Below are positions 1 through 64,000 of a stretch of 64,000 nucleotides of DNA, piece by piece. Each line of letters opens with the position of its first letter. Position 1 is the first letter of the stretch. Source of the DNA: Gemmatimonas sp. Lineage in GTDB: Bacteria; Gemmatimonadota; Gemmatimonadetes; Gemmatimonadales; Gemmatimonadaceae. Location: the NCBI RefSeq assembly GCF_021298855.1, contig NZ_JAJTHI010000040.1, positions 1 to 64,000 on the forward strand. Direction: 5' to 3'. The notes under the pieces were generated by a model. It made no database searches, was not told the DNA's origin, and saw only the letters and a program-made list of their open reading frames with translations. A program made the position numbers and the translations under genes.

Positions 1-319
1 ATGTGCGGTGGCAATCTCGATGCGGAGCGGGCCGCGCACATCCTGCTTGGGGGCATGCCGCATTTCCCGAGCGGTACGGGCGAGTTTCTCACGGTACGCT
101 GAGGATGGCCAACAGCTGTGGCGCTGGTGCACATCGGCAACCGCCTGTGGCATACGCGCGATGGGGGGTACGCGCGCCGTCGGCGCGTTGACTGACAAGG
201 CAGGGAGCAGGGTGCAGGGGTCAGATGGCAAGGGGGAGGGGGCGAACACGCCGCCTTCCCTCTTTGCCCTGATCCCCGTCGCTCTGCCCCCTGCCTTGCC
301 AACAGACGCCCATCCTCAC
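1..319. other. No confident gene; edge fragment plus repeat-bearing spacer
   Basis: This stretch lies downstream of the minus-strand recombinase gene. On the plus strand a frame is open from the window edge to a TGA at 100-102; on the minus strand a frame is open from an ATG at 153 off the left edge. Both give protein-like sequence, neither resembles a family I recognise, and neither shows the very high third-position GC of the real genes here. In related operons hslV and hslU often follow xerC, but I see no HslV-like N-terminus. From about 194 the spacer holds an imperfect inverted repeat, listed separately. Confidence 0.4.
194..300. repeat. Imperfect inverted-repeat intergenic element, copy 1
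   Basis: The left arm (194-224) and right arm (269-300) are reverse complements at about 25 of 32 positions, both built around GGCAGGGNGCAGRG-type sequence. The stem continues partly inward, with GGCAAGGGGG on the left against CTCTTTGCC on the right. A similar element lies at 7451-7559. It looks like a small dispersed REP/MITE-like palindrome. It has no coding capacity and sits just past the xerC stop codon. Confidence 0.6.
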
Positions 320-1300
320 CTACGCGCGGGGGTGCGCCTGCCGGTACACCTTCTTGAGGCGTTCCACACTGGTGTGCGTGTAGATCTGCGTGGTGCTGAT
401 GCTGGCGTGGCCGAGCAGCTCCTGCACCGCGCGCAGGTCGGCGCCGGCGTCCACCAGATGCGTGGCGAAGCTGTGCCGCAGGGAGTGGGTCGTGAGGTCG
501 GCGCCCTCACTCACCGCCTCCAGCAATTGCACCATGGCGTGCTGCACGGCGCGCGGGCTGATGCGACTGCCCCGTTCGCTGAGGAAGACGGCGCCACGCG
601 CCACCCGACCGGCTTTCACCCCACCCACCTGCTGCAGCAGCGCGTCGCGCTTCATCAGATAGTTGCGCAGGGCACGCTGGGCATGATCGCCGAGCGGGAC
701 GATGCGCTCCTTGCGGCCCTTGCCGCGCACCTTGACCTGCTGCGACACGAGATCGAGATCGGCGAGGTCCACGCCACGGAGCTCGGAGAGCCGGAGGCCG
801 CTGGAGTAGAACAGCTCCAGCATGGCCAGGTTGCGCACGTCGGTGAAGGCGAGGCTTTGGGCACGCGTGGCGGCGTGCTGGAGCAGGGTCTCCGCCTGCT
901 GGCGGTCGAGATAGGCCGGCAGCGTCCGCGGCAGACGCGGCGTGCGGACGGCGCGGGCGGGATTCACGTCCACCCGTTCGTCGCGGTGCATCCAGCGATA
1001 GAAGCTGCGCACGGCGCTGAGCTGCCGCGCGATGCTGCGCTTGGCCAGGCCGCGCCGCGTGAGATGGGCCATGTACCCGCGGATGCTCGTCCGCGACAGC
1101 TCGTTCCAGTCCCACCCCTGCGCTCCATGCAGCTGCGCCAGCCAGGTGGAGAATTCACGCAGGTCGCGGGTGTACGCGGCGCGCGTGTTGGGCGACAGAT
1201 CGCGCCCCTTTTCGAGGTGCACGAGAAACTCGCGGATCTCCGTGGGGAGCGGCACCTCGGGGAGCGACTCCGGGAGCGACTCGTGCGGAGCGTCGCTCAC
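320..1300 (-). CDS. xerC: Tyrosine recombinase XerC/XerD family
   Basis: The product is a 326-residue site-specific tyrosine recombinase, expected to resolve chromosome dimers at dif. An N-terminal SAM-like DNA-binding domain (about 18-105) precedes the catalytic domain. The full active-site set is visible: Arg170 in SSGLRLSELRG, Lys194, His272 and Arg275 in HSLRHSFATHL, His298 in LLGHASIS, and nucleophile Tyr307 in IYTH. The GTG start at 1300 overlaps the trmFO stop by four bases (GTGA), so it is the last gene of the aroC-topA operon. Longer upstream reading in this frame is antisense of trmFO. The topA-trmFO-xerC order argues for XerC, but XerC and XerD cannot be told apart with certainty by eye. 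Confidence 0.93.
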   Translation of the reverse strand: MSDAPHESLPESLPEVPLPTEIREFLVHLEKGRDLSPNTRAAYTRDLREFSTWLAQLHGAQGWDWNELSRTSIRGYMAHLTRRGLAKRSIARQLSAVRSFYRWMHRDERVDVNPARAVRTPRLPRTLPAYLDRQQAETLLQHAATRAQSLAFTDVRNLAMLELFYSSGLRLSELRGVDLADLDLVSQQVKVRGKGRKERIVPLGDHAQRALRNYLMKRDALLQQVGGVKAGRVARGAVFLSERGSRISPRAVQHAMVQLLEAVSEGADLTTHSLRHSFATHLVDAGADLRAVQELLGHASISTTQIYTHTSVERLKKVYRQAHPRA

Positions 1301-2646
1301 GCCACCGCCGCCGCCAGCGCGTGCGCATCCCGCCAGGCGCTCACCTGCGCCAACCCACGTTCGGCGAACAGCTCGCGCTTGCGTGCCTTGTCCTTGAGCA
1401 CCCTGGGGGGCACGCCGTCGAGTTCGTCGAGCAGGCCGAAGTTGGCGTTCATGGGCTGGAAGTGCCGGGGATCGGCCTCGCGCAGGTAGCGATAGAGGGC
1501 GCCCATCATGGTCGTGGGGGGCGGCACGACTGGCGTCTCCCCGCGCAGCAGGCGCGAAAGATTGATGCCGGCCAACAGCCCCGTCGCGCTGCTTTCGGTG
1601 TACCCCTCGACCCCCGTGATCTGCCCGGCGAAGAGGGTGGTGGGCGCATCGCGCAGCGAGAGGTGCGGCGTGAGCGCCGCCGGGGCATTCACGTAGGAGT
1701 TGCGGTGAATGCTGCCGAAGCGCAGAAACTCCGCCTGCGCGAGCCCCGGAATGAGCCGGAAGACGCGGGCCTGTTCGGGAATGCGCAGACGTGTCTGGAA
1801 TCCCACGAGGTTCCACATGCGACCGGCCCGGTCTTCCTGACGCAGCTGTACCACCGCGTGCGGACGCGAGGCGCGGCGGGGGTCCTGCAGCCCGACCGGC
1901 TTCATGGGGCCGAAGCGCAACGACTCGCGCCCGCGCCGCGCCATCTCCTCCACCGGCATGCACCCTTCGAAGTAGGGCACGTGGTCGAACTCGTGCGCGG
2001 TGAACTGGTCGGCCGTGGTGAGCGCGTCGATGAAGGCCTCGTACTCGTCGCGCGTCATGGCGCAATTGAGATACGCGCCGTCCTCCCCGGCCCCCTCCAT
2101 CGTTTCCTTGCCCCAGCGTGACGCACGGAAGGCAATGTCCTGATCGATGGACTCGACCGCGATGACCGGGGCAATGGCATCGTAGAAGGCAAGCGACTCG
2201 ACCCCCAGCCGCGCCCGAATGCGCTCGGCCAGCGCATCGCTGGTGAGCGGTCCGGTGGCCACGATGCCGACGTCGGGGAGTTCGCGCACTTCCTCGCGCG
2301 ACACGGTGATGCGCGCGTGCCCGTGAATGCGCTCGTGCACCCCCTGCGCAAAGAGCGCACGGTCGACGGTGAGGGCACTGCCCCCCGGCACCCGGGCCTC
2401 GTCGGCACAGGCGAGGATGAGCGAGCCAAGGGCGCGCATTTCCGCCTTGAGGAGGCCGTGCGCGTTGGTGGTCTCGGTGCTCTTGAACGTGTTGGAGCAG
2501 ACGAGTTCCCCCAGGCGGTCGGTCTTGTGCGCCGCCGTTCCGCGCACCGGGCGCATTTCGTGGATGACCACGTCGTGCCCCCGCTCCGCCAGCTGCCAGG
2601 CGGCCTCACTGCCGGCGAGGCCGCCGCCCACCACATGGACCGTCAC
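1297..2646 (-). CDS. trmFO: TrmFO, folate-dependent tRNA U54 methyltransferase
   Basis: This 449-residue flavoprotein makes 5-methyluridine at position 54 of tRNA using methylenetetrahydrofolate and FAD/NADH. The N-terminus has the dinucleotide fold (VVGGGLAGSEAAWQLAERG). The family cysteines appear in LVCSNTFKS (Cys50) and FEGCMPVEEMA, and the C-terminal FAD motif in ATGLLAGINLSRLL. The GTG start at 2646 is chosen because it overlaps the topA stop by four bases and places the glycine-rich motif right at the N-terminus. Its own stop overlaps the xerC start, so translation of the three genes is likely coupled. The gene was formerly called gid. The neighbourhood topA-trmFO-xerC is widely conserved. 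Confidence 0.95.
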   Translation of the reverse strand: MTVHVVGGGLAGSEAAWQLAERGHDVVIHEMRPVRGTAAHKTDRLGELVCSNTFKSTETTNAHGLLKAEMRALGSLILACADEARVPGGSALTVDRALFAQGVHERIHGHARITVSREEVRELPDVGIVATGPLTSDALAERIRARLGVESLAFYDAIAPVIAVESIDQDIAFRASRWGKETMEGAGEDGAYLNCAMTRDEYEAFIDALTTADQFTAHEFDHVPYFEGCMPVEEMARRGRESLRFGPMKPVGLQDPRRASRPHAVVQLRQEDRAGRMWNLVGFQTRLRIPEQARVFRLIPGLAQAEFLRFGSIHRNSYVNAPAALTPHLSLRDAPTTLFAGQITGVEGYTESSATGLLAGINLSRLLRGETPVVPPPTTMMGALYRYLREADPRHFQPMNANFGLLDELDGVPPRVLKDKARKRELFAERGLAQVSAWRDAHALAAAVA

Positions 2647-5183
2647 GCGACCTCCGCCACCTCGACATCCTCGGGCGTGTGCACATCCCACTCGTTGCCG
2701 CACTTGATGCACTTGCGGAACGAGCCGCGGGTCTTGTTGGCCTTGGCTTCGGCGCCCACGTAGCCGCACTCGGGGCACGTTTCCGCCACGGGCTTGTCCC
2801 ACACGACGAAGTCGCAGTTGGGGTAGTTCTCGCAGCCGTAGAACGCCTTGCCGCGCTTCTTGCTGCGTCGTTCCGCGATTTCCCCGCCGTCCTTGGGGCA
2901 CTTCACGCCGGTGGGCATGCTGCGCGTACCGCGGCACTTGGGGAACTTGCTGCACCCCAGGAAGTCACCCGAGCGCCCGTGGCGCACGACCATGGGCGCC
3001 CCGCACTCCTGACACAGGTAGCTGGTCAGTTCCGCCGGCTTCTTCTCGCCCTTGATGGGGCGCGTGTACTTGCACGCCTTGGGATGATGCTCGCAGGCAA
3101 CGAAGGGCCCGAAGAAGCCGCCCTTGGCCACCAGTTTGCCCCCGCAGTCGGGGCACTGTTCCGAGGCGAGGGCCGACAGGTCGTAGGCCTCCCCGATGAG
3201 TGCGGGGAGGTCTTCGTCGTGGAGGTTCTTCTTGATCTTCGACCATTCCTCGTCGAGCACCGCCACCCACCCGGTCTCGCCGTCGGCGATCTTGTCGAGT
3301 TCGAGCTCCATTTTGGCCGTGAAGTTCACGTCGAAGAGATCGGGGAACTTCTTCACCATGACCTTCTCCACCGTCTCGCCGAGCGCGGTGGGGAAGAAGC
3401 GGCGCTGCTCGAGCAGCACATAGCGCCGTTCGGCGAGCACCGAGATGATGCTGGCGTAGGTGGACGGCCGCCCGATGCCAAGTCGCTCGAGTTCCTTGAC
3501 CAGCGACGCTTCCGAGAAACGCGGCGGCGGCTCGGTGAAGTGCTGGGTGGGCGTGATGGCCTTGACCGGCACCCGCTCACCCTGCTCGAGGAAGGGGAGC
3601 GCCTGCTCGTCTTCCAGCGCCTTCGAATCGCCCTCTTCGCGCGCCTCGCGGTAGAGGGCGAGGAAGCCCTGGAACTTGACCACCGAGCCGGTGGCGCGGA
3701 ACAGGTACGCCCGCCCCTGCGTGGGAATGGCGAAATCGACCGTGGTCGTGTCGAACACCGCCGGCGCCATTTGCGACGCCATGAAGCGCTGCCAGATGAG
3801 TTGATAGAGCTTGAACTGGTCGGCCGTGAGGAACTTCTGGATGGCCTCGGGGCGACGCGCCGGATCGGTGGGGCGGACGCCTTCGTGCGCGTCCTGGGCG
3901 TTGGCCTTGCCACTGGGATACAGCTGCGGCTGCGCGGCGAGGAACTCGTTGCCGAACTGCGCCCGCAGCGACTCGCGGGCGGCGTTGGCGGCATCCTCGG
4001 AGACGCGCGTGGAGTCGGTACGCATGTAGGTGATGAGACCCGTTGCGCCATCCACGCCCACGTCGATGCCTTCGTACAAGTCCTGCGCCAGGCGCATGGT
4101 GCGCTTGCTGCCGAAGCCGAGCTTCTTGGCCGCTTCCTGCTGCAGTGTGGACGTGGTGAAGGGGGCCGCCGGATTCTTGCGACGCTCGCGCCGCTTGACT
4201 TCGGTGACTTCGAATTCCTTCCGTCCCTTGAGGTCGGCGAGGATGCGCTCGGCCTCGGCGCCGTTGGGGATTTCCGGCTTCTTCCCGTCCACCTGATGGA
4301 GCTTCGCCGCGAAGGGCTGCTGCCCCTTCTGCAGGTCGGCGGCGATGCTCCAGTACTCGACGGGGGTAAAGGCGCGGATTTCCCGTTCGCGCTCGACGAT
4401 GAGCCGGAGCGCCACCGTCTGCACGCGTCCGGCGCTCAGCCCCTTCTTGACGGTCTTCCAGAGCACGGGGCTGGCCTTGTACCCGACCAGGCGATCGAGG
4501 ACGCGGCGCGCCTGCTGCGCCTCGACTTTCTTGTTGTCGATATCCATGGGCTTCGCCATGGACCGCTGCACCGCGTCCTTGGTGATCTCATGGAACATCA
4601 CGCGACGAATGGGCGCCGACACGGCATGGCGCTTGGGTTGCGTGAAATACTGTTCGACATGCCAGCCGATGGCTTCGCCTTCGCGATCGGGGTCGGTGGC
4701 GATGAAGATCTCGCGCGCGCCCTTGGCGATCTTCTTGAGGTCGGTGAGGATGTCTTCCTTGCCCTCGATCGTGACGTATTCGGGTGCGAAGCCTTTGTCG
4801 ATGTCGATGCCCAGCTTCTTGGCGGGCAAGTCACGGACGTGTCCCACGGTGGCGCGCACGGTATAGCCGCGGCCGAGGTACTTGCCGATGGTCTTGGCCT
4901 TGGCGGGCGACTCGACGATGACGAGCGAGGTCCCTCCGGCCGTGTTCGGCTCCACCTCCTCCTCGACCTCCACGGCAGCCACCTTGCGGGCGCTCTTGCG
5001 TGCGGTGGCCGGGGCGGCGGCTTTGCGAGCCGTTTTCCTGGCGGCCTTCTTGGCCGGGGCCGGTACGGCGGCCGCTGTTCGCGCCGCCGCCTTCTTGGCG
5101 GGTGCCTTTTTCGCGGCCGAGGCGGAGGCGGACTTCGCCGCACCCTTCCCGGCCGTCTTGGTTGCAGCCTTTTTTGTTGGCAT
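2643..5183 (-). CDS. topA: DNA topoisomerase I with basic N-terminal tail
   Basis: The product is a type IA topoisomerase of 846 residues that relaxes negative supercoils. The Toprim domain starts near residue 86 (LVIVESPAKAKTIGKYLG, DPDREGEAI), and the nucleophile is Tyr386 in GLITYMRTDSTR. Four C-terminal zinc-ribbon units follow (CPDCGGKLVAKGG, CQECGAPMVVRHG, CPKDGGEIAERRS and CPECGYVGAEA with their second cysteine pairs). The unusual part is the first 85 or so residues, a Lys/Ala/Pro-rich stretch resembling histone H1 tails, followed by an acidic patch (EVEEEVEPN). Such basic tails usually sit at the C-terminus of TopA. The gene follows smg by four bases and overlaps trmFO. Confidence 0.97.
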   Translation of the reverse strand: MPTKKAATKTAGKGAAKSASASAAKKAPAKKAAARTAAAVPAPAKKAARKTARKAAAPATARKSARKVAAVEVEEEVEPNTAGGTSLVIVESPAKAKTIGKYLGRGYTVRATVGHVRDLPAKKLGIDIDKGFAPEYVTIEGKEDILTDLKKIAKGAREIFIATDPDREGEAIGWHVEQYFTQPKRHAVSAPIRRVMFHEITKDAVQRSMAKPMDIDNKKVEAQQARRVLDRLVGYKASPVLWKTVKKGLSAGRVQTVALRLIVEREREIRAFTPVEYWSIAADLQKGQQPFAAKLHQVDGKKPEIPNGAEAERILADLKGRKEFEVTEVKRRERRKNPAAPFTTSTLQQEAAKKLGFGSKRTMRLAQDLYEGIDVGVDGATGLITYMRTDSTRVSEDAANAARESLRAQFGNEFLAAQPQLYPSGKANAQDAHEGVRPTDPARRPEAIQKFLTADQFKLYQLIWQRFMASQMAPAVFDTTTVDFAIPTQGRAYLFRATGSVVKFQGFLALYREAREEGDSKALEDEQALPFLEQGERVPVKAITPTQHFTEPPPRFSEASLVKELERLGIGRPSTYASIISVLAERRYVLLEQRRFFPTALGETVEKVMVKKFPDLFDVNFTAKMELELDKIADGETGWVAVLDEEWSKIKKNLHDEDLPALIGEAYDLSALASEQCPDCGGKLVAKGGFFGPFVACEHHPKACKYTRPIKGEKKPAELTSYLCQECGAPMVVRHGRSGDFLGCSKFPKCRGTRSMPTGVKCPKDGGEIAERRSKKRGKAFYGCENYPNCDFVVWDKPVAETCPECGYVGAEAKANKTRGSFRKCIKCGNEWDVHTPEDVEVAEVA

Positions 5184-5187
5184 CAGC

Positions 5188-5625
5188 TCAGTGAATCAGG
5201 GGGTGCTCGCCGCCCATGGCGCCATCATCGAGGCCGGCGTCATCCGCGAGAGAGCGAATGTCCGCGAGCGTGATGCGGCCGTCGACATGGACGAGCGCGC
5301 GCTCCACCAAATGTTCGAAGTCGTTGAGGCTCACCGCCCCCGAGGCATACAGCACGACCAGGTAGCCCCAGGCTTCGGTGGTGAACCGGCCACGTTCGTG
5401 AGGCCCCTGTACCCGCAGGGACGGCTCACGGTCGGTGTCGGTGGTACGCTCGGTGCCGCCGGTGGGCGACGCCCCAGTATCGCTATACAGCAGGGAAAGA
5501 ATCTCACCGATCTGACGCCGATCGTATCCTTTCGACGAGAGGTACGCCTCTACCTCCACCACATCCGTGTCGGCAGCAAAGCGCTCTCGCAATTCGTCCA
5601 AAACCGGCGCCCAACGATCGTCCAT
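5188..5625 (-). CDS. smg: Smg/DUF494-family protein
   Basis: This 145-residue protein resembles the DUF494 (Smg) family. Its N-terminal half carries the family pattern of a helix pair ending in ILSLLY, and the C-terminal half has a FTTEAWGYLVVLYASGAV segment that matches the conserved part of Smg. It lies directly upstream of topA with a 4-base gap, mirroring the smg-topA neighbourhood of proteobacteria and supporting the assignment. The molecular function is unknown. The central residues 48-78 (Thr/Asp/Glu/Gly-rich) look like a flexible linker. Confidence 0.75.
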   Translation of the reverse strand: MDDRWAPVLDELRERFAADTDVVEVEAYLSSKGYDRRQIGEILSLLYSDTGASPTGGTERTTDTDREPSLRVQGPHERGRFTTEAWGYLVVLYASGAVSLNDFEHLVERALVHVDGRITLADIRSLADDAGLDDGAMGGEHPLIH

Positions 5626-5628
5626 TTC

Positions 5629-6165
5629 CTAACCTATCCCCGGCGTCCCCCCGTGGGCAAGTTTGACCACGGAATCTATAACCTGTTGCGATGTAAGGCT
5701 TTCCACGTCCAAAACGACATCGGCTTGCGCATAGAGCGCGCGTCGAGCCGCCCACAGCTCCCGCATCTTCGCTTCCGGATCGGCTTCCTGCAACAACGGT
5801 CGCACGTGGCGGGATCTGGCAATTCGCCGCATGGCCTCCTGCGGCGATACCCGCAGGTGCACGATTCGTCCCGGCGGCCTCAGCAGTTGCATGACACCGG
5901 GGTTGGTGACCCACCCCCCGCCGGGCGCGAGGACCATTGGGGCGGCCGTCGCGAGTTCGCGCGTGAGGAGGCGCTCCAGCTCGCGGAAGGCGGCCTCTCC
6001 CGAGCGGGCGAAGTACTGCGCCACCGTGCAGTGGACGCGCCGTTCGATCTCGGCGTCGAAATCGAGGAACGGTCGCCGGAGCTGACGTGCCACGACGCGG
6101 CCGATGGTGGACTTCCCCGCCCCGGGGAGGCCGACGAGCACGAGATGGCCGTCGCTCTGGGTCAC
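5629..6165 (-). CDS. aroK: Shikimate kinase
   Basis: The product is a 178-residue cytosolic shikimate kinase that phosphorylates the 3-hydroxyl of shikimate, the fifth step of chorismate synthesis. The Walker A motif GLPGAGKST sits at residues 12-20, the shikimate-binding region FLDFDAEIERR follows, and PGGGW is the conserved glycine-rich substrate loop. The lid arginine region is RHVRPLL. It lies 24 bases after aroC and 3 bases before smg, so two consecutive late shikimate-pathway enzymes share one transcript. Confidence 0.96.
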   Translation of the reverse strand: MTQSDGHLVLVGLPGAGKSTIGRVVARQLRRPFLDFDAEIERRVHCTVAQYFARSGEAAFRELERLLTRELATAAPMVLAPGGGWVTNPGVMQLLRPPGRIVHLRVSPQEAMRRIARSRHVRPLLQEADPEAKMRELWAARRALYAQADVVLDVESLTSQQVIDSVVKLAHGGTPGIG

Positions 6166-6189
6166 GGGCGAACGCGCAGCGGCTGCCGG

Positions 6190-7386
6190 TCAGCGCTCGA
6201 CGCGTTCGTCGAGGCGCGCGAGGTAGGCGTCGAGATTGCGCTGCGTCTCCCGGAGGGAATCGCCGCCGAACTTTTCGAGCAGCGCCGAGGCCAGCACAAA
6301 GGCGGCCATGGCTTCGGCGATGACACCCATCGCCGGCACGGCGGTGACATCACTGCGCTCGGCGACGGCCTGCGCGGCCTCCCCGGTGGCCATGTCCACG
6401 GTGCTGAGGGGGCGCATGAGGGTGGCAATGGGCTTCATGGCCACGCGCACCACGAGGTCCTCGCCCGTGGTCATCCCGCCCTCGGTGCCACCGGCGCGGT
6501 TGCTGCGCCGGCGGAGATGGCCGGCCCGCGTGCGCCCCGCGGCGGCTTCGATTTCGTCGTGCACGTCGGCGCCGGTGCGCCGCGCCGTCTCGAATCCCAG
6601 CCCGATCTCGACGCCCTTGACGGCAGGGATGGAAAGCATGGCCTGGCCGAGCCTGCCATCGAGACGCGTATCCCAGGAGACATGCGAGCCCAGTCCCACC
6701 GGCAATCCGCGCACGACCACTTCGCAGATCCCGCCGAGGGTGTTGCCCTCCTTTTTGGCCGCATCGATGCGCGCCATCATGCGTGCCTCCGCCTGGGCGT
6801 CGAGGGTGCGCACCGGCGAGGCATCGGCGGCCGCATTGAGATTGTCGGGCAGGGCGTCGGGGCGGTCGGCGTCGATACCGCCCAGGTGTACGACATGGGA
6901 GCCGATGTGCACCCCGACTTCCCGGAGGAGCACCTTGCAGATGGCGCCGGCGGCCACGCGCGCGGTGGTTTCGCGCGCCGAGGCGCGTTCGAGGATGTCG
7001 CGGGCGTCGCGGCGATCGTACTTGAGCAGCCCGGTGAGATCGGCGTGGCCCGGGCGCACCCGGGTGACGTGCCGTTTGCGCGGGCCATCCGCATCGGCCT
7101 CGCGGGGGGCGGGGTCCATGATGTCGACCCAGTTCTTCCAATCGCTGTTGCGCACGAGCATGGCGATGGGGGACCCGAGCGTTTCGCCGGCCCTTACGCC
7201 GGAGAGGAACTCGATGCGGTCGGTCTCGATCTGCATGCGCCGTCCGCGCCCGTAGCCCTGCTGACGGCGCGCGAGCTCGCCATCGACGTCGTCGGCGCGC
7301 AGCGGTACGCCGGCGGGCATTCCCTCGAGAACGGAGACGAGCGCTGGACCGTGCGATTCGCCGGCCGTGGTGAAGCGGAGAGGCAT
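6190..7386 (-). CDS. aroC: Chorismate synthase
   Basis: This 398-residue enzyme converts EPSP to chorismate using reduced FMN as cofactor. The N-terminal signature GESHGPALVSVLEGMP, the FMN-binding block RPGHADLTG and a C-terminal RNAGGTEGG-like block (written here as RAGGTEGGMTTGED) are present. The ATG at 7386 begins MPLRFTTAGESHG, the family's usual start; an in-frame extension to 7500 would run through the hairpin and repeat upstream and is rejected. It is the first gene of the aroC-aroK-smg-topA-trmFO-xerC operon. Confidence 0.97.
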   Translation of the reverse strand: MPLRFTTAGESHGPALVSVLEGMPAGVPLRADDVDGELARRQQGYGRGRRMQIETDRIEFLSGVRAGETLGSPIAMLVRNSDWKNWVDIMDPAPREADADGPRKRHVTRVRPGHADLTGLLKYDRRDARDILERASARETTARVAAGAICKVLLREVGVHIGSHVVHLGGIDADRPDALPDNLNAAADASPVRTLDAQAEARMMARIDAAKKEGNTLGGICEVVVRGLPVGLGSHVSWDTRLDGRLGQAMLSIPAVKGVEIGLGFETARRTGADVHDEIEAAAGRTRAGHLRRRSNRAGGTEGGMTTGEDLVVRVAMKPIATLMRPLSTVDMATGEAAQAVAERSDVTAVPAMGVIAEAMAAFVLASALLEKFGGDSLRETQRNLDAYLARLDERVER

Positions 7387-7420
7387 GGTCGCAACGTACC
7401 GAGCGGCGCCTCGATATGGA

Positions 7421-7445
7421 AAGGGCGCGCCGACGGCGCGCCCTT
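7421..7445. terminator. Perfect GC-rich hairpin upstream of aroC
   Basis: AAGGGCGCGCC and GGCGCGCCCTT form an 11-bp perfect stem around a 3-base GAC loop. It lies 35 bases before the aroC start. It could be a second terminator stopping read-through from the pilus operon, or a structured aroC leader. No long T-run follows on either strand, so terminator function is inferred from stem strength and position. Confidence 0.5.
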
Positions 7446-7450
7446 CGTGA

Positions 7451-7559
7451 CACGGGAGGGAGCAGAGCGCAGGGCGCAGGGGGCGGGAAGCAGGAGACAC
7501 AGGCGTGGTTGCCCCCTGCCCCCTTCCTCCTGCCTCCCTGCGACCTGCTGCCTTCCGTG
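7451..7559. repeat. Imperfect inverted-repeat intergenic element, copy 2
   Basis: The outer arms (CACGGGAGGGAGCAGAGCGC near 7451 and the complement of CACGGAAGGCAGCAGGTCGC near 7559) match at most positions over about 24 bases, and the inner part is a G-rich/C-rich pairing. Core wording (GGCAG, GCAGAGCG, GCAGGG) is shared with the element at 194-300. It lies between two hairpins in the spacer separating the pilus operon from the aroC operon. Confidence 0.55.
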
Positions 7560-7565
7560 TAAACG

Positions 7566-7595
7566 CACGGGGCGCGTCCTGAGACGCGCCCCGTG
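7566..7595 (-). terminator. Terminator after the pilus-operon lipoprotein gene
   Basis: CACGGGGCGCGTC and GACGCGCCCCGTG form a perfect 13-bp stem with a CTGA loop, four bases past the TAA stop at 7599. Read on the minus strand it is followed by CGTTTACACGG, only a weak T-tract. It most likely ends the pilM-to-lipoprotein transcript. Confidence 0.75.
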
Positions 7596-7598
7596 TCG

Positions 7599-9989
7599 TT
7601 ACTGGCAGGTGGTGGTGAAGTTGTCTGGCAGTGCCACCAGCGTCACACCGCGGATGGTGGCGCCGACGAGTACCAGCTGACCGTTGGGGCGGACCGTGGC
7701 GCGCACCGGACCGATGATCGGGTCGCGGATGGGCACGGTGGCGATCCGCCGATAGCAGTAGGTATCGAAGACATCGATGACCGGCTCGCTCGACGCAACG
7801 AACGCCAGCCGCGTGCGCAGCGGCGTGGAGTTCGCGCTGTTGTTGAGCGGATGGAAGTCGAGTCCACCGCCGCTGGGCCGGCTCTGCAGGATGCCCTGCA
7901 GGCGCAGCGTGTTGTCGAACAGGTACGTGGAGTCCCCCTTCACCGCGTTGAGTTCACCGTCGAAGTTGATCCCGACCCCCTGGACGCGGGCGAACGTGTT
8001 CGCGATGAAGTCGCTCACATCGACCGGACGGGAGATGCCCCGATCAATGACGGGCAGCGGCGTGCCGTTGTCCAAGCCCCGGGTGACGTCGTAGGTGAGC
8101 GCACGGCTGCCGAGCACCGGTCCGCCTTCGCCGATGATGGCGCGCCGGAAGTTGCCGGAGTTGCGCACGTAGGTGGTATCCCGGAAGGCCAGCTGATCGA
8201 GGCGTGCCACCACGGAGTAGTTGAACGTGCCGTTGGGGGTGACGATGGACTGTCGGAACGGCAGCAGTACGGAGTCGGCGCCCACCCCACCGGCCGCAAA
8301 GCGCTCGATCTCGAGCGTGTCGGAGCGGTTCTGCGTCTGCCCCATGGCCTGCTCGAAGAAGAAGTGCGAGGAGTTCTTGTTCAGATTCTCCCAGCGCACC
8401 GTGCCCTTGTTGGGGAAGGGCGCGCTCTGCCCCGGGGTGGGCGTGGTGGAGTACACCGCCACGACGTCACCGCAGGGGGTCCCCGGGTTGGGGGAGGCCA
8501 CACACGTCGTCGCGAGGTACTGCGGACGGTCGCTGAAGTCGTAGACGGTGCGCTGCGTGATGACCTGATCGGTGAGCTGCGACTTCACGCTGGTGACGGA
8601 GTACACCATGATGTTCGGCAGCGGGTACCGGTACACCTCGCGGCCGGTGGGACCGGCATTGAGGTTCACGTAGCTGATGTTCGTACCGCCCGAGTTGGCC
8701 ACCAGCAGCGTATCGCCCATGGCGCCATCGCGGTCGCGCGGCCAGGCGGCAAGGCCCCAGGGGCGCGACCCCACGCCCACGGGGGCGCGGAAGGTCGAGT
8801 CGGCCAGGTTGAACACCTCGAGCCAGTTGCGCTCGATGTTGGACAGGTAGAGGCGATCGGTGCGCGGCACGTAGATCGCATCGGCAATCTGACCGCCGCC
8901 CGGCAGCGGATTGGTGTACCCGGCGACCACCTGGACGCTATCGGCCCGCACGGCGCCCGATCCGAAGCGCGCCACATCGCGACGTCCGTTCGCGTTGCGG
9001 GCGAAGCCGGCGATGGTGACGGTCGTGGGGAAGACGTTGACCGGGAGGCGCGACCGGAAGGTTCGGACGAGCGTGGAGAAGGCGCCGGTGGACGTTACCG
9101 AGTCGGCCACCAGGAGCTGGCCCGTGAGGGAGCGGACCTCGTACCCGATGACACTGATGCCCACCGGATCGGTGGCCTCGACGAAGACGGTGTCGCTCAC
9201 CTCGACGCGGCGGGAGACCCCGGTGCGCACCACGGGAATGGTGTTCGCGTTGGCCGGGCTCTGCACCGCATACGCGACCGCGGTCCCGAGCACACGCTGA
9301 TTGAGCGAGTCGGTGACGAAGGGCGTCACGTTGATGGTGGCGCCGCGCACCGTGTCGGGGATGGTGAGCGTGTCGAGGATGGCCAGGGAGTCGCGCAGCG
9401 GTGAGGTGAAGCCGAGCGAGTCGGCGGCATTGAAGGCGCCGCTGATCTGATAGCCGAGCGTCCGCACCTTGTAGCGCGCCTTGGCCGAGATCGAGAGCAC
9501 GAGGGCTTTGCCACTCACCACCGGCGACGCGGCGACCGGGCTGGTGATGATGGCGCGCGGCGGCTCGAGGTTGCCGACCGTGAGCGCCACGAGCGCGGTG
9601 TCGCTGAAGTTGCCGGCGCCGTCGATCGCGACCGATCGCGCGTTGACGGTGGCGCCGATGGGCGCGCTGGAGGGCACCTTCACGTTCACCGCCAGGGTGA
9701 GCGAGGTGACCGCGCTCGTCATGGTGGTGTCGTACGTGGCGGTGATCCCGCCCGACAGGAACAGGCGAACGCGCTTGAGCCCGATGTTGTCGGTGGCGTT
9801 GATGGTGACCGACACGAGGGTGTCGGCCACGGCGTTACCCTTGGCGATGGTTACCCGCGGCTTCACCGTATCGGCGAAGGGCGGGTCGATCACCTCGTCG
9901 CCGCTGCAGGCGCCGAGGGCCACGGCGGCCACGAGGGCGCCGAGGCCCGCGCGCAGGCGCGGCCGGGGGGTGGAGAGGAGTGAGAGCAT
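7599..9989 (-). CDS. Large lipoprotein with Ig-like repeats and propeller-like region, downstream of pilQ
   Basis: The 796-residue product starts with a signal peptide ending in the lipobox ALGAC (Cys28), so it should be a lipid-anchored envelope protein. Residues about 40-340 contain repeated beta-rich modules (VTINATDNIGLKRVRLF, VEATDPVGISVIGYEVRS) typical of Ig-like/cadherin-like folds. The later part has beta-propeller wording (YVPRTDRLYLSNIERNW, DTLLVANSGGTNISYVNL). I do not recognise a named family. It follows pilQ by 22 bases and is closed by a strong terminator, so it is very likely co-transcribed with pilMNOPQ. It may assist the secretin or act at the surface; function is inferred from position only. 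Confidence 0.8.
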   Translation of the reverse strand: MLSLLSTPRPRLRAGLGALVAAVALGACSGDEVIDPPFADTVKPRVTIAKGNAVADTLVSVTINATDNIGLKRVRLFLSGGITATYDTTMTSAVTSLTLAVNVKVPSSAPIGATVNARSVAIDGAGNFSDTALVALTVGNLEPPRAIITSPVAASPVVSGKALVLSISAKARYKVRTLGYQISGAFNAADSLGFTSPLRDSLAILDTLTIPDTVRGATINVTPFVTDSLNQRVLGTAVAYAVQSPANANTIPVVRTGVSRRVEVSDTVFVEATDPVGISVIGYEVRSLTGQLLVADSVTSTGAFSTLVRTFRSRLPVNVFPTTVTIAGFARNANGRRDVARFGSGAVRADSVQVVAGYTNPLPGGGQIADAIYVPRTDRLYLSNIERNWLEVFNLADSTFRAPVGVGSRPWGLAAWPRDRDGAMGDTLLVANSGGTNISYVNLNAGPTGREVYRYPLPNIMVYSVTSVKSQLTDQVITQRTVYDFSDRPQYLATTCVASPNPGTPCGDVVAVYSTTPTPGQSAPFPNKGTVRWENLNKNSSHFFFEQAMGQTQNRSDTLEIERFAAGGVGADSVLLPFRQSIVTPNGTFNYSVVARLDQLAFRDTTYVRNSGNFRRAIIGEGGPVLGSRALTYDVTRGLDNGTPLPVIDRGISRPVDVSDFIANTFARVQGVGINFDGELNAVKGDSTYLFDNTLRLQGILQSRPSGGGLDFHPLNNSANSTPLRTRLAFVASSEPVIDVFDTYCYRRIATVPIRDPIIGPVRATVRPNGQLVLVGATIRGVTLVALPDNFTTTCQ

Positions 9990-10011
9990 GTCGGGTATGT
10001 TCCTCGTCGCG

Positions 10012-12354
10012 TCAGCGGCCCGGCGGCGGCGTGATGCCTTCGTCCAGGATGTGCGGCGTGACCAGAATGAGCAGGTCGCGCTTGGTCTCGTTTCTGGAGT
10101 TCTGCGAGAAGATCCGGCCCACGAAGGGGAGGTTCATCAGCACGGGGATCCCGCTGCGGAAGCGCGTGGTTTCCGTGACGGTGAGCCCACCGATGACGGC
10201 CGCTTCGCCGTCGGCCACGAGCACCTGCGATTCGGCGCGCTGGCGATTGAAGATCACGCCCACGTCGGTCTGCGAGATTTCCGCGCTCGAGTTTTCCGCC
10301 TTGATGTTGAGCAGCACCATCTTGTTGTTGGTGATCTGCGGCGTGACGGAGAGCTTGATGCCGGCTTCTTCCTTCGACACGGCGGCACGCGGGAAGAACG
10401 TGGCCGCGTTGGGGGCCATCTGGCCGCCGCCGCCGCCACCACCGCCCCCGCCACCACCGCCACCACCGCCACCCTGCGCACCCTGGCCGCCGGCGTCGAT
10501 GACGCGGATGGGGATTTCCTGGCCGACGAAGATTTCGGCGCTGCGGTTGTTGAGGATCGTGATGCTGGGCTCCGACTGCACGTCGGCGAGCGACGAGGTC
10601 TGCAGGGCGTTGAGGAACGCCGTCAGCTGGTAGCGACCCAGGGCCGTGCTGTAAATGAGATTGAGCGCGTTCGGCTTGATGGCGTTGTTGGCGTTGGCGA
10701 TACCGGCGATCGCGTTGCCGCCGAGCGCAATGCGGGCCGGCCCCTGGAAGGGCTGTCCGCCACCGGTGGCATCAGGCACCCCGTCCCCGTCGGTGTCGAC
10801 CGGCGTGAGCGTGTTGGGGTCGGTGCGCGGCACGAGCTGCTGGAAGAACTGCCGATTGCCGGTGCCGAGGTCGTAGGCGAGCCCGATGTCCTGGATGCCC
10901 GTGCGGTTGACGAAGACGATCTTCGCCTTGATGGCGACCTGCGGCGTGCGGATGTCGAGCTGCTGGAGTCGCGACACGATTTCCGGCAGGCGCGACGGCA
11001 CTTCGGTGATGATGAGCTTGTTGGTGGCGCTGTCGGCGGCCACGGAGCCGCGCACGACGCACCCCTGCCCGCCCATCTGCTGCTGCGCGCCGCCACCCTG
11101 GCCACCGCCCGGATTCATGGACATGCCCATTTCGCGGCCGGTCTGCATGGTGGCGAGTCCGGTGCAGTCACGCGCCAGGAGCGCCTGCACGGTGCCCTGC
11201 AGGACGGCGGCCTTGGCGTAGTTGACGTCGACGATCTGGGTGACGAGCGGCTCCAGCGCCTGGTTGGAGGCGAGGTTGCGATAGCTGTCGACCGAGATGA
11301 TCCCACTGGCGTCTTCGGTGGCGGCGAGCCCCTGGGACTGCAGGATGGCCTGGAGTGCCACATCCCACGGCTTGTCGGCGATGTCGGCAGTGACCGTGCC
11401 TTCCACATCCTTGCCGACCACGATGGTGCGGCCGGAGAAGGTGGCGAAGGCGGCGATCACGTCGCGGATGTTGGTGCCGTCGTACGAGACGGTGATGCGC
11501 GGCTTCTGCTGTTGGCGGCGCGCCGCGGTGATGGACGCGGCCGATGCCGGGGTGCGCGGCGTGAGCATGTCATCGGACGCGCTGTGCCGCGGCTCGGCTT
11601 TGGCCTCGACCGTGGCCGGCTCGTTTCTGGCCGGTTCTGCCTTGGCCGGTTCTGCCTTGGCCGGTTCTGCCTTGGCCGGTTCTGTCTTGGCCGGCTCCGC
11701 CTTGGCCGGTTCTGCCTTGGCCGGCTCCGCCTTGGCTGGTTCTGCCCTGGCCGGCTCCGCCTTGGCTGGCTCCGCCTTGGCTGGCTCCGCCTTGGCCGGC
11801 GCCGCCGGTGTTTCGGCATTCGGTGCGGTGCCCGCGGGCACCACGACGGGTGACTCGAGGCGTCCGGTGGCAACGGCCGTGACGTGGGCCGCGGAGCGTC
11901 CCGTGCTCCAGCGCGCAAACGACGAGACCGTGGCCTCGATGTTGATGCGGACGCTGTTGCCGTCACGTTCCACCGTGTACTGGTGCGCGGCATCGAGGTC
12001 GATGACGAGGCGCGCCGTATCCGCGCGGAACTGCGCAAGGCGCACGTTGCGCACGGCGCCGCGGGCCTTGCCGTCGTAGTTCGACCGGATGGAGAGACTG
12101 GCGCCACCCAGGTCGACAACCAACCGGGAGGGATTGTCGAGCATGAAGTGATTGAGCGCCACGGCGGCATCGACATCGAGCACGATGGCGGTACCGTTCG
12201 GGGCGGGCGCGACCTCGAGTCCGCGCACGCGCCCGCGAATGGCGGCGTCGTTGGTGATGGCCGTGGCGGCCGGGGGGGCGGTGTGTACCGCAGGGGCAGG
12301 CGAGCCGCCTGCCAGAAGCGCGGCGATCACCGCAACGGTCGTCGGTCCCATCAT
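10012..12354 (-). CDS. pilQ: Type IV pilus secretin PilQ
   Basis: The 780-residue outer-membrane secretin forms the pilus exit pore. After a signal peptide come an AMIN-type domain (about 40-150), a 12-unit AKAEP linker (about 187-246), an STN-like region (PRITVSYDGTNIRDVIAAFA), N-domains, and the secretin core ending at LLILVTPHIL. A run of 17 glycines interrupts the core before QMAPNAATFF, within the segment that follows GQEIPIRVID. The conserved block EVPSRLPEIVSRLQQLD and the VADGEAAVIGGL motif confirm the family. The start overlaps the pilP stop (ATGA). A further insertion (GGGQGGGAQQQMGGQG) lies inside an N-domain. Confidence 0.96.
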   Translation of the reverse strand: MMGPTTVAVIAALLAGGSPAPAVHTAPPAATAITNDAAIRGRVRGLEVAPAPNGTAIVLDVDAAVALNHFMLDNPSRLVVDLGGASLSIRSNYDGKARGAVRNVRLAQFRADTARLVIDLDAAHQYTVERDGNSVRINIEATVSSFARWSTGRSAAHVTAVATGRLESPVVVPAGTAPNAETPAAPAKAEPAKAEPAKAEPARAEPAKAEPAKAEPAKAEPAKTEPAKAEPAKAEPAKAEPARNEPATVEAKAEPRHSASDDMLTPRTPASAASITAARRQQQKPRITVSYDGTNIRDVIAAFATFSGRTIVVGKDVEGTVTADIADKPWDVALQAILQSQGLAATEDASGIISVDSYRNLASNQALEPLVTQIVDVNYAKAAVLQGTVQALLARDCTGLATMQTGREMGMSMNPGGGQGGGAQQQMGGQGCVVRGSVAADSATNKLIITEVPSRLPEIVSRLQQLDIRTPQVAIKAKIVFVNRTGIQDIGLAYDLGTGNRQFFQQLVPRTDPNTLTPVDTDGDGVPDATGGGQPFQGPARIALGGNAIAGIANANNAIKPNALNLIYSTALGRYQLTAFLNALQTSSLADVQSEPSITILNNRSAEIFVGQEIPIRVIDAGGQGAQGGGGGGGGGGGGGGGGGQMAPNAATFFPRAAVSKEEAGIKLSVTPQITNNKMVLLNIKAENSSAEISQTDVGVIFNRQRAESQVLVADGEAAVIGGLTVTETTRFRSGIPVLMNLPFVGRIFSQNSRNETKRDLLILVTPHILDEGITPPPGR
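10423..10473. repeat. GCC/ACC trinucleotide run encoding poly-glycine in PilQ
   Basis: Fifty-one consecutive bases on the plus strand are made of GCC, ACC and CCC triplets, read on the minus strand as 17 glycine codons. The tract is an in-frame microsatellite, so length change by slippage would only add or remove glycines in the secretin. Confidence 0.85.
11617..11796. repeat. Twelve-unit 15-bp tandem repeat in pilQ
   Basis: Twelve in-frame 15-base units encode AKAEP with variants ARAEP, AKTEP and ARNEP. The DNA units are near identical (TTGGCCGGTTCTGCC or TTGGCTGGCTCCGCC), a coding minisatellite. It forms a Pro/Lys/Glu-rich linker between the AMIN region and the secretin N-domains. Confidence 0.9.
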
Positions 12355-12905
12355 GGATTCCTCACTTTCGTCGTATCGCTGCTCAGCGGCAGCGTCTCCT
12401 GCCGATTGAATCCGAATTCATCGATCGTGAACTGCACCGCCTTCTGGCGGATCCCGCTGACGCGCAGGCGGCCGAGCTGCTGCCCGACCCGCACGCGGTA
12501 CTGCGTCTTGGAGTAGGAGTCGCGGAGAATCGCCACCGAGTTGCCGCCGGCGGGGTCGAAGGCCACCGCGGTGAGGCGGAGGTCGCTCAGCAGCGGTCGC
12601 ACTTCACTGCTCGACATGAGCGACTTGTAGGGATCGCGACGTCCGCTCCCGCTGTAGGCGTACGATTCCCGCTGGAGCGTGATCTCCGAGGGGATCGCGC
12701 TCTTCCGGGCGTTCTCGCGCGGTGTGCGCGTGGTCTTGGCGGCGGGGGCCGTCTTGACGGGGGCCGTCTTGACGGCGGCCGCGCTGACGGTCCCGACCGA
12801 GTCCCTCCGGACGGTGGTGACGCGGGGCTGCTGAGCAGCGGCGTCCGGGGTCAGCATGACACTGGCGAGCGCCGCACCCATGAGCAGGCGGAGGGCGGAG
12901 ATCAT
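12351..12905 (-). CDS. pilP: PilP-like pilus assembly lipoprotein/periplasmic protein
   Basis: The 184-residue product has an N-terminal signal (MISALRLLMGAALASVML...AAAQ) without an obvious lipobox. It continues with a Lys/Ala/Thr-rich linker, then a beta domain with the PilP hallmark GRRDPYKSL and a YRVRVGQQLGRLRVSGI strand pair. PilP links the inner-membrane PilNO pair to PilQ. Order and four-base overlaps with both pilO and pilQ support the call. The absence of a clear lipid-attachment cysteine is a difference from proteobacterial PilP. Confidence 0.85.
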   Translation of the reverse strand: MISALRLLMGAALASVMLTPDAAAQQPRVTTVRRDSVGTVSAAAVKTAPVKTAPAAKTTRTPRENARKSAIPSEITLQRESYAYSGSGRRDPYKSLMSSSEVRPLLSDLRLTAVAFDPAGGNSVAILRDSYSKTQYRVRVGQQLGRLRVSGIRQKAVQFTIDEFGFNRQETLPLSSDTTKVRNP

Positions 12906-13519
12906 GACGACCGCTCCTTCGCGCGCGGCGCAGGCGCGGTGCGCTCGACGTAGGTCTGCAGGGTAATGGTGGCGGCCAGGGATCCCTTCTCCGACGTGCG
13001 GACACCACTGCGCTGGCGATTGGTGGTCCCGGCGGTGATGGCGAAGTTCACCGGCGCCACGATGCGCGCGAGGGACCCGACGTTGGCGAGGAACTCGCCG
13101 AACTGGTGGTACCCACCGATGATGGTCACCGTGTAGCGATAGGTATCGAAGCGATCGCCGGCCACCACGGGCTCGGGCACGACCCCGCCCACATCGAGTC
13201 CGGCGCGGCGAGCGGCCGTACTGACTTCCTCGAGGAGTGCGGGCACTTCGTTGCCGGTGGGTACGAGGCGGCGCATCACGGTGAGCGCCGAGCGATTCTG
13301 CGCCGCCTGCGATCGCAGCTGTTCGATGCTGCCGCTGTCGAACTCGCGTGCCGCCTTCTGATTGGCCACCTCGAGGGTGGCGATGCGGGCTTCATCGGCC
13401 GCCAGCTGCTCGTTCTTGGCGGCGTAGGGGTACATCCAATAGACCACCGCAAGCGTGATGGCGGAAAAGCCGATCAGCAGCTTGATCTGGTCTCGTTGGG
13501 CGGTTGGGAGGAGGGCCAT
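12902..13519 (-). CDS. pilO: PilO-like inner-membrane pilus assembly protein
   Basis: The 205-residue product has a short cytosolic N-terminus, one transmembrane segment (IKLLIGFSAITLAVVYWMY), a coiled-coil stretch (about 32-75) and a ferredoxin-like periplasmic domain (TYRYTVTIIGGYHQFGEFLANV), the PilO layout. I chose the ATG at 13519 (MALLPTAQRDQ), seven bases after the pilN stop; an ATG at 13567 would overlap pilN by 41 bases and add a charged non-family extension. It partners PilN. Confidence 0.88.
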   Translation of the reverse strand: MALLPTAQRDQIKLLIGFSAITLAVVYWMYPYAAKNEQLAADEARIATLEVANQKAAREFDSGSIEQLRSQAAQNRSALTVMRRLVPTGNEVPALLEEVSTAARRAGLDVGGVVPEPVVAGDRFDTYRYTVTIIGGYHQFGEFLANVGSLARIVAPVNFAITAGTTNRQRSGVRTSEKGSLAATITLQTYVERTAPAPRAKERSS

Positions 13520-13526
13520 AAACAGC

Positions 13527-14291
13527 TCAGCGAACGGGGACGACGAGCGGCGTCGTGCGAACGACACCCGGGGGCGGAACTTCGTATTCGGCGTGGAGCT
13601 CGAACTGCGTGACGTCCTTGCCCTCGACGATCACGATCTCCGACTTGGACAGCGAGACCTTCTGCACGAACGGCGAGCTTTCGAGCTGGCGCATGAACAG
13701 CGTGAGCGCCTGGATGTCCACGGTCTGGCCGACGATCCGGAAGCCGAGGGGCGGGTGCACGGTGATGGTATCGGCCGGCGCCTTCTCGTCCGTGTCCTTG
13801 CCCTTCTTCTCTTTGGCCGCCTTGGGCGCCGGGGTGGTCTCGGTGGAGTCCATGCCGGGCGGCAGTGGCGTCTTCGTGGTCTGCTCCATGACGGTGAGCC
13901 ACGTGTACGCCGGCAGGGCGCGGCTCACCTCATCGAGGATGTGGGCCCAATTGTACCGATTGTCATCGATCGTGCGGATGATCTGCAGCTGTCGCATCAC
14001 CGAGTCGCGCTCGGCCGTCAGCTTGTGTCGCGCCGACAGGACCTTGGCGTAGCGCGTGGAATCACGAACCGCTTTTTCGACGCGTGTGCCGAGTTCGGTG
14101 GCGCGGGCGCTCTGCGCGGAGAAGAGCAGACCCACGGCGGCCACCGACACCACCACGGACGCGGCGGCGCCGATGAGCCACGGATCGCGGATCCCGGCCG
14201 CCAGGGCGGAGAGCGAGCCGAGGGAGATCCCGCCGCCGGCGCTCTTGCCCTTCTTCCTGGCGCCGGGGAGCAGGTTGATTTCGATCATCAT
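13527..14291 (-). CDS. pilN: PilN-like inner-membrane pilus assembly protein
   Basis: The 254-residue product opens with the PilN signature IEINLLPGARKK, which docks onto PilM in the cytosol. One membrane helix (PWLIGAAASVVVSVAAVGLLF) and a coiled coil follow, then a ferredoxin-like domain near the C-terminus (FRIVGQTVDIQALTLFMRQL). A Lys/Asp/Glu-rich insert (KAAKEKKGKDTDEKAP) divides the periplasmic part. Two adjacent ATG codons compete as start. It lies 19 bases downstream of pilM. Confidence 0.92.
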   Translation of the reverse strand: MMIEINLLPGARKKGKSAGGGISLGSLSALAAGIRDPWLIGAAASVVVSVAAVGLLFSAQSARATELGTRVEKAVRDSTRYAKVLSARHKLTAERDSVMRQLQIIRTIDDNRYNWAHILDEVSRALPAYTWLTVMEQTTKTPLPPGMDSTETTPAPKAAKEKKGKDTDEKAPADTITVHPPLGFRIVGQTVDIQALTLFMRQLESSPFVQKVSLSKSEIVIVEGKDVTQFELHAEYEVPPPGVVRTTPLVVPVR

Positions 14292-14310
14292 GAGTCGTTT
14301 CCTCGGGCGC

Positions 14311-15354
14311 TCAGGCGGCGGCGCGCAGCGCGAGTCCCACCGGCAGCATGAGCAGCGGCGCGATCTCGTCGGTGGACAGGAACTCGAGCGCCCCTTCGCG
14401 GACGTTCAGCTGGGCCAGTGCATTGGCCGACTGCACCGGAATGCGGAGCCGGTCGGAAAGCCACGGCAGCAGTCCCGGCACGCGCGACCCGCCGCCGCAC
14501 GCGTACATGGCGCGGATCTGGCCGAAGTTGCGCTGTGACGTGGAGAGGAAGGTGGCGGCGCGCACGAGGCCGATGGCGATTTCCTCTCCGCGCGCCGCCA
14601 CGATGGCATCGAGCATGGGGATGCGATCGTAGCCCCGCAGCAGGTTCTCGGCGTCTTCGGCGCTGATGCCGTGCTCGCGCTGCAAATCCTCGCGAAACCG
14701 GCGGGTTCCGACGCCGAGGTCGCGCGTGAGAATGGGTACGCCGTCGTCGAGGATGTTCAGATTGGTGGTTTCATTGCCCACGTTGAGCAGGGCAATCGTG
14801 CCGTTCAGCGCTTCCGGATAGTTGAGTTCGAAGGCGTTGTGGAGGGCGAAGGCATCCACGTCGATGACGGCCGGTGCGGCGCCCGATTCGGTGAGCAGTG
14901 CCTGCTTGGCCTCCACGAGATCGCGCTTGGCAGCCACGAGCAGCACGCTCATGTCGAGGCCATCGCCATCGGGGTCGAGGACCTGGAAGTCGAGTTCGAC
15001 CGAGTCCATGTCGAAGGGCACATGCTGCTCCGCCTCCCAGCGCATGAGCTCGCGGGCCTGTTGTTCCTTGACCCGTTCCATCTGGATCTTCTTCACGATG
15101 ACGTCGCGTCCGCCCACGGCGGCCACCACGTACTTGGTCTTGGCCCCTGTGGCGGCGATGGTCTGCCGAATGGCGTCGGCCACGATGCCATGGTCCATGA
15201 CTTCCCCTTCGACGATGGCGGTGTCAGCCAGCGGCGTGATGACCACCTTCGCCAATTCGGGGACCGGGCCGCTGTGGTCGATGACCACGGCCTTCACAAG
15301 CCCTGAACCGACATCGAGCCCGACAGTGAGTTGCTTCCGGCCGAAGAGCGCCAT
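14311..15354 (-). CDS. pilM: PilM, actin-like cytoplasmic pilus assembly ATPase
   Basis: The product is a 347-residue FtsA/actin-fold protein forming the cytosolic ring of the alignment subcomplex. The phosphate-1 motif is LTVGLDVGSGLVKAV; LLNVGNETTNLNI and ACGGGSRVPGLLPWLSDRL are the later nucleotide-binding blocks. The start at 15354 (MALFGRKQLTVG) is the family-typical one; an ATG at 15402 adds 16 unlikely residues. It is the first gene of pilMNOPQ, preceded by a 225-base leader. Confidence 0.95.
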   Translation of the reverse strand: MALFGRKQLTVGLDVGSGLVKAVVIDHSGPVPELAKVVITPLADTAIVEGEVMDHGIVADAIRQTIAATGAKTKYVVAAVGGRDVIVKKIQMERVKEQQARELMRWEAEQHVPFDMDSVELDFQVLDPDGDGLDMSVLLVAAKRDLVEAKQALLTESGAAPAVIDVDAFALHNAFELNYPEALNGTIALLNVGNETTNLNILDDGVPILTRDLGVGTRRFREDLQREHGISAEDAENLLRGYDRIPMLDAIVAARGEEIAIGLVRAATFLSTSQRNFGQIRAMYACGGGSRVPGLLPWLSDRLRIPVQSANALAQLNVREGALEFLSTDEIAPLLMLPVGLALRAAA

Positions 15355-15579
15355 AGGGACGGGGGGGTTGCACAGTGGTTGCTTTCGTATGTCCCGCACC
15401 AAACCGGTGAACGGGACGGATTGACCCGCCCTGAAACGGGCGTGTCACCCTTGAAACGACCCGTACCTCGCGAGGTAACGCTCCCCGTGGGGAGACGGGT
15501 GGGTACGGGGGTCGACTTCGTGATACTGTCGGCCTGCGGTCCGGGGGCCACTCCCGAGGTGTGACGCGGGGGCGCCCGG
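15355..15579 (-). promoter_or_regulatory. Leader of the pilMNOPQ operon with palindromes
   Basis: This 225-base spacer carries TACCTCGCGAGGTA (a perfect 14-base palindrome) and, a few bases away, CTCCCCGTGGGGAG, plus a CCCG/CGGG hairpin around CCTGAAA. They may be operators, RNA structures or a terminator for the minor-pilin genes upstream. I could not match it to a known riboswitch, and no convincing sigma-70 or sigma-54 promoter stood out. Confidence 0.35.
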
Positions 15580-16632
15580 TTATCGGGACAGGCGGTGCCA
15601 GAGGGAGAACGGCGCCAGCGAGGGACGAGCGCCGATGGCGAGTGCCATCTGCACGGCACAGCGGTCGTAGCGCACGGTTCCGGTGGTGCCGAGCGTTACC
15701 CCTCCGGTACTGGTATCGGTTGCGACGACCGCCCCCTGCACCGTGAGCTGTGCGGCCGCGGCGTCGAGGTTGCCGAGTACCACCAGCAGGCCGGTCACAT
15801 GCAGCGCTCCGGTCACTGTGGTATTGCCGTCGAGCACGAGCAGCCCCTGCCACGACGACGGGCCGGTCACGGCGATGGACGGGGCGCGGAGGATCACGCC
15901 AGCCCACCCGTGAGACGCAGGCAGAGGCCGCGGTGTCGCATTCCAGTGCCTCACCGGGATCTGAGGTCCGAGTGCCTGCATGGCCCCGTGCGTGCGCAGC
16001 CGGAGATCGGCTGGCGGTGGGCGCCATGGTGGCGGCGCGGTCCACGCCTGCGGTGCGGCGGCGGCAACCCCAGCGGCGACCACGTCGGGCACGCTCGCCG
16101 TGTCCCGATCCGCACCGCAGGGGGAGTTTGGCTGCTGCTGGTCGAGGCCGCTCACGACGGCACCGCCGGACCCATGGAGCGTACCGGCCGTGCTGATGGC
16201 GGCCATGATGGGGAACGGTGGGGGCTCAAGCCAGACCGCGCGCAGCAGTTCCCGGGAAGTGACGTCGAGGCGGCGTGCGGCCTGCCCGTGGCTCCGGGCA
16301 CGCAGAATGAGCGTAAGTGGATGCAGCCGCTGCCATTCGACCACGACCGGCTGCCGCGCGGTGGTCACCGAGAGCAGGCGTCGGGTGCCGACCCCCGTTT
16401 CCCATAAAGAGTCCTGGGGCCAGCGGGCGAGCGCGGTGCCGAGTGCCGCTTCGGCGCGATACTCCGCGTCGTCGGCCCCCAGCGAGGCCCGGGCACCGCG
16501 CGCGCCAAGCAGCGCCTCGTGAATGAGGGCGAGGGCGAGCAGCGAGGAGGCAGCAAGTGCCACGATGACGAGGGGCAGGACGAAGCCGCGGCGGCGCCGC
16601 GGGCAGTGCACGCCGTGGCGACAGGTCATCAT
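15580..16632 (-). CDS. PilX/GspK-like minor pilin protein
   Basis: The 350-residue product has a type III prepilin leader (RRRRG|FVLPLVIVALAASSLLALAL) with a hydrophobic helix, but the mature residue 5 is Leu instead of Glu, as in GspK/PilX tip pseudopilins. The C-terminal half is rich in Gly/Thr/Ala beta repeats (GNTTVTGALHVTGLLVVLGNL), resembling stacked beta-helix turns. It is last of a run of three pilin-like genes, overlapping the previous stop. The role is likely pilus initiation or tip formation; no exact family is recognised. Confidence 0.75.
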   Translation of the reverse strand: MMTCRHGVHCPRRRRGFVLPLVIVALAASSLLALALIHEALLGARGARASLGADDAEYRAEAALGTALARWPQDSLWETGVGTRRLLSVTTARQPVVVEWQRLHPLTLILRARSHGQAARRLDVTSRELLRAVWLEPPPFPIMAAISTAGTLHGSGGAVVSGLDQQQPNSPCGADRDTASVPDVVAAGVAAAAPQAWTAPPPWRPPPADLRLRTHGAMQALGPQIPVRHWNATPRPLPASHGWAGVILRAPSIAVTGPSSWQGLLVLDGNTTVTGALHVTGLLVVLGNLDAAAAQLTVQGAVVATDTSTGGVTLGTTGTVRYDRCAVQMALAIGARPSLAPFSLWHRLSR

Positions 16633-17510
16633 GGTCGTTGCCGGTAGGCCGTGGCCCGCAGCGGCATCACGGCCGTGACCGTATCAATGACTGGCTGGGG
16701 TGTGCGACTGGCGCGCCGCCGGTGGCTGAACGTGACCTGTGCCATGGCAATGCGTCCGCGACGGTTGCTGGCGGGTGCGGGGAGCGGTCCCACGGGTGCC
16801 CCGGTCGCGTCGAGCAGGCGTATGCGTACGCCGCCGAGGGCGGCGGCCTGCAGCGGGCCGGCGACTGGCTGAATGGCATCCCAGACGGCGCCGTCGCGAC
16901 TCTGGCGCCCCCACCACCAGGCGCTCCCGCTGCGGTAGTGACGGTAGCGCACATCACGATGCACGGTGAGCGGCCCGCTTGGGGAAAACGGCACGGCACC
17001 CGAATCGAGTGGTACGCGCCAGCGACGGCTGGTGGTCGACCTGTCGGTACCGCAGCCGGTCCCACCAACGACCGACGGCGGGGCGGTCACCGCACGCTCC
17101 GTGGCCACGGGCGTGTCCACGGGCGTGGTGGTGGTCTGCCATCCTCGCACGCGATCACCCGGACGCACACCGGCGAGCCAGGCATCGGCGCTCTGGTCCG
17201 GGACGGCCACCACGACCGCGTGTGGCGCCGAGCGGTCGCAGAGCAGCAAGACGCCCAGGGGAGACTGGAAGGCCAGCAGGGTGTCGGATACGACCAGCAG
17301 GTCCTCGCCGCGGAGGGGCGCAAGCTCGCCGGCCAGCATGACGCTGACCTGTCGCAGTTCACGCGACGACGCCAGCCGGGCGGATTGGGCGTGCACCGTA
17401 CGGGCGATGCGCAGCAGCAGCAGGGTGGCCGCCGTTGCCACCAGCAGCGCCACCGGCAGCGCCACGAGCAGCTCGACCAGCGTGGTACCTGTCCGCGGGA
17501 GGCGCGTCAT
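16629..17510 (-). CDS. PilW/GspJ-like minor pilin
   Basis: The 293-residue product begins with a prepilin leader, MTRLPRTG|TTLVELLVALPVALLV, with the conserved Glu5 and a long hydrophobic helix. The rest is a predicted beta-rich extracellular domain with repeated Thr/Pro/Val segments and two Cys pairs (LLCDRS, GGTGCGTD). The ATG at 17510 overlaps the preceding stop (ATGA); the reading frame further upstream is antisense-like sequence. Minor pilin by N-terminus and position. Confidence 0.8.
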   Translation of the reverse strand: MTRLPRTGTTLVELLVALPVALLVATAATLLLLRIARTVHAQSARLASSRELRQVSVMLAGELAPLRGEDLLVVSDTLLAFQSPLGVLLLCDRSAPHAVVVAVPDQSADAWLAGVRPGDRVRGWQTTTTPVDTPVATERAVTAPPSVVGGTGCGTDRSTTSRRWRVPLDSGAVPFSPSGPLTVHRDVRYRHYRSGSAWWWGRQSRDGAVWDAIQPVAGPLQAAALGGVRIRLLDATGAPVGPLPAPASNRRGRIAMAQVTFSHRRRASRTPQPVIDTVTAVMPLRATAYRQRP

Positions 17511-17929
17511 GGCTGGCACCACGAAGAGGCGAAGGCCACGTGCTGTTGCCGAGCCGCGCGTGGCGCGGAGCCGGCCGTTCGGGCACGGGTGAGCGGCGAG
17601 CGGTACCACGTGACCCCGACAGCCACCGCCGGCAGGGCCCCCTGCCGGGTGCTCGTGACGACGTAGTCGACTCCTGCGCGGGTTGCCTGGTAGCGGGCGA
17701 CGGCCGGTGCGGCGCAAGGCGCCGCGAGGAGGGGGGCGAGGTAGCTGGCGGTTTCCCGCTGTACGGCATGGTGATGAACCGCCGCGTCGATGAGTCGCGC
17801 ACTGCCGGCGGCCACCAACAGCATGACGGTGCTGCCGCCGGCGAGGAGCACGAGAGCGACGCAGCTTTCGACGAGCAGCCGGCCATGCCGCGGGCGCCGG
17901 CCGGAACGGAGCAGTGAGGGGGAGCGCAT
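17507..17929 (-). CDS. PilV/GspI-like minor pilin
   Basis: The 140-residue product carries a prepilin-type N-terminus (RRPRHG|RLLVESCVALVLLAGGSTVMLL): Glu5 is present, although Arg at +1 is atypical. The membrane helix is followed by a short beta domain with two Cys. The ATG at 17929 is preferred; a GTG six codons upstream is possible. It starts 57 bases after the kinase gene and begins the three-gene minor-pilin run. Confidence 0.72.
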   Translation of the reverse strand: MRSPSLLRSGRRPRHGRLLVESCVALVLLAGGSTVMLLVAAGSARLIDAAVHHHAVQRETASYLAPLLAAPCAAPAVARYQATRAGVDYVVTSTRQGALPAVAVGVTWYRSPLTRARTAGSAPRAARQQHVAFASSWCQP

Positions 17930-17986
17930 GGCGACACGATAGGTCACCCGCGCGCCCGCTCCGTCACCAAAATCGTGCCGACCGGA

Positions 17987-19189
17987 TCAAATCACCGCTT
18001 CACCGTTGGGTGGGGTGATGGGCCGGACCCCGCTGGCGTGCAGCGGCAGCAGAATGACGAACGCCGCGCCACCTTCGCGCGCCCGCTGTACCCAGATCGT
18101 GCCCCCGAGATTCTCGATGGTACTGGCCACGATGGCGAGCCCGAGGCCGGTGCCCTTCCCCGGTTGCTTGGTGGAGAAGAACGGTTCGAAAATGCGTTCG
18201 GCATCTTCGGGCGCCACGCCGGTCCCCGAGTCGGCGAGGACCACCTGCAGGAAGCGCGGCGGTGACTCCGGGCGGGCGAGCCAGGCGAGCGCGCGCTTGC
18301 TGGGGCGATGCGCCCAGCGCTGGGGGTGGGGGTCGGTGCGGCGCTTTTCGAAACTGTCGCCGAAGGCGGTCGCGTCGTTGATGCGCGACCGGATCACGAT
18401 CTCCCCTTCCCGATCCATGGCATCAACGGCATTCAGCAACAGGTTCACGAACGCCTGCTCCAGGTCATGGCGCTCGGCGTACACCACGCCGTCGGGCGCC
18501 TCGAGCTGACGCGTGACGCGGAAGCGCCGGGTGATGCCCTGGTCGGCGAGCAGCCGCAGCACATCCTCGATGATGTCGTCGACGACGATGGGCTTGGGGG
18601 TGAGGCGACGGGGGCGCGCGTAGTCGAGCAACCCGCGCATGATGCGATCGATGCGGGTGATCTCGCGTTCCAGGGCATCGAGTGGTTCCGTGGTGCCCTG
18701 CACATCCTGCGTGCGCATGCGGAGCAGGTGCGCGTAGTTGGCGATTGCCGACACCGGATTGCCGATTTCGTGCGAAATGCCGGCCGCGATGCGCCCCATG
18801 GTGGCGAGTTTTTCGACGCGCATGCGCGACTGGGTGGCCGCCGCCATCTGCTCGGTCATGTGGTTGATGCTGGTGGCCAGCTGGTGGAACTCCTGCGTGC
18901 TGGCCGGGGGCACCAGCTGCGCCACATCGCCGCGGGCAATGGCATCGGCCGCCTGCACGCAATGGCCGAGCGGTTCCTCGATGAGGCGTGCCACGAGGCG
19001 CTGGAGAATGCTGGCCGAGAAGAGGGCGACGACGAAGACGAAGACCACGACGAGGGGCCACCGGATTCCCGCGGGCAGCTCCTCGGTGAACCACATGGTG
19101 GTGATGATCGCGATGATCAGTCCGGCGCTCGCGGCCACGAGCACGCGTTGCAGACGATCGTGGATGCTGGGGCGCTTGATCTCGGGCAC
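17987..19189 (-). CDS. Membrane sensor histidine kinase in the pilus locus
   Basis: The 400-residue product has two N-terminal membrane helices (LVAASAGLIIAIITTMWF and WPLVVVFVFVVALFSASIL) with almost no periplasmic loop. A HAMP-like segment, HisKA with phospho-acceptor His in ISHEIGNPVSAI, and HATPase_c with NLLLNAVDAMD, DSGTGV and GTGLGLAIV follow. A 35-residue insert (about 285-320) splits the ATPase domain before the G1 box. No response regulator is adjacent, so it may feed the PilR-like protein or act elsewhere. It lies between pilA and the minor pilins. Confidence 0.9.
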   Translation of the reverse strand: MPEIKRPSIHDRLQRVLVAASAGLIIAIITTMWFTEELPAGIRWPLVVVFVFVVALFSASILQRLVARLIEEPLGHCVQAADAIARGDVAQLVPPASTQEFHQLATSINHMTEQMAAATQSRMRVEKLATMGRIAAGISHEIGNPVSAIANYAHLLRMRTQDVQGTTEPLDALEREITRIDRIMRGLLDYARPRRLTPKPIVVDDIIEDVLRLLADQGITRRFRVTRQLEAPDGVVYAERHDLEQAFVNLLLNAVDAMDREGEIVIRSRINDATAFGDSFEKRRTDPHPQRWAHRPSKRALAWLARPESPPRFLQVVLADSGTGVAPEDAERIFEPFFSTKQPGKGTGLGLAIVASTIENLGGTIWVQRAREGGAAFVILLPLHASGVRPITPPNGEAVI

Positions 19190-19271
19190 GGGCAGAGGAT
19201 GCGCTCACGGACCTGCCGCCGCAACCGGGGGAACGGCGAAAGGGCCGGGCAATCGCCCGACCCCTCCCCCA

Positions 19272-19302
19272 ATGACCCGGTCGGCGCCGCCGCCCGGGTC
19301 AT
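19272..19302 (-). terminator. Terminator after pilA
   Basis: ATGACCCGG and CCGGGTCAT form a 9-bp perfect stem around a 13-base GC-rich loop, starting five bases past the pilA TAA. A second stem (CGGGC-AATC-GCCCG near 19246) follows. It probably isolates the strongly expressed pilin gene from the downstream kinase gene. Confidence 0.65.
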
Positions 19303-19307
19303 GGTGC

Positions 19308-19673
19308 TTACTCGCAGACCGGCTCGCCTTCCGGGTTGGCGCCCGCTTCCGAGCCAACGCCGATCGTGCACGTGACCGCGGTCGACCCGTGCGTGGCGGT
19401 CGCCGACCAGCCGGTGGCGGTGCCTTCCTGCGTGATCGACACGCCTGACGAGCCCGGCGGGGTGGCCGGGATGCTCGCGTAGCTGTTGTCGTCGGAGTAC
19501 ACGGCCTCGTTGGCCGACACGAGGTTCTTCAGGTCCGACTTCATGGCGGTGATGTACGCCTTCTCCTTCGTCTGGGCGAACTTCGGGATCGCGATGGCGG
19601 CGAGGATGCCGATGATGACGACGACGATCAGGAGTTCGATGAGCGTAAAGCCCTTGCGCGTACGATGCTGCAT
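19308..19673 (-). CDS. pilA: Type IV major pilin
   Basis: The 121-residue prepilin has a leader of eight residues (MQHRTRKG) cleaved before Phe1. FTLIELLIVVVIIGILAAIA carries Glu5, and the assembly helix continues to about residue 60. The globular domain is small and ends in a Cys pair (TAVTC ... EPVCE) forming the D-region loop. The start at 19673 is set by the leader; longer upstream reading is not pilin-like. A good sigma-54 promoter lies about 70 bases upstream and a terminator follows, so it is a single-gene transcript consistent with a major pilin. Confidence 0.95.
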   Translation of the reverse strand: MQHRTRKGFTLIELLIVVVIIGILAAIAIPKFAQTKEKAYITAMKSDLKNLVSANEAVYSDDNSYASIPATPPGSSGVSITQEGTATGWSATATHGSTAVTCTIGVGSEAGANPEGEPVCE

Positions 19674-19744
19674 TGGTTTGGATCTCCAAAGGGGGGGATT
19701 GTCGCGATGCCGGGAGTGGCGGGTCGCGCGACACCATCGCTTAT

Positions 19745-19760
19745 GGCAACAGGCTTGCCA
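19745..19760 (-). promoter_or_regulatory. Sigma-54 (-24/-12) promoter of pilA
   Basis: Read on the minus strand the site is TGGCAAGCCTGTTGCC, against the consensus TGGCACGNNNNTTGCW. GG and GC elements are exactly spaced, with two mismatches. It points at pilA, with an expected transcript start near 19733 and a leader of about 60 bases. The neighbouring regulator gene (20258-21637) encodes a sigma-54 activator. AT-rich sequence around 19785-19860 is where upstream activator sites would be expected. Confidence 0.8.
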
Positions 19761-19884
19761 CCGCGCCGTCCTGACTGTAAAGCATTGTCCGACAAGGCCT
19801 TTCATCATTTCCACGAGGCCGGGACCTATCCGCTGCACCTTGCGATTCGCAAGAAGTGTTGCAGCGTGCAAGCGGTGCCGCGAC

Positions 19885-20271
19885 TCACCACCCCGCCTCG
19901 AGACAGGTGGGCTGCGTTCCCCCGCCGGACTCGAGTTGGCAGGTGATGCCCGGCAGGCCGGGGTGAGTGGCCGTGGCCGACCACTCGTGGGCGGTGCTCC
20001 GAAACGAGATCAGGGTGCCCGAACTGCCCTGCGTCGGAATGTCGACGTTGGCGTAGGAGCTTTCCGTCGTGAAATGCGTTTCGGCCATGGTGGCGATGTT
20101 GCGCAGGTCGGCCTTCATGGACACGAGGTACGCCCGCCGTTTGGATTGCCCGAACTTCGCAATGGCGATGGTCGTGAGGACGGCAAAGAGCACCACCACG
20201 GCAAACAGCTCGATGAGGGTGAACCCCCGGCGCCGGGGCGCGCGGAGCGCCGGGGCGCTAGGCCTCGCCAT
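19885..20271 (-). CDS. Second type IV pilin
   Basis: The 128-residue prepilin has a longer basic leader (MARPSAPALRAPRRRG) then FTLIELFAVVVLFAVLTTIA with Glu5. Its globular part parallels PilA: the EWSATATH wording matches GWSATATH of PilA, and it ends in a Cys loop (GITC ... PTCLEAGW). The ATG at 20271 overlaps the end of the pilR-like gene by 14 bases, so it is co-transcribed with pilSR rather than from the sigma-54 promoter. It may be an alternative or minor pilin. Confidence 0.9.
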   Translation of the reverse strand: MARPSAPALRAPRRRGFTLIELFAVVVLFAVLTTIAIAKFGQSKRRAYLVSMKADLRNIATMAETHFTTESSYANVDIPTQGSSGTLISFRSTAHEWSATATHPGLPGITCQLESGGGTQPTCLEAGW

Positions 20272-21637
20272 ATCGCGCCAGTTTCCGGTACAGCGTGGAG
20301 GGATCGATGCCCAACATGTCGGCCGCGCGGCTCTTGTTGCCGCCCTCGTTCTGCAGGACCCACTGGATGTACGCGCGCTCGACGGCTTCGAGGGTGGGGG
20401 AGACGGGGGGGCGCTCCGCGACGAACGGTTCGGCGCGGCGCGCGGTGACCCGCTCGGGGAGCGCGTCGGGACGAATGCGGTCGCCCGGCGAGAGGATGAC
20501 GGCGCGCTCGAGGGCGTTTTCGAGTTCGCGCACGTTGCCCGGCCACGCATACGCCATGAGTGCGTCGAGCGTGTCATCGGCCAGTTCCTTGACCGGCTCC
20601 TGCCGCAGCTGTGCCGAACGGGCGAGGAAGCCCTCGGCCAGCAGCGGAATGTCGTCGGGGCGCTGCCGCAACGGGGGCAGGTGCACGGCGATCACGTTCA
20701 GGCGGTAGAACAGATCGGCGCGGAAGCCCCCCCGCTTGATTTCTTCTTCGAGATCACGGTTCGTGGCGGCCAGCACCCGCGTGTTCACGGGCTGCGCTTC
20801 GGTGGCGCCCACGGGAATGACTTCGCGCTGCTGCAGCACCCGCAGCAGCTTCACCTGCGTGGACGGCGTGGTTTCGCCGATTTCATCGAGGAAGAACGTC
20901 CCGTGGTCGGCGGCGGCGAAGAGCCCCGTCTTGTCCTTCACCGCTCCGGTGAACGACCCCTTCACGTGGCCGAACAGCTCGCTTTCCAGCAGCGACTCGG
21001 GGAGCGCCCCGCAGTTGATCGACAGGAAACTGTGGTCGGTGCGGGCGCTGAGGTCGTGGATGTACCGGGCGATGACCTCCTTGCCGGTTCCCGACTCCCC
21101 GGTGATGAGCACCGTGGAATCCGTCGGGGCCACGGTCTCGGCCAGCTGCAGCACGTCCAGCCAACTGCGGCTGCGACCGACGGGACGGGAGGTGCTGCGC
21201 CGGTCGCGTTTCCTGAGTTCCTGCTGCAGCGAGTGGTTTTCCACGCGCAAGCGCCGGTGCTCTGCCGCTCGGCTGAGAATGGCCACCAGTTCGTCGTTGC
21301 GGAAGGGCTTCTGGATGTAGTAGAAGGCGCCTTCGTTCACCGCCTGCATGGCCGATTGCAGCGTGGCCTGCGCGGTCATGAGGATGACCGGCACTTCGCC
21401 GTCCATCTGTCGCGCATGACTCAACACCTGCACGCCGGTCACGTCGGGCATGCGCACATCGGTCAGCACGATGTCGGGCTTGATCTCGTTGAACTTCTCG
21501 ATGCCCTGTCGACCACCCTGCGCCGTGAATGGCTGGAAGCCCTGGGTCTTGAGCAGAATGCGCAGGGAGTCGAGGATCCCCGTTTCATCATCCACGACCA
21601 GGACGCGCGGTGCGGCGTCGGCGGAAACACAGCCCAT
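20258..21637 (-). CDS. pilR: NtrC-family sigma-54 response regulator, PilR-like
   Basis: The 459-residue product has a receiver domain with phospho-acceptor Asp60 (IVLTDVRMPD), an AAA+ activator domain with Walker A GESGTGKE and the sigma-54 contact loop GSFTGA (Ser for the usual Ala), and a C-terminal Fis-type helix-turn-helix (NKSRAADMLGIDPSTLYRKL). It should activate sigma-54 promoters such as the one before pilA. Its start overlaps the kinase stop by one base. Confidence 0.93.
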   Translation of the reverse strand: MGCVSADAAPRVLVVDDETGILDSLRILLKTQGFQPFTAQGGRQGIEKFNEIKPDIVLTDVRMPDVTGVQVLSHARQMDGEVPVILMTAQATLQSAMQAVNEGAFYYIQKPFRNDELVAILSRAAEHRRLRVENHSLQQELRKRDRRSTSRPVGRSRSWLDVLQLAETVAPTDSTVLITGESGTGKEVIARYIHDLSARTDHSFLSINCGALPESLLESELFGHVKGSFTGAVKDKTGLFAAADHGTFFLDEIGETTPSTQVKLLRVLQQREVIPVGATEAQPVNTRVLAATNRDLEEEIKRGGFRADLFYRLNVIAVHLPPLRQRPDDIPLLAEGFLARSAQLRQEPVKELADDTLDALMAYAWPGNVRELENALERAVILSPGDRIRPDALPERVTARRAEPFVAERPPVSPTLEAVERAYIQWVLQNEGGNKSRAADMLGIDPSTLYRKLARYGEA

Positions 21638-23373
21638 CAGGAGGTCACTCGCGGCAAAGCATGGTCAGGCAGGTGCGTGACGCCGGAGGTATCCGGCGCC
21701 ACGGGCAGCACGATGGAAAAGCGGGTACCCTGCGGCAGGCGCTCCACGAGCACCACGCCGCGGTGCGCCTCGACGGCGCGATGCACGACGGGGAGGCCGA
21801 GCCCGACCCCCCCGGCCTTGCCGGAGACGAAGGGTTCGAAGAGCCGCTCTCCGAGCTCGTCGGAGAACCCCGGCCCATCGTCGGTCACGGTGATCGTGAG
21901 GAGCTCGCCGGTGATGGCCACCGCCGATCCATGCGGACCGTCGGGTGCGTGCCGGTCGGCTTCGACGAAGATGTGGCCCGTCTCGCCCACCGCCTGGATC
22001 GCGTTGAGCACGAGATTGAACACCGCGCGATGCAGCAGGTCCTCGTCGCCGTGAAGCCGCGGGAGATCGGGACCGATACTTACCTGCACCTCAACGCCGG
22101 CGTGGCGATCGGGGTGCGACGCGGCCAGCATGGCGGCGGTGTGCACGAGGGCGCCCACATCCAGTGTATCGAGGCGAGTGACACGCGCCCGCGCGAAGTC
22201 GAGGAAGTCGGCCAGCAGCCGACTGAGCCGGTCGGCTTCGCGCACGATCAGCGCGTGGAGGACGTGCTCGTCATCATCGTCCGGCGCCCCCTGCGGCAGG
22301 CGCAGTCGCGAGAGTTGCTCGGTGGCGCTGCGGATGGCGGCCAACGGATTGCGGATCTCGTGCGCGAGCGAGGCACTCAGTTCGGCCACCGCCTCCAGCC
22401 GCTCGGCACGGATATGCAGCGCCTGCAGGCGCTTGCTGTCGGAGATGTCCTGAAAGATGGCGGTCGCCGTGACACTGCCGTCGGGGCGTGCCCCGTCGGC
22501 CACCGTCGTCGACACGCCAATGGGCACCTCGTCGGCGCCGCGGCGAAGGACCCCTTCCGCCCGCGTGGTGCGCACGCCGTCGCGCGCACTCCGTTCGAGC
22601 AGCTCCACCAGATGCGGCGATACCTCCCGCAGCGACGGCAGCAGTGGCTGGCCGATGAATGCCCGCAGGTCGATGCCGAGCAGTTCGGAGGCCGCCGGAT
22701 TGGCGTAGAGCAGCCGCTCGCGGCCATCCACGGTGATGATCCCGGAGCGAATGGTGCGGAGGATCTCCGCGGCTTCGAGCTGCACCTTCGCCAGCTGTGC
22801 GGCGAGCGCTTCGCGGCCCGATCCGGCCAGGCGCAGGCGCGCCGCCACGAATCCGGACCCCACCGCGACCACGGCGAAGACCGCGAGCTGCACCCCGACG
22901 CCAGCAAAGGGGGTACCCGTTCCCGGGCGCCACCAGATCACATCGATGGCGTAGAGCACGCAGGCGGCGGCGGCGACCGCGAGGCCACCACGGAACGGGA
23001 GCAGCAGCGACGCCCCCGCGATGACCAGGATGTACAGGGCCGCGAACTGGGAACTCCAGCCGCCCGTGATGTGCACGACGGCCGTGACGAGGAGCAGATC
23101 GAGCGCGCACTGCGCACCGTAGAACCAGAGCCCGAGGGGCCGCTGCGTGAGCTGCGCGTAGAACGCCGACCCGACGGTCGCGAGGGTGGCGACGGCAAAC
23201 GCCAGCGTGGCCAGGAGGGTGTCGGCGGGCGCCGCCTGACTCCAGACAAACACGGCGGCCACGAGGATGGCGCACGCCAGGGCCACGCGCGCAAGCCAGA
23301 CCCACCGCAACATGCGCCGGGGGTCGAGCAACTCCTGTATGGGGTCGTGTGGAAGGGCCGGCGTCGGTCTCAC
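21637..23373 (-). CDS. pilS: Membrane PAS sensor histidine kinase, PilS-like
   Basis: The 578-residue product has five to six hydrophobic segments in the first 190 residues, a PAS domain (about 205-320), HisKA with His in LAHEIRNPLAAI, and HATPase_c with NLVLNAIQAV, DDGPGF and GGVGLGLPVVHRAVEAH. PilS uses the same multi-helix-plus-PAS plan and senses pilin in the membrane. Overlap with the regulator gene (TGATG) indicates a cognate pair. Divergent from the CNNM gene across about 108 bases. Confidence 0.92.
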   Translation of the reverse strand: MRPTPALPHDPIQELLDPRRMLRWVWLARVALACAILVAAVFVWSQAAPADTLLATLAFAVATLATVGSAFYAQLTQRPLGLWFYGAQCALDLLLVTAVVHITGGWSSQFAALYILVIAGASLLLPFRGGLAVAAAACVLYAIDVIWWRPGTGTPFAGVGVQLAVFAVVAVGSGFVAARLRLAGSGREALAAQLAKVQLEAAEILRTIRSGIITVDGRERLLYANPAASELLGIDLRAFIGQPLLPSLREVSPHLVELLERSARDGVRTTRAEGVLRRGADEVPIGVSTTVADGARPDGSVTATAIFQDISDSKRLQALHIRAERLEAVAELSASLAHEIRNPLAAIRSATEQLSRLRLPQGAPDDDDEHVLHALIVREADRLSRLLADFLDFARARVTRLDTLDVGALVHTAAMLAASHPDRHAGVEVQVSIGPDLPRLHGDEDLLHRAVFNLVLNAIQAVGETGHIFVEADRHAPDGPHGSAVAITGELLTITVTDDGPGFSDELGERLFEPFVSGKAGGVGLGLPVVHRAVEAHRGVVLVERLPQGTRFSIVLPVAPDTSGVTHLPDHALPRVTS

Positions 23374-23481
23374 GCGCGAATCGTTGCAGGGTCGTGCAAA
23401 TTGCAGCAGCGGTCAGGGGCCCCGAGTCTTGCAGATTGCACTACCCTGACGAATCAGCCGCCCGCCCGTTTCCTTTGGGTC

Positions 23482-24840
23482 ATGTTCGCCGAACCTGCGT
23501 TGTCTGCCGACCCCGCGCTGTCGATCGGGACCATTTCGATCCGGCTCCTGTTCGTTTTGGTCCTGGTGCTGCTCAATGCCTTCTTCGTGGCAGCCGAGTT
23601 CGCCCTCGTGGCCGTACGACGGAGCCGGATCGACCAGATGGCCGCCGAGGGGGACCGCAGCGCGGCGGTCGTCCAGCGCGCGCTCTCGCAACTGGACCGA
23701 TACATCTCCGGCACCCAGCTGGGGATCACGCTGGCCTCGCTCGCCCTCGGGTGGATCGGGGAACCGGCGTTTGCCGTTTTGGTGGATATGGCGCTTCACC
23801 AGGTGGGGATCACCCCGGATCCGGGGGCCGAACACACCGGTGCCGGGATCGCCGTGGCCTTTCTCGTGATTACGTTCCTGCACATCGTGCTGGGCGAGCT
23901 GGCGCCCAAGTCGGTGGCGCTGGCCCGCCCGGAAGGGGTGAGCCGCCTCGTCGCCCGACCGCTGATGCTCTTCTCCCAGGCCATGTCCCCCTTCATTGCC
24001 ATGCTCAACGGCACGGCCAACCGCCTGCTGGCCCTGGGCGGGATCGAGCCCGTCTCCGAAGGGGGACACGTGCACAGCCCCGAGGAACTGCGGCTGCTGG
24101 TCATGCAGGCCCGCGCGCACGGGACACTCGACGAGAGCGACTCGGCCATGCTCGCCGGGGTCTTCGATTTCCACAACAAGCGGGCGCTGGACGTGATGCG
24201 CCCTCGCACGGAAATGGTGGCCATTGCCGAGGATGTCGAGCTGGAAGAGCTGCGGGAGATCATGCGCCGGGAACGGTATTCCCGGTATCCGGTCTTTCGG
24301 GACACGGCCGACGATATCGTGGGGGTCTTTCTGGCCAAGGACTTCTGGCTGGCCGATGATCCTGAGTCCTTCGCCCTCCGGGACCATCTGCGCGAACCGC
24401 TCTTCGTTCCGGCGAGCCGGGCCGCCGAGCGGGTACTCGACGATTTGCGACGCACCCGGGCCCATCTGGCCGTGGTGCTGGACGAGTACGGCGGCACCGC
24501 CGGCATCGTGACGATGGAAGACCTGGTGGAGGAGGTGGTGGGGGATATCGCCGACGAGTACGACCCCTTGTCGCGGGACGCCCTGATGTTCGACGGGGTC
24601 CTTGAACTGGCGGGCTCGATGTCGCTGGTGGACGTGCGATCGGATCACAAGCTGCCCATCCCGGAAGGAGACTGGAGCACGCTGGGCGGTTACGCGTTCG
24701 CCGCCCTGGGGCGCCTGCCCCGTGTGGGAGACCGGGTGGGGTATCCAGGCGGCGAGCTGGAAGTCGTGGCCATGGATGGCCGCCGAGTGGCGGCCCTGCG
24801 TGTCCACCGTCGCGCAGAACCTGTTGCCGGAGTGCCATGA
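23482..24840 (+). CDS. CNNM/CorC-type membrane protein with CBS pair
   Basis: The 452-residue product is a UPF0053/hemolysin-C family protein. A DUF21 membrane domain (about 20-200, NAFFVAAEFALVAVRRSRI, HIVLGELAPKSVAL) is followed by two CBS domains (about 215-345, DVMRPRTEMVAI) and a C-terminal transporter-associated domain (about 360-440, GVLELAGSMSLVDV, TLGGYAFAALGRLPRVGD). Homologues take part in magnesium or cobalt efflux. It is the first of three overlapping plus-strand genes. Confidence 0.92.
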   Translation: MFAEPALSADPALSIGTISIRLLFVLVLVLLNAFFVAAEFALVAVRRSRIDQMAAEGDRSAAVVQRALSQLDRYISGTQLGITLASLALGWIGEPAFAVLVDMALHQVGITPDPGAEHTGAGIAVAFLVITFLHIVLGELAPKSVALARPEGVSRLVARPLMLFSQAMSPFIAMLNGTANRLLALGGIEPVSEGGHVHSPEELRLLVMQARAHGTLDESDSAMLAGVFDFHNKRALDVMRPRTEMVAIAEDVELEELREIMRRERYSRYPVFRDTADDIVGVFLAKDFWLADDPESFALRDHLREPLFVPASRAAERVLDDLRRTRAHLAVVLDEYGGTAGIVTMEDLVEEVVGDIADEYDPLSRDALMFDGVLELAGSMSLVDVRSDHKLPIPEGDWSTLGGYAFAALGRLPRVGDRVGYPGGELEVVAMDGRRVAALRVHRRAEPVAGVP

Positions 24841-25646
24841 TGATGCGGCGACACGCGCGGTGGACCGTTCTGTCGTTGGGGATACCTCTCGTATTGGCGT
24901 GCCGACCGGCGGGGGAGCGGGTGGTGCTGCGGAACGGCACGCCCGGTGTGGCCGTGGGTTCGGATACGGTCACCCCTGCCGCCCAGGCTGGCGCTCAGGC
25001 GGCGGACTTCCCGCCTCCGGCGAGAGAGGTGGCCGACATTGTGGCGCCGCGATGGACCGCCGAGGATGATCGCGACGAAACGGGAGAGTTCGACACGGTC
25101 GTGAAACTGGCCCGGATCGCCCGCGGTCAGGCCGTGGCGGACATCGGCGCCGGCGACGGGTACTACGTGGCGCGGCTGTCCCCGCTCGTGGGGAGTGAGG
25201 GGGTGGTGTTTGGCCAGGACATCATGCCCGAGTACTTGGCCCTGCTGCAGCGTCGCGTCGTTCGCGATGGGCTCTCCAACGTGCGCGTGGTGCTGGGCGA
25301 AGCACATGATCCGCGCTTGCCGGCGGGGAGCGTGGATGTCGCGCTCATGATTCACATGTATCACGAGATTTCCCAGCCGTTTGCCCTGTTGTGGAATCTT
25401 GCGTCGTCGATGAAGCCGGGAGGACGTCTCGTGATTCTCGATTTGGATCGCCCGACCTACGGGCACGGCACGCCGCCGTCGCTGCTCGACTGCGAGCTGT
25501 CGCGCGTGGGGTACCGGCGCCTGTCGCGGCGCGAGACGGGGCCCGAGGAGTATGTGGCGATCTACGCGGCGCCGACGCCGGCGCAGCGCCCTGCACCGGC
25601 CGCCATTTCGGCGTCGCTTCGGCGCACGCCGTGCCGGGCACCATGA
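24837..25646 (+). CDS. SAM-methyltransferase-like protein with lipoprotein signal
   Basis: The 269-residue product has a basic N-terminus and hydrophobic core ending in the lipobox LVLAC (Cys22), so it looks lipid-anchored outside the cytosol. After a linker comes a complete class I methyltransferase core: motif I VADIGAGDGYYVARLSP, ending acid in VFGQDIMPEYL, and KPGGRLVILDLDRP. SAM is not expected outside the cytosol, so either the enzyme binds another ligand or stays inside. The start overlaps the CNNM stop (ATGA), and its stop overlaps arfB. Confidence 0.85.
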   Translation: MMMRRHARWTVLSLGIPLVLACRPAGERVVLRNGTPGVAVGSDTVTPAAQAGAQAADFPPPAREVADIVAPRWTAEDDRDETGEFDTVVKLARIARGQAVADIGAGDGYYVARLSPLVGSEGVVFGQDIMPEYLALLQRRVVRDGLSNVRVVLGEAHDPRLPAGSVDVALMIHMYHEISQPFALLWNLASSMKPGGRLVILDLDRPTYGHGTPPSLLDCELSRVGYRRLSRRETGPEEYVAIYAAPTPAQRPAPAAISASLRRTPCRAP

Positions 25647-26110
25647 ACGGCGCCGACGGTCCACGGTCGCCGCGAGGCGAGGAGACGGACGGCGTGACCG
25701 TGGCGCCAGGGGTACACATACCAGCGACCGAGTTGCAGCTGTCGGCGATTGCCGGCGGCGGCCCAGGGGGACAGCATGTGAACCGCAGCGCGACCCGCGT
25801 GGTGCTGCAATGGAACGTGCGCGCCACGCGGGCGTTGCGCGCCGAGCAGCGGGAGCGGGTGCTGGAGAAGCTGGCCTCGCGTCTGGACAGCGACGGGGCG
25901 CTGCGCATCGTGGCCGGGGAATATCGCAGCCAGCTGCAGAATCGCCGGGCGGCGCTCGAGCGACTGCGCCAACTCGTGGCGCGGGCGCTGGTGGTGCCGC
26001 GCGCCCGCAAGGCCACCACGCCCACCTTTGGCTCGGTGCAGGAGCGGCTGAGCACGAAGCGGCAGCGCGCGGAAACCAAGCGGCAGCGACGCCGGCCGCT
26101 GGACGATTGA
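25643..26110 (+). CDS. arfB: ArfB peptidyl-tRNA hydrolase, ribosome rescue
   Basis: The 155-residue release-factor-like protein has the catalytic GGQ at residues 42-44 (GGGPGGQHVNRSATRV) and a basic C-terminal tail (TKRQRAETKRQRRRPLDD) that fits the empty mRNA channel of stalled ribosomes. No stop-codon recognition domain is present, which separates it from RF1 and RF2. It hydrolyses peptidyl-tRNA on nonstop complexes. The ATG overlaps the upstream stop by four bases. Confidence 0.94.
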   Translation: MNGADGPRSPRGEETDGVTVAPGVHIPATELQLSAIAGGGPGGQHVNRSATRVVLQWNVRATRALRAEQRERVLEKLASRLDSDGALRIVAGEYRSQLQNRRAALERLRQLVARALVVPRARKATTPTFGSVQERLSTKRQRAETKRQRRRPLDD

Positions 26111-26123
26111 GGGCCGGGCGTTG

Positions 26124-26153
26124 GGGCGCGGCGCTCCTCCTGCCGCCGCGCCC
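26124..26153. terminator. Bidirectional terminator between arfB and the outer-membrane protein gene
   Basis: GGGCGCGGCG and CGCCGCGCCC form a perfect 10-bp stem with a 10-base loop, in the 57-base gap between two convergent genes. No T-run is present. Confidence 0.6.
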
Positions 26154-26167
26154 ACCCCTCCGGTGGT

Positions 26168-26899
26168 TCAGAACGCGATGATGTTGGCGCCGAGGTAATA
26201 GGTAATGAAGTCGGCGCGCCCGCGAACGGGCACCGGCACCGCGTTGTTCTCGAAGGCCTGCCGCACCCGATCGGAGGTCAGGTAGCGCACGTCGTCATGG
26301 CGGAGAAAGCGGGCCCCGAGGTCGAGGCGGACGGGGAAGTTGCCGCCAGTGAGGCGAAGGTAGCTGCCCACCGCTCCACCGTAGGCCCAGACGGCATCAC
26401 TGGAGTTCGTGGTGCGAGCGAAAGGCGAGTTGACGTTCTGCGACCCTTCGACATTGCTCTCGGTCCAGAAGACCGAGAAGCCGCCGAGCACCGTGGCGTA
26501 GGGCGTGAAGGCCCCGGTGGGCCCAAGCAGCTGCGGGCCAGCAACGACGGACATGATGTTGCTGGACGTGCGCAGGTCGAGCTGCACGAGCCCTCCGGTT
26601 CCGGCCAACGGAATGCGCCGCCGGCTGTTGGCGTACGAGACGAAGGAGAAGTCACCGCGCACATTGAGGAGCTTGTCGCGGTCGAGCGCGCGGAGGACGT
26701 AGCCGCCCAGCCCGAAGCCGTTGTTGGTGTTGGCAGCGAATTCGCCTCTGGGTTCGGTGACCTGAAAATGGAGGCCGAGCGCGCCGAGACCCGACGGGAC
26801 TCGCGCATCGTCGGTGCGGGGGCGCGGGGTATCCTGGGCGGCGGCCCGTCCACTGACGAGGAGGAAGGCGGCGGCCAGCATGGCGTGATGGAGGTGCAT
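26168..26899 (-). CDS. Outer-membrane beta-barrel-like protein
   Basis: The 243-residue product has a signal peptide (MLAAAFLLVSGRAAAQ) and alternating hydrophobic/polar strands with many Gly and aromatic residues (VRLDLGARFLRHDDVRYL), ending in ITYYLGANIIAF with a terminal Phe, the usual barrel assembly signal. Size and pattern fit an 8-strand OmpA-like or OmpW-like barrel. The specific role is unknown. Divergent from a small secreted protein gene. Confidence 0.7.
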   Translation of the reverse strand: MHLHHAMLAAAFLLVSGRAAAQDTPRPRTDDARVPSGLGALGLHFQVTEPRGEFAANTNNGFGLGGYVLRALDRDKLLNVRGDFSFVSYANSRRRIPLAGTGGLVQLDLRTSSNIMSVVAGPQLLGPTGAFTPYATVLGGFSVFWTESNVEGSQNVNSPFARTTNSSDAVWAYGGAVGSYLRLTGGNFPVRLDLGARFLRHDDVRYLTSDRVRQAFENNAVPVPVRGRADFITYYLGANIIAF

Positions 26900-27007
26900 A
26901 GCGGCTCTATACGCCGAACGGGCGCGAAGGTGTCACGGATGGGCTCCCGAAAGTTTCCAGGGACGTCCCTTGAATCCCGACCGAGGGAATCGACATTCTT
27001 CCCCGCT

Positions 27008-27442
27008 ATGCCTTTCCGCCACGTGTCCACGCTCTGGCTCTGGTTGGCGCTCCTCTGCGGAGCACCGGCCGGCAGTGCCCATGCGATCGCGCCGCGTGCG
27101 CCGATCGCGGAGGCCGTGGTCGCGAGTTCAGCGGTCGCGCCTGCCGTCGCGCCGCGGGCGGTAGACGCGCCCGCGCTGCGCCCGGCGCTTCCCGGCGCCC
27201 CGCGGCTGTCGGGGGGTGAGCCGGCCGAACACCGCCAGTCGCGCTCGTGGCACCGCAGCACCAGCCGCCGCTCCCAGCGGGACGCCGGCGGCCTGCTCAC
27301 CGCGTCGGGGGGGACGGGGATCATTCCTGCCCCGGTGGCGTTGTATCGTGAGCGTGCGCCATGGCAGCGACGCGGTGCCTTTGCGGGACGCGTCACGGGT
27401 CGCTTCGCCGCCCCGCCGCGCGCGCCGCCCGCGCACAACTGA
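27008..27442 (+). CDS. Small secreted Ala/Pro-rich protein, hypothetical
   Basis: The 144-residue product has a Sec-type signal (RHVSTLWLWLALLCGAPAGSAHA), then an Ala/Pro/Val-rich stretch and an Arg/Ser-rich tail. No family is recognised and there are no Cys in the mature part. It lies 114 bases upstream of the exporter genes on the same strand. Low complexity means a chance open frame is possible, but the clean signal peptide argues for a gene. Confidence 0.5.
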   Translation: MPFRHVSTLWLWLALLCGAPAGSAHAIAPRAPIAEAVVASSAVAPAVAPRAVDAPALRPALPGAPRLSGGEPAEHRQSRSWHRSTSRRSQRDAGGLLTASGGTGIIPAPVALYRERAPWQRRGAFAGRVTGRFAAPPRAPPAHN

Positions 27443-27556
27443 CGAACTGCTGGACATCGCCCGTTCCCTCCGCACGTTTTCCTGCGGGTGGGCGGGCAGG
27501 CACAACGCGCCTCCGCGTTCGTGCTCCGCCCTTCCTCAGTCCCTTGAATTGCGAGC

Positions 27557-29788
27557 ATGTCGGCACAGGCAACCCGCGTCAATCAACGCATCTCCGAGTC
27601 GCTCGGCCTCGACGTCGAGCAAGCCCGCTGGCGGGCGCTGACGCGCCAGATCTCTCCCCAGGACCCGCTCCCCGGTCGCATCCGCTCCATTGGCGGCGCC
27701 GTGGACATCGGGTTCCTCGACCGCACGCTGAGCCTCGAGGAGATACGGACCGCGATGGCGAAGGGGCAGCTGCCGCTGGTGTTGCTCAGCCGCGACGGCG
27801 GCGACGCCATTGTCCTGGATCGTGACGAGGAGGGGCATGCGCGCGCCTGGCTGGTGGGCCGGGATGGCGCCGAGCAGCGCATCGATGCCGATGCGCCCCA
27901 GCTGGCCGACGCGGTCGTGCGCCGGTTGGGGCACACGGGTGCCGTGCCGGCGCTGGCTCCCATGGCGCTCCGGTCACCGGTGGCCATTCAGGGAGATGGC
28001 GCCCCGCACAGCCCGCTCGAGGGGCATGGCGCACACGAGGCGGAACATCTTTCGCCGATCGACCGCACCTTCGCCCTGCTGGCACGGGAAAAGCGCGAAA
28101 TCACCACGGTGTTCTTCTACGCCACGCTGGCGGGCGGCCTGAGCCTGATCCTGCCGCTGGCGGTGGGTGGCATCGTGCAGCTGGTGCAGGGACGCCTGTT
28201 CCTGCAGCCGGTCGTCGTGCTCATTTCGTTCGTCATTCTGGGCACGATCGTGGCCGGGGTGCTGCAGATCGGCATCCTCAAGGTCGTCGAGCGCATCCAG
28301 CAGCGCATCTTCGCGCGCATGGCGCTGGAGTTCGCCTTCCGCGTGCCGCGCATGAAGTACGCCTCGTCGCTCGAGCAGAACCTGCCGGAGCAGATGAACC
28401 GGCTCTTCGAGGCGGTGGCCATCCAGAAGGGCATGCAGAAGCTGCTCATCGATGTGCCCACGGCGCTGCTCACCGTGCTGTTCGGCCTCATCCTGCTCAC
28501 GGTGTACAGTCCGTGGTTCTCGCTCTTCGCGGTGGTGGTGATCTTCATTCTGTACATGATCATCCGCCTGACCGGACCGGAGGGGCTGGCCACCTCCATC
28601 GTGGAGTCGAAGTACAAGTACAAGGCGGTGCACTGGCTGGAGGAGATCGCGCGCGCCTTCCACGCCTTCAAGTATGCCGGCGACTCCACGTTGCCGGTGG
28701 AGCGCATGGATGATGTCATCACGGGGTACATCAAGTACCGCAAGAAGCACTTTGCGGTGCTGGTGAAGCAGACGATCGCGCTGATCGGCTTCAAGACGTT
28801 CATCACGGCGGCCGTGCTCATCATCGGGGCCACGCTGGTGCAGACGAATCGCCTGCTGCTCGGGCAGTTCGTGGCCGCCGAAGTGGTGATCGTGACGGTG
28901 CTGGTAGGCGTGGAGAAGCTCATGACGAGCCTGTCCACGGTGTACGACGTGCTCACGTCGGTGGACAAGTCGGGGCACGTGGCCGATCTGCCGCTCGAGG
29001 CGCGCGGCGGCCTGGCGCCCATCCACACGCCCGGCACGGGGGTGGCCATCGAGACGCGCGACCTGCGCTACCGCTATCCGGGTGCCAAGTCGCCCTCGGT
29101 GGATGGCGTGTCGGTGCGCATCGCGCCGGGGGAGCGGGTGGCCATCATGGGCGTGGACGGCTCGGGGCGCAGCACGCTGGTGAAGCTGCTGGCGGGGCTC
29201 ATCGACGATTACGACGGCACCATCCGCTTCGACGGCATCACGCTGCGCGATCTCGACCGGCCGGCGTTGCGCGCACGCATTGGCCAGATGCTCTCGTGGG
29301 GTGACCTCTTCGATGGCACCATCGAGGAGAACATCAGCGTGGGGCGTGCGCACATCACGCCGCTCGACGTGCGCGAGGCGCTCGACGACCTGCAGCTGAC
29401 CGACGAGATCCAGCATCTGCCGCAGGGCATCCAGACGGAGCTCACCAACGGCGCCCGCAACCTGCCGGCCCACCTGGCCAACAAGCTGCTGGTGGCGCAG
29501 GGCATCGTGGGGCGTCCGCGCCTCGTCGTGCTCGACGACTTCTTCCAGAACCTCGACGCGTCGTCGCGGTCGCTCATCATCCGGCTGCTCACCGATCGGG
29601 AGCGGCACTGGACGGTCCTTACCGTATCCCACGATCCCCAGCTGCTGTCGGCCTTCGACCGGGTACTGGTGGTGCACGACGGCAAGGTACTGCGCGATGG
29701 CACGTTCCAGCAGCTTCGCAGCGATCCGCTCTGCCGCAGTCTCCTGCACGAGTACGTGAACGAATCCCCGGCCGCGAACGGCGCCTGA
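27557..29788 (+). CDS. ABC exporter subunit with degenerate ATPase motifs
   Basis: The 743-residue half-transporter resembles type I secretion ABC proteins. It has a cytosolic N-domain (1-165), a six-helix membrane domain (about 180-470), and a nucleotide-binding domain (about 495-735). Key motifs are altered: Walker A is GVDGSGRST with Arg538 for the invariant Lys, the Q-loop position reads LSWGDLF without Gln, the LSGGQ signature is replaced by LPAHL (636-640), and the Walker B partner is Asp661 not Glu. The His switch (SHDPQ) is kept. No C39 peptidase Cys is seen. It is followed by HlyD and TolC partners. Confidence 0.88.
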   Translation: MSAQATRVNQRISESLGLDVEQARWRALTRQISPQDPLPGRIRSIGGAVDIGFLDRTLSLEEIRTAMAKGQLPLVLLSRDGGDAIVLDRDEEGHARAWLVGRDGAEQRIDADAPQLADAVVRRLGHTGAVPALAPMALRSPVAIQGDGAPHSPLEGHGAHEAEHLSPIDRTFALLAREKREITTVFFYATLAGGLSLILPLAVGGIVQLVQGRLFLQPVVVLISFVILGTIVAGVLQIGILKVVERIQQRIFARMALEFAFRVPRMKYASSLEQNLPEQMNRLFEAVAIQKGMQKLLIDVPTALLTVLFGLILLTVYSPWFSLFAVVVIFILYMIIRLTGPEGLATSIVESKYKYKAVHWLEEIARAFHAFKYAGDSTLPVERMDDVITGYIKYRKKHFAVLVKQTIALIGFKTFITAAVLIIGATLVQTNRLLLGQFVAAEVVIVTVLVGVEKLMTSLSTVYDVLTSVDKSGHVADLPLEARGGLAPIHTPGTGVAIETRDLRYRYPGAKSPSVDGVSVRIAPGERVAIMGVDGSGRSTLVKLLAGLIDDYDGTIRFDGITLRDLDRPALRARIGQMLSWGDLFDGTIEENISVGRAHITPLDVREALDDLQLTDEIQHLPQGIQTELTNGARNLPAHLANKLLVAQGIVGRPRLVVLDDFFQNLDASSRSLIIRLLTDRERHWTVLTVSHDPQLLSAFDRVLVVHDGKVLRDGTFQQLRSDPLCRSLLHEYVNESPAANGA

Positions 29789-29791
29789 TCC

Positions 29792-31138
29792 ATGGCCTCC
29801 TCCGACATCAACATCGAGCGCGAACTCAAGGCGCTCCCCCTCGAGACCACGACCCTGCTTGGCGCGGCGGACAGCGGCCGTGTGGTGTCCCGCTGGCTGA
29901 TCGGCATTCTGCTGGTGCTCGTGGCCATCATGTTCCTGCCCTGGCAGCAGAACGTGCAGGGCAACGGCAACGTCACGGCGCTCAGTCCGGCCGACCGTCC
30001 CCAGCAGCTGCAATCGCGCATCGACGGCCGCATCGAAGCGTGGTTCGTCTCCGAAGGCCAATTCGTGAAGAAGGGCGACTCGATCGTCCGGATCTCCGAA
30101 ATCAAGGAAGAGTACCTCAACCCGAACGTGCTGCCGCTCACGCAACAGCAGCAGTCGGCCAAACAGAGCGCGATCGAAGAGAAGCTCAACAAGGCCGCCG
30201 CACTGTCGCAGCTGATCGAGCGGCTCGAGCAGCAGCGGGACTTCAAGCTGCAGCAGACGGCCAACAAGGTGTTGCAGTACCAGGCCGAGGTGCGGCAGGC
30301 CACCCTCGAGGATTCGGTGGCCCGCGACCAGCTGCGTCGGCGTGAGCGCCTGTTTCGCGACTCGCTGGGCCTGGTTTCGGTGAACGACCTGCAGACCTTC
30401 CAGATTCGCGTGCAGTCGGCGGCGGCGAAGCTGGTGGAGAAGCAGCAGATGCTGGCCATTACGCAGACGGACCTGCAGAGCATTCCCGCCGAGTACGGCG
30501 AGAAGATCGCGAAGTCGCGCTCCGACCGCGCGGCCACGCTCGCCGAGGTGAGCGAGGGGCGCTCCGATGTGGCGAAGCTCAAGGACAAGGTGGGGTCGCT
30601 CACCCTGCGCAACTCGTTTTACGTGATCGAGGCCCCGCAGGATGGGTACGTGGTGCGGGCCACGCGCGCCGGCCAGGGGGAAATCGTGAAGGCGGGTGAG
30701 CCGATCGTGAGCATCCAGCCGGCGCGCCCCCGCAAGGCCGTGGAGCTGTACGTGAAGCCGATGGACGTGGCGCTCCTCAAGCCGGGGCGCCATGTGCGCG
30801 TGTTCTTCGATGGGTGGCCCGCATTGCAGATCTCGGGATGGCCGCAGGTGGCGGTGGGCACCTTCGGCGCGCAGGTGGCGGTCATCGACCAGTTTCCGAG
30901 CGCCGATGGTCGCTTCCGCGTGCTGCTGGTGCCCGACACCACCCACGATGAAGACTGGCCTGCCCAGTTGCGGCTGGGCACCGGCGCCGAAGGATGGGCG
31001 ATGCTCGACAACGTGACCGTGGGGTGGGAACTGTGGCGTCAGCTGAACGGCTTCCCGCTGTCGATCAAGCCCGGCGACGCACTCTCCGGCGATGAAGTGG
31101 CGGGCGGCAAGGGCAAGGATGGCGGAGGCAAGAAGTGA
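29792..31138 (+). CDS. HlyD-family membrane fusion protein
   Basis: The 448-residue periplasmic adaptor has one N-terminal membrane helix (WLIGILLVLVAIMFLPW), a first biotinyl-lipoyl half (IDGRIEAWFVSEGQFVKKGDSI), a long coiled-coil hairpin (about 125-275, Gln/Lys/Glu-rich), the second lipoyl half (IEAPQDGYVVRATRAGQGEIVKAG) and a C-terminal beta-barrel region. It starts three bases after the ABC gene and should bridge it to the TolC-like protein. The final 20 residues are Gly/Lys-rich. Confidence 0.92.
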   Translation: MASSDINIERELKALPLETTTLLGAADSGRVVSRWLIGILLVLVAIMFLPWQQNVQGNGNVTALSPADRPQQLQSRIDGRIEAWFVSEGQFVKKGDSIVRISEIKEEYLNPNVLPLTQQQQSAKQSAIEEKLNKAAALSQLIERLEQQRDFKLQQTANKVLQYQAEVRQATLEDSVARDQLRRRERLFRDSLGLVSVNDLQTFQIRVQSAAAKLVEKQQMLAITQTDLQSIPAEYGEKIAKSRSDRAATLAEVSEGRSDVAKLKDKVGSLTLRNSFYVIEAPQDGYVVRATRAGQGEIVKAGEPIVSIQPARPRKAVELYVKPMDVALLKPGRHVRVFFDGWPALQISGWPQVAVGTFGAQVAVIDQFPSADGRFRVLLVPDTTHDEDWPAQLRLGTGAEGWAMLDNVTVGWELWRQLNGFPLSIKPGDALSGDEVAGGKGKDGGGKK

Positions 31139-32634
31139 CGGCGACGTGGCGACTGGCAGCCCTGCTGCTGCTCGGAACGGCGCTGCCCGGCCGCCCGGTT
31201 GGCGCCCAGGCCATGTCGGCCGCCGACAGCGCGCGGCTCCGCACCAGCGCGCTCATCGGCATCGTGGTGGATACCTCCGGCACGCCGTTCACCTTCCCGG
31301 CGTTCGTTGACGTGGTGCTGGCCAACCACCCGGTGGCGCAGCAGGCGCGCCTGGTCTCGGAGCAGGCCCGGGCCGAGCTGCGGCAGGCGTGGGGGGCGTT
31401 CGACCCCAAGCTCATGGCGTCGTGGGATCAGAAGCGCTATGCCGGCACGGAGTACTTCAAGTACTTCGATGCCGAACTCAAGCTCCCGCTGCCCATTGGC
31501 GCCGACGTGACGCTGGCGTTCGACCGTACCATGGGGCGCTACTTCAACCCCGACCGCCGCACGGTGGGGAACGGCACCTTCTCGGCCGGCATTTCGCTCC
31601 CCCTGGGGCAGCGCATCATTACCGACGAGCGGCGCACGGCGCTGCGGCAGGCGCGCGCCGCGCGGGATGCGGGCGACGCCGACCGCATCGGCATCCTCAA
31701 CAAGCTGCTGTTCTCGTCGGCCAAGGATTACGGCACCTGGTACGAAATGTGGCGGCGGCGCGCGATCGCGCAGGAGGGGGAGGCGCTGGCCGACTTCCGC
31801 CTGCGCGCGGTGCGCCAGCGGGTGGCCAACGGCGAAAGCGCGCCCATCGACACCGTCGAAGCGTTGTTGGAGCTGCAGCGCCGTCAGGTTACGCGCTTCG
31901 AGACCGAGGCCGCGTTCTACGTGGCCACGCTCAACCTCATGGCCTACCTCTGGGACGACGCCGGACGCCCTGCGGCGTTGCCGGAGAATGCCAAGCCGGT
32001 GCTCGACGGCATCGGGCGGGGTGGCATCGATTCGCTGCGCCTCGATGGCCTGTTGGCGCTGGCTACCCGGCGCAACCCGGACCTGCTCAAGGTGCAGGCC
32101 AAGGTGCAGCAGGCGGAGGCCGAGCGGCTGCTCGCCACGCAGGGGCTCATTCCGCTGGCCGAGGCCAAGCTGGCGGGGCTGGCCGAGCGCGGGAGCGACG
32201 CCGCCTTTTTCAATCGTGAGCGGCTGGACAACAACTACAAGGCCGCGCTCACGTTCAGCACGCCACTGCTGTTTCTCAAGGAATCGGGCAAGTTCGCCGC
32301 CACCGGTGCCAAGCTCGAGTTTCAGGAGTTCGAGCGCGACCGGCTGCGCCGCGACGTGGAGTTCGACGCCCGGGCCGCCATCTTCGAGCTGTCGAACCTG
32401 CAGCGGCTGCTGGACCGGCAGGCCGCCAACGTCCGCAACGCGCGCCTTCTGCGCGATGCGGAGCAGGTACGCTTCGAGAACGGTGAAAGCACCCTGCTGA
32501 TTCTCAACCTGCGGGAACGGCTGGTGCTGGACGAGGCAACCAAGCTGGCGGCGCTGGAGGCCAAGGTGGCCTCGGCGCGGGGGGCGCTGGCGCTGGCCAC
32601 GGGTGATCGAACGCTCATCACGGATCAGCGGTAG
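31135..32634 (+). CDS. TolC-family outer-membrane channel
   Basis: The 499-residue product begins at a GTG (31135) that overlaps the adaptor stop (GTGA), with a signal peptide ending GRPVGAQA. Two long helical repeats typical of TolC channels are seen (LVSEQARAELRQAWGAFDPK and its C-terminal counterpart; VEALLELQRRQVTRFETEA). It completes the three-part export system. The protein ends with a family-typical helix (AKVASARGALALATGD). Confidence 0.9.
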   Translation: MTATWRLAALLLLGTALPGRPVGAQAMSAADSARLRTSALIGIVVDTSGTPFTFPAFVDVVLANHPVAQQARLVSEQARAELRQAWGAFDPKLMASWDQKRYAGTEYFKYFDAELKLPLPIGADVTLAFDRTMGRYFNPDRRTVGNGTFSAGISLPLGQRIITDERRTALRQARAARDAGDADRIGILNKLLFSSAKDYGTWYEMWRRRAIAQEGEALADFRLRAVRQRVANGESAPIDTVEALLELQRRQVTRFETEAAFYVATLNLMAYLWDDAGRPAALPENAKPVLDGIGRGGIDSLRLDGLLALATRRNPDLLKVQAKVQQAEAERLLATQGLIPLAEAKLAGLAERGSDAAFFNRERLDNNYKAALTFSTPLLFLKESGKFAATGAKLEFQEFERDRLRRDVEFDARAAIFELSNLQRLLDRQAANVRNARLLRDAEQVRFENGESTLLILNLRERLVLDEATKLAALEAKVASARGALALATGDRTLITDQR

Positions 32635-32642
32635 ATTGGAGC

Positions 32643-33023
32643 ATGGCCGAACGGATCTGGGATGACGACGCCGACTACGCCGGCGACCTCGACGAGGAGC
32701 AGGAGGAGGACGACCTCGACGAGGGGTACGAGGATGAGGACGCCGAGGATGACTCGGATGAGGCACTGGACGACGACGACCTGCTCGACGAGGAGTTTCC
32801 CGCCGGCGACGGCGCGGCGGACTCGTCGGGGGTGGTGTTCTGCCCGTACTGCGGCGAATCGGTGGAGATCACGCTCGATCCTGGCGGCGGCGCCAACCAG
32901 CAGTACATCGAAGACTGCCAGGTGTGCTGCCGTCCGTGGGTCGTGTCGGTGAGCTACGACGACGATGGCACGGCGCAGGTGTTCGTGGACGCCAGCGACG
33001 ATCACGACGAGCACGATGACTGA
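32643..33023 (+). CDS. CPXCG-motif cysteine-rich protein with acidic N-terminus
   Basis: The 126-residue product ends in a domain of the CPXCG family: CPYCGESVEITLDPG, then YIEDCQVCCRPWVV, two Cys pairs that should bind zinc. The first 55 residues are extraordinarily acidic (more than half Asp/Glu, e.g. DLDEEQEEDDLDE), unlike the usual family members, which are little more than the Cys domain. Function unknown. The stop overlaps the next gene by eight bases. Confidence 0.85.
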   Translation: MAERIWDDDADYAGDLDEEQEEDDLDEGYEDEDAEDDSDEALDDDDLLDEEFPAGDGAADSSGVVFCPYCGESVEITLDPGGGANQQYIEDCQVCCRPWVVSVSYDDDGTAQVFVDASDDHDEHDD

Positions 33024-34488
33024 GGGGCGCACGCCGTCGGCCGACGACGTGCGCCAGCTGCTCGTCGAGGGCCTGCGCCGGCCAGCGCAGGAGGGCGCGC
33101 GGCTGGTGGCGCTGCACTGGCTGCATCAGCTGGCGGCAACCCGCTCCACCTGGCGCGCCATGCAGGAGGCGCAACGGGCGGGCACGCCCTCGGCATCGGG
33201 CGAGGCGGGCGACGTGGAGGCCACGGAGTTGCTGCACAAGGCGCGGGTGGCGCTCCGACGCCTCCGCGCGACGGCGCGCGAAAACGCCCGCGTGCTGGAC
33301 GGGGCCATGGACCGGCGGGCCGCCCGATCGCTGCGGGCGCTCGGTCAGGTCACCAATGCGGTGCGCGATGCCGACGTGCAGCGCACGTGGCTCGAGACGG
33401 AGGAGTCGCGACTGCCGGCCGCAGCCCGTCCGGAAGCGGCGGCCCTGCGTGCATGGCTGGCCCGTCGGGCGTCCCCATCGCGCGAATTGGTCGAACGCGC
33501 CTTTGCGGCGCACTTCGACCCGATCGAGGATCGGCTGTTCGCCCGACTGGGGCAGTACGAACTGCTCCGGCGCGTGGGCATCGATTCGGCGCCCATGCCA
33601 TTTGCCCGCCACCTGGCCACCCGTATCTGGCGCGCCGGAAACCGGTTGCGGCGCGACATCGAACGGATCACCGACGTGCAGGCGCAGGACGCCATGCACG
33701 AGGTGCGCATCCGACTCAAACGACAGCGCGCGCTGTTGTCCCCGTTCGCGAAGACCCGTCCGGCCATCGGGGCCTGGTTCGATCTGGCCACCCGTGGGCA
33801 GGATGTCCTGGGGGCCCTGCGGGACGCCCACCTGCTCGCGCGGCGCGCGCACAAGGCCGGATTGCCGGTGCTGGAGCGCACCCTGCAGGACATCGTGCTG
33901 GCGCATTTCCAGCTCTTCCAGCAGGACTGGGGCGAGCGTCTCGACGATGTGCTGCGCACGCTCGACGCCGCGGCCAACGCCTTGCGGGCCGAGGGGTCCC
34001 CAATGACGGCCAGTGGGCTGCCCCTGGAGATCGAGCGCAAGTACCTGCTGCGCGCCTGTCCGCCGGCGGCGCGCGCGGTGGCCCCGGTGCGGATCGAGCA
34101 GGGGTGGATCCCCGGTCAGGCCCTGCGTGAGCGCCTGCGCCGACGTACCGCGCCCGACGGCACCGTCAGCTGCTGGCGCACGGTGAAGCTGGGGCCGGCC
34201 GCCGCCCGCGTGGAGGTGGAGGAGATTGCTCCGCCCGCGCTCTTCGGGGCCATGTGGGAGCTCACGCGCCCGGCGCGCGTGCTCAAGGACCGGTATGTCG
34301 TGCCGCACGGCGCGCATACCTGGGAGATCGACGTGTTTCTGGATCGCGACCTCGTGCTGGCCGAAGTGGAATTGGGTGATGTGACCGAGGCGGTCACGCT
34401 GCCGCCGTGGCTGGCGCCGTATCTCGAGCGCGACGTGACGGGCGATCCGGCGTACTTCAACGCGACGCTCGCGCGGCCGGCCGAGTGA
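33016..34488 (+). CDS. CHAD-CYTH domain protein
   Basis: The 490-residue product has an N-terminal CHAD domain with two copies of the helical motif (LHKARVALRRLRATAREN; MHEVRIRLKRQRALLSPF), which binds polyphosphate. A C-terminal CYTH tunnel domain (from about 335) has the metal-binding LEIERKYLL and a strand pattern RLRRRTAPDGT. CYTH enzymes hydrolyse triphosphates. The usual order is CYTH then CHAD, so the order here is reversed. Likely role: inorganic triphosphate or polyphosphate metabolism. Confidence 0.9.
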   Translation: MTEGRTPSADDVRQLLVEGLRRPAQEGARLVALHWLHQLAATRSTWRAMQEAQRAGTPSASGEAGDVEATELLHKARVALRRLRATARENARVLDGAMDRRAARSLRALGQVTNAVRDADVQRTWLETEESRLPAAARPEAAALRAWLARRASPSRELVERAFAAHFDPIEDRLFARLGQYELLRRVGIDSAPMPFARHLATRIWRAGNRLRRDIERITDVQAQDAMHEVRIRLKRQRALLSPFAKTRPAIGAWFDLATRGQDVLGALRDAHLLARRAHKAGLPVLERTLQDIVLAHFQLFQQDWGERLDDVLRTLDAAANALRAEGSPMTASGLPLEIERKYLLRACPPAARAVAPVRIEQGWIPGQALRERLRRRTAPDGTVSCWRTVKLGPAAARVEVEEIAPPALFGAMWELTRPARVLKDRYVVPHGAHTWEIDVFLDRDLVLAEVELGDVTEAVTLPPWLAPYLERDVTGDPAYFNATLARPAE

Positions 34489-34495
34489 GCGGCCC

Positions 34496-35704
34496 ATGCT
34501 GATCTCCCTCACGCCGTTGCGTGATCGCCGGGAACGCGTGATGGGCTACGCCCTGAGCGCGTATCCGGAGGATACGGCCGGCGCGCCGTTGAGCCCCGAC
34601 GATGAGGCCCGGCGCACGCTCGAACAGGTACCGCAGCTGAGCCGGATGGTGGGGCGCAGCCTGGTGGTGCCGATCACGCCAGCGCTGGTGCGCGACGGCA
34701 CGATTTCCCGCTTCGCCTCGCTCGACGCGGTCTGGCTGGTGGCATCGGAAGCACTCGACGACGCCATGACGCAACGGGCGGTGGACCGGCTTATCGGCTC
34801 CGGTCTTCACTTCGCGCTGCAGGGATTTCCCGAGGTCGAGCCCCTGCCTCCGTCGCTCGCCGGCAGCGCCGTCGTACTCGATGCGGCCCGCACGCCGGCG
34901 CCCCTGTTGGAACGCCGTGTGCGCGTGCTGCTCGAGGCCGGGCTGCGTCCGCTCGTGCGCGGGGTGGACGACCGGGCGACGCGGCATCGCGTCCTGTCCG
35001 CCGGGGTGCTGTTGTACACCGGACGCCAGCTCATCCGCGGCGCGTCGGCGGCTGCCGATCGCACGACCGAGGACAGCATCCTGCGCGCGATTGCCATGCT
35101 GGCTGCGTTCAGCGATGGGCGGCCGCCCGATGAATCGTTCGACCGCTTCGTGCGCGACGACCCGCACGTGGCGGCGTCGCTGCTCAAGGCCCTGTCATCG
35201 GCCGCAGTGGGGGCGCGTGGTCCGCGCAGTGTGTCGCGCGCCATCACGATGCTCGGCCGCGACGCCATCATCGAACGGCTCGTCGCGGTGACGGCGCGCC
35301 TCATCGGGGAGGCGGCCCATGACCCGGAACTCGCGTTGACCGCGCTGCGCCGGGCGCGCCTCTGCGAACGGGTGGGCACGGCGCTCGACGAGGCGCCGCA
35401 CCCCCGGGCGCGCGTGGTGGCCGGACTGCTGTCGACGCTGGAGTTCGCCCTGGCCTCGCCTTTGCCCATCATCGCGCAACGGCTGGCCCTCCCGCCGGCC
35501 TTGCGCGACGCGCTGGACGCGCGCGAGCAACCGCTGGGGCAGTTGCTCGACGTGGTGGACGCCATGGAGTACGGCTGGTGGGACGATCTCGTGATGCGGT
35601 GCCGGCGTTTGGGCATCCGGCCGCAGATGGTGGCGGATGCCTGGCTCGAGACATGGAAGAGCGCACGCGTCGAATTGGGCATCATCCGCCCTGACTCCTT
35701 CTGA
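34496..35704 (+). CDS. Degenerate EAL plus HDOD signalling protein
   Basis: The 402-residue product resembles the YuxH-type family: an N-terminal EAL-like fold (1-185) lacking the EAL catalytic acids, followed by an HDOD domain (about 190-385, FDRFVRDDPHVAASLLKALSSA, SRAITMLGRDAIIERL). HDOD lacks phosphodiesterase residues. Such proteins act as signalling adaptors, sometimes with c-di-GMP networks. It sits seven bases after the CHAD-CYTH gene. Confidence 0.8.
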   Translation: MLISLTPLRDRRERVMGYALSAYPEDTAGAPLSPDDEARRTLEQVPQLSRMVGRSLVVPITPALVRDGTISRFASLDAVWLVASEALDDAMTQRAVDRLIGSGLHFALQGFPEVEPLPPSLAGSAVVLDAARTPAPLLERRVRVLLEAGLRPLVRGVDDRATRHRVLSAGVLLYTGRQLIRGASAAADRTTEDSILRAIAMLAAFSDGRPPDESFDRFVRDDPHVAASLLKALSSAAVGARGPRSVSRAITMLGRDAIIERLVAVTARLIGEAAHDPELALTALRRARLCERVGTALDEAPHPRARVVAGLLSTLEFALASPLPIIAQRLALPPALRDALDAREQPLGQLLDVVDAMEYGWWDDLVMRCRRLGIRPQMVADAWLETWKSARVELGIIRPDSF

Positions 35705-35720
35705 AGGCACCGGAGCAGAC

Positions 35721-36152
35721 ATGGCCGAAACGGCACGCGAGTACCTGATTCACCGCTTTCGCGGCGACGCGGAGGCGCTGCGTTCCCGCTGTGAGGTGCT
35801 GCAGCGCGGCACGACGGTGCCGGGGCCGGACCTGCCCACGTCCCGCCAGATGGCGACGGCGTGCGAGACCGTGGTCCGCATGCTCGAGGCCGTGGCGCCG
35901 CATGACGACGCCGCCGCCGAGTTGTCGGCGCTGGTAGCGCTGATCCCCGTGCTGGACCAGCACGCCCGGGGCCACGCGGCGTCGCCCCCGGTGCGCGCCG
36001 TGTTCGCCGGTGCGGCCACCCGCATTCGCGAGGTGGAGGCCGCCGAGCAGCGTGCGGCGCGGTTGGTGGCCGATGAGGGGGATGCCGACCATGCCGATGG
36101 CGATGCCGACGACGACCGCGTGGAATGGGCGGAGGAGGGCGACGAGGCATGA
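35721..36152 (+). CDS. Hypothetical acidic-tailed protein
   Basis: The 143-residue product has no recognised domain. It is helical-looking, with a SRQMATACETVVRMLEAVAP stretch and an acidic C-terminus (DADHADGDADDDRVEWAEE). The ATG at 35721 (MAETAREYLIHRF) is chosen over upstream in-frame starts that would overlap the previous gene. It overlaps the following S4 gene by four bases, so both are co-translated. Confidence 0.65.
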   Translation: MAETAREYLIHRFRGDAEALRSRCEVLQRGTTVPGPDLPTSRQMATACETVVRMLEAVAPHDDAAAELSALVALIPVLDQHARGHAASPPVRAVFAGAATRIREVEAAEQRAARLVADEGDADHADGDADDDRVEWAEEGDEA

Positions 36153-36580
36153 GCGGGGTGCACGACGTGCCGGACGACGCGTTGCCGACGCCGGCGGGCA
36201 AAGTCCGCCTCGACAAGTGGCTCTGGGCGGCGCGCTTCTTCAAGACGCGGGCGCTCGCTGCCGACGCCATCGACGGCGGCAAGGTGGACGTGAACGGCGA
36301 CCGGGCCAAACGCGCCAAGCAGGTTCAGGCCGGCGATGTGGTACGCCTGCGGCAGGGGCCGGTGGAATGGGTGCTCGCGGTGCGGGACGTTGCGGAGCGC
36401 CGCGGATCGGCGGAGGTTGCCCGCGGCCTGTACGAGGAAACGGCCGACGGGCGTCGCCAGCGCGAGATCGTGACGGAGCAGCTGCGGCAGATGCCCACGG
36501 CATTCTCGCACGGTGACGGCAAACCGGGGAAGCGCGACCGGCGCGCACTGCGTCGCTTGAAGGGCGGCACCGACTGGTAG
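36149..36580 (+). CDS. hslR: S4-domain RNA-binding protein, Hsp15-like
   Basis: The 143-residue product has an S4 domain at residues 18-68 (VRLDKWLWAARFFKTRALA, GKVDVNGDRAKRAKQVQAGD), the arrangement of heat-shock protein 15, which binds free 50S subunits carrying nascent chains. The basic C-terminus (GKPGKRDRRALRRLKGG) is typical. It starts at the ATG overlapping the preceding stop, with GGAGGAGGG upstream as ribosome site. Last gene of the 32643-36580 run. Confidence 0.88.
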   Translation: MSGVHDVPDDALPTPAGKVRLDKWLWAARFFKTRALAADAIDGGKVDVNGDRAKRAKQVQAGDVVRLRQGPVEWVLAVRDVAERRGSAEVARGLYEETADGRRQREIVTEQLRQMPTAFSHGDGKPGKRDRRALRRLKGGTDW

Positions 36581-36685
36581 CCCCGTGCCGGCGGCCGGCA
36601 TCATGCGCCTCGTTTCACTGCGGGCACGGTCGTCACAATTCGCGTGGCCCGCCGCGCGCGACCGGCGTGCCCGCCCTCCCGCCCC

Positions 36686-36961
36686 TCACAGCGCTCCCAG
36701 CACGGCCTCCGCCCGGTGCACGATGCGCTCCGTCGTGTCGGCGGGCGTCGTGCAGATCACGGGGCAGCCGCCTGCGGTGCGTTGCGCGGCGTCCCCCTCA
36801 CCGGCCAGCGGCCCCGCGATGACCAGCTGCACGCGGCCATCACCAAGACACTTGGCCAGTTCGGCGGGGCGGCTGGCGCTGCGCACCTCGTAGCGGTGCT
36901 CACGCAGGGCGGCCTCGAGGGGCTGCCGCCAGCCGCGATCGGTGCTGAAGACGGCAATCAT
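36686..36961 (-). CDS. Small receiver-like protein
   Basis: The 91-residue product looks like a short response-regulator-type fold (IAVFSTDRGWRQPLEAAL, VQLVIAGPLAG, CPVICTTPA) without the acidic pocket or phospho-acceptor Asp of true receivers. It starts 20 bases after ridA on the same strand. It could be a degenerate receiver; function unknown. Confidence 0.55.
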   Translation of the reverse strand: MIAVFSTDRGWRQPLEAALREHRYEVRSASRPAELAKCLGDGRVQLVIAGPLAGEGDAAQRTAGGCPVICTTPADTTERIVHRAEAVLGAL

Positions 36962-36980
36962 GCGGCCCCCGCCGACCCGC

Positions 36981-37418
36981 TCATGCGGGGGGGCGCGCGG
37001 CCGGCACCGCCGCGATGGCGGAAATCTCCACGAGGATGCCGCGCAGCTGCGCCCCCACGACCGCCCGCGTGGGAAACGGCGGCGAGAACACGGTACGATA
37101 CACCTCGTTGAATGTCCCCCAGTCGTTTTCGTCGGCGAGATACACGGTGACGCTCACGACATCGGCCAGCGTCGCGCCGCCGGTGCGCAGGATGCGTTCG
37201 AGGTTGGCCAGCGTCACGCGCGTCTGCTCCTCCACCGTGGTGCCCATGATCTGGCCGGTGGCCGGATCGCGCGGGGTCTGCCCGGAGACGAAGAGCAGCT
37301 GCGCGCCATTTGCGGTGCGCACGCCGGGAGAGTAGGCTCCCGCAGGCGGTGGCAGGTCGGGAAGAACAACCGGCGTCCACTGGCGCTCTGGCGCCGGGGT
37401 GTGCTGGGGTTCGGACAT
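36981..37418 (-). CDS. ridA: RidA family reactive imine deaminase
   Basis: The 145-residue product has the family core GAYSPGVRTANGAQLLFVSGQ, LANLERILRTGGATLADVVSVTVYL and FPTRAVVGAQLRG, with the catalytic Arg in the last block. RidA hydrolyses 2-aminoacrylate and related imines released by PLP enzymes. The ATG at 37418 is chosen because MSEPQHTP leads directly into the fold. It is divergent from a PLP-dependent aldolase gene, a suggestive pairing. Confidence 0.9.
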   Translation of the reverse strand: MSEPQHTPAPERQWTPVVLPDLPPPAGAYSPGVRTANGAQLLFVSGQTPRDPATGQIMGTTVEEQTRVTLANLERILRTGGATLADVVSVTVYLADENDWGTFNEVYRTVFSPPFPTRAVVGAQLRGILVEISAIAAVPAARPPA

Positions 37419-37442
37419 TTTCAGGATGGCGGAGGTGGGGCG

Positions 37443-38579
37443 GTGGCAACGTATCTCGAGCAACTCGAGACGCCGGTTCCGGTCGTCGATCTCGACCGGC
37501 TCTCCCACAATCTGGACCGCATGGCGGCATACGCCACCCTCCACGGGCTGCGATTGCGGCCGCACGTGAAGACGCACAAGTCGCCACGCATTGCCGCCGA
37601 GCAGCTGCGTCTGGGGGCCGCGGGGCTCGCCTGTGCGACGCTGCGTGAGGCGGAGGTGATGGCGGAGGTGTGCCACGACCTCCTGGTGGCGTACCCGCCC
37701 GTGGGGGCGGCGCGCCTCGAGCGCCTGGCCCGGCTGCCGTCTCACGTCCGGTTGGCCGTGGCGGCCGACGATGTACAGGCCCTCGATGCGCTCGCCGTAG
37801 CGGCCCGACTTGGGCAGCGCACGATCGATGTGCTGGTGGAAGCCGATCTGGGCATGCATCGGGTGGGTGTCACCGCGCCGGGAAAGGCCGTCGCCATGGC
37901 GCGCCACATCGACCGGGCCTCGTCGCTGCGCTTCGCCGGCCTGCAGTTCTACCCCGGTCACGTGCGGGCGCACGTCAAGGATCAGGACGCGGGACTGGCG
38001 CAGGTGGGGCACGATCTGGCGGAGTACATCGAGGCGCTCACGGCGGACGGATTGCCGCCGCACACGGTCAGCGGGGGGTCCACTCCGCTGGCGTGGCGCA
38101 TGCACGAGGTGCCGGGCGTGAACGAAGTGCGTCCGGGCACGTACGTGTACAACGACCGCACGACCGCGCAGATCGGCGCCTGCGACTGGGAGGACTGTGC
38201 TCTCACCGTGCTCGCCACGGTGGTGAGCGTGTCGGTGAAGGGGCAGGCGGTGGTGGACGCCGGCACCAAGGCCCTGGGGCGTGAGCCGCTGCGCGCCGAG
38301 GGGGATGGTTACGGCGCGCTGCTCGACCACCCCGATGTGCTCGTGACGCGCCTGTCGGAGGAGCATGGAATCCTCGACCTGTCGCGTTCCTCATGGCGCC
38401 CGCGTCTGGGTGACCAGGTGCGCATCGTGCCCAACCACGTGTGCATCGTGGTGCACCTCTTCGACGAGATCATCGGGGTGCGCGGCCATGCGGTGGAAAC
38501 GCGCTGGCCGGTGACGGCGCGCGGACGCGACTCCAACCGGGAGCTGGACCGCGCGCCAAGCGGGCCGCGGGCCGTCTAG
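37443..38579 (+). CDS. D-threonine aldolase family PLP enzyme
   Basis: The 378-residue product is an alanine-racemase-fold protein of the D-threonine aldolase/D-serine dehydratase group. The PLP lysine is Lys43 in RPHVKTHKS; metal-ligand residues lie in VPNHVCIVVHL. It cleaves D-beta-hydroxy amino acids or dehydrates D-serine; the substrate cannot be chosen by eye. The GTG start at 37443 has GGAGG seven bases upstream. Only 24 bases separate it from divergent ridA, whose product clears imines made by this kind of enzyme. Confidence 0.85.
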   Translation: MATYLEQLETPVPVVDLDRLSHNLDRMAAYATLHGLRLRPHVKTHKSPRIAAEQLRLGAAGLACATLREAEVMAEVCHDLLVAYPPVGAARLERLARLPSHVRLAVAADDVQALDALAVAARLGQRTIDVLVEADLGMHRVGVTAPGKAVAMARHIDRASSLRFAGLQFYPGHVRAHVKDQDAGLAQVGHDLAEYIEALTADGLPPHTVSGGSTPLAWRMHEVPGVNEVRPGTYVYNDRTTAQIGACDWEDCALTVLATVVSVSVKGQAVVDAGTKALGREPLRAEGDGYGALLDHPDVLVTRLSEEHGILDLSRSSWRPRLGDQVRIVPNHVCIVVHLFDEIIGVRGHAVETRWPVTARGRDSNRELDRAPSGPRAV

Positions 38580-38632
38580 CGACGTCCCGGCTGTTCCTGT
38601 CGTCCGTTTGTCCGCCGCTCGCCGGACGAGGG

Positions 38633-39118
38633 TCAGCGGCGGGCGATGGCGGCGGTCACGCCGCCAGTCATGCTCAGCAGGTCGCCTGCGGCCAGCGCAA
38701 TTTCGAGTCCACGGCGCCCGGCACTCACGTGAATGCGCGGGACACGCTGCGCACTGTCGTCGAGCACGAGCGGCAGGCGTTTCTTCTGCGCCAGCGGGCT
38801 GATGCCCCCCACGACATAGCCCGTGGCACGCTCTGCGGCCTGGGGGTCGGCCATGCGGGCGCGGCGGCCACCCACGGCGTCGGCAAGCGCCTTGAGATCG
38901 AGCGTGGCCGTCACGGGGACGACCGCGCAGGCCAACCCCACTCCGTCCACGTCGGCCACCAGCGTCTTGAAGACCGATTCGGGATCGAGCCCGAGGAGGG
39001 TGGCGGCCTCGAGGCCGTAGGAGTCCGCGCGCGGATCGTGCTCGTAGCTGAGCACCTCGTGCGGAACGCCGGATTTCCGGGCGAGGAGAATGGCGGGGGT
39101 CACCCCTGCACGTTGCAC
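38633..39118 (-). CDS. ybaK: YbaK-type Cys-tRNA(Pro) deacylase
   Basis: The 161-residue YbaK/EbsC family trans-editing protein removes Cys wrongly loaded onto tRNA-Pro. Family blocks are VFKTLVADVDG, KALADAVGGRRARMADP, ATGYVVGGISPLAQKK (with the conserved GGISP) and IHVSAGRRGLEIAL. The start faces dinB with only 20 bases between the two start codons. Confidence 0.9.
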   Translation of the reverse strand: MQRAGVTPAILLARKSGVPHEVLSYEHDPRADSYGLEAATLLGLDPESVFKTLVADVDGVGLACAVVPVTATLDLKALADAVGGRRARMADPQAAERATGYVVGGISPLAQKKRLPLVLDDSAQRVPRIHVSAGRRGLEIALAAGDLLSMTGGVTAAIARR

Positions 39119-39138
39119 GCGTGCGGTAGCTTTCCGCC

Positions 39139-40470
39139 ATGCCCCCCGCTCGCCGCATTCTGCTCGTGGACGCCGACGCGTTTTTCGTGGCGGTGGCCCG
39201 TCAGGTCGATCCGGAGGGGGCCGGTCGTGCCGCCCTGCTCATCGTGGGTGGCCGCCCCGGGTCGCGCGGGGTCGTGTGCAGTGCCTCATACGAGTGCCGC
39301 CGCTATGGGGTCCGCTCGGCCATGCCCATTGCGCGCGCCTTGGCGCTCTGCCCCGAGGCCCTGTGCGTCCCCGTGCCGCGGGCGGCCTGCAGTGAACGCA
39401 GCCGCGCCATCCAGGGGGTGCTCGGGCGGTTTGCTCCCGTCGTGCAGGCCTCCAGCATAGACGAGTGGTATTGCGACCTCGCCGGCACCGAAGCGCTCTA
39501 TGGCCACGAATCCCTCGCCGACACGGCGCGGCGCATCCGCGCGGCAGTTCTCGAGGCCACGGGACTGCATGTCTCCATCGGCGGCGGCACCTCGCGCCTG
39601 GTGGCGAAGATGGCGGTGGAAGTGGGGAAGCCGAAGCCGGGGAGCGGTGCCACCGGCGTGCACTGCGTGGCCCCAGGCGAGGAAGCGGAGTTTCTTGGCC
39701 GTTTCCGTCTGGCGGAACTGCCCATGGTGGGGCCACGGCTGGCGGAGACGCTCTCTCGCCTGGGCCTGGAGACGGTGCAGGAGGCGCAGCGCTGGCCGGA
39801 GGAGGCGCTGGTGAGCCGGCTGGGCGAGCGCACGGGGCGATGGCTGGCGCGACGGGTGCGCGGCGTGGACGACAGCATCGTGTCACCCCGGGAGCGCCAG
39901 AAACAGGTGAGCCGCGAGGACACCTTCGCCCGCGATCTGGATGACGACGACCTGCTGGAGCGGGAGTTGCTGCGGCTGGCCGTCCGCGTGAGCGCCGACC
40001 TGCGTCGGCAGGCGCTCCGGGCGCGCACGGTCACGGTGAAGGTGAAAGACACGGATTTCCGGGTGCGGTCGGCGCAGCGCACCCTGGGTGGATTCATCGA
40101 ATCGGAAGGGGCGGTGCTCAAGGCCGCCCGCCCCCTGCTCCGTCAGCTGCGCCGCAAGCGCCGCGTGCCGCTGCGGCTGCTGGGGATCGCCCTGTCGCAC
40201 TTCGACGACGAGGACCGGGGCGCCCCCCTGCCGACCACCCAGCTGGGGCTGTTCGCCGAGCCCGCGGCATTGACCAGCCCTGGCGCCTGCCGCGATGGCG
40301 GTGGGGACGGAGGCGGGGCCTCTCCTTTCCCGGAGCCCACGGAGTCGGCGCGGGACCGTGCGCTCACCCGGGCACTGGATCGCATCCGGGAGCGTTACGG
40401 CAGCGAGGCCATTCTTCCTGCTCGGCTGGTGGCCCCGGCGCACGAGACGGGGCCAAGGGTGGAAGAATGA
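39139..40470 (+). CDS. dinB: DNA polymerase IV
   Basis: The 443-residue Y-family translesion polymerase has catalytic Asp11 in LVDADAFF and Asp108-Glu109 in SSIDEWYCDLAG, the steric-gate Phe of FF, helix-hairpin-helix LPMVGPRLAETLSRLGL and a little-finger domain (about 245-350). The clamp-binding motif TQLGLF follows at about 371, then an additional 70 residues of Gly/Pro linker and charged helix (TRALDRIRERYGSEAI). Trp-Tyr after SIDE replaces the more usual Ala-Phe/Tyr. No LexA box is evident in the 20-base upstream gap. Confidence 0.94.
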   Translation: MPPARRILLVDADAFFVAVARQVDPEGAGRAALLIVGGRPGSRGVVCSASYECRRYGVRSAMPIARALALCPEALCVPVPRAACSERSRAIQGVLGRFAPVVQASSIDEWYCDLAGTEALYGHESLADTARRIRAAVLEATGLHVSIGGGTSRLVAKMAVEVGKPKPGSGATGVHCVAPGEEAEFLGRFRLAELPMVGPRLAETLSRLGLETVQEAQRWPEEALVSRLGERTGRWLARRVRGVDDSIVSPRERQKQVSREDTFARDLDDDDLLERELLRLAVRVSADLRRQALRARTVTVKVKDTDFRVRSAQRTLGGFIESEGAVLKAARPLLRQLRRKRRVPLRLLGIALSHFDDEDRGAPLPTTQLGLFAEPAALTSPGACRDGGGDGGGASPFPEPTESARDRALTRALDRIRERYGSEAILPARLVAPAHETGPRVEE

Positions 40471-40588
40471 TCCGGGTCCCACTAGGTTCCCCCCGTTGCG
40501 ACGGACCAGCGTTCCGGTGGATGGTGCACCGGCTGGCGCTGGTGCCGCGTGTCGCCGATTGCAATCACAACCTGCTCAGGGTGTCTTC

Positions 40589-40852
40589 ATGAGTGCTCAG
40601 CAGTACGATCCGAACAAGTTGGGGTGGGGCGCGGCCCTCGTGACCTGCGTCTTCACGGCGGCGCTCGGTTTCGGCGCGTGGACCATCCACAAGAACACCT
40701 ACCGTCACCCGCGCGACCCCATGGCGCAGCAGGTGTACTACGAGCGCGATCAGGCCAAGCATGCCGCGGGCGGCGATCACGGTGCCGCCGCCGATCACGG
40801 CGGCGGTGGTGATCACGCGCCGGCGGCGGCGCCCGCAGGCGAGAAGCACTAG
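40589..40852 (+). CDS. Small membrane protein with His-rich tail
   Basis: The 87-residue product has one transmembrane helix (WGAALVTCVFTAALGFGAWTI, about 14-33) and a C-terminus with repeated GDHGAAADHGGGGDHAP, a possible metal-binding tail. No family is recognised. It is monocistronic and ends in a strong terminator, so it is a real transcription unit. The ATG at 40589 is preceded by CTCAGGGTG, a weak ribosome site. Confidence 0.75.
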   Translation: MSAQQYDPNKLGWGAALVTCVFTAALGFGAWTIHKNTYRHPRDPMAQQVYYERDQAKHAAGGDHGAAADHGGGGDHAPAAAPAGEKH

Positions 40853-40878
40853 CTCCAGCAACCGGCTGCACCGGAGAG

Positions 40879-40904
40879 AGGCGCCACCACGTGGCGCCTT
40901 TTTT
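40879..40904 (+). terminator. Rho-independent terminator
   Basis: AGGCGCCAC and GTGGCGCCT form a 9-bp stem with a CAC loop, followed by TTTTT. This is the most canonical terminator in the window, placed 24 bases after the small membrane protein stop codon. Confidence 0.9.
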
Positions 40905-41041
40905 CTTGCACGTTTTCATCCATAGGTTTTTCAAATGTAATTGCGCCTAACATTCGATTTGGATTATGCACTGGGTTCACGCAGACTACGGCCGTGACGC
41001 ATCGCGCCTGACCGCGCCCACGTCCCCCTCCACCGCACCCC
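40905..41041 (+). promoter_or_regulatory. AT-rich promoter region of the bicarbonate operon
   Basis: This spacer contains the most AT-rich stretch nearby (about 40905-40975). A possible pair TTGCGC (40941) and TTATGC (40964) with 17-base spacing resembles a weak sigma-70 promoter. AT-rich half-sites such as TTTTTCAAATG and ATTCGATTTGGAT could bind the LysR protein encoded at the end of the operon. Exact sites are inferred. Confidence 0.45.
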
Positions 41042-42034
41042 ATGATCGAAACGCTCAAGGCCAACCTGCTCTCACCCATTCCCCTCGCCTTCGCGCTGGG
41101 CATCGTTGCGCGCCTGGTGAAGAGCGAGTTCTCGCTGCCGAAGGACATCTACAGCGCGCTGTCCATCTACCTCCTGTTCGCCCTCGGCCTGAAGGGCGGG
41201 GTGGAGCTCTCACACGCCAGCTTCGATGCCATCGTCGCGCCCGCCGGGGTGACGCTGCTGCTGGGGTGCATCACGCCGCTGACGGCCTACGCGGCCATGC
41301 GGTACGTGGGCCGATTCAATGCCAGCGACTCGGCCGGGATGGCGGCACACTACGGGTCGGTGAGCGCCGTCACGTTCATCGCCGCCCAGCAATTCATGGT
41401 GCGCGTGGGCGCGCCGGCGGAAGGGTACATGCCCACGCTGCTCACGCTGCTCGAAAGCCCCGGCATTCACATTGCGCTCGCGATTGGGGCCATTCAACGC
41501 AACAAGCAGCTGCTTGCCACGGGCGGTCACGCGGCCGCGCAGGGCAGCATGAAGGAGGTGCTGCACGAGGTACTCACCGGGCGCACGATGATTCTGCTGG
41601 TGGGTGGCCTGATTGTGGGCTTCTTCATGGGCGAAGCCGGGTGGAAGGCGGTATCGCCGTTCTTCGACAGCGGCTTCAAGGGCGCGCTGATGCTCTTCCT
41701 GCTGGAAATGGGGGTGGTGGCCGGCGATCGCCTCGGTGACCTCAAGAAAGTGGGGCCGTTCCTGCTGGGTTTCGGCATTCTGATGCCCCTGGCGCACGGC
41801 GCGCTGGGCGTGGTGCTTGGCGAGTGGGCGGGGTTGTCGCCGAGTGGCGCCGCTGTCCTTGGCACGATGGCGGCGAGTGCGAGCTACATCGCCGCGCCGC
41901 CCGCCGTGCGCCTCACGCTGCCGGAAGCGAACCCCACGTACTCACTCACGGCGGCGCTCGCGATCACGTTCCCGTTCAACATCCTCGCCGGAATCCCGAT
42001 CTTCTACGCGCTTGCACAGCGCCTTGCCGCCTGA
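41042..42034 (+). CDS. sbtA: SbtA sodium-dependent bicarbonate transporter
   Basis: The 330-residue membrane protein matches the SbtA family: about ten hydrophobic segments, with KGGVELSHASFDAIVAPAG, AAHYGSVSAVTFIAAQQF (the substrate-site GSVSAVTF) and SYIAAPPAVRLTLPEANPT as the hallmark second-half motif. It imports bicarbonate with sodium. It is followed by sbtB, a carbonic anhydrase and a LysR gene with little spacing. SbtA is best known from cyanobacteria; its presence here points to managing inorganic carbon in a non-cyanobacterium. Confidence 0.93.
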   Translation: MIETLKANLLSPIPLAFALGIVARLVKSEFSLPKDIYSALSIYLLFALGLKGGVELSHASFDAIVAPAGVTLLLGCITPLTAYAAMRYVGRFNASDSAGMAAHYGSVSAVTFIAAQQFMVRVGAPAEGYMPTLLTLLESPGIHIALAIGAIQRNKQLLATGGHAAAQGSMKEVLHEVLTGRTMILLVGGLIVGFFMGEAGWKAVSPFFDSGFKGALMLFLLEMGVVAGDRLGDLKKVGPFLLGFGILMPLAHGALGVVLGEWAGLSPSGAAVLGTMAASASYIAAPPAVRLTLPEANPTYSLTAALAITFPFNILAGIPIFYALAQRLAA

Positions 42035-42044
42035 GGTCACGGTC

Positions 42045-42371
42045 ATGCTCACCTTTCCGTTCAAGCTGGTCACGATCATTGCCGAGCCGGTGCTGGAGCC
42101 GCGCATCACGCAGGAACTGCGTCGCCTGGGCGCCACCGGGTTCACGGTGGTCGAGGGGCGCGGCCAAGGCTCCCGGGCGCTGCACGCCGCCGAGATCCCG
42201 GGCATCAACGTGCGGATCGAGACCATCGTCCCACCCGACGTGGCGGAGCGCATCGTGGATCACATCGCCCGCAGCTACTTCACCGACTACGAGGTGATTG
42301 CCTACCTGTCCGACGTCGCCGTGGTACGCGGCGACAAGTACCGCCAGTCCCCCAATCCCGGAGGCCTCTGA
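42045..42371 (+). CDS. sbtB: SbtB, PII-like regulator of SbtA
   Basis: The 108-residue product has the ferredoxin-like PII fold (KLVTIIAEPVLEPRITQEL, TGFTVVEGRGQGSR) with a T-loop-like segment after VRIETIV and VVRGDKY near the end. It lacks the uridylylated Tyr of classical PII and the C-terminal Cys pair seen in some cyanobacterial SbtB. SbtB binds adenine nucleotides including cAMP and blocks SbtA. It begins ten bases after sbtA. Confidence 0.88.
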   Translation: MLTFPFKLVTIIAEPVLEPRITQELRRLGATGFTVVEGRGQGSRALHAAEIPGINVRIETIVPPDVAERIVDHIARSYFTDYEVIAYLSDVAVVRGDKYRQSPNPGGL

Positions 42372-42372
42372 C

Positions 42373-43104
42373 ATGTGCACGTCTTGTGATATTCCCACGC
42401 CTCGGCCTTCGCGCCGGGCCTTCCTGCACTCGGCCACCGTGGCGGGGGCGGCGCTGCTGGGCGGCAGTGTGGCGTCCGGCGCCCTGGCCGCGCCGGCGTG
42501 GGCCCACGGTTCCCCCCGCACCATGCCTGACCCGTTCCCCGATCCCGCGGCGGCGCTCGCTGCGCTGTACGAGGGCAATGCGCGATTCGTGAACGGCCAG
42601 GTGATGGCGCCCAACCGCAACATGGCGCGACTCAAGGAAGTGGCGGCGGGACAGAAGCCCTTCGCCGCCTTCCTCGGCTGCGCCGACTCGCGTGTGCCCA
42701 TCGAGATCGTCTTCGACCAGGGCTTCGGCGACATCTTCGTGACGCGCATCGCCGGCAACGTGGCGGATCCGGCCATCATCGGGTCGCTGGAGTTCGGCAC
42801 CGAGGTGCTGGGGGCGCAAGTCCTGTACGTGTTGGGCCACACGAAGTGCGGCGCCGTGTCGGCCACCATGGCGGGCAACGAGGTGCCGGGACAGATCTCC
42901 ACGCTGTACCAGCACCTCCGGCGTGCGGCCAAGGAAAGCGGCGGCGACGTGAATCGGGCCATTGCGCGCAACGTCGAGGTGCAGGCGGAGATTCTCAAGG
43001 AAGCCTCACCGGTGATTGCGCGACGGGTGAAGGCCGGCACGCTCGTCATTGCCGGCGGTGTGTATGACCTTGACACCGGCACGGTGACGCCGGTCTCTGT
43101 CTAA
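42373..43104 (+). CDS. Tat-exported beta carbonic anhydrase
   Basis: The 243-residue product starts with a twin-arginine signal (PSRRAFLHSATVAGAALLG ... AWA), so the enzyme should be exported folded, with zinc. The beta-class zinc ligands and catalytic dyad are visible in LGCADSRVP and LGHTKCGAV. It interconverts CO2 and bicarbonate outside the cytosol, which would feed SbtA. It starts two bases after sbtB and its stop overlaps the LysR start (TAATG). Confidence 0.93.
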   Translation: MCTSCDIPTPRPSRRAFLHSATVAGAALLGGSVASGALAAPAWAHGSPRTMPDPFPDPAAALAALYEGNARFVNGQVMAPNRNMARLKEVAAGQKPFAAFLGCADSRVPIEIVFDQGFGDIFVTRIAGNVADPAIIGSLEFGTEVLGAQVLYVLGHTKCGAVSATMAGNEVPGQISTLYQHLRRAAKESGGDVNRAIARNVEVQAEILKEASPVIARRVKAGTLVIAGGVYDLDTGTVTPVSV

Positions 43105-44018
43105 TGGCCCCGCTCTCCCTCAACACCCTCAACTACCAGCATCTCCTGTACTTCTGGGTGGTGGCGCGTGAAGGCAGCATCACGCGCGCCACCGAGGTCC
43201 TGCATCTCACGCAGCCCACCATCAGCACGCAGCTCAAGCAGCTGGAGCGGTCGCTGGGGGCGGCGCTGTTCGCCAAGCGCGGGCGCCACCTCGTGCTCAC
43301 CGAAACGGGGCACCTCGTCTTTCATTACGCCGACGACATGTTCCGCACGGGGCGTGAGCTCACGGAGGCGCTCGCGCGCGGTGATGCACGACTCCCCGCC
43401 AAACTGGTCGTGGGCATCTCCGACTCGCTCCCCAAACTCACCACCTGGCGGCTGCTTCGCCCGGCGCTCGACGCCCTGCCGGGGCTGCGCCTCACCTGCC
43501 GCATCGACAAGACGGAACGGCTGCTCGCCGACCTGGCGGTGCACGCGCTGGACGTGGTCCTCACCGATACGCCCGCATCGCCGGGGCTGCCCATCACGCT
43601 GTTCACGCACCTGCTTGGCGAATGCGGCCTCACCGTGTTCGGTACGGAGGAGCTGGCGAACAAGCATCGACGCAAATTCCCGGGGTCGCTGGACGGTGCG
43701 CCCTTCATCATGCCGACCAGCAACACCGCCATGCGCCGCTCGCTCGATGCGTGGTGTGTGGCGCAGGACGTGCGCCCCGACGTGGTGTGCGAGGCGGAAG
43801 ATGTGGCGCTCCTGCAGGTGTTCGGCCAGGCCGGCATGGGGCTCTTCGCCGCCCCGTCGGTGGTGGAGGCGCAGATCCGGCGCGCCTATCATGTGCGCGT
43901 GGTGGGCCGACTGCCCGATGTCCGGGAGCGCTTCTATGCCATCAGTGCCGAGCGCAAGCTGGCGCATCCGGCGGTGGTGGCGCTGAGCGAAGCGGCGCGG
44001 ACCCGGTTGTTCGGGTGA
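43104..44018 (+). CDS. LysR-family regulator, NhaR-like
   Basis: The 304-residue product has an N-terminal winged helix (LNYQHLLYFWVVAREGSITR, TQPTISTQLKQLERSLG) with the NhaR-type opening, then a periplasmic-binding-like effector domain. Being last in the sbtAB-carbonic anhydrase operon, it probably controls that operon and itself. NhaR responds to sodium, which fits a sodium-coupled bicarbonate transporter; this link is inference. Confidence 0.88.
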   Translation: MAPLSLNTLNYQHLLYFWVVAREGSITRATEVLHLTQPTISTQLKQLERSLGAALFAKRGRHLVLTETGHLVFHYADDMFRTGRELTEALARGDARLPAKLVVGISDSLPKLTTWRLLRPALDALPGLRLTCRIDKTERLLADLAVHALDVVLTDTPASPGLPITLFTHLLGECGLTVFGTEELANKHRRKFPGSLDGAPFIMPTSNTAMRRSLDAWCVAQDVRPDVVCEAEDVALLQVFGQAGMGLFAAPSVVEAQIRRAYHVRVVGRLPDVRERFYAISAERKLAHPAVVALSEAARTRLFG

Positions 44019-44036
44019 GGTGCGCGGCCGAATCCC

Positions 44037-45662
44037 CTACGCCGGCACGGTGAACCAGAACTCGGCACCTTTTCCCACTTCCGAGTCCACGCCGATCTCG
44101 CCGCCATGGGCCTCGACGATGCCCTTGGCGATGTAGAGGCCGAGTCCCGACCCGGCGCGCAGCAGGCGGGGGGCCTGGAAATAGCGCTCGAAGAGGCGCG
44201 GGACGTCGTCCATCGCGACCCCCGGCCCCGTATCGCGCACGCTGATGCGCAGCATGTCGTCGTGCTGCGCCGCCGCGAGCACGATTTCACCGCCGTGCGG
44301 CGTGAAGCGCACGGCGTTGCCCAGCAGATTGGAAAGCACCTGCTGCAGGCGATGGCGATCGGCCAGCAGCACCGGCAGGTCCTCATCGAAGCGGCGCACG
44401 AAGCGCAGCGCCGCATCGATCATGACCGGTTCGAACATGTCCGCGCATTCCTTGAGGAGCTCCGCCGCCGGGACGCGCCGCCGCTCCACACGCAGGCGTC
44501 CCGCCGAGATGCGTGAGACATCCTGCAGATCCTGAATGAGCCCGTCGGCCTGACGCGCGGCGGCGCGCACCGCCTCGACCTCGTCGCGCGCCATGTGCGC
44601 CTGCTCCACCTCGGGCGAGATGGCGTCGGCGTCCCGCTTGAGCACCGCCCCCGTGAGCATGACAATGGCATTGACCGGGTTGCGCAGGTCGTGCGAGACG
44701 ATGGCGAGCATTTCGTCGCGCTCGCGCACGGCGCTGCGCGACTGCTGATACAGCCGGGCATTTTCGAGGGCGAGCGCCGCCAGCCCGGCAAACTGGTCGG
44801 CCACCTGCTGCTCCTCGAGCGAGTGCGTCGCCGCCGGGCGGGTGCGCACGAGGTGCAGCGCCCCGAGCGCGCGCCCGCCGGCACGCAACGGCACGAGCAG
44901 CACCGCGCTGGCGCCAAGCGCTTCGGCGCGCGCGCGTGACGCCGCATCGCGGAAGTTCGCCGTGAGCCAGGCGCCGACATCGGTGATGCGCTGCGCCTCG
45001 GCTTCGTGCGCCACCCGCGCCCCACTCGTGGGCAGCGGATCGAGTTCGAGCGGCTCCGCCACGCGCGACAGGAGCGCGGCCGTGTCCTCGTGACGGTGTG
45101 GGTCCATGTGCGTGGCGGCCGCCCGCCGCATGGCCCCATCAGCGGTGAGCAGTTCGAGCAGGCTCCATTCGCCAAGCAGCGGCACGGGCAGCTCGGCGAT
45201 GGTGGCCATCGTGGACTCCACGTCGAGCGAGGCCGCCAGCACCCACCCGGCGGTGGCGAGCAGCTTCTGTCGCTCCTCGCTCCTCACGCGTTCACTCACA
45301 TCGCGCAACGTCACCATGAAGGTGCGTTCACCGTCCATCGTGACGCGGGCGATGGACGCCTCGGCGGGGAACATCTCCCCATTCCGGCGCAGCCCGGCAA
45401 TGGCACGGCGATGGGCCATGATCCGCGCATCCGCCGGACCTTCGGCAAAGGTGCGCATGTGGCCGCGATGCACCGCGCGCGCGCCCATGGGGAGCAGCCG
45501 GTCGAGCGGCTGCCCCAGCATGTCGGCTTCGTTCCATTGAAAGATCTGTTCGGCACCGCGATTGAAGCGCACGATGCGGAAGCGGTCATCGAGCGCGATG
45601 ATCGCGTCGGCGGCAATGTCGACGATCGCGGCAAGCGCCGCGTGGGAATGCGTATCGGCCAT
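44037..45662 (-). CDS. Soluble PAS-GAF sensor histidine kinase
   Basis: The 541-residue product lacks membrane helices. It has a PAS domain (about 8-125, FNRGAEQIFQWNEADMLG), a GAF domain (about 140-300), HisKA with the phospho-acceptor in IVSHDLRNPVNAI, and HATPase_c with NLLGNAVRFTPHGGEI, DTGPGVAM and GSGLGLYIAKGIVEAHGG. No partner regulator is next to it. It is convergent with the LysR gene and divergent from the metal ATPase. Confidence 0.92.
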   Translation of the reverse strand: MADTHSHAALAAIVDIAADAIIALDDRFRIVRFNRGAEQIFQWNEADMLGQPLDRLLPMGARAVHRGHMRTFAEGPADARIMAHRRAIAGLRRNGEMFPAEASIARVTMDGERTFMVTLRDVSERVRSEERQKLLATAGWVLAASLDVESTMATIAELPVPLLGEWSLLELLTADGAMRRAAATHMDPHRHEDTAALLSRVAEPLELDPLPTSGARVAHEAEAQRITDVGAWLTANFRDAASRARAEALGASAVLLVPLRAGGRALGALHLVRTRPAATHSLEEQQVADQFAGLAALALENARLYQQSRSAVRERDEMLAIVSHDLRNPVNAIVMLTGAVLKRDADAISPEVEQAHMARDEVEAVRAAARQADGLIQDLQDVSRISAGRLRVERRRVPAAELLKECADMFEPVMIDAALRFVRRFDEDLPVLLADRHRLQQVLSNLLGNAVRFTPHGGEIVLAAAQHDDMLRISVRDTGPGVAMDDVPRLFERYFQAPRLLRAGSGLGLYIAKGIVEAHGGEIGVDSEVGKGAEFWFTVPA

Positions 45663-45739
45663 ACCAGACCAAGCTAATCAGGATTCGCCGAGTCCGTGAT
45701 TTCACCCTTGCGGGGCGCGGAACCGACACGCATGGATGG

Positions 45740-47638
45740 ATGGGTACGCCGCGCGATTTTCCAACCTTCATGCGAAAAGCCGATTTGTCCTTCCCCATCT
45801 CGCCTCCGCCGCTGATCGCGCTCGCGTTCCTTGTGGCTGGGTTCGCCACGCCACTCGTGCTGCCGGCCGACCCGTGGCGCGATCGCGTGTGGCTGCTGGG
45901 GCTGCTCATCACCGGCGTGCCGGTGGCGTGGCGCACGCTACGCGGCATGCTGCGGGGCGAGTTTGCCGCCGACGTGGTGGCCATGCTGGCCATCGTGGGG
46001 GCGCTGCTGCTGGGGCAGCCTCTGGCCGGTCTCGTCGTGGTGCTCATGCAGACCGGGGGCGAGGCGCTCGATGCCTATGCGGTCGCGCGCGCCTCGAATG
46101 CAGTGGCGGCCCTGGAGGCTGATGCCCCGCGGACCGCGCACCGCGTGCGCGAGGGGCGCGTGGAGGACATCGATGCCGGCCTCATCGAACCCGGCGACTC
46201 CCTGCTGATTCGCCCGGGGGAGCTGGTGCCGGCCGACGGCGTGGTGCTCGACGGGACCTCGCATGTGGACACGTCGCGCCTCACCGGCGAGCCGGTGCCG
46301 GTGCGAACGGCGGTCGGTGCCCGACTGCTGTCGGGCAGCGTCAACCAGGAAGGCGCGTTCACCATGCGCGCCGAACGGCGTTCGCAGGAAAGCCAGTACG
46401 CGCGCATCGTGGACCTGGTGCGCAGCGCGCAGGCCTCGAAGAGTCCGTTGCAGCGCACCGCCGATGTCTGGGCGGTGTGGTTCACCCCGCTCACCCTGGT
46501 GGCCTGCCTGGTGGCGTGGCTGGTCTCACACGACTGGACCCGCGTGCTGGCCGTCCTGGTGGTGGCCACGCCGTGCCCCCTCATTCTCGCTGCGCCGGTG
46601 GCCATCATCGGCGGCATCAATCGCGCGGCCCGGCGCGCCATCATCGTGCGTCATGGCGCCGCACTGGAGGGGCTCTCGCGTGTCGACACCGCCGTCTTCG
46701 ACAAGACGGGAACCCTGACCGTGGGCAAGCCGCAGGTGGCGCGGGTGATCGCCGGCAACGGCAGCGATCTGCGCACCGTGCTGGCCAAGGCCGCCGCCGT
46801 GGAACAGGGCTCGGGACACCTGCTGGCGCGCGTGATCGTGGCCGAGGCGGAGGCGCGTGGCGCGACGCTGGTCATGGCCACTTCGCTGCACGAAACGCCC
46901 GGCCGCGGGGTGACCGGTGAGGTGGCGGGCGAGTGGGTGGTGGTGGGATCACCGGACTTCGTACGCGAACGACTGCTGGAGCGCGTGCCCGCGGCAGCCG
47001 GACTGCTGACGACCATGGACAGCGGCGCCACGGGGCTGCGCGCGTATGTGGGCACCGCGGGTGGCGACGTGGCGCGCATCGAATTCGCCGACCAGGTCCG
47101 CCCGGAGCTCGCCCCCATGTTCGAGGCGCTGCGGGCGCTCGGCTTGCGCGACCTGTACCTCTTCTCGGGCGACCGGGAGGACAATGTGCGCGCCATTGCG
47201 CAGGCGGTGGGGATCTCGCAGTTCGCCGGCGACCTGACCGCGCAGGACAAGGCCGCCCGCGTGAGCGCCATCGAGAAGGGCGGCCGCCGGGTGCTCATGG
47301 TGGGCGACGGGACCAACGATGCGCCTTCGTTGAGTACCGCCACCGTCGGGGTGGCGCTGGCGGGGCACGGCGGCGGAGTGGTGGCCGAGGCCGCCGACGT
47401 GGTGCTGCTTGTGGACGATCCGGGGCGCATCCCCGAAGCGGTGGCGATCGGGCGCCGGGCGCTGTACATCGCCCGCCAGTCCATTGGCGTGGGGCTCGGG
47501 CTGTCGCTCGTGGGAATGGGCTTTGCGGCCGCCGGCATGCTCACACCGGTCGCGGGCGCCCTGATTCAGGAAGCGATCGATGTGGCGGTCATCCTGAATG
47601 CGTTGCGCGCGTCAAGCGGTGGGCGCGCGAGCACCTGA
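45740..47638 (+). CDS. P1B-type metal ATPase with TPCP motif
   Basis: The 632-residue ATPase has no N-terminal metal-binding domain. The actuator TGE is in SRLTGEPVPV, the membrane metal site reads VVATPCPLILAAPVA (Thr277-Pro-Cys-Pro280), the phosphorylated Asp321 is in DKTGTLTVG, and GDGTNDAPSLS is the hinge. The usual HP nucleotide motif is His360-Leu361. The TPCP signature separates it from CPC copper or zinc pumps and places it near the P1B-5 group linked to nickel/iron. The metal is not certain. Convergent with the GGDEF gene. Confidence 0.92.
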   Translation: MGTPRDFPTFMRKADLSFPISPPPLIALAFLVAGFATPLVLPADPWRDRVWLLGLLITGVPVAWRTLRGMLRGEFAADVVAMLAIVGALLLGQPLAGLVVVLMQTGGEALDAYAVARASNAVAALEADAPRTAHRVREGRVEDIDAGLIEPGDSLLIRPGELVPADGVVLDGTSHVDTSRLTGEPVPVRTAVGARLLSGSVNQEGAFTMRAERRSQESQYARIVDLVRSAQASKSPLQRTADVWAVWFTPLTLVACLVAWLVSHDWTRVLAVLVVATPCPLILAAPVAIIGGINRAARRAIIVRHGAALEGLSRVDTAVFDKTGTLTVGKPQVARVIAGNGSDLRTVLAKAAAVEQGSGHLLARVIVAEAEARGATLVMATSLHETPGRGVTGEVAGEWVVVGSPDFVRERLLERVPAAAGLLTTMDSGATGLRAYVGTAGGDVARIEFADQVRPELAPMFEALRALGLRDLYLFSGDREDNVRAIAQAVGISQFAGDLTAQDKAARVSAIEKGGRRVLMVGDGTNDAPSLSTATVGVALAGHGGGVVAEAADVVLLVDDPGRIPEAVAIGRRALYIARQSIGVGLGLSLVGMGFAAAGMLTPVAGALIQEAIDVAVILNALRASSGGRAST

Positions 47639-47664
47639 CGACGGCCCCGCAGGCGCCGGCACCG

Positions 47665-48858
47665 TCAGCCCGTGGGCAGCGGGGGACCGTCCGCCACGCA
47701 GACCCGCTCTCGGGCATGCTGCTTGGCCTTGTACAGCGCCTTGTCGGCGCGGGCCACCCAGTCGGCCACCTCTTCGTGCCCCTCGAGTTGCGCCACGCCC
47801 ACGCTCGCCCCGATCGCGAACTCCATGTTCGGGTGTGGCGCCGGCATGAGACTGAGCTGCTCCTGCAGCCGCCTGGCCAGCGTCACCGCCACCTTCCAGT
47901 CGGTGTTGAACAGGATCACCGCGAACTCGTCGCCCCCCAACCGGCAGAGCACGTCACTCTGGCGCAGAAACGTCGCGGCGAGGGCCTTGCTGAGGTTCAC
48001 GATGGCCGCGTCACCCGCCTGATGGCCGTACATGTCGTTCACGAGCTTCAGCCGGTCGATGTCGAGCATGAGCAGCGCCACCGGCTGCCGCCCCAGAGAA
48101 TGCATCTGCCGCGCCCGCGACGCCACGACATTGAAGTGCTTGCGGTTGCCCAGCCCCGTGAGCGCATCGGTGGTACTTTCGCGACGGGCCTCTTCCAGCT
48201 GCTGACCCACGCGTTCGAGCTTGTGACCAAGACTTGCGTACTGCTCCTGCTGCTGCTCACGACGGGTCCGCAGCGCACCCTCGATGGCGGACACGGCCCC
48301 GAGGACCTCCTGCTTGATGGAACCGGTCTGCATGCGCTGCAACGCCGTCTTCGCCCGCTCCATCTGCTTTTCGGTGGTGGCATCCGTCGCGTGGTCCACC
48401 AGCACCGCCTTGTGCACCGTTTCCACGCAGGCCCAGAGGGCGTCGCGGAGCTCATTGATGGAGGCCTCGACGTACCGGTGCTCGTCGCGTCGCTGCTCGG
48501 TGACGGTGCGGACCACGCCGTTCCAATCACGTGCCGACACGCCAACCGATGCGTCGTCGCGCTCGTCGAGCGCGCAACCCATGGTGGCATGGCGGCGCCA
48601 TCTGGTCAGCTCGCGTGAGAGCTCCTCCCCCGATCGGTCGGGGAGGTCGATGGGATACCGCGACAGGGCGGCGAGGATACCGCCAAGCGCATCGAGCACC
48701 AGCCCCAGACCGTCGTCGACCGGAGCGGACGGCTCGCGACCTGCCACCGGCGCGGCGGCCGGGGCGGTGGTGGCCGTCCGCACCGCGGCGTCAGTCACGC
48801 CGGTGGCATGGCTTCCTTCAGACGCCGAGAACGATTCGGAGCGCTTGTGAAAGAACAT
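47665..48858 (-). CDS. GGDEF diguanylate cyclase
   Basis: The 397-residue soluble protein has a helical N-terminal region (1-210, no recognised sensor, with a coiled coil at 190-225) and a C-terminal GGDEF domain (about 225-385). The active site RLGGDEFAVIL is intact and an inhibitory I-site RQSD lies five residues before it, so it should make c-di-GMP under product control. The ATG at 48858 (MFFHKRSESF) is preferred over one at 48900. Confidence 0.92.
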   Translation of the reverse strand: MFFHKRSESFSASEGSHATGVTDAAVRTATTAPAAAPVAGREPSAPVDDGLGLVLDALGGILAALSRYPIDLPDRSGEELSRELTRWRRHATMGCALDERDDASVGVSARDWNGVVRTVTEQRRDEHRYVEASINELRDALWACVETVHKAVLVDHATDATTEKQMERAKTALQRMQTGSIKQEVLGAVSAIEGALRTRREQQQEQYASLGHKLERVGQQLEEARRESTTDALTGLGNRKHFNVVASRARQMHSLGRQPVALLMLDIDRLKLVNDMYGHQAGDAAIVNLSKALAATFLRQSDVLCRLGGDEFAVILFNTDWKVAVTLARRLQEQLSLMPAPHPNMEFAIGASVGVAQLEGHEEVADWVARADKALYKAKQHARERVCVADGPPLPTG

Positions 48859-48955
48859 GGTGTGAGTGAGAGGCTGCCAGAGGGCTTCGGCACCACACAC
48901 ACAATGCTTGAGGCAGGGGGCGGCCTCCGGCCCGGACTGTCACACGGCAGGCACG

Positions 48956-50746
48956 TCAGAACTCGTCTGCCGACAGCGCCATGATGGGCGCGCTGCCGGC
49001 CTGGATGGCCGAGAGCAGTGTGGCGGTGCCGGGAAGGACGCGCCCGAAATAGAAGCGGGCGGTCTTGAGCTTGGCCTCGTGGAAACGCCGGTCCTCCGTT
49101 CCCGCCGCCAGCTTCTGCTGCGAGACCGTGGCCATGCGCAGCCACTGCCACCCCACGGCCGTATAGCCCATGAGGTCGAGATACTCGCTGGCCGCCGCGC
49201 CCACTTCGTCGGGGTTGGCGAAGCCACGCTCGGCGAGCAGCATGGTGGCCTTCTGCAGCTGATACAGCGCCGTGCCCAGCGCCTTGGAAAAGTCCTCCAG
49301 CCCCGCCACCGCCGCGGCGGCATCCACGTCGGCTTTCACCTGCTCGAAGAAACGCCGCACCAGTCGGCCGCCCTCCATGGGCAGCTTGCGCCCCACCAGA
49401 TCGAGCGCCTGCACGGCGTTGGTCCCTTCGTAGATCTGCGCGATACGGGCGTCGCGCACGTACTGCTCGATGCCGTACTCCTTGATGTAGCCGTGCCCAC
49501 CGAGCGTTTGCAGGGCGATGTTGGTGTTCTCGAAGCCCCGGTCGGTCAGGAAGGCCTTGATGACCGGCGTCATGAGCGCCACCAGATCGGACGCATCCTG
49601 TCGCACGGCGTCATCGGGGTGCCGATGCTCGAGATCGATACGAATGCCCACGGCGTACGCCAGCGACCGCATGCCCTCGTTGAGCGACTTGATGCGCAAC
49701 AGGCCCTTGCGCACGTCCGGGTGCACGAGGATGGGGTCGGCCACGCCGTCGGGGTGCTTGGGACCGGTGAGCGACCGCCCCTGCAGCCGTTCCCGGGCAT
49801 AGGCGCGCGCGTTCTGGTAGGCCACCTCAGAGAGCCCGAGTCCCTGCAGCCCCACGGCCAGGCGCGCGCCGTTCATCATGACGAACATGGCCCGCATGCC
49901 CTTGTGCGGCTCGCCCACCATCCAGCCCGTGGCCTGATCGAAGTCCAGTACACAGGTGGCACTGGCCTTGATCCCCATCTTGTGTTCCACGCTGCCGCAC
50001 GTGACCCCGTTGCGGGCGCCAAGCCCCCCGTCTGCCGTAGGGAGGAACTTGGGGACCAGGAAGAGGGAAATGCCCTTGGTGCCGCTGGGCGCATCGGGCA
50101 GCTTGGCGAGGACGAGATGCACGATGTTCTCCGTGAGATCGTGCTCCCCGGCGCTGATGAAGATCTTCTGCCCGGTAATGGCATAGGTCCCATCGGCATT
50201 CGGCACCGCGCGCGTGGTGAGGATGCCAAGGTCCGTGCCCGCGTGCGCCTCGGTGAGGCACATGGTGCCCCCCCAACGGCCGTCGATGAGGCGGGGGAGG
50301 AACCGCTGCTTGAGCTCCGCCGACCCGTGGCTCATGAGCGCGCTGTAGGCACCGTGCGAGAGCCCGGGGTACATGGAGAAGGAGAGATTGGCCGAGCAGA
50401 GCAGCTCCTCCATGACGAAGCGCACCATTTCGGGGAGCCCCGTGCCACCGTACGTCGGCTCAGCGCTGATCGCGGTCCATCCGTCGGCGGTGTAGCGCTG
50501 ATACGCCTCCTTGAAGCCTGCGGGGGTGGTCACGACCCCGTTCGCGAGATGGACCCCCTCGGCGTCACCGCTCTGGTTGAGCGGAAAGAGCACTTCTTCG
50601 CAGAAGCGTGCCCCACCGGAAAGCACTTCATCGATCATCTCCGGCGTCGCGTCCTCGAACCCCGGAAGCGCGGCGAGCTGGCCAATGTCGTGCACGTCGT
50701 GCAGGAGATAGCGGATGTCGTCGAGCGGCGCGTGGAATGCGGGCAT
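48956..50746 (-). CDS. Acyl-CoA dehydrogenase
   Basis: The 596-residue flavoenzyme performs the first oxidation step of fatty-acid beta-oxidation. It has an N-terminal dimerisation extension (DIRYLLHDVHD), the core motifs GGTMCLTEAHAGTDLG and YAITGQKIFIS, and the catalytic-base region QIYEGTNAVQALDLVGRKL. A C-terminal extension of about 130 residues is typical of the long FadE-like group. Start at 50746 (MPAFHAPLDD); upstream in-frame sequence is not family-like. Confidence 0.93.
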   Translation of the reverse strand: MPAFHAPLDDIRYLLHDVHDIGQLAALPGFEDATPEMIDEVLSGGARFCEEVLFPLNQSGDAEGVHLANGVVTTPAGFKEAYQRYTADGWTAISAEPTYGGTGLPEMVRFVMEELLCSANLSFSMYPGLSHGAYSALMSHGSAELKQRFLPRLIDGRWGGTMCLTEAHAGTDLGILTTRAVPNADGTYAITGQKIFISAGEHDLTENIVHLVLAKLPDAPSGTKGISLFLVPKFLPTADGGLGARNGVTCGSVEHKMGIKASATCVLDFDQATGWMVGEPHKGMRAMFVMMNGARLAVGLQGLGLSEVAYQNARAYARERLQGRSLTGPKHPDGVADPILVHPDVRKGLLRIKSLNEGMRSLAYAVGIRIDLEHRHPDDAVRQDASDLVALMTPVIKAFLTDRGFENTNIALQTLGGHGYIKEYGIEQYVRDARIAQIYEGTNAVQALDLVGRKLPMEGGRLVRRFFEQVKADVDAAAAVAGLEDFSKALGTALYQLQKATMLLAERGFANPDEVGAAASEYLDLMGYTAVGWQWLRMATVSQQKLAAGTEDRRFHEAKLKTARFYFGRVLPGTATLLSAIQAGSAPIMALSADEF

Positions 50747-50965
50747 GGACTGGGCTCGGGAAAGAGGATACCGAAAGCTGCGCCCCCGACCATGCGACGG
50801 CAAGGGCTTTTGCGACGGTAGCGTCATGTTTATGCGGTGGGGCGCATGCCCCGACGGCGCATGGGGCCGCGTCAGCCCTCTGTCCCGGAACCTGCCACGG
50901 CCCTGCCCCGTATCGGTTAATGTGCAGCATCCCGAACGCTCGCCTTCCATGGAGCCCCATTCGTC

Positions 50966-52861
50966 ATGAAGCAGTTCTTTGCGGCGCTGGCCGCGAATCT
51001 CGTTACGATTGCCGTGTGTGTGGTGGTCGGTCTTCTGTTGATCGCCGGCATTGCGGCGTCGGCCGGATCACGGCCAGCCACCGAGGTGCGACAGGGGGCG
51101 GTGCTGGTCATCGACATCGACCGTCCGCTCTCCGACCAGCCCGCGCATCCCGAACGACGCGGCTTCTTTGATGACGCCTTCGAGGCTGGCGGCTCGGCGC
51201 TGCCGCTCCGTTCGGCGCTGGTGGGGGTGCGCGCCGCCATCGACGACGATCGCATCAGCGGCATCCTGCTGCGCGGCACCGTCACCGGCGACGGCACCCG
51301 GTCCGGCTACGCCGCGCTGCGGGCGCTGCGCGAGGCGCTCGTGGCCTTCGCGGCGAAGAAGAAGCCCGTACACGCCTACCTCGTGAATCCCGACGCGGCC
51401 ACCTACTACGTGGCGTCGGCGGCAAGCACTATCACGCTCGATCCGTTCGGCTCGCTGCTGCTGCCAGGACTCGTGTCGGAGCAGCTCTTTCTCACCGGGC
51501 TGTTCGAGAAGTACGGCATTGGCGTGCAGGTGAGTCGTGTGGGGCGCTTCAAGGCAGCGGTCGAACCGTTCACGCGCCGGGACATGAGCCCCGAGAACCG
51601 GCAGCAGGTGGCGTCCTATCTGGGTGACCTGTGGAGTGAGGTGAAGCGTGGCATTGCCCGCACACGCGGTGTGGACACGCTGGCGCTGCAGGCCCTGGTG
51701 GATGCCCAGGGCATCATTGCGCCGGCCGAGGCGCAGTCTGCCAGGCTGGTCGATCGGGTGGCCTATTTCGATGTGGTGCTGACCGACCTGCAGAAGATGG
51801 CGGGAGTCGCGCCCGCCGACAGCGGCAGCGCCGCGGCCGGTGGTGCCGACAGCAGCCGTTCGGCCCGTCTGGCGGCCGCCCTCGATCAGCCGACGCTGCC
51901 GCAGATCACGCTCGACGACTATGCGCCTCTCGCGGTGGCGAAGGAACGACTCGTGGGGGCCAGCCAGGCCATTGCCATCATGTATGCCGAGGGGGACATC
52001 GTGGACGGCGAGGGCGGTGCCGGCCAGATCGGCGGCATGTCCTTCAGTCGTGAGCTGCGGGCGCTGCGCAACGACCGCACGATCAAGGCGGTGGTGTTGC
52101 GCGTGAACAGCCCGGGCGGCAGCGCGGTGGCCTCGGAACAGATTCAGCGCGAACTCACGCTCATGGCACAGGTGAAGCCGGTGGTGGTGTCGATGGGGTC
52201 ACTGGCCGCGAGCGGTGGGTATTGGATCAGCACGGCGGCCGCGCGCATTTACGCCGAGCCCAACACCATTACCGGGTCGATCGGCGTGTTCGCCCTCGTA
52301 CCGAACATCCAGGCGCTGGCCAACCGGCAGGGTGTCACGTTCGACACGGTCAAGACGGGGCGCTATGCCGACCTCTTCACCCTGGCGCGTCCGCGCACCG
52401 AGGCGGAACTCGCCGTGCTGCAACGTGGCACCGACATGGTGTACGACGCCTTCCTGCAGCGGGTGAGCACGGCGCGCCGGCTCCCCCTCGATTCGGTCCG
52501 CGCGCTGGCCGAGGGGCGGGTGTGGTCGGGCGTCCAGGCACATCGCCTGGGGCTCGTGGACTCCTTGGGGAGCCTGCAGGATGCGGTGAAGGCGGCGGCG
52601 GCGCGGGCGAAGCTGACCGGCGACTACGACGTGCGCGAGTACCCGCACGTGAAGACCACCACCGAGAGGCTGTCCGAATTGCTGGAGGACAAGCCCACGC
52701 CGGTGGCGGCACAGCTCGATGCAGCGGTACAGCAGTTGGGTGCGCGCGGGGCAGCGGCCGAGCTCGTGCGTGACATTACGCGCGAACTCGGCGCGCTCAT
52801 GGCCTACAACGATCCGCGCGGCGTGTACGCGCGGATGCCCTTCATCCTGCGGGTACGCTAG
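50966..52861 (+). CDS. sppA: Signal peptide peptidase SppA (long form)
   Basis: The 631-residue membrane-anchored serine protease has one N-terminal helix (LVTIAVCVVVGLLLIAGIAA) and two tandem S49 domains. The catalytic dyad is Lys196 in GRFKAAVEPF and Ser416 in SLAASGGYWIS. It clears cut signal peptides from the inner membrane. The stop codon lies within the first unit of a 13-bp tandem repeat. The gene is divergent from the acyl-CoA dehydrogenase across about 220 bases. Confidence 0.94.
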   Translation: MKQFFAALAANLVTIAVCVVVGLLLIAGIAASAGSRPATEVRQGAVLVIDIDRPLSDQPAHPERRGFFDDAFEAGGSALPLRSALVGVRAAIDDDRISGILLRGTVTGDGTRSGYAALRALREALVAFAAKKKPVHAYLVNPDAATYYVASAASTITLDPFGSLLLPGLVSEQLFLTGLFEKYGIGVQVSRVGRFKAAVEPFTRRDMSPENRQQVASYLGDLWSEVKRGIARTRGVDTLALQALVDAQGIIAPAEAQSARLVDRVAYFDVVLTDLQKMAGVAPADSGSAAAGGADSSRSARLAAALDQPTLPQITLDDYAPLAVAKERLVGASQAIAIMYAEGDIVDGEGGAGQIGGMSFSRELRALRNDRTIKAVVLRVNSPGGSAVASEQIQRELTLMAQVKPVVVSMGSLAASGGYWISTAAARIYAEPNTITGSIGVFALVPNIQALANRQGVTFDTVKTGRYADLFTLARPRTEAELAVLQRGTDMVYDAFLQRVSTARRLPLDSVRALAEGRVWSGVQAHRLGLVDSLGSLQDAVKAAAARAKLTGDYDVREYPHVKTTTERLSELLEDKPTPVAAQLDAAVQQLGARGAAAELVRDITRELGALMAYNDPRGVYARMPFILRVR

Positions 52862-52913
52862 GCGGGTACGCTAGGCGGGTACGCCAGGCGGGTGCGTCAG
52901 GCGCGTGCACCAG
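52849..52913. repeat. 13-bp tandem repeat at the sppA stop
   Basis: Five consecutive 13-base units run from GCGGGTACGCTAG (twice exact) through GCGGGTACGCCAG and GCGGGTGCGTCAG to GCGCGTGCACCAG. The first unit supplies the last codons and the TAG stop of sppA. The last unit forms the left arm of the terminator hairpin. Confidence 0.9.
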
Positions 52914-52926
52914 ATGCACGCGCCTG
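52898..52926. terminator. Bidirectional terminator between sppA and the hypothetical gene
   Basis: CAGGCGCGTGCA and TGCACGCGCCTG form a perfect 12-bp stem with a 5-base loop, between two convergent genes. No T-run; the stem is very strong. Confidence 0.7.
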
Positions 52927-52932
52927 GTGCGG

Positions 52933-53310
52933 TCAGTCGGCGATGACGGGCGTGGACCACGCGCCGTACGTGACCTTGCGGTGCGCCTCGAGGCGGCGCG
53001 CCTGGGCTTCCCACGTAGCCAGTTCGGCGCGCGACCGCGCGAGGTGCGCCGCCGCCTTCGCGATGCACGGCGCGATCCCGCGCGCCTGCACATCGGCGAG
53101 CGTCCATTCGGCGGCCTTCACGCGCGCGTGCGCAATGGCCATCTGCTCCACGCAGCGCGTGGCGTGATAGCTGCTCCAGGCGTCGACCGGGCGGTCATCG
53201 TCGATGCCGTAGAGCGCCCAGATGCCGTCGGTGGTCGGAATGGCCTCGAGGAGAAAGCCGTCGAAGTCTTCGGGGATGGACAGCGCGCCATCGGTGCTGT
53301 GCATGCTCAT
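52933..53310 (-). CDS. Hypothetical protein
   Basis: The 125-residue product is soluble and of unknown family. The N-terminal half (FDGFLLEAIPTTDGIWALYGIDD) looks like beta strands, the C-terminal half is a long helical segment (AKAAAHLARSRAELATWEAQ). It is alone on the minus strand after the sppA terminator, 130 bases downstream of the TonB receptor gene. Third-position GC is high, supporting a real gene. Confidence 0.65.
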   Translation of the reverse strand: MSMHSTDGALSIPEDFDGFLLEAIPTTDGIWALYGIDDDRPVDAWSSYHATRCVEQMAIAHARVKAAEWTLADVQARGIAPCIAKAAAHLARSRAELATWEAQARRLEAHRKVTYGAWSTPVIAD

Positions 53311-53440
53311 GGGGAGGGTTCGTTGAGGTGAGCGGAACAGATGGTGTGTTGGGAGACCCTAACTCAAGCCGGCGCGTTGGCGTCACGGTTCCCGCCAGCA
53401 ACAGGAGCGGCCGGCGCGGTGGCACAGTGCCGCGGTGCAC

Positions 53441-55588
53441 TCACCGCCACTGGAGACTGGTCAGGAAGGTGAGGCGGCGCGGCAACCCCGGCTCGAAGAA
53501 CCGGTTGCGCGTGGCGTTGATGACGAGGCTGCTGGCGTGGCGCCGGTCGAAGGCGTTTTCGAGCGACACGGTGGGCTGCAGACGGAGGCTGCCCACGGCG
53601 GCATCGAGTCCGGCGCGCCAGTTCCACACCGCGTAGCCAGCGCTGGTTACCGTGCCGCCGTCGTTGGCGCTGGCCGACGACGACGCGGTGACCTCGACGC
53701 TGCTCCAGAACGCGCCGCGCCGCCCCGTGCCGAATGCCTGCAGGTAATGCGCGGGAACGCCGGGGATGGCCTTGCCGGCAAAGGAGGTATTGCCCACCAC
53801 ATAGCGGTCGAAGCGGAAGCGCGACCAGGTATACGCCGCTCCCGTCTCGAACGCCGGCCATGCGGCGCGCACACTGGTTTCCGCCCCCGTGCGGGTGGAG
53901 CGGCCAGCGTTGCGGAACGCCCGGCGCCCCGGCTGATTGGGCACGTCGAAGGGCACCAGCTCATCGAGCACGACGGCGCGGAAGAGCGCCACGTCGGCGC
54001 GCACCCGGCCACCCAGCAGCGTCTGCGCGCCGATCTCCGACGTTCGTGTGCGCTGGGGGTCGAGTGTCGCGTTGAGCCCCGCCGCGCCCGTTTCCTGATT
54101 GGTGAGTTCGGTGACCGTGGGCGTTTCGAAGGCGGTGGAGAGATTGCCGTAGAGCGACCACTGCGGACGTACACGCCAGACCAGCCCCAGCATGGGGCTC
54201 ACCGCCTGCAGCGACCGATCGCCGGAGTCGTCGGCGTTGCGCGGCGTAATGAAGCGATCGCGCACACGGAACTGCACCTGATCATGGCGCAGCGCGACAC
54301 TGGCGAGCAGGCCGTGCGGCGCTTCCACTTCGACACGCCCATACGCCCCCACGCTGGCCGCGCGCTCCTGCTGATCGAGCCGAGTGGCCCCGCGCTCATT
54401 GCCCGGCTGCGGACAGAGCGCCGTGGCCGGGGCCGTCGCGGCAACGGCCGCGCAATTCTCGTAGTTGAAGCGCTCGTCGCGCACCCGTTGCGCATCGACC
54501 CCCGCCCCGAGGCGCACCGGCCACGCGAGCCGCGCCACACGCCACGCGCCATGCACCCCGCCGCCCACCGCCGCGCGGTCCACCGCCACCATGGCAAACG
54601 GGAGCGGATTGTCGAGCGTGCGGGCGCTCGTGAAGAGCGAGCCGCGAATGGTGCCGCCCGCCACCTCCCGTTCGCCAAGCAGCGCCAGCTGCGTCTGCAC
54701 GACCGCCTTGCGGGACCGCCGCGTGATGTTGAGCGAGTCGGGGAGGCGCGGATCGCGCGCCAGCTCCTCGGCCGTGAGCGCGCCGGTGTTCTCGGCCCGT
54801 GGGGCATCGTAGTGCGTGGCCTGCAGCTCGAGGCGCGTGCCGGCCACGGTGGCGAGGCCGCGCGCGAACAGGCTCGACGCGTCGAGCCGCGACCAACGAC
54901 GCGGCCCGTCGCCCTGGGTGCGCGTGGCCGACAGCAGCCAGCCGGCGCGTTGCCACCACCCGGTACTGTCGGCCTGACTCCCCGACAGCTGGACGTTGCC
55001 GCGCTGCCATCCCCCACCGTCCCACACGCGCGCCTGCGCCGTGAAGGGCACCGCCGCCGGTGCGCGCGAACGCATGTCGATCACGCCGCCAGCCGCGTTC
55101 CCGTACAGGGCGGCGGCCGTACCGCGCACGATGTCGATGCGATCGATGGTTTCGAGGTCGATCCAGTCGGTGGGCGTCTGCCCGTCGGGGAGCGACACCG
55201 GCACCCCGTCGCGCAGCACCCGCACGCCCCGCACGCCAAAGGCCGAGCGCGCGCCGAAGCCGCGAACGGCGATCCGCTGGTCCTGCGACGGATTGGCGCG
55301 ATCCTGCACCTGCACCCCGGGCACCGCCAGCAGCAACTCATTGGCGCCGGCGCGGCGCAGCGCCGGTCGCGCCGACAGCGGCGCGGTGGAGACGGCGAAC
55401 GGCAGTTCAAAGGGCGTCCGCTCGACATCACGGGTCACGCTCACCCGCAGGGCACGCAGGGTCTGCGTACTGTCACGCCGCACACTGTCCGTGGTCGGGC
55501 GCGCTTGTGCCGTCAGGTCGGCACCACACAGGAAGACCGCAACCAGCAGCGGCGTTGGCGCGGAGGGGAACACCAGGGATCTGAGCAC
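53441..55588 (-). CDS. TonB-dependent outer-membrane receptor
   Basis: The 715-residue product has a signal peptide (LLVAVFLCGADLTAQA), a plug domain (about 50-165: GANELLLAVPGVQVQDR, IAVRGFGARSAFGVRGVRVLRDGVP, GTAAALYGNAAGGVIDM) and a 22-strand barrel. It ends PRRLTFLTSLQWR, an Arg rather than Phe terminus. The pattern is closest to iron-siderophore or copper receptors of the FecA/OprC kind, but the substrate cannot be fixed. No ferric regulator box was found. Confidence 0.92.
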   Translation of the reverse strand: MLRSLVFPSAPTPLLVAVFLCGADLTAQARPTTDSVRRDSTQTLRALRVSVTRDVERTPFELPFAVSTAPLSARPALRRAGANELLLAVPGVQVQDRANPSQDQRIAVRGFGARSAFGVRGVRVLRDGVPVSLPDGQTPTDWIDLETIDRIDIVRGTAAALYGNAAGGVIDMRSRAPAAVPFTAQARVWDGGGWQRGNVQLSGSQADSTGWWQRAGWLLSATRTQGDGPRRWSRLDASSLFARGLATVAGTRLELQATHYDAPRAENTGALTAEELARDPRLPDSLNITRRSRKAVVQTQLALLGEREVAGGTIRGSLFTSARTLDNPLPFAMVAVDRAAVGGGVHGAWRVARLAWPVRLGAGVDAQRVRDERFNYENCAAVAATAPATALCPQPGNERGATRLDQQERAASVGAYGRVEVEAPHGLLASVALRHDQVQFRVRDRFITPRNADDSGDRSLQAVSPMLGLVWRVRPQWSLYGNLSTAFETPTVTELTNQETGAAGLNATLDPQRTRTSEIGAQTLLGGRVRADVALFRAVVLDELVPFDVPNQPGRRAFRNAGRSTRTGAETSVRAAWPAFETGAAYTWSRFRFDRYVVGNTSFAGKAIPGVPAHYLQAFGTGRRGAFWSSVEVTASSSASANDGGTVTSAGYAVWNWRAGLDAAVGSLRLQPTVSLENAFDRRHASSLVINATRNRFFEPGLPRRLTFLTSLQWR

Positions 55589-55636
55589 CCTGCGATCTAG
55601 CGCGACGACGGGACGGAGGGAATCCCCAGGTGACCG

Positions 55637-56302
55637 CTACGGCGCCTCGCCGACACAGGTCGGCGGCCGCTCGGACGGATCCTCGTCGAACAGTTCGCCG
55701 GTCCGGGAACACACCACCCCGGTATTCGTGTCACGCACCTTCATGAACCAATGCGACGGGGAGGCGTTGGAGGCGAGCACCCGATGCGACGTGGGCAGGG
55801 CCATGCCCTGCGCCTTGAGCTCCGGCCACGTGGCGAAGCGCTGATTGAGGAGCCGGAACGCGGTCTGCTGATCGTACACGCGGGTGAGGGTCCCGGACAC
55901 CTCGGCGCGGCTGCGGTCGGTGCGGGCGTTCCCCCGTACCTTCACGCCCACCGCAGCGAGCGTGAGCAGCAGGAAGGCCACGATCACGCTGCTCACCAGC
56001 ACCTGATCCTGGTCGGCGCGCCTGGTGGAGGGCACACGCGCCGGTGCGCTGGCGACCGGCGGCTTCGCCGAGGCCCCGGGGCGCGGTGCGGGTTTCCCCG
56101 ATGCGGGCGCCGTGCGGGGACTTACTGTAGACGACAGTGGCCCGCGGGCCCGCGGGTCCGGCGGCATTGACTCCCTCACCGGTGCACTCAGCCCCAACGG
56201 CGGCAGCGGCGCTGCGCCCAACGGACGCTGCGCCTGCCGCATCCGATCGGCAGCCAACGTGGAGGGGCGGCGGCGGGGCGGTGGACTGGACATTTCACTC
56301 AT
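55637..56302 (-). CDS. Membrane protein with pilin-like C-terminal domain
   Basis: The 221-residue product has a Pro/Ala/Arg-rich cytosolic N-terminus (1-95), one membrane helix (VLVSSVIVAFLLLTLAAVGVKV, about 100-121), and an outside domain resembling the globular part of the pilins at 19308 and 19885. Shared points: a helix leading to SHWFMKV aligned with GWSATAT, then VVC and an 18-residue loop to PTC. It lacks the prepilin peptidase site and Glu5. Perhaps a pilus-related membrane protein; function unknown. Confidence 0.65.
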   Translation of the reverse strand: MSEMSSPPPRRRPSTLAADRMRQAQRPLGAAPLPPLGLSAPVRESMPPDPRARGPLSSTVSPRTAPASGKPAPRPGASAKPPVASAPARVPSTRRADQDQVLVSSVIVAFLLLTLAAVGVKVRGNARTDRSRAEVSGTLTRVYDQQTAFRLLNQRFATWPELKAQGMALPTSHRVLASNASPSHWFMKVRDTNTGVVCSRTGELFDEDPSERPPTCVGEAP

Positions 56303-56442
56303 TGTACGAATTGGACGATCCGCAGACCATCGCGGTCGCGACGCAGAGCGTCACGGCCGCGGCATTGTTGCAGACATCCCCGGCATCGCACGATTCGTCA
56401 CCAGTCCCTCCGTATTCCTTTCCGCCCCCGTAGCTTGTTGCC

Positions 56443-57864
56443 ATGTACTTCCGCCAGTTCTACGACACGTCGCTCGCCCAGGCGAGCTATCTCATCGGCT
56501 GTCAGGCTACCGGTGACGCCATCGTGGTGGATCCGCTGCGCGATCCCCGCCCCTACCTCGACGTCGCCGCGCGCGAAGGGCTGCGCATCACGCACGTGAC
56601 GGAAACGCACATCCACGCCGATTTCATCTCGGGCGCGCGCGAACTGCATGCCGCAACGGGCGCGCTGCTCCTCCTGTCCGCTGAAGGCGGCCCCGACTGG
56701 CAGTATGCGTTTGCGGCGCACGACGGGGCGACGCTGCTCCACGACGGGGATGTGATCATGGTGGGCAACATCCGGCTCGATGTGTTGCATACGCCAGGGC
56801 ACACGCCCGAACATCTGAGCTTCGTGGTGACCGATACGCCACGCGCGGCGGGCCCCATGGGTGTGCTCACGGGCGACTTCGTATTCGTGGGCGACGTGGG
56901 AAGACCGGATCTGCTCGAAAAGGCCGCCAAGGTGGCGAATACGATGGAAGCCGGGGCTCGCACGCTCTTCCATTCACTCGAGCGGTTCCGCGCCCTCCCC
57001 GACCACCTGCAGGTGTGGCCGGGACATGGCGCCGGGTCGGCCTGCGGCAAGGCGCTGGGCGCGGTCCCGTCGAGTACGGTCGGCTACGAGAAGCGCGCCA
57101 ACTGGGGGGTGGCCACCACCACCGAGGGCGAGTTTGTGCGCATGGTGCTGGAGGGACAGCCAGAGCCCCCGCGGTATTTCGCGGACATGAAGCGGATCAA
57201 CCGTGACGGGCCCCCGGTACTGGGTGCGCTATCACCGCTCCCGCTGCTGTCGGCTGCCGAGGGCGCCGCGCAGCTCGCGCGCGCGGAGGTGTGGCCGATC
57301 GATCTGCGCCCCGCCGCGGCGTACGCCGCGCGACACGCCACCGGCAGCCTCTCCGTGCCCTACGGGCGCAGCTTCAGCACGTGGGTAGGTTCGCTGGTAC
57401 CGGTGGGGGCGCCCCTGCTGCTGCTTGCCCCGCAGGGAGACGACGCGGGAGCGCTCGTGGAGGCGGCCCGCCACGATCTGCTGCACATCGGCTTCGACGG
57501 GATCATGGGGTGGGTGGACGCCGACGCGCTGCTCACGCTCCTCGACGCCCAGGGCCGCCTTCCCGCGCCGCTGCCCCAGCAACCCATCACCGCCGCGGCC
57601 GTTCGCGACGGGTCGCTCCCCGTGGTCGATGTTCGGGGGCGCACGGAGTGGGAGGGCGGCCACCTGCCCCACGCCGTGCACATTCCGCTGGGCGAGTTGG
57701 CCGAGCGGTTGCATGAGATTCCCGCCGGCGCCGTGGGGATTCACTGCCAGGCGGGGGCCCGCTCAGCCATCGCCACCAGCCTGCTGCATCGCCTGGGGCG
57801 CACGAACGCCATCGACCTGCAGGGCGGGTACGCGGCGTGGGTACGCGCCGCGTCTGGGACCTGA
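56443..57864 (+). CDS. Persulfide-dioxygenase-like MBL plus rhodanese protein
   Basis: The 473-residue product joins a metallo-beta-lactamase domain (1-250; metal ligands THIHADFISGA, PGHTPEHLSF, GDFVFVGDVGRPDLL, PGHGAGSACG) to two rhodanese domains. The first rhodanese (about 275-365) seems to lack its Cys; the second has the active loop HCQAGARS. Such fusions oxidise glutathione persulfide and transfer sulfane sulfur. Divergent from the pilin-like membrane gene. Confidence 0.92.
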   Translation: MYFRQFYDTSLAQASYLIGCQATGDAIVVDPLRDPRPYLDVAAREGLRITHVTETHIHADFISGARELHAATGALLLLSAEGGPDWQYAFAAHDGATLLHDGDVIMVGNIRLDVLHTPGHTPEHLSFVVTDTPRAAGPMGVLTGDFVFVGDVGRPDLLEKAAKVANTMEAGARTLFHSLERFRALPDHLQVWPGHGAGSACGKALGAVPSSTVGYEKRANWGVATTTEGEFVRMVLEGQPEPPRYFADMKRINRDGPPVLGALSPLPLLSAAEGAAQLARAEVWPIDLRPAAAYAARHATGSLSVPYGRSFSTWVGSLVPVGAPLLLLAPQGDDAGALVEAARHDLLHIGFDGIMGWVDADALLTLLDAQGRLPAPLPQQPITAAAVRDGSLPVVDVRGRTEWEGGHLPHAVHIPLGELAERLHEIPAGAVGIHCQAGARSAIATSLLHRLGRTNAIDLQGGYAAWVRAASGT

Positions 57865-58058
57865 CGATCCGCGTGGCTCAGCCGCTACGACCGATCACGC
57901 TATTGCACGTCCTGCCCCCTATTTCGAGGCGAAGTGACGCCCTGATGACGCCGCGGAGCGACATAGATTGCCGTCGGCAGTACCGACCGCGTCGCGGTAA
58001 TGGGCGTGCTCTGACGGTGCAGACTGCAGTCGACTGAGTGATTGATTGCCAAGGAGTT

Positions 58059-58097
58059 CCCCCCCGAGCTGTCGCCATGGCGCCAGCTTGAGGGGGG
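58059..58097 (-). terminator. Hairpin after the winged-helix gene
   Basis: CCCCCCGAGCTG and CAGCTTGAGGGGGG pair with one bulge around the palindrome CGCCATGGCG. It lies three bases past the minus-strand stop at 58101. Likely terminator, no T-run. Confidence 0.5.
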
Positions 58098-58100
58098 CGC

Positions 58101-58628
58101 TCAGGTTGCGCGCGATGCAATCAGGTGCTGCAGCAGCTCGGCGGCGGCTCCGCGCTGGCGCGTCGTGCCCACGCGAATGCCGTCCACGCAGGCAAGCATC
58201 CGGTGCAGCCGCGCGTCGCGCGTCGCCACCTTGGTGAGGCCGTTGAAGAGGGGCACGAGCGTTTCGCCCCGCACCGGACCGCCCTCCATGGGCCAGACGA
58301 GTGTGCGCACCGCCTCATCGCCGCCAAACACGGAGGCGAGGTCCGGGTGGGCTCCGGCCGTGGGCAGCCCCACCCGCTCCGGGCCGTGCACCGCCGGAAA
58401 CGCGTAGCGCGCGCCGTGCACGAGGAACTCGTGCAATGCCGGTTCGGCAACCGTGCGGCTGCCGGGACCGCAAAGGCCCGCGAGCTGGAGGCGAGCCACC
58501 GAGCGATGTACCGCACTGGTGCTGGTTGCCAGGGCAATCGCGAGCGGCTCGTACCGGTCTTCAGGCACGAGAACCAGACGGAGAGCGACAGCGATGTCGA
58601 ACGGCCGGAGCGAAGGTTGCGAAGGCAC
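58101..58628 (-). CDS. Winged-helix DNA-binding protein
   Basis: The 175-residue product starts with an apparent helix-turn-helix (FDIAVALRLVLVPEDRYEPL, STSAVHRSVARLQLAGLC), followed by a domain with FPAVHGPERVGLPTAGAHP and conserved acidic residues. No family name can be given. It faces argJ across about 300 bases of AT-rich divergent promoter and may regulate it or itself. Confidence 0.7.
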   Translation of the reverse strand: MPSQPSLRPFDIAVALRLVLVPEDRYEPLAIALATSTSAVHRSVARLQLAGLCGPGSRTVAEPALHEFLVHGARYAFPAVHGPERVGLPTAGAHPDLASVFGGDEAVRTLVWPMEGGPVRGETLVPLFNGLTKVATRDARLHRMLACVDGIRVGTTRQRGAAAELLQHLIASRAT

Positions 58629-58926
58629 GAGCGTCAGGGACGAGGTGACAGGGCGTAGCGGACGTTACAGTGTACATTCGATATTCCCGATTGTGATTCC
58701 GGTACAAGCCGTGTAATCCCGAAAACCGAACGTTTCGCACCGTTTTTGGACCTTATACGGCTTTATTTCACGGTTGGGACCTGTTACGTTAAACTCGACT
58801 CACGGCGCTCCGCCCGCACGCCCCCGGGACGTCGTTCAGGGCGGGGGGCCGCCCGGCCGCGGCGAGTCCATCCGGTGGCGCCGCGGCACGCTGGCGGCGC
58901 ATGGCGGCAGCTTCCAGCTTTGCTGG
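58629..58926. promoter_or_regulatory. Divergent AT-rich promoter region before argJ
   Basis: Bases 58665-58800 are clearly AT-rich compared with the rest of the window and hold several TGTAC/TGTAA-like words (TGTACATTCGA, GTGTAATCCC) plus TTGTGATTCC. This marks a promoter zone for argJ and the winged-helix gene. The remainder (58800-58926) is GC-rich and could be a leader. No start codon upstream of 58927 gives family-like sequence. Confidence 0.5.
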
Positions 58927-60105
58927 ATGTCACACGCCATCCGATTTCACGAGACGCCGGTGTTTCCGCGCGGCTTCCGCTGCGCCAGCCGCAACGTGGG
59001 CCTCAAGCCCACCGCGCGCGACCTGACGCTCTTTGCCAGCGAGGTGGACGCCACCGCCGCGGCCGTCTTCACGCGCAATCACTTTCCCGGCGCCCCCATC
59101 ATTCTCGGGCGTGAAACCATCGCCGGTGGCCTCCTGCGCGGCGTGATTGCCAACAGCAAGGTGAGCAACGTGGCCACCGGAGCGACCGGCGTACAGCACG
59201 CGCGACGCATGGCGCGCGCCGCGGCCGCCGAACTGGGCACGAGTGCCGACCGCATCCTGGTGAGCTCGACCGGGGTCATTGGGGTCCCCCTGCCGATCGA
59301 GAAAATCGAACGGGGCGTGGTGGGCATAGCGGCCGACCTGCAGGACAACCCCATGGTGGGCGCCGAGGGGATCATGACGACGGACTCGCACCCCAAGGCG
59401 CTCTCGGCGTCGGTGGGCAATGCCACCATCACGTGGGTGGCCAAGGGCTCGGGCATGATCGAACCGAACATGGCCACCATGCTGTCGTACATCTTCACCG
59501 ATGCCGCCTTTGATGCCCCCACGCTGGACCGTCTGTTGCGCGCGGCCGTGGCCCCGTCGTTCAACATGCTGTCGGTGGATACCGACACCAGCACCTCCGA
59601 TACCTGCGCCATCCTTGCCAACGGCCTCGCGGGCCCGGTGGACGAAGCCGAGTTCCTGTCGGTCCTCGTGGCGGGGTGCACCCGCATGACCGAGATCCTG
59701 GCCCGCGACGGTGAGGGGGCCGAACATCTGCTGCGCGTGCACGTGCGCGGGGCGAAGGACGCGCGCGAGGCGTACACCGTGGCCAAGTCCATCGTGAACT
59801 CGCCGCTGGTGAAGACCATGGTACACGGCGCCGACCCGAATGTGGGACGCCTGCTCATGGCCGTGGGCAAGTGTTTCGATTGCACCATCCACCCCGATCG
59901 CACCGACGCGTGGATCAACGGCGTGCAGGTGGTGGCGCGTGGTGAGCGCCTGACCTTCGACGACGCGATCGTGCGCGAAACGCTGTCACGCGAGGTGGTG
60001 GACATCGCCGTGGCGCTGGGCGTGGGGGATGCCCACGCCACGGCGTACGGCTGCGACTTCACGAAGGGGTACATCGAGGAAAACGCCGCCTACTACTCCT
60101 CGTAA
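58927..60105 (+). CDS. argJ: Ornithine acetyltransferase/N-acetylglutamate synthase
   Basis: The 392-residue product cycles the acetyl group from N-acetylornithine to glutamate in arginine synthesis. The self-cleavage region GSGMIEPNMATMLSYIFTDA has the invariant Thr, where the protein splits into two chains. The first-half motif reads NSKVSNVATGATG, where most ArgJ have NSGNAN. C-terminal VHGADPNVGRLLMAVGK and YGCDFTKGYIEENAAYYS are typical. The start at 58927 (MSHAIRFHETPVF) is preferred over one at 58774 whose extension is compositionally different. Confidence 0.93.
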   Translation: MSHAIRFHETPVFPRGFRCASRNVGLKPTARDLTLFASEVDATAAAVFTRNHFPGAPIILGRETIAGGLLRGVIANSKVSNVATGATGVQHARRMARAAAAELGTSADRILVSSTGVIGVPLPIEKIERGVVGIAADLQDNPMVGAEGIMTTDSHPKALSASVGNATITWVAKGSGMIEPNMATMLSYIFTDAAFDAPTLDRLLRAAVAPSFNMLSVDTDTSTSDTCAILANGLAGPVDEAEFLSVLVAGCTRMTEILARDGEGAEHLLRVHVRGAKDAREAYTVAKSIVNSPLVKTMVHGADPNVGRLLMAVGKCFDCTIHPDRTDAWINGVQVVARGERLTFDDAIVRETLSREVVDIAVALGVGDAHATAYGCDFTKGYIEENAAYYSS

Positions 60106-60140
60106 CGCACGCGGTGGGCGCGTGGCCCGACCCTCACCGA

Positions 60141-63100
60141 TCAGGCGTCGGGGAGCGTGGGCACCCCGTCGAGCTGCAGCGCCTGCACCTGCGCGACCCA
60201 CTGGGTGAGCTGCTCGAGGCGCAGCGCCTGCGACGAGATGTCGAAGTGCTGCACGAGCGCCCCACGCGGCGCCGTGGCCGTGAGGGCCGTGGCCTGCAGC
60301 AGGAAGAAGCGCCGCTTGTCGGGCGAGTGACAGGGGTACTGCAGCTCGAACCGCTCGCGCTTGCCACCAAGCACCTCGCGCAGTCCGCGCCCCACCGCAT
60401 GCGCCATGGCATCGTCGGTGGCCGCCATGCAGGTGGCCACGTAATTGAGGCCGATGCCCGACACGAGCGCCGGCGGGGCCTCGTTGACCTTGGCGAAGCG
60501 TGCCCACTCGGCGTTCGTCTGCACGATGGTGCCATCGGGGCCCAGCACCGCAATCGACGACGGGATGGAGTCGAGGATGTGCTGCAGCCGTTCTTCGCCG
60601 CGCTTGACCTCGGTCACGTCGATCACGCTCACGATGACCCCGTGCACACCGGTCTCCCCGGTGAGATACGGCAGCACCTTGACGTGCAGATGCGAACCGT
60701 CCGGCGCCTGCACTTCGTGCGATTCGGGCCCGTCGGCGTTCATGACCCGGCGGCACATGGCCACGAGATCCACACCGGGAATCTTGGCGGCGATGTGATC
60801 GAGAGGGCGGCCGATGTCCTGCGGCATCACGTTCAGCAGACGCAGGGCCGCATCGGTGAACTTGCGGATGCGCAGCGAGGCATCCACGAAGAGGGTCCCG
60901 ACGCCGGTGGTGCGCAGCAGGTTCTCGATGTCGTTGTTGAGACTGATGAGCTCCGCGATCTTCTCCTGATACTCGGCATTGACCGTCTGCAACTCTTCGT
61001 TCACCGACTGGAGCTCTTCGTTCGTGCTTTGCAGCTCCTCGTTCGAGGCCAGGAGTTCCTCGTTGGTGGCCTGCAGCTCCTCGTTGGAGGTTTCGAGCTC
61101 CTCGATGGTGGCCTGCAGGTTCTCCTTCGTGTACTGCAGTTCGTGTTCCAGCTGCGAGAGCCGCAGCGCCGACGAGTCGTCCACGGCGAAGCGGTCGGCG
61201 ATGCCCCCGGCCAGCGGCTTGGGGCCGCTTTCGAAGAAGATCACGTAGGCCCGGGCGCGATCGGGGCCCACATCGAGCGGGCGCACATGCATGCGCACGG
61301 TGGGCTCGTCGGGCGCCACCTCGATGCCTTCGTACAGGATCTCCCGGTGTTCCTTGGCCACGCGTCCCAGGGCGGCACGCAGCGCGGCGCTGAGCGGCCG
61401 GGGCAGCAGCTTGAAGATTTCCAGCGTGGAGCGTCCGGCCGGCACCTTGAGCAGGCTGGAGACGTCGCCGAAGGTGTGCAGCAGCTGGTACTCCGCGTCG
61501 AGGACCACGCAGCGCAGCTTGAGCACGTCGGTGAGCTCCTGGAACACCCGCTCCAGCAGCCCGTCTTCGGTGGCGGTCCGCGGCGCCCCCGAGCGCGTGG
61601 CCAGCACGGCCTGTTCGGCAGCCGTGGTGGCCGAGAACGACTGCATGAGCGGACGCCGCGGGCGCGTGGGGAGCGCCTCGGCCAGCGTGTGCCGCCCCGG
61701 CTGCAGCGCCTGGAAGAGCTTCCACTTCTGGTCGACCACATCGAAGAGCGTGGACAGCGTCCCCACCGTTTCGCTCGACCCGAGGAAAAGATAGCCCCGC
61801 GCGCGCAGCGCGTACGCCAGCAGGGCGATGACGCGTCGCTGCAGGTCGGTACCCAGGTAGATGAGCATGTTGCGGCAGGACACGAAGTCCATCCGTGTGA
61901 GCGGCGGATCCTTGAGCAGGTTGTGCCGCGCAAAGATCACCCGGTCGCGCAACGCGCGGCTCACCTTGTACCCATCGCCGTCGGCCACGAACCAGCGCGA
62001 GAGGCGCTCGGGCGTCATGTCGGCGGCGATGGAGTCGCCGTAGCGTCCGGCCGCGGCGAACTCCACCGCGTCCTGGTCCACGTCGGTGGCAAAGACGCGC
62101 ACATTGCGGCTCAGCTTCTCGCGTTCGAGCGCCTCGAGAATGAGGATGACAATGGAGTACGGCTCTTCGCCCGTGGAGCAGGCCGGCACCCAGACGCGCA
62201 GTTCACTGTCGGGCGGCGTGTCCTGCACGAGTTGCGGGATGACGCGCTGCTCGAGCAGGCGGAAGGCTTCCTCGTCGCGGAAGAAGCGCGTGACGTTGAT
62301 GAGCAGGTCGCGATGCAGCTGCACCAGCTCCGGCTTGGAATCCTCGAGCAGGCGCACATAGTCATCCCAGCCAAGGCCGGGGTGCATGAGCACACGCCGC
62401 TCGATGCGCCGCACGATGGTGTTGGGCTTGTAGCCGGTGAAGTCGGTGCCGAGGCGGTCGCGCAGCAGGCCCAGCACCCGCTGCACCTGCGACGCGGTCC
62501 CCGCGCCCTGTTCGCTGCTGCTGAAGGCGCGCCCACCACCCCGGCGCAGGAAGAACTGGGCGACGGTCCCGGGAATGTCGGCCACCGGCAGCACCTGATC
62601 GGCCAGCCCCGTGGCCACGACGCTGCGCGGCATGCCGTCGAACTGCGCTTCCGTGGGGTCCTGCACGAGCACGAGCCCCCCTTCCGCCTTCAGTTCGCGC
62701 GCACCGCGGGTGCCGTCGCTGCCGGTGCCGGAGAGCACGACCCCCACGGCGTGTTCCCCCATGGCGAGGGCGAGCGACGCGAAGAAGACATCGATGGGCA
62801 GGTGCAGCCCGTGACCCACCGGCTGCTCGGCCATGCGCAGCACGCCGCCCTCGATGGTGAGGTTGGTCTTGGGCGGGTTGAGATAGACCGTGTCCGGTTC
62901 GATGCGCATGCCGTCCTGGGCGCGCACCACCTTGAGTGTGGTGTGCCGACGGAGCAGCTCCACCATGAGCGACTTGTGATCGGGCGAGAGGTGCTGCACG
63001 ACCACGTACGAGATCCCGCGATTGGGATCGGCGTTATCGAAGAACTGCTGGAGCGCCTCGAGCCCGCCGGCGCTGGCCCCGATCGCACAGACGGCGAGCA

Positions 63101-63161
63101 TCTGGGGATCGGCGAAGGAGGGCGCGTCCTTTGCGCCGCTCACCTGTTCGGGAGATGTCAT
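60141..63161 (-). CDS. CheB-CheR-PAS chemotaxis-type fusion
   Basis: The 1006-residue product joins a CheB methylesterase (about 20-205; Ser30 in IGASAGG, His57 in [10 protein letters not shown], Asp in SGTGSDG) to a CheR methyltransferase (about 225-485; [13 protein letters not shown]). A linker with [19 protein letters not shown] coiled-coil heptads and PAS domains (about 735-960) follow. No kinase domain follows the last PAS. CheB lacks an own receiver. Such fusions modify receptors or act in two-component signalling. Confidence 0.94.
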
Positions 63162-63370
63162 GCGTAACGGTCGCGTCGAGAGGCACGTTGGGGGGACCGT
63201 CGAGCACGGCCCGCCCCCGGGAGAGGAATTCGTTGGTCGTCTGCGGCGTCAGGATTATGGGGGCTTCGCACGGCGCGTGCACGCCCCCCCCCCCGCAGCT
63301 CGGGGCATCGATCAGGGACGAGGCGAACCCGAGCGACCCGTCCCCGACCGCTGCGGCCAGCGCCCAGCGC
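63162..63370. other. Spacer with C11 homopolymer
   Basis: This 209-base gap between two minus-strand genes has an 11-base C run at 63284-63294, read as G11 on the minus strand 122 bases before the CheB-CheR start. Near it is the palindromic stretch GGCGCGTGCACGCC. No gene is seen. Confidence 0.5.
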
Positions 63371-64000
63371 TCAGCGCGGCCAGCGGTTGTCGGCGGGCAC
63401 GCGGTCGGGAAAGCGCCCCTGCGCGTCGAGCGTGACCATTTCGATGCGGCGCCCGCCGAAGACCAGCTCCACCGTGTGCTGGCGCCGACCGTCGAACCAC
63501 ACGTCCACCGGGACGGTCACCCGCGCCGTGGTGGCGTCCAGCATGACCGCGTTCTTCATGGGGCGAAGGGCCGGCCCGGTCGCGGCGAACTTCACGTCGA
63601 GGACGATGGGCGCGGGCATCTGCCCATCCTGCGCCACCGTGACCCTCGTGCGGATTCCCTGCGTGACGACCGTGGCCACCCGGTGGTCCACGCTCTCGTT
63701 GCCAAAGAGCCACGCATGCCAGAACCACCCCAGGTCACGGCCGAGCGCACGCTGCATGAAGAACATCCAGTCCCACGGCGAGGGGTGCTTGAACATCCAG
63801 GCGGTGCCGAACTCGCGATGCGCGCGCTGCACCGCGCTGTCGCCCACGATGCCACCCAGGGCCGAGAGCATGAGCGGCGTCTTGCTGTAGGTGGTGAAGC
63901 CGTAGAACTGCGGACCGGCGTAGTTGGCGTTCCACATCATCGGCGGCTCGGCCTCGTTGTTCGCCGTACGGCCGTAGCTCTGCCCGAGCCCGTCGAGGAC
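63371..64000 (-). CDS. M1-type metallopeptidase, C-terminal part, cut by window edge
   Basis: The visible 209 residues are the C-terminal part of a protein that begins beyond the right edge. It resembles the end of M1 aminopeptidase-like enzymes of this phylum: GFTTYSKTPLMLSALGGIVGD and HREFGTAWMFKHPSPWDWMFFMQRALGRDL are the helical post-catalytic segment, then a beta domain (RTRVTVAQDGQMPAPIVLDV). The zinc-binding HEXXH lies outside the window. Expected to be a periplasmic or outer peptidase. Confidence 0.8.
   Translation of the reverse strand, partial: VLDGLGQSYGRTANNEAEPPMMWNANYAGPQFYGFTTYSKTPLMLSALGGIVGDSAVQRAHREFGTAWMFKHPSPWDWMFFMQRALGRDLGWFWHAWLFGNESVDHRVATVVTQGIRTRVTVAQDGQMPAPIVLDVKFAATGPALRPMKNAVMLDATTARVTVPVDVWFDGRRQHTVELVFGGRRIEMVTLDAQGRFPDRVPADNRWPR

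Follow-up and report, generated by a model that had tools for sequence, protein, structure and literature searches.

A HlyD/TolC-linked exporter family of Gemmatimonadota and Bacteroidota with a degenerate or missing ATPase domain

An operon in the window (the whole stretch of 64,000 nucleotides of Gemmatimonas sp. DNA that was analysed) was proposed to encode a tripartite exporter whose own nucleotide-binding domain (NBD) is a pseudo-ATPase and whose transmembrane domain (TMD) is driven most likely by an ion gradient. A probability of roughly one half was assigned to this proposal as a whole. It was drawn from the residues of the NBD, the conservation of their losses among homologues, a Bacteroidota subclade in which the NBD is gone, and a conserved membrane glutamate.

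The operon and its exporter subunit

The initial annotation described three tightly spaced genes on the forward strand as a tripartite operon, which was borne out by the open reading frames and by the Pfam matches (ABC_tran, 56.7 bits, and ABC_membrane, 33.1 bits; HlyD_3 and Biotin_lipoyl_2; OEP, 101 bits). The gene order ABC-hlyD-tolC is kept across the relatives, as expected of a tripartite exporter. The features of the operon were as follows:

27557..29788, + strand: exporter subunit gene, 743 aa (open reading frame, Pfam, structure comparison)
27557..27967, + strand: N-terminal alpha/beta domain, residues 1-137 (Foldseek alignment to HlyB 8dck_A, 730 columns)
28055..28984, + strand: six-helix TMD, residues 167-476, the most conserved part of the family
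28592..28711, + strand: ICL2 / coupling-helix-2 region, residues 346-385, under relaxed constraint in NBD-less members
28880..28882, + strand: Glu442 of TM6 (alignment across the family)
29048..29764, + strand: degenerate NBD, residues 498-736 (Pfam, motif alignment, structure)
29150..29176, + strand: Walker A, GVDGSGRST, with Arg538 (CGC at 29168) for Lys (codon check)
29294..29296, + strand: Q-loop position, Ser580 for Gln (codon check, alignment)
29462..29476, + strand: ABC signature position, LPAHL (636-640) for LSGGQ (codon check, alignment)
29534..29539, + strand: Walker B Asp660 retained, Asp661 for the catalytic Glu (codon check, alignment)
29630..29632, + strand: His switch, His692 retained (codon check)
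29792..31138, + strand: HlyD-type periplasmic adaptor, 448 aa, separated from the exporter gene by 3 bp (open reading frame, Pfam)
31135..32634, + strand: TolC-type outer-membrane factor, 499 aa, overlapping hlyD by 4 bp (open reading frame, Pfam)

The codons agreed with the earlier reading of the NBD, in which Arg stood for the Walker A Lys, the Q-loop Gln was missing, LPAHL took the place of the signature, Asp replaced the catalytic Glu and the His switch was kept. With R538, S580, LPAHL and D661, the protein falls outside the canonical catalytic NBDs and its catalytic set is reduced to His692; the Gly residues of the P-loop and Tyr507 of the A-loop are retained as well.

The fold was that of a type IV ABC exporter (8dck_B, Z 28.0, 566 residues aligned, rmsd 2.9), and the best Foldseek match was HlyB in the HlyB/D complex. 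No Pfam match was found for residues 1-137; the whole-length structural alignment to HlyB suggests that this domain is possibly C39-like, as in HlyB, and it is missing in short Bacteroidota members. The scores against the curated type I secretion profiles stayed far below the thresholds (TIGR03375 LssB, 194 of 693.1 bits; TIGR01846 HlyB, 146 of 725.6 bits). The second-best NCBIfam match was TIGR03796 (NHLM exporters), also below the cut-off at 180 of 853 bits, and the same profile was the best match of the core Bacteroidota members tested. No established family name was found in NCBIfam, Pfam or open-licence PMC papers; since the literature search was confined to such papers, an earlier description elsewhere is possible.

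Conservation and selection in Gemmatimonadota

About 35 orthologues of 34-98% identity were found in 298 genomes of Gemmatimonadota, where they are set far off from the other ABC exporters (E <= 1.5e-92 vs >= 6.8e-38), and 15 of the 16 genomes of the window's genus have one. When the homologues were checked for the four changes, as had been advised with the initial annotation, the congeners showed the same set (Lys to Arg or Gln, a Q-loop Ser, an LPAHL-like signature, Asp-Asp and a retained His), and the replacement at the Lys varied across the phylum. In the non-redundant set of 36 members, Lys stands at position 538 in just one, the Walker A Lys surviving in a single lineage (L023/L057); the others have Arg, Gln, Glu, Ser or another residue there. 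The catalytic Glu position is occupied by Asp in 28 and by Glu in 6 members of this set, and the His switch is retained in 34. The canonical signature is absent in all orthologues and the Q-loop Gln in nearly all.

Within the genus, pairwise dN/dS values lay at ~0.01-0.13 in the TMD, at 0.04-0.17 in the NBD and at 0.06-0.41 in the N-terminal domain, which indicates that the NBD of the window protein is under purifying selection. Local decay, sequencing error and chance were rejected as sources of the changes, because the orthologues share them and dN/dS is well below 1. The NBD evolves faster than the TMD, the difference of NBD minus TMD identity being mostly -0.12 to -0.24. No such deficit was recorded for canonical exporters of the same bacterial family (-0.09 to +0.15), and faster divergence of the NBD than of the TMD is an unusual property of the degenerate exporter family.

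The conserved NBD fold, the purifying selection and the retention of the His, the Walker B Asp and the P-loop Gly in Gemmatimonadota would also suit an ordinary exporter, the NBD of which still hydrolyses ATP with unorthodox residues. However, the Lys, Gln, signature and Glu were lost together, the Lys is replaced variably by Arg, Gln, Glu or Ser, and one clade manages without an NBD, so that an ordinary ATP-hydrolysing exporter was considered very unlikely.

Bacteroidota relatives and phylogeny

When the TMD profile was run against 84,980 species genomes, the best 80 loci all came from Gemmatimonadota or Bacteroidota, save for a handful of records whose titles were uninformative or doubtful. 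A TMD match was present in about a quarter of the 395 sampled Bacteroidota genomes. The core Bacteroidota members keep the Walker A Lys, while the signature, the Q-loop Gln, the catalytic Glu, the Walker B Asp and the His are mostly lost. A basal Bacteroidota grade (L152-L165, L183-L185) is near-intact: the Lys and the catalytic Glu are present in 17 of 17 members and the His in 14, and four members have an LSTGQ-like signature. Close homologues with intact motifs had been named in the initial annotation as evidence that would speak against it; none of the close homologues turned out to be intact, and the Lys, the Glu and mostly the His were found kept only in this basal grade, well outside the degenerate clade.

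In a maximum-likelihood tree of the TMDs (90 taxa, LG+G4), the deepest nodes of which are weakly supported, the degenerate Gemmatimonadota and the core Bacteroidota members formed one clade (SH-aLRT 85.3 / UFBoot 94) with the near-intact members outside. On this topology, the degenerate state appears to be ancestral to the clade of Gemmatimonadota and Bacteroidota members. The catalytic loss would thus be older than the split of the Gemmatimonadota and Bacteroidota gene groups, and the Walker A Lys would have been lost afterwards, in the Gemmatimonadota branch.

The same genomes bear on the earlier suggestion that the subunit is a regulatory or structural half of a heterodimer. In such a heteromer, the degenerate subunit would pair with a canonical ABC half or sit among canonical dimers, as in a HlyB/D-like assembly, and the partner would hydrolyse ATP. 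There are many heterodimeric exporters in which one site is degenerate (review PMC7756269), and further ABC exporters are present in the genome of the window. However, nearly all genomes with TMD matches have one each, which counts against a heterodimer within the family. The recommended search for a second canonical ABC half gave none within the operon, either in the window or at the loci of its relatives, and no intact or canonical paralogue of the family in the genomes scanned. Since the signature, the Walker A Lys and the catalytic Glu were lost together in one subunit, an intact partner would restore neither composite site to the canonical state, and the additional lack of LSGGQ in the window-type subunit would leave both sites defective. 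Moreover, the NBD-less members persist alone with hlyD and tolC. A heteromer was hence judged improbable.

Exporter genes without an NBD

Exporter genes encoding the TMD only were found at 42 loci in 41 genomes of Bacteroidota. Six of these were found first, and 29 of 86 and 11 of 34 matching genomes of two families were added, the sets overlapping with the first six. The reading frames end at most 16 residues from the end of the TMD, and across the 42 loci the hlyD frame starts -11 to +118 bp from the end of the NBD-less gene, so there is no room for an NBD remnant. Truncations, frameshifts and contig ends were rejected as explanations for all 42 loci, where the contigs continue and hlyD comes next; locus L248, which has the TMD and the NBD in two overlapping reading frames, was left out of the set. 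One member (L103) comes from a Cytophagaceae metagenome-assembled genome (JAJAZB010000488.1).

The NBD-less members were monophyletic in the maximum-likelihood tree (SH-aLRT 99.9 / UFBoot 100) and lay within the degenerate clade, and all 38 of the 38 included in a larger FastTree grouped together with a support of 1.0. As they form one clade, a single deletion is indicated, which has been kept since in at least two families. The dN/dS values of their TMDs in the five closest pairs (0.004-0.064) correspond to strong purifying selection. The AlphaFold2 model of one NBD-less protein had a pLDDT of 91 and matched complete type IV exporter TMDs (TmrAB, Z 26.4; HlyB/D 8dck_A, Z 26.2). The losses shared by the homologues and the deletion of the NBD in this subclade lend support to the initial statement that the exporter should not hydrolyse ATP normally, as well as to the suggestions that it uses energy differently or belongs to a new subclass.

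The coupling region and Glu442

The TMDs of the NBD-less members are constrained about like those of the sister members, except for residues ~360-380, which belong to ICL2 around coupling helix 2 (the model has a helix at 368-373) and are relaxed. Trp360 decreased from 100% to 53% in the NBD-less members, and Arg366 and Phe371 behaved likewise. In three comparisons, the rank of the ICL2 region among 317 windows was 9th-27th; in two control comparisons, the region did not stand out. No relaxation was seen in ICL1, and both long intracellular helices are retained. These observations are moderate evidence, drawn from non-independent sequences, that an NBD would not dock at ICL2 of the NBD-less members.

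The coupling region is relevant to another explanation, by which a canonical ATPase that comes from elsewhere would bind to the TMD in trans, the degenerate NBD having become vestigial and then been lost. Shared-ATPase ABC systems offer an analogy, and canonical ABC genes are plentiful in the NBD-less genomes. Docking of a foreign NBD would be possible because the NBD-less members keep ICL1 and the long intracellular helices, whereas SbmA lost its coupling helices (PMC13316013). On the other hand, ICL2 around coupling helix 2 is relaxed, and a profile search of 11 NBD-less genomes found no family NBD elsewhere: the best scores of 155-173 bits per genome were at the canonical level, when the same profile gave 238-362 bits in NBD-bearing control genomes. 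In the NBD-bearing members, their own NBD would be in the way. An ATPase acting in trans was regarded as a live but unlikely rival to the ion-driven exporter.

Glu442 of TM6 is found in 98% of the core family, in all NBD-less members and in 95% of the near-intact ones; canonical exporters mostly have Leu at this position. It is a reasonable candidate for a proton carrier, judging from this pattern of conservation, and it may also be structural or substrate-binding. Since it is already present in the near-intact basal members, Glu442 is older than the loss of the ATPase, and for the same reason the idea that TM charges arose together with the loss of the NBD failed when tested.

Proposed mechanism

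We proposed that the HlyB/ComA-fold subunit, most likely as a homodimer, would form a trans-envelope exporter with its own HlyD and TolC. The NBD would be a conserved pseudo-ATPase with a structural or regulatory role, perhaps still touching nucleotide, and the energy would not come from it. Instead, the TMD would most likely draw on an ion gradient across the membrane, and Glu442 is the foremost candidate for a proton carrier, by analogy with the NBD-less SbmA. It was considered quite probable that the NBD of the exporter does not hydrolyse ATP, and equally so that the exporter is active in transport; the system is probably powered by a source other than ATP. The proton gradient as the driver was given somewhat less than an even chance. 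A proton-driven exporter is favoured because of the Glu442 candidate and two precedents, namely the proton-driven SbmA, descended from an ABC exporter whose NBD was lost (PMC13316013), and MsbA, whose transport is proton-coupled with ATP still used (PMC4979069).

Nucleotide binding may persist, since the Bacteroidota members keep the Walker A Lys and the Gemmatimonadota members keep the A-loop Tyr, the P-loop Gly and the Walker B Asp, and slow hydrolysis may be possible. The retention of the A-loop Tyr, the P-loop Gly and the Bacteroidota Walker A Lys, together with the loss of the signature and the catalytic Glu, would also agree with a passive nucleotide-gated conduit, in which the substrate moves down its gradient or is trapped outside and the NBD, where present, gates by binding without hydrolysis in a CFTR-like manner. 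Such a conduit fits poorly with the loss of the Walker A Lys in all Gemmatimonadota members save L023/L057 and with the dispensability of the whole NBD; it is a live rival of low probability.

Comparison with known systems

To our knowledge, ABC exporters are regarded as obligate ATP machines, and the exception known among ABC-exporter-like TMDs is SbmA. The family resembles the HlyB-HlyD-TolC type I secretion systems (HlyB, LssB, PrtD; PDB 8dck, 5l22) in the operon logic, the partners and the type IV exporter TMD, but its NBD is catalytically degenerate or absent and it has no recognisable substrate gene. The closest solved TMD relatives by sequence profile are ComA (3.7e-9) and PCAT1; in contrast to the window family, the NBDs of ComA, PCAT1 and the NHLM exporters are active, and a C39 peptidase is often present. 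Heterodimers such as TM287/288, TmrAB, BmrCD and TAP share the Asp for the catalytic Glu, the altered signature and the fold, whereas they retain one canonical site in a two-gene pair and the window family has a single gene with every site broken.

The SbmA/BacA proteins (SLiPT) have in common with the family an ABC-exporter TMD without an NBD, derived from NBD-bearing ancestors, and conserved membrane glutamate(s). However, the lack of an NBD applies just to the Bacteroidota subclade and not to the window member. SbmA/BacA is a peptide importer, when the window family is a predicted HlyD/TolC-linked exporter with the long intracellular helices retained. SbmA also has an extra TM0 and a glutamate ladder and has lost the coupling helices (PMC13316013). 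A profile search of the PDB with A4 returned ComA, PCAT1, ABCB10, HlyB and PrtD, and no SbmA chain was among the matches.

We suggest tentatively, at close to but below an even chance, that tripartite exporters of the type I secretion kind in one Bacteroidota/Gemmatimonadota lineage gave up ATP for a different source of energy and that the intermediates survive as near-intact NBD, degenerate NBD with the Lys, degenerate NBD without the Lys, and no NBD. An ABC exporter would then have turned into a secondary transporter for a second time, independently of SbmA, and for the first time known to us in a trans-envelope exporter linked to HlyD and TolC. The living series from a near-intact NBD to none, with the operon conserved, makes the loss of the ATPase from a primary transporter directly testable, and the family also allows a test of whether a TolC-linked exporter with an ABC-type TMD can run on a proton gradient. 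If the proposal is true, many such operons of Bacteroidota and Gemmatimonadota are wrongly annotated as ATP-driven type I secretion.

Neighbouring genes

No conserved substrate-like gene was found around the operon in the window or at the loci of its relatives. The small secreted protein gene just upstream (27008-27442), pointed out in the initial annotation, turned out to be no conserved component: it is conserved at 85% in the nearest relative and weakly elsewhere. Since it is well conserved in the nearest relative only, its product is probably outside the exporter system, and as a candidate substrate it was rejected for its weak conservation. The conserved upstream neighbour is a divergently oriented gene for a barrel-like outer-membrane protein (26168-26899, - strand). 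Of the 53 degenerate loci, 22 had a gene for a TetR-family-like regulator nearby, as did 20 of the 42 NBD-less loci and none of the 19 near-intact ones.

Genes adjoining the exporter operon

Two genes for secreted proteins were found upstream of the exporter operon:
26168-26899, minus strand, secreted, barrel-like outer-membrane protein, divergent to the operon
27008-27442, plus strand, small Ala/Pro-rich secreted ORF, pointed out in the initial annotation

The outer-membrane protein was 69-89% identical in the related loci tested, where its gene also adjoined the operon, and it is a possible functional partner. The small ORF was well conserved (85%) in the nearest relative only, and weakly elsewhere.

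A gene for a TetR-family-like regulator was located close to the operon in 42 of the 95 degenerate or NBD-less loci (Bacteroidota examples are L078, L103 and L146), and in none of the 19 near-intact ones. This distribution hints that the operon responds to a small-molecule or envelope-stress inducer.

Variant members of the family

A second, divergent lineage (L034 and L035; TMD identity about 33%) was observed in another Gemmatimonadota family. The Walker A Lys was replaced by Thr in this lineage, which was placed near the base of the tree, and the replacement was possibly an independent loss.

Genome G766 harbored three family members, at loci L231, L232 and L233. One of them, with a frame of 577 aa, bears the NBD, while the other two, whose frames span 340 aa and 334 aa, lack it; the set offers a good natural comparison. 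At L248 (genome G780), the TMD and NBD of the family were encoded by two overlapping ORFs; the gene is split there, or else its frame is shifted. A typical Gemmatimonadaceae copy (L054, CALQGY020000046.1) was recorded under the title Candidatus Kuenenia stuttgartiensis; that record was probably mislabelled or derived from a contaminated bin.
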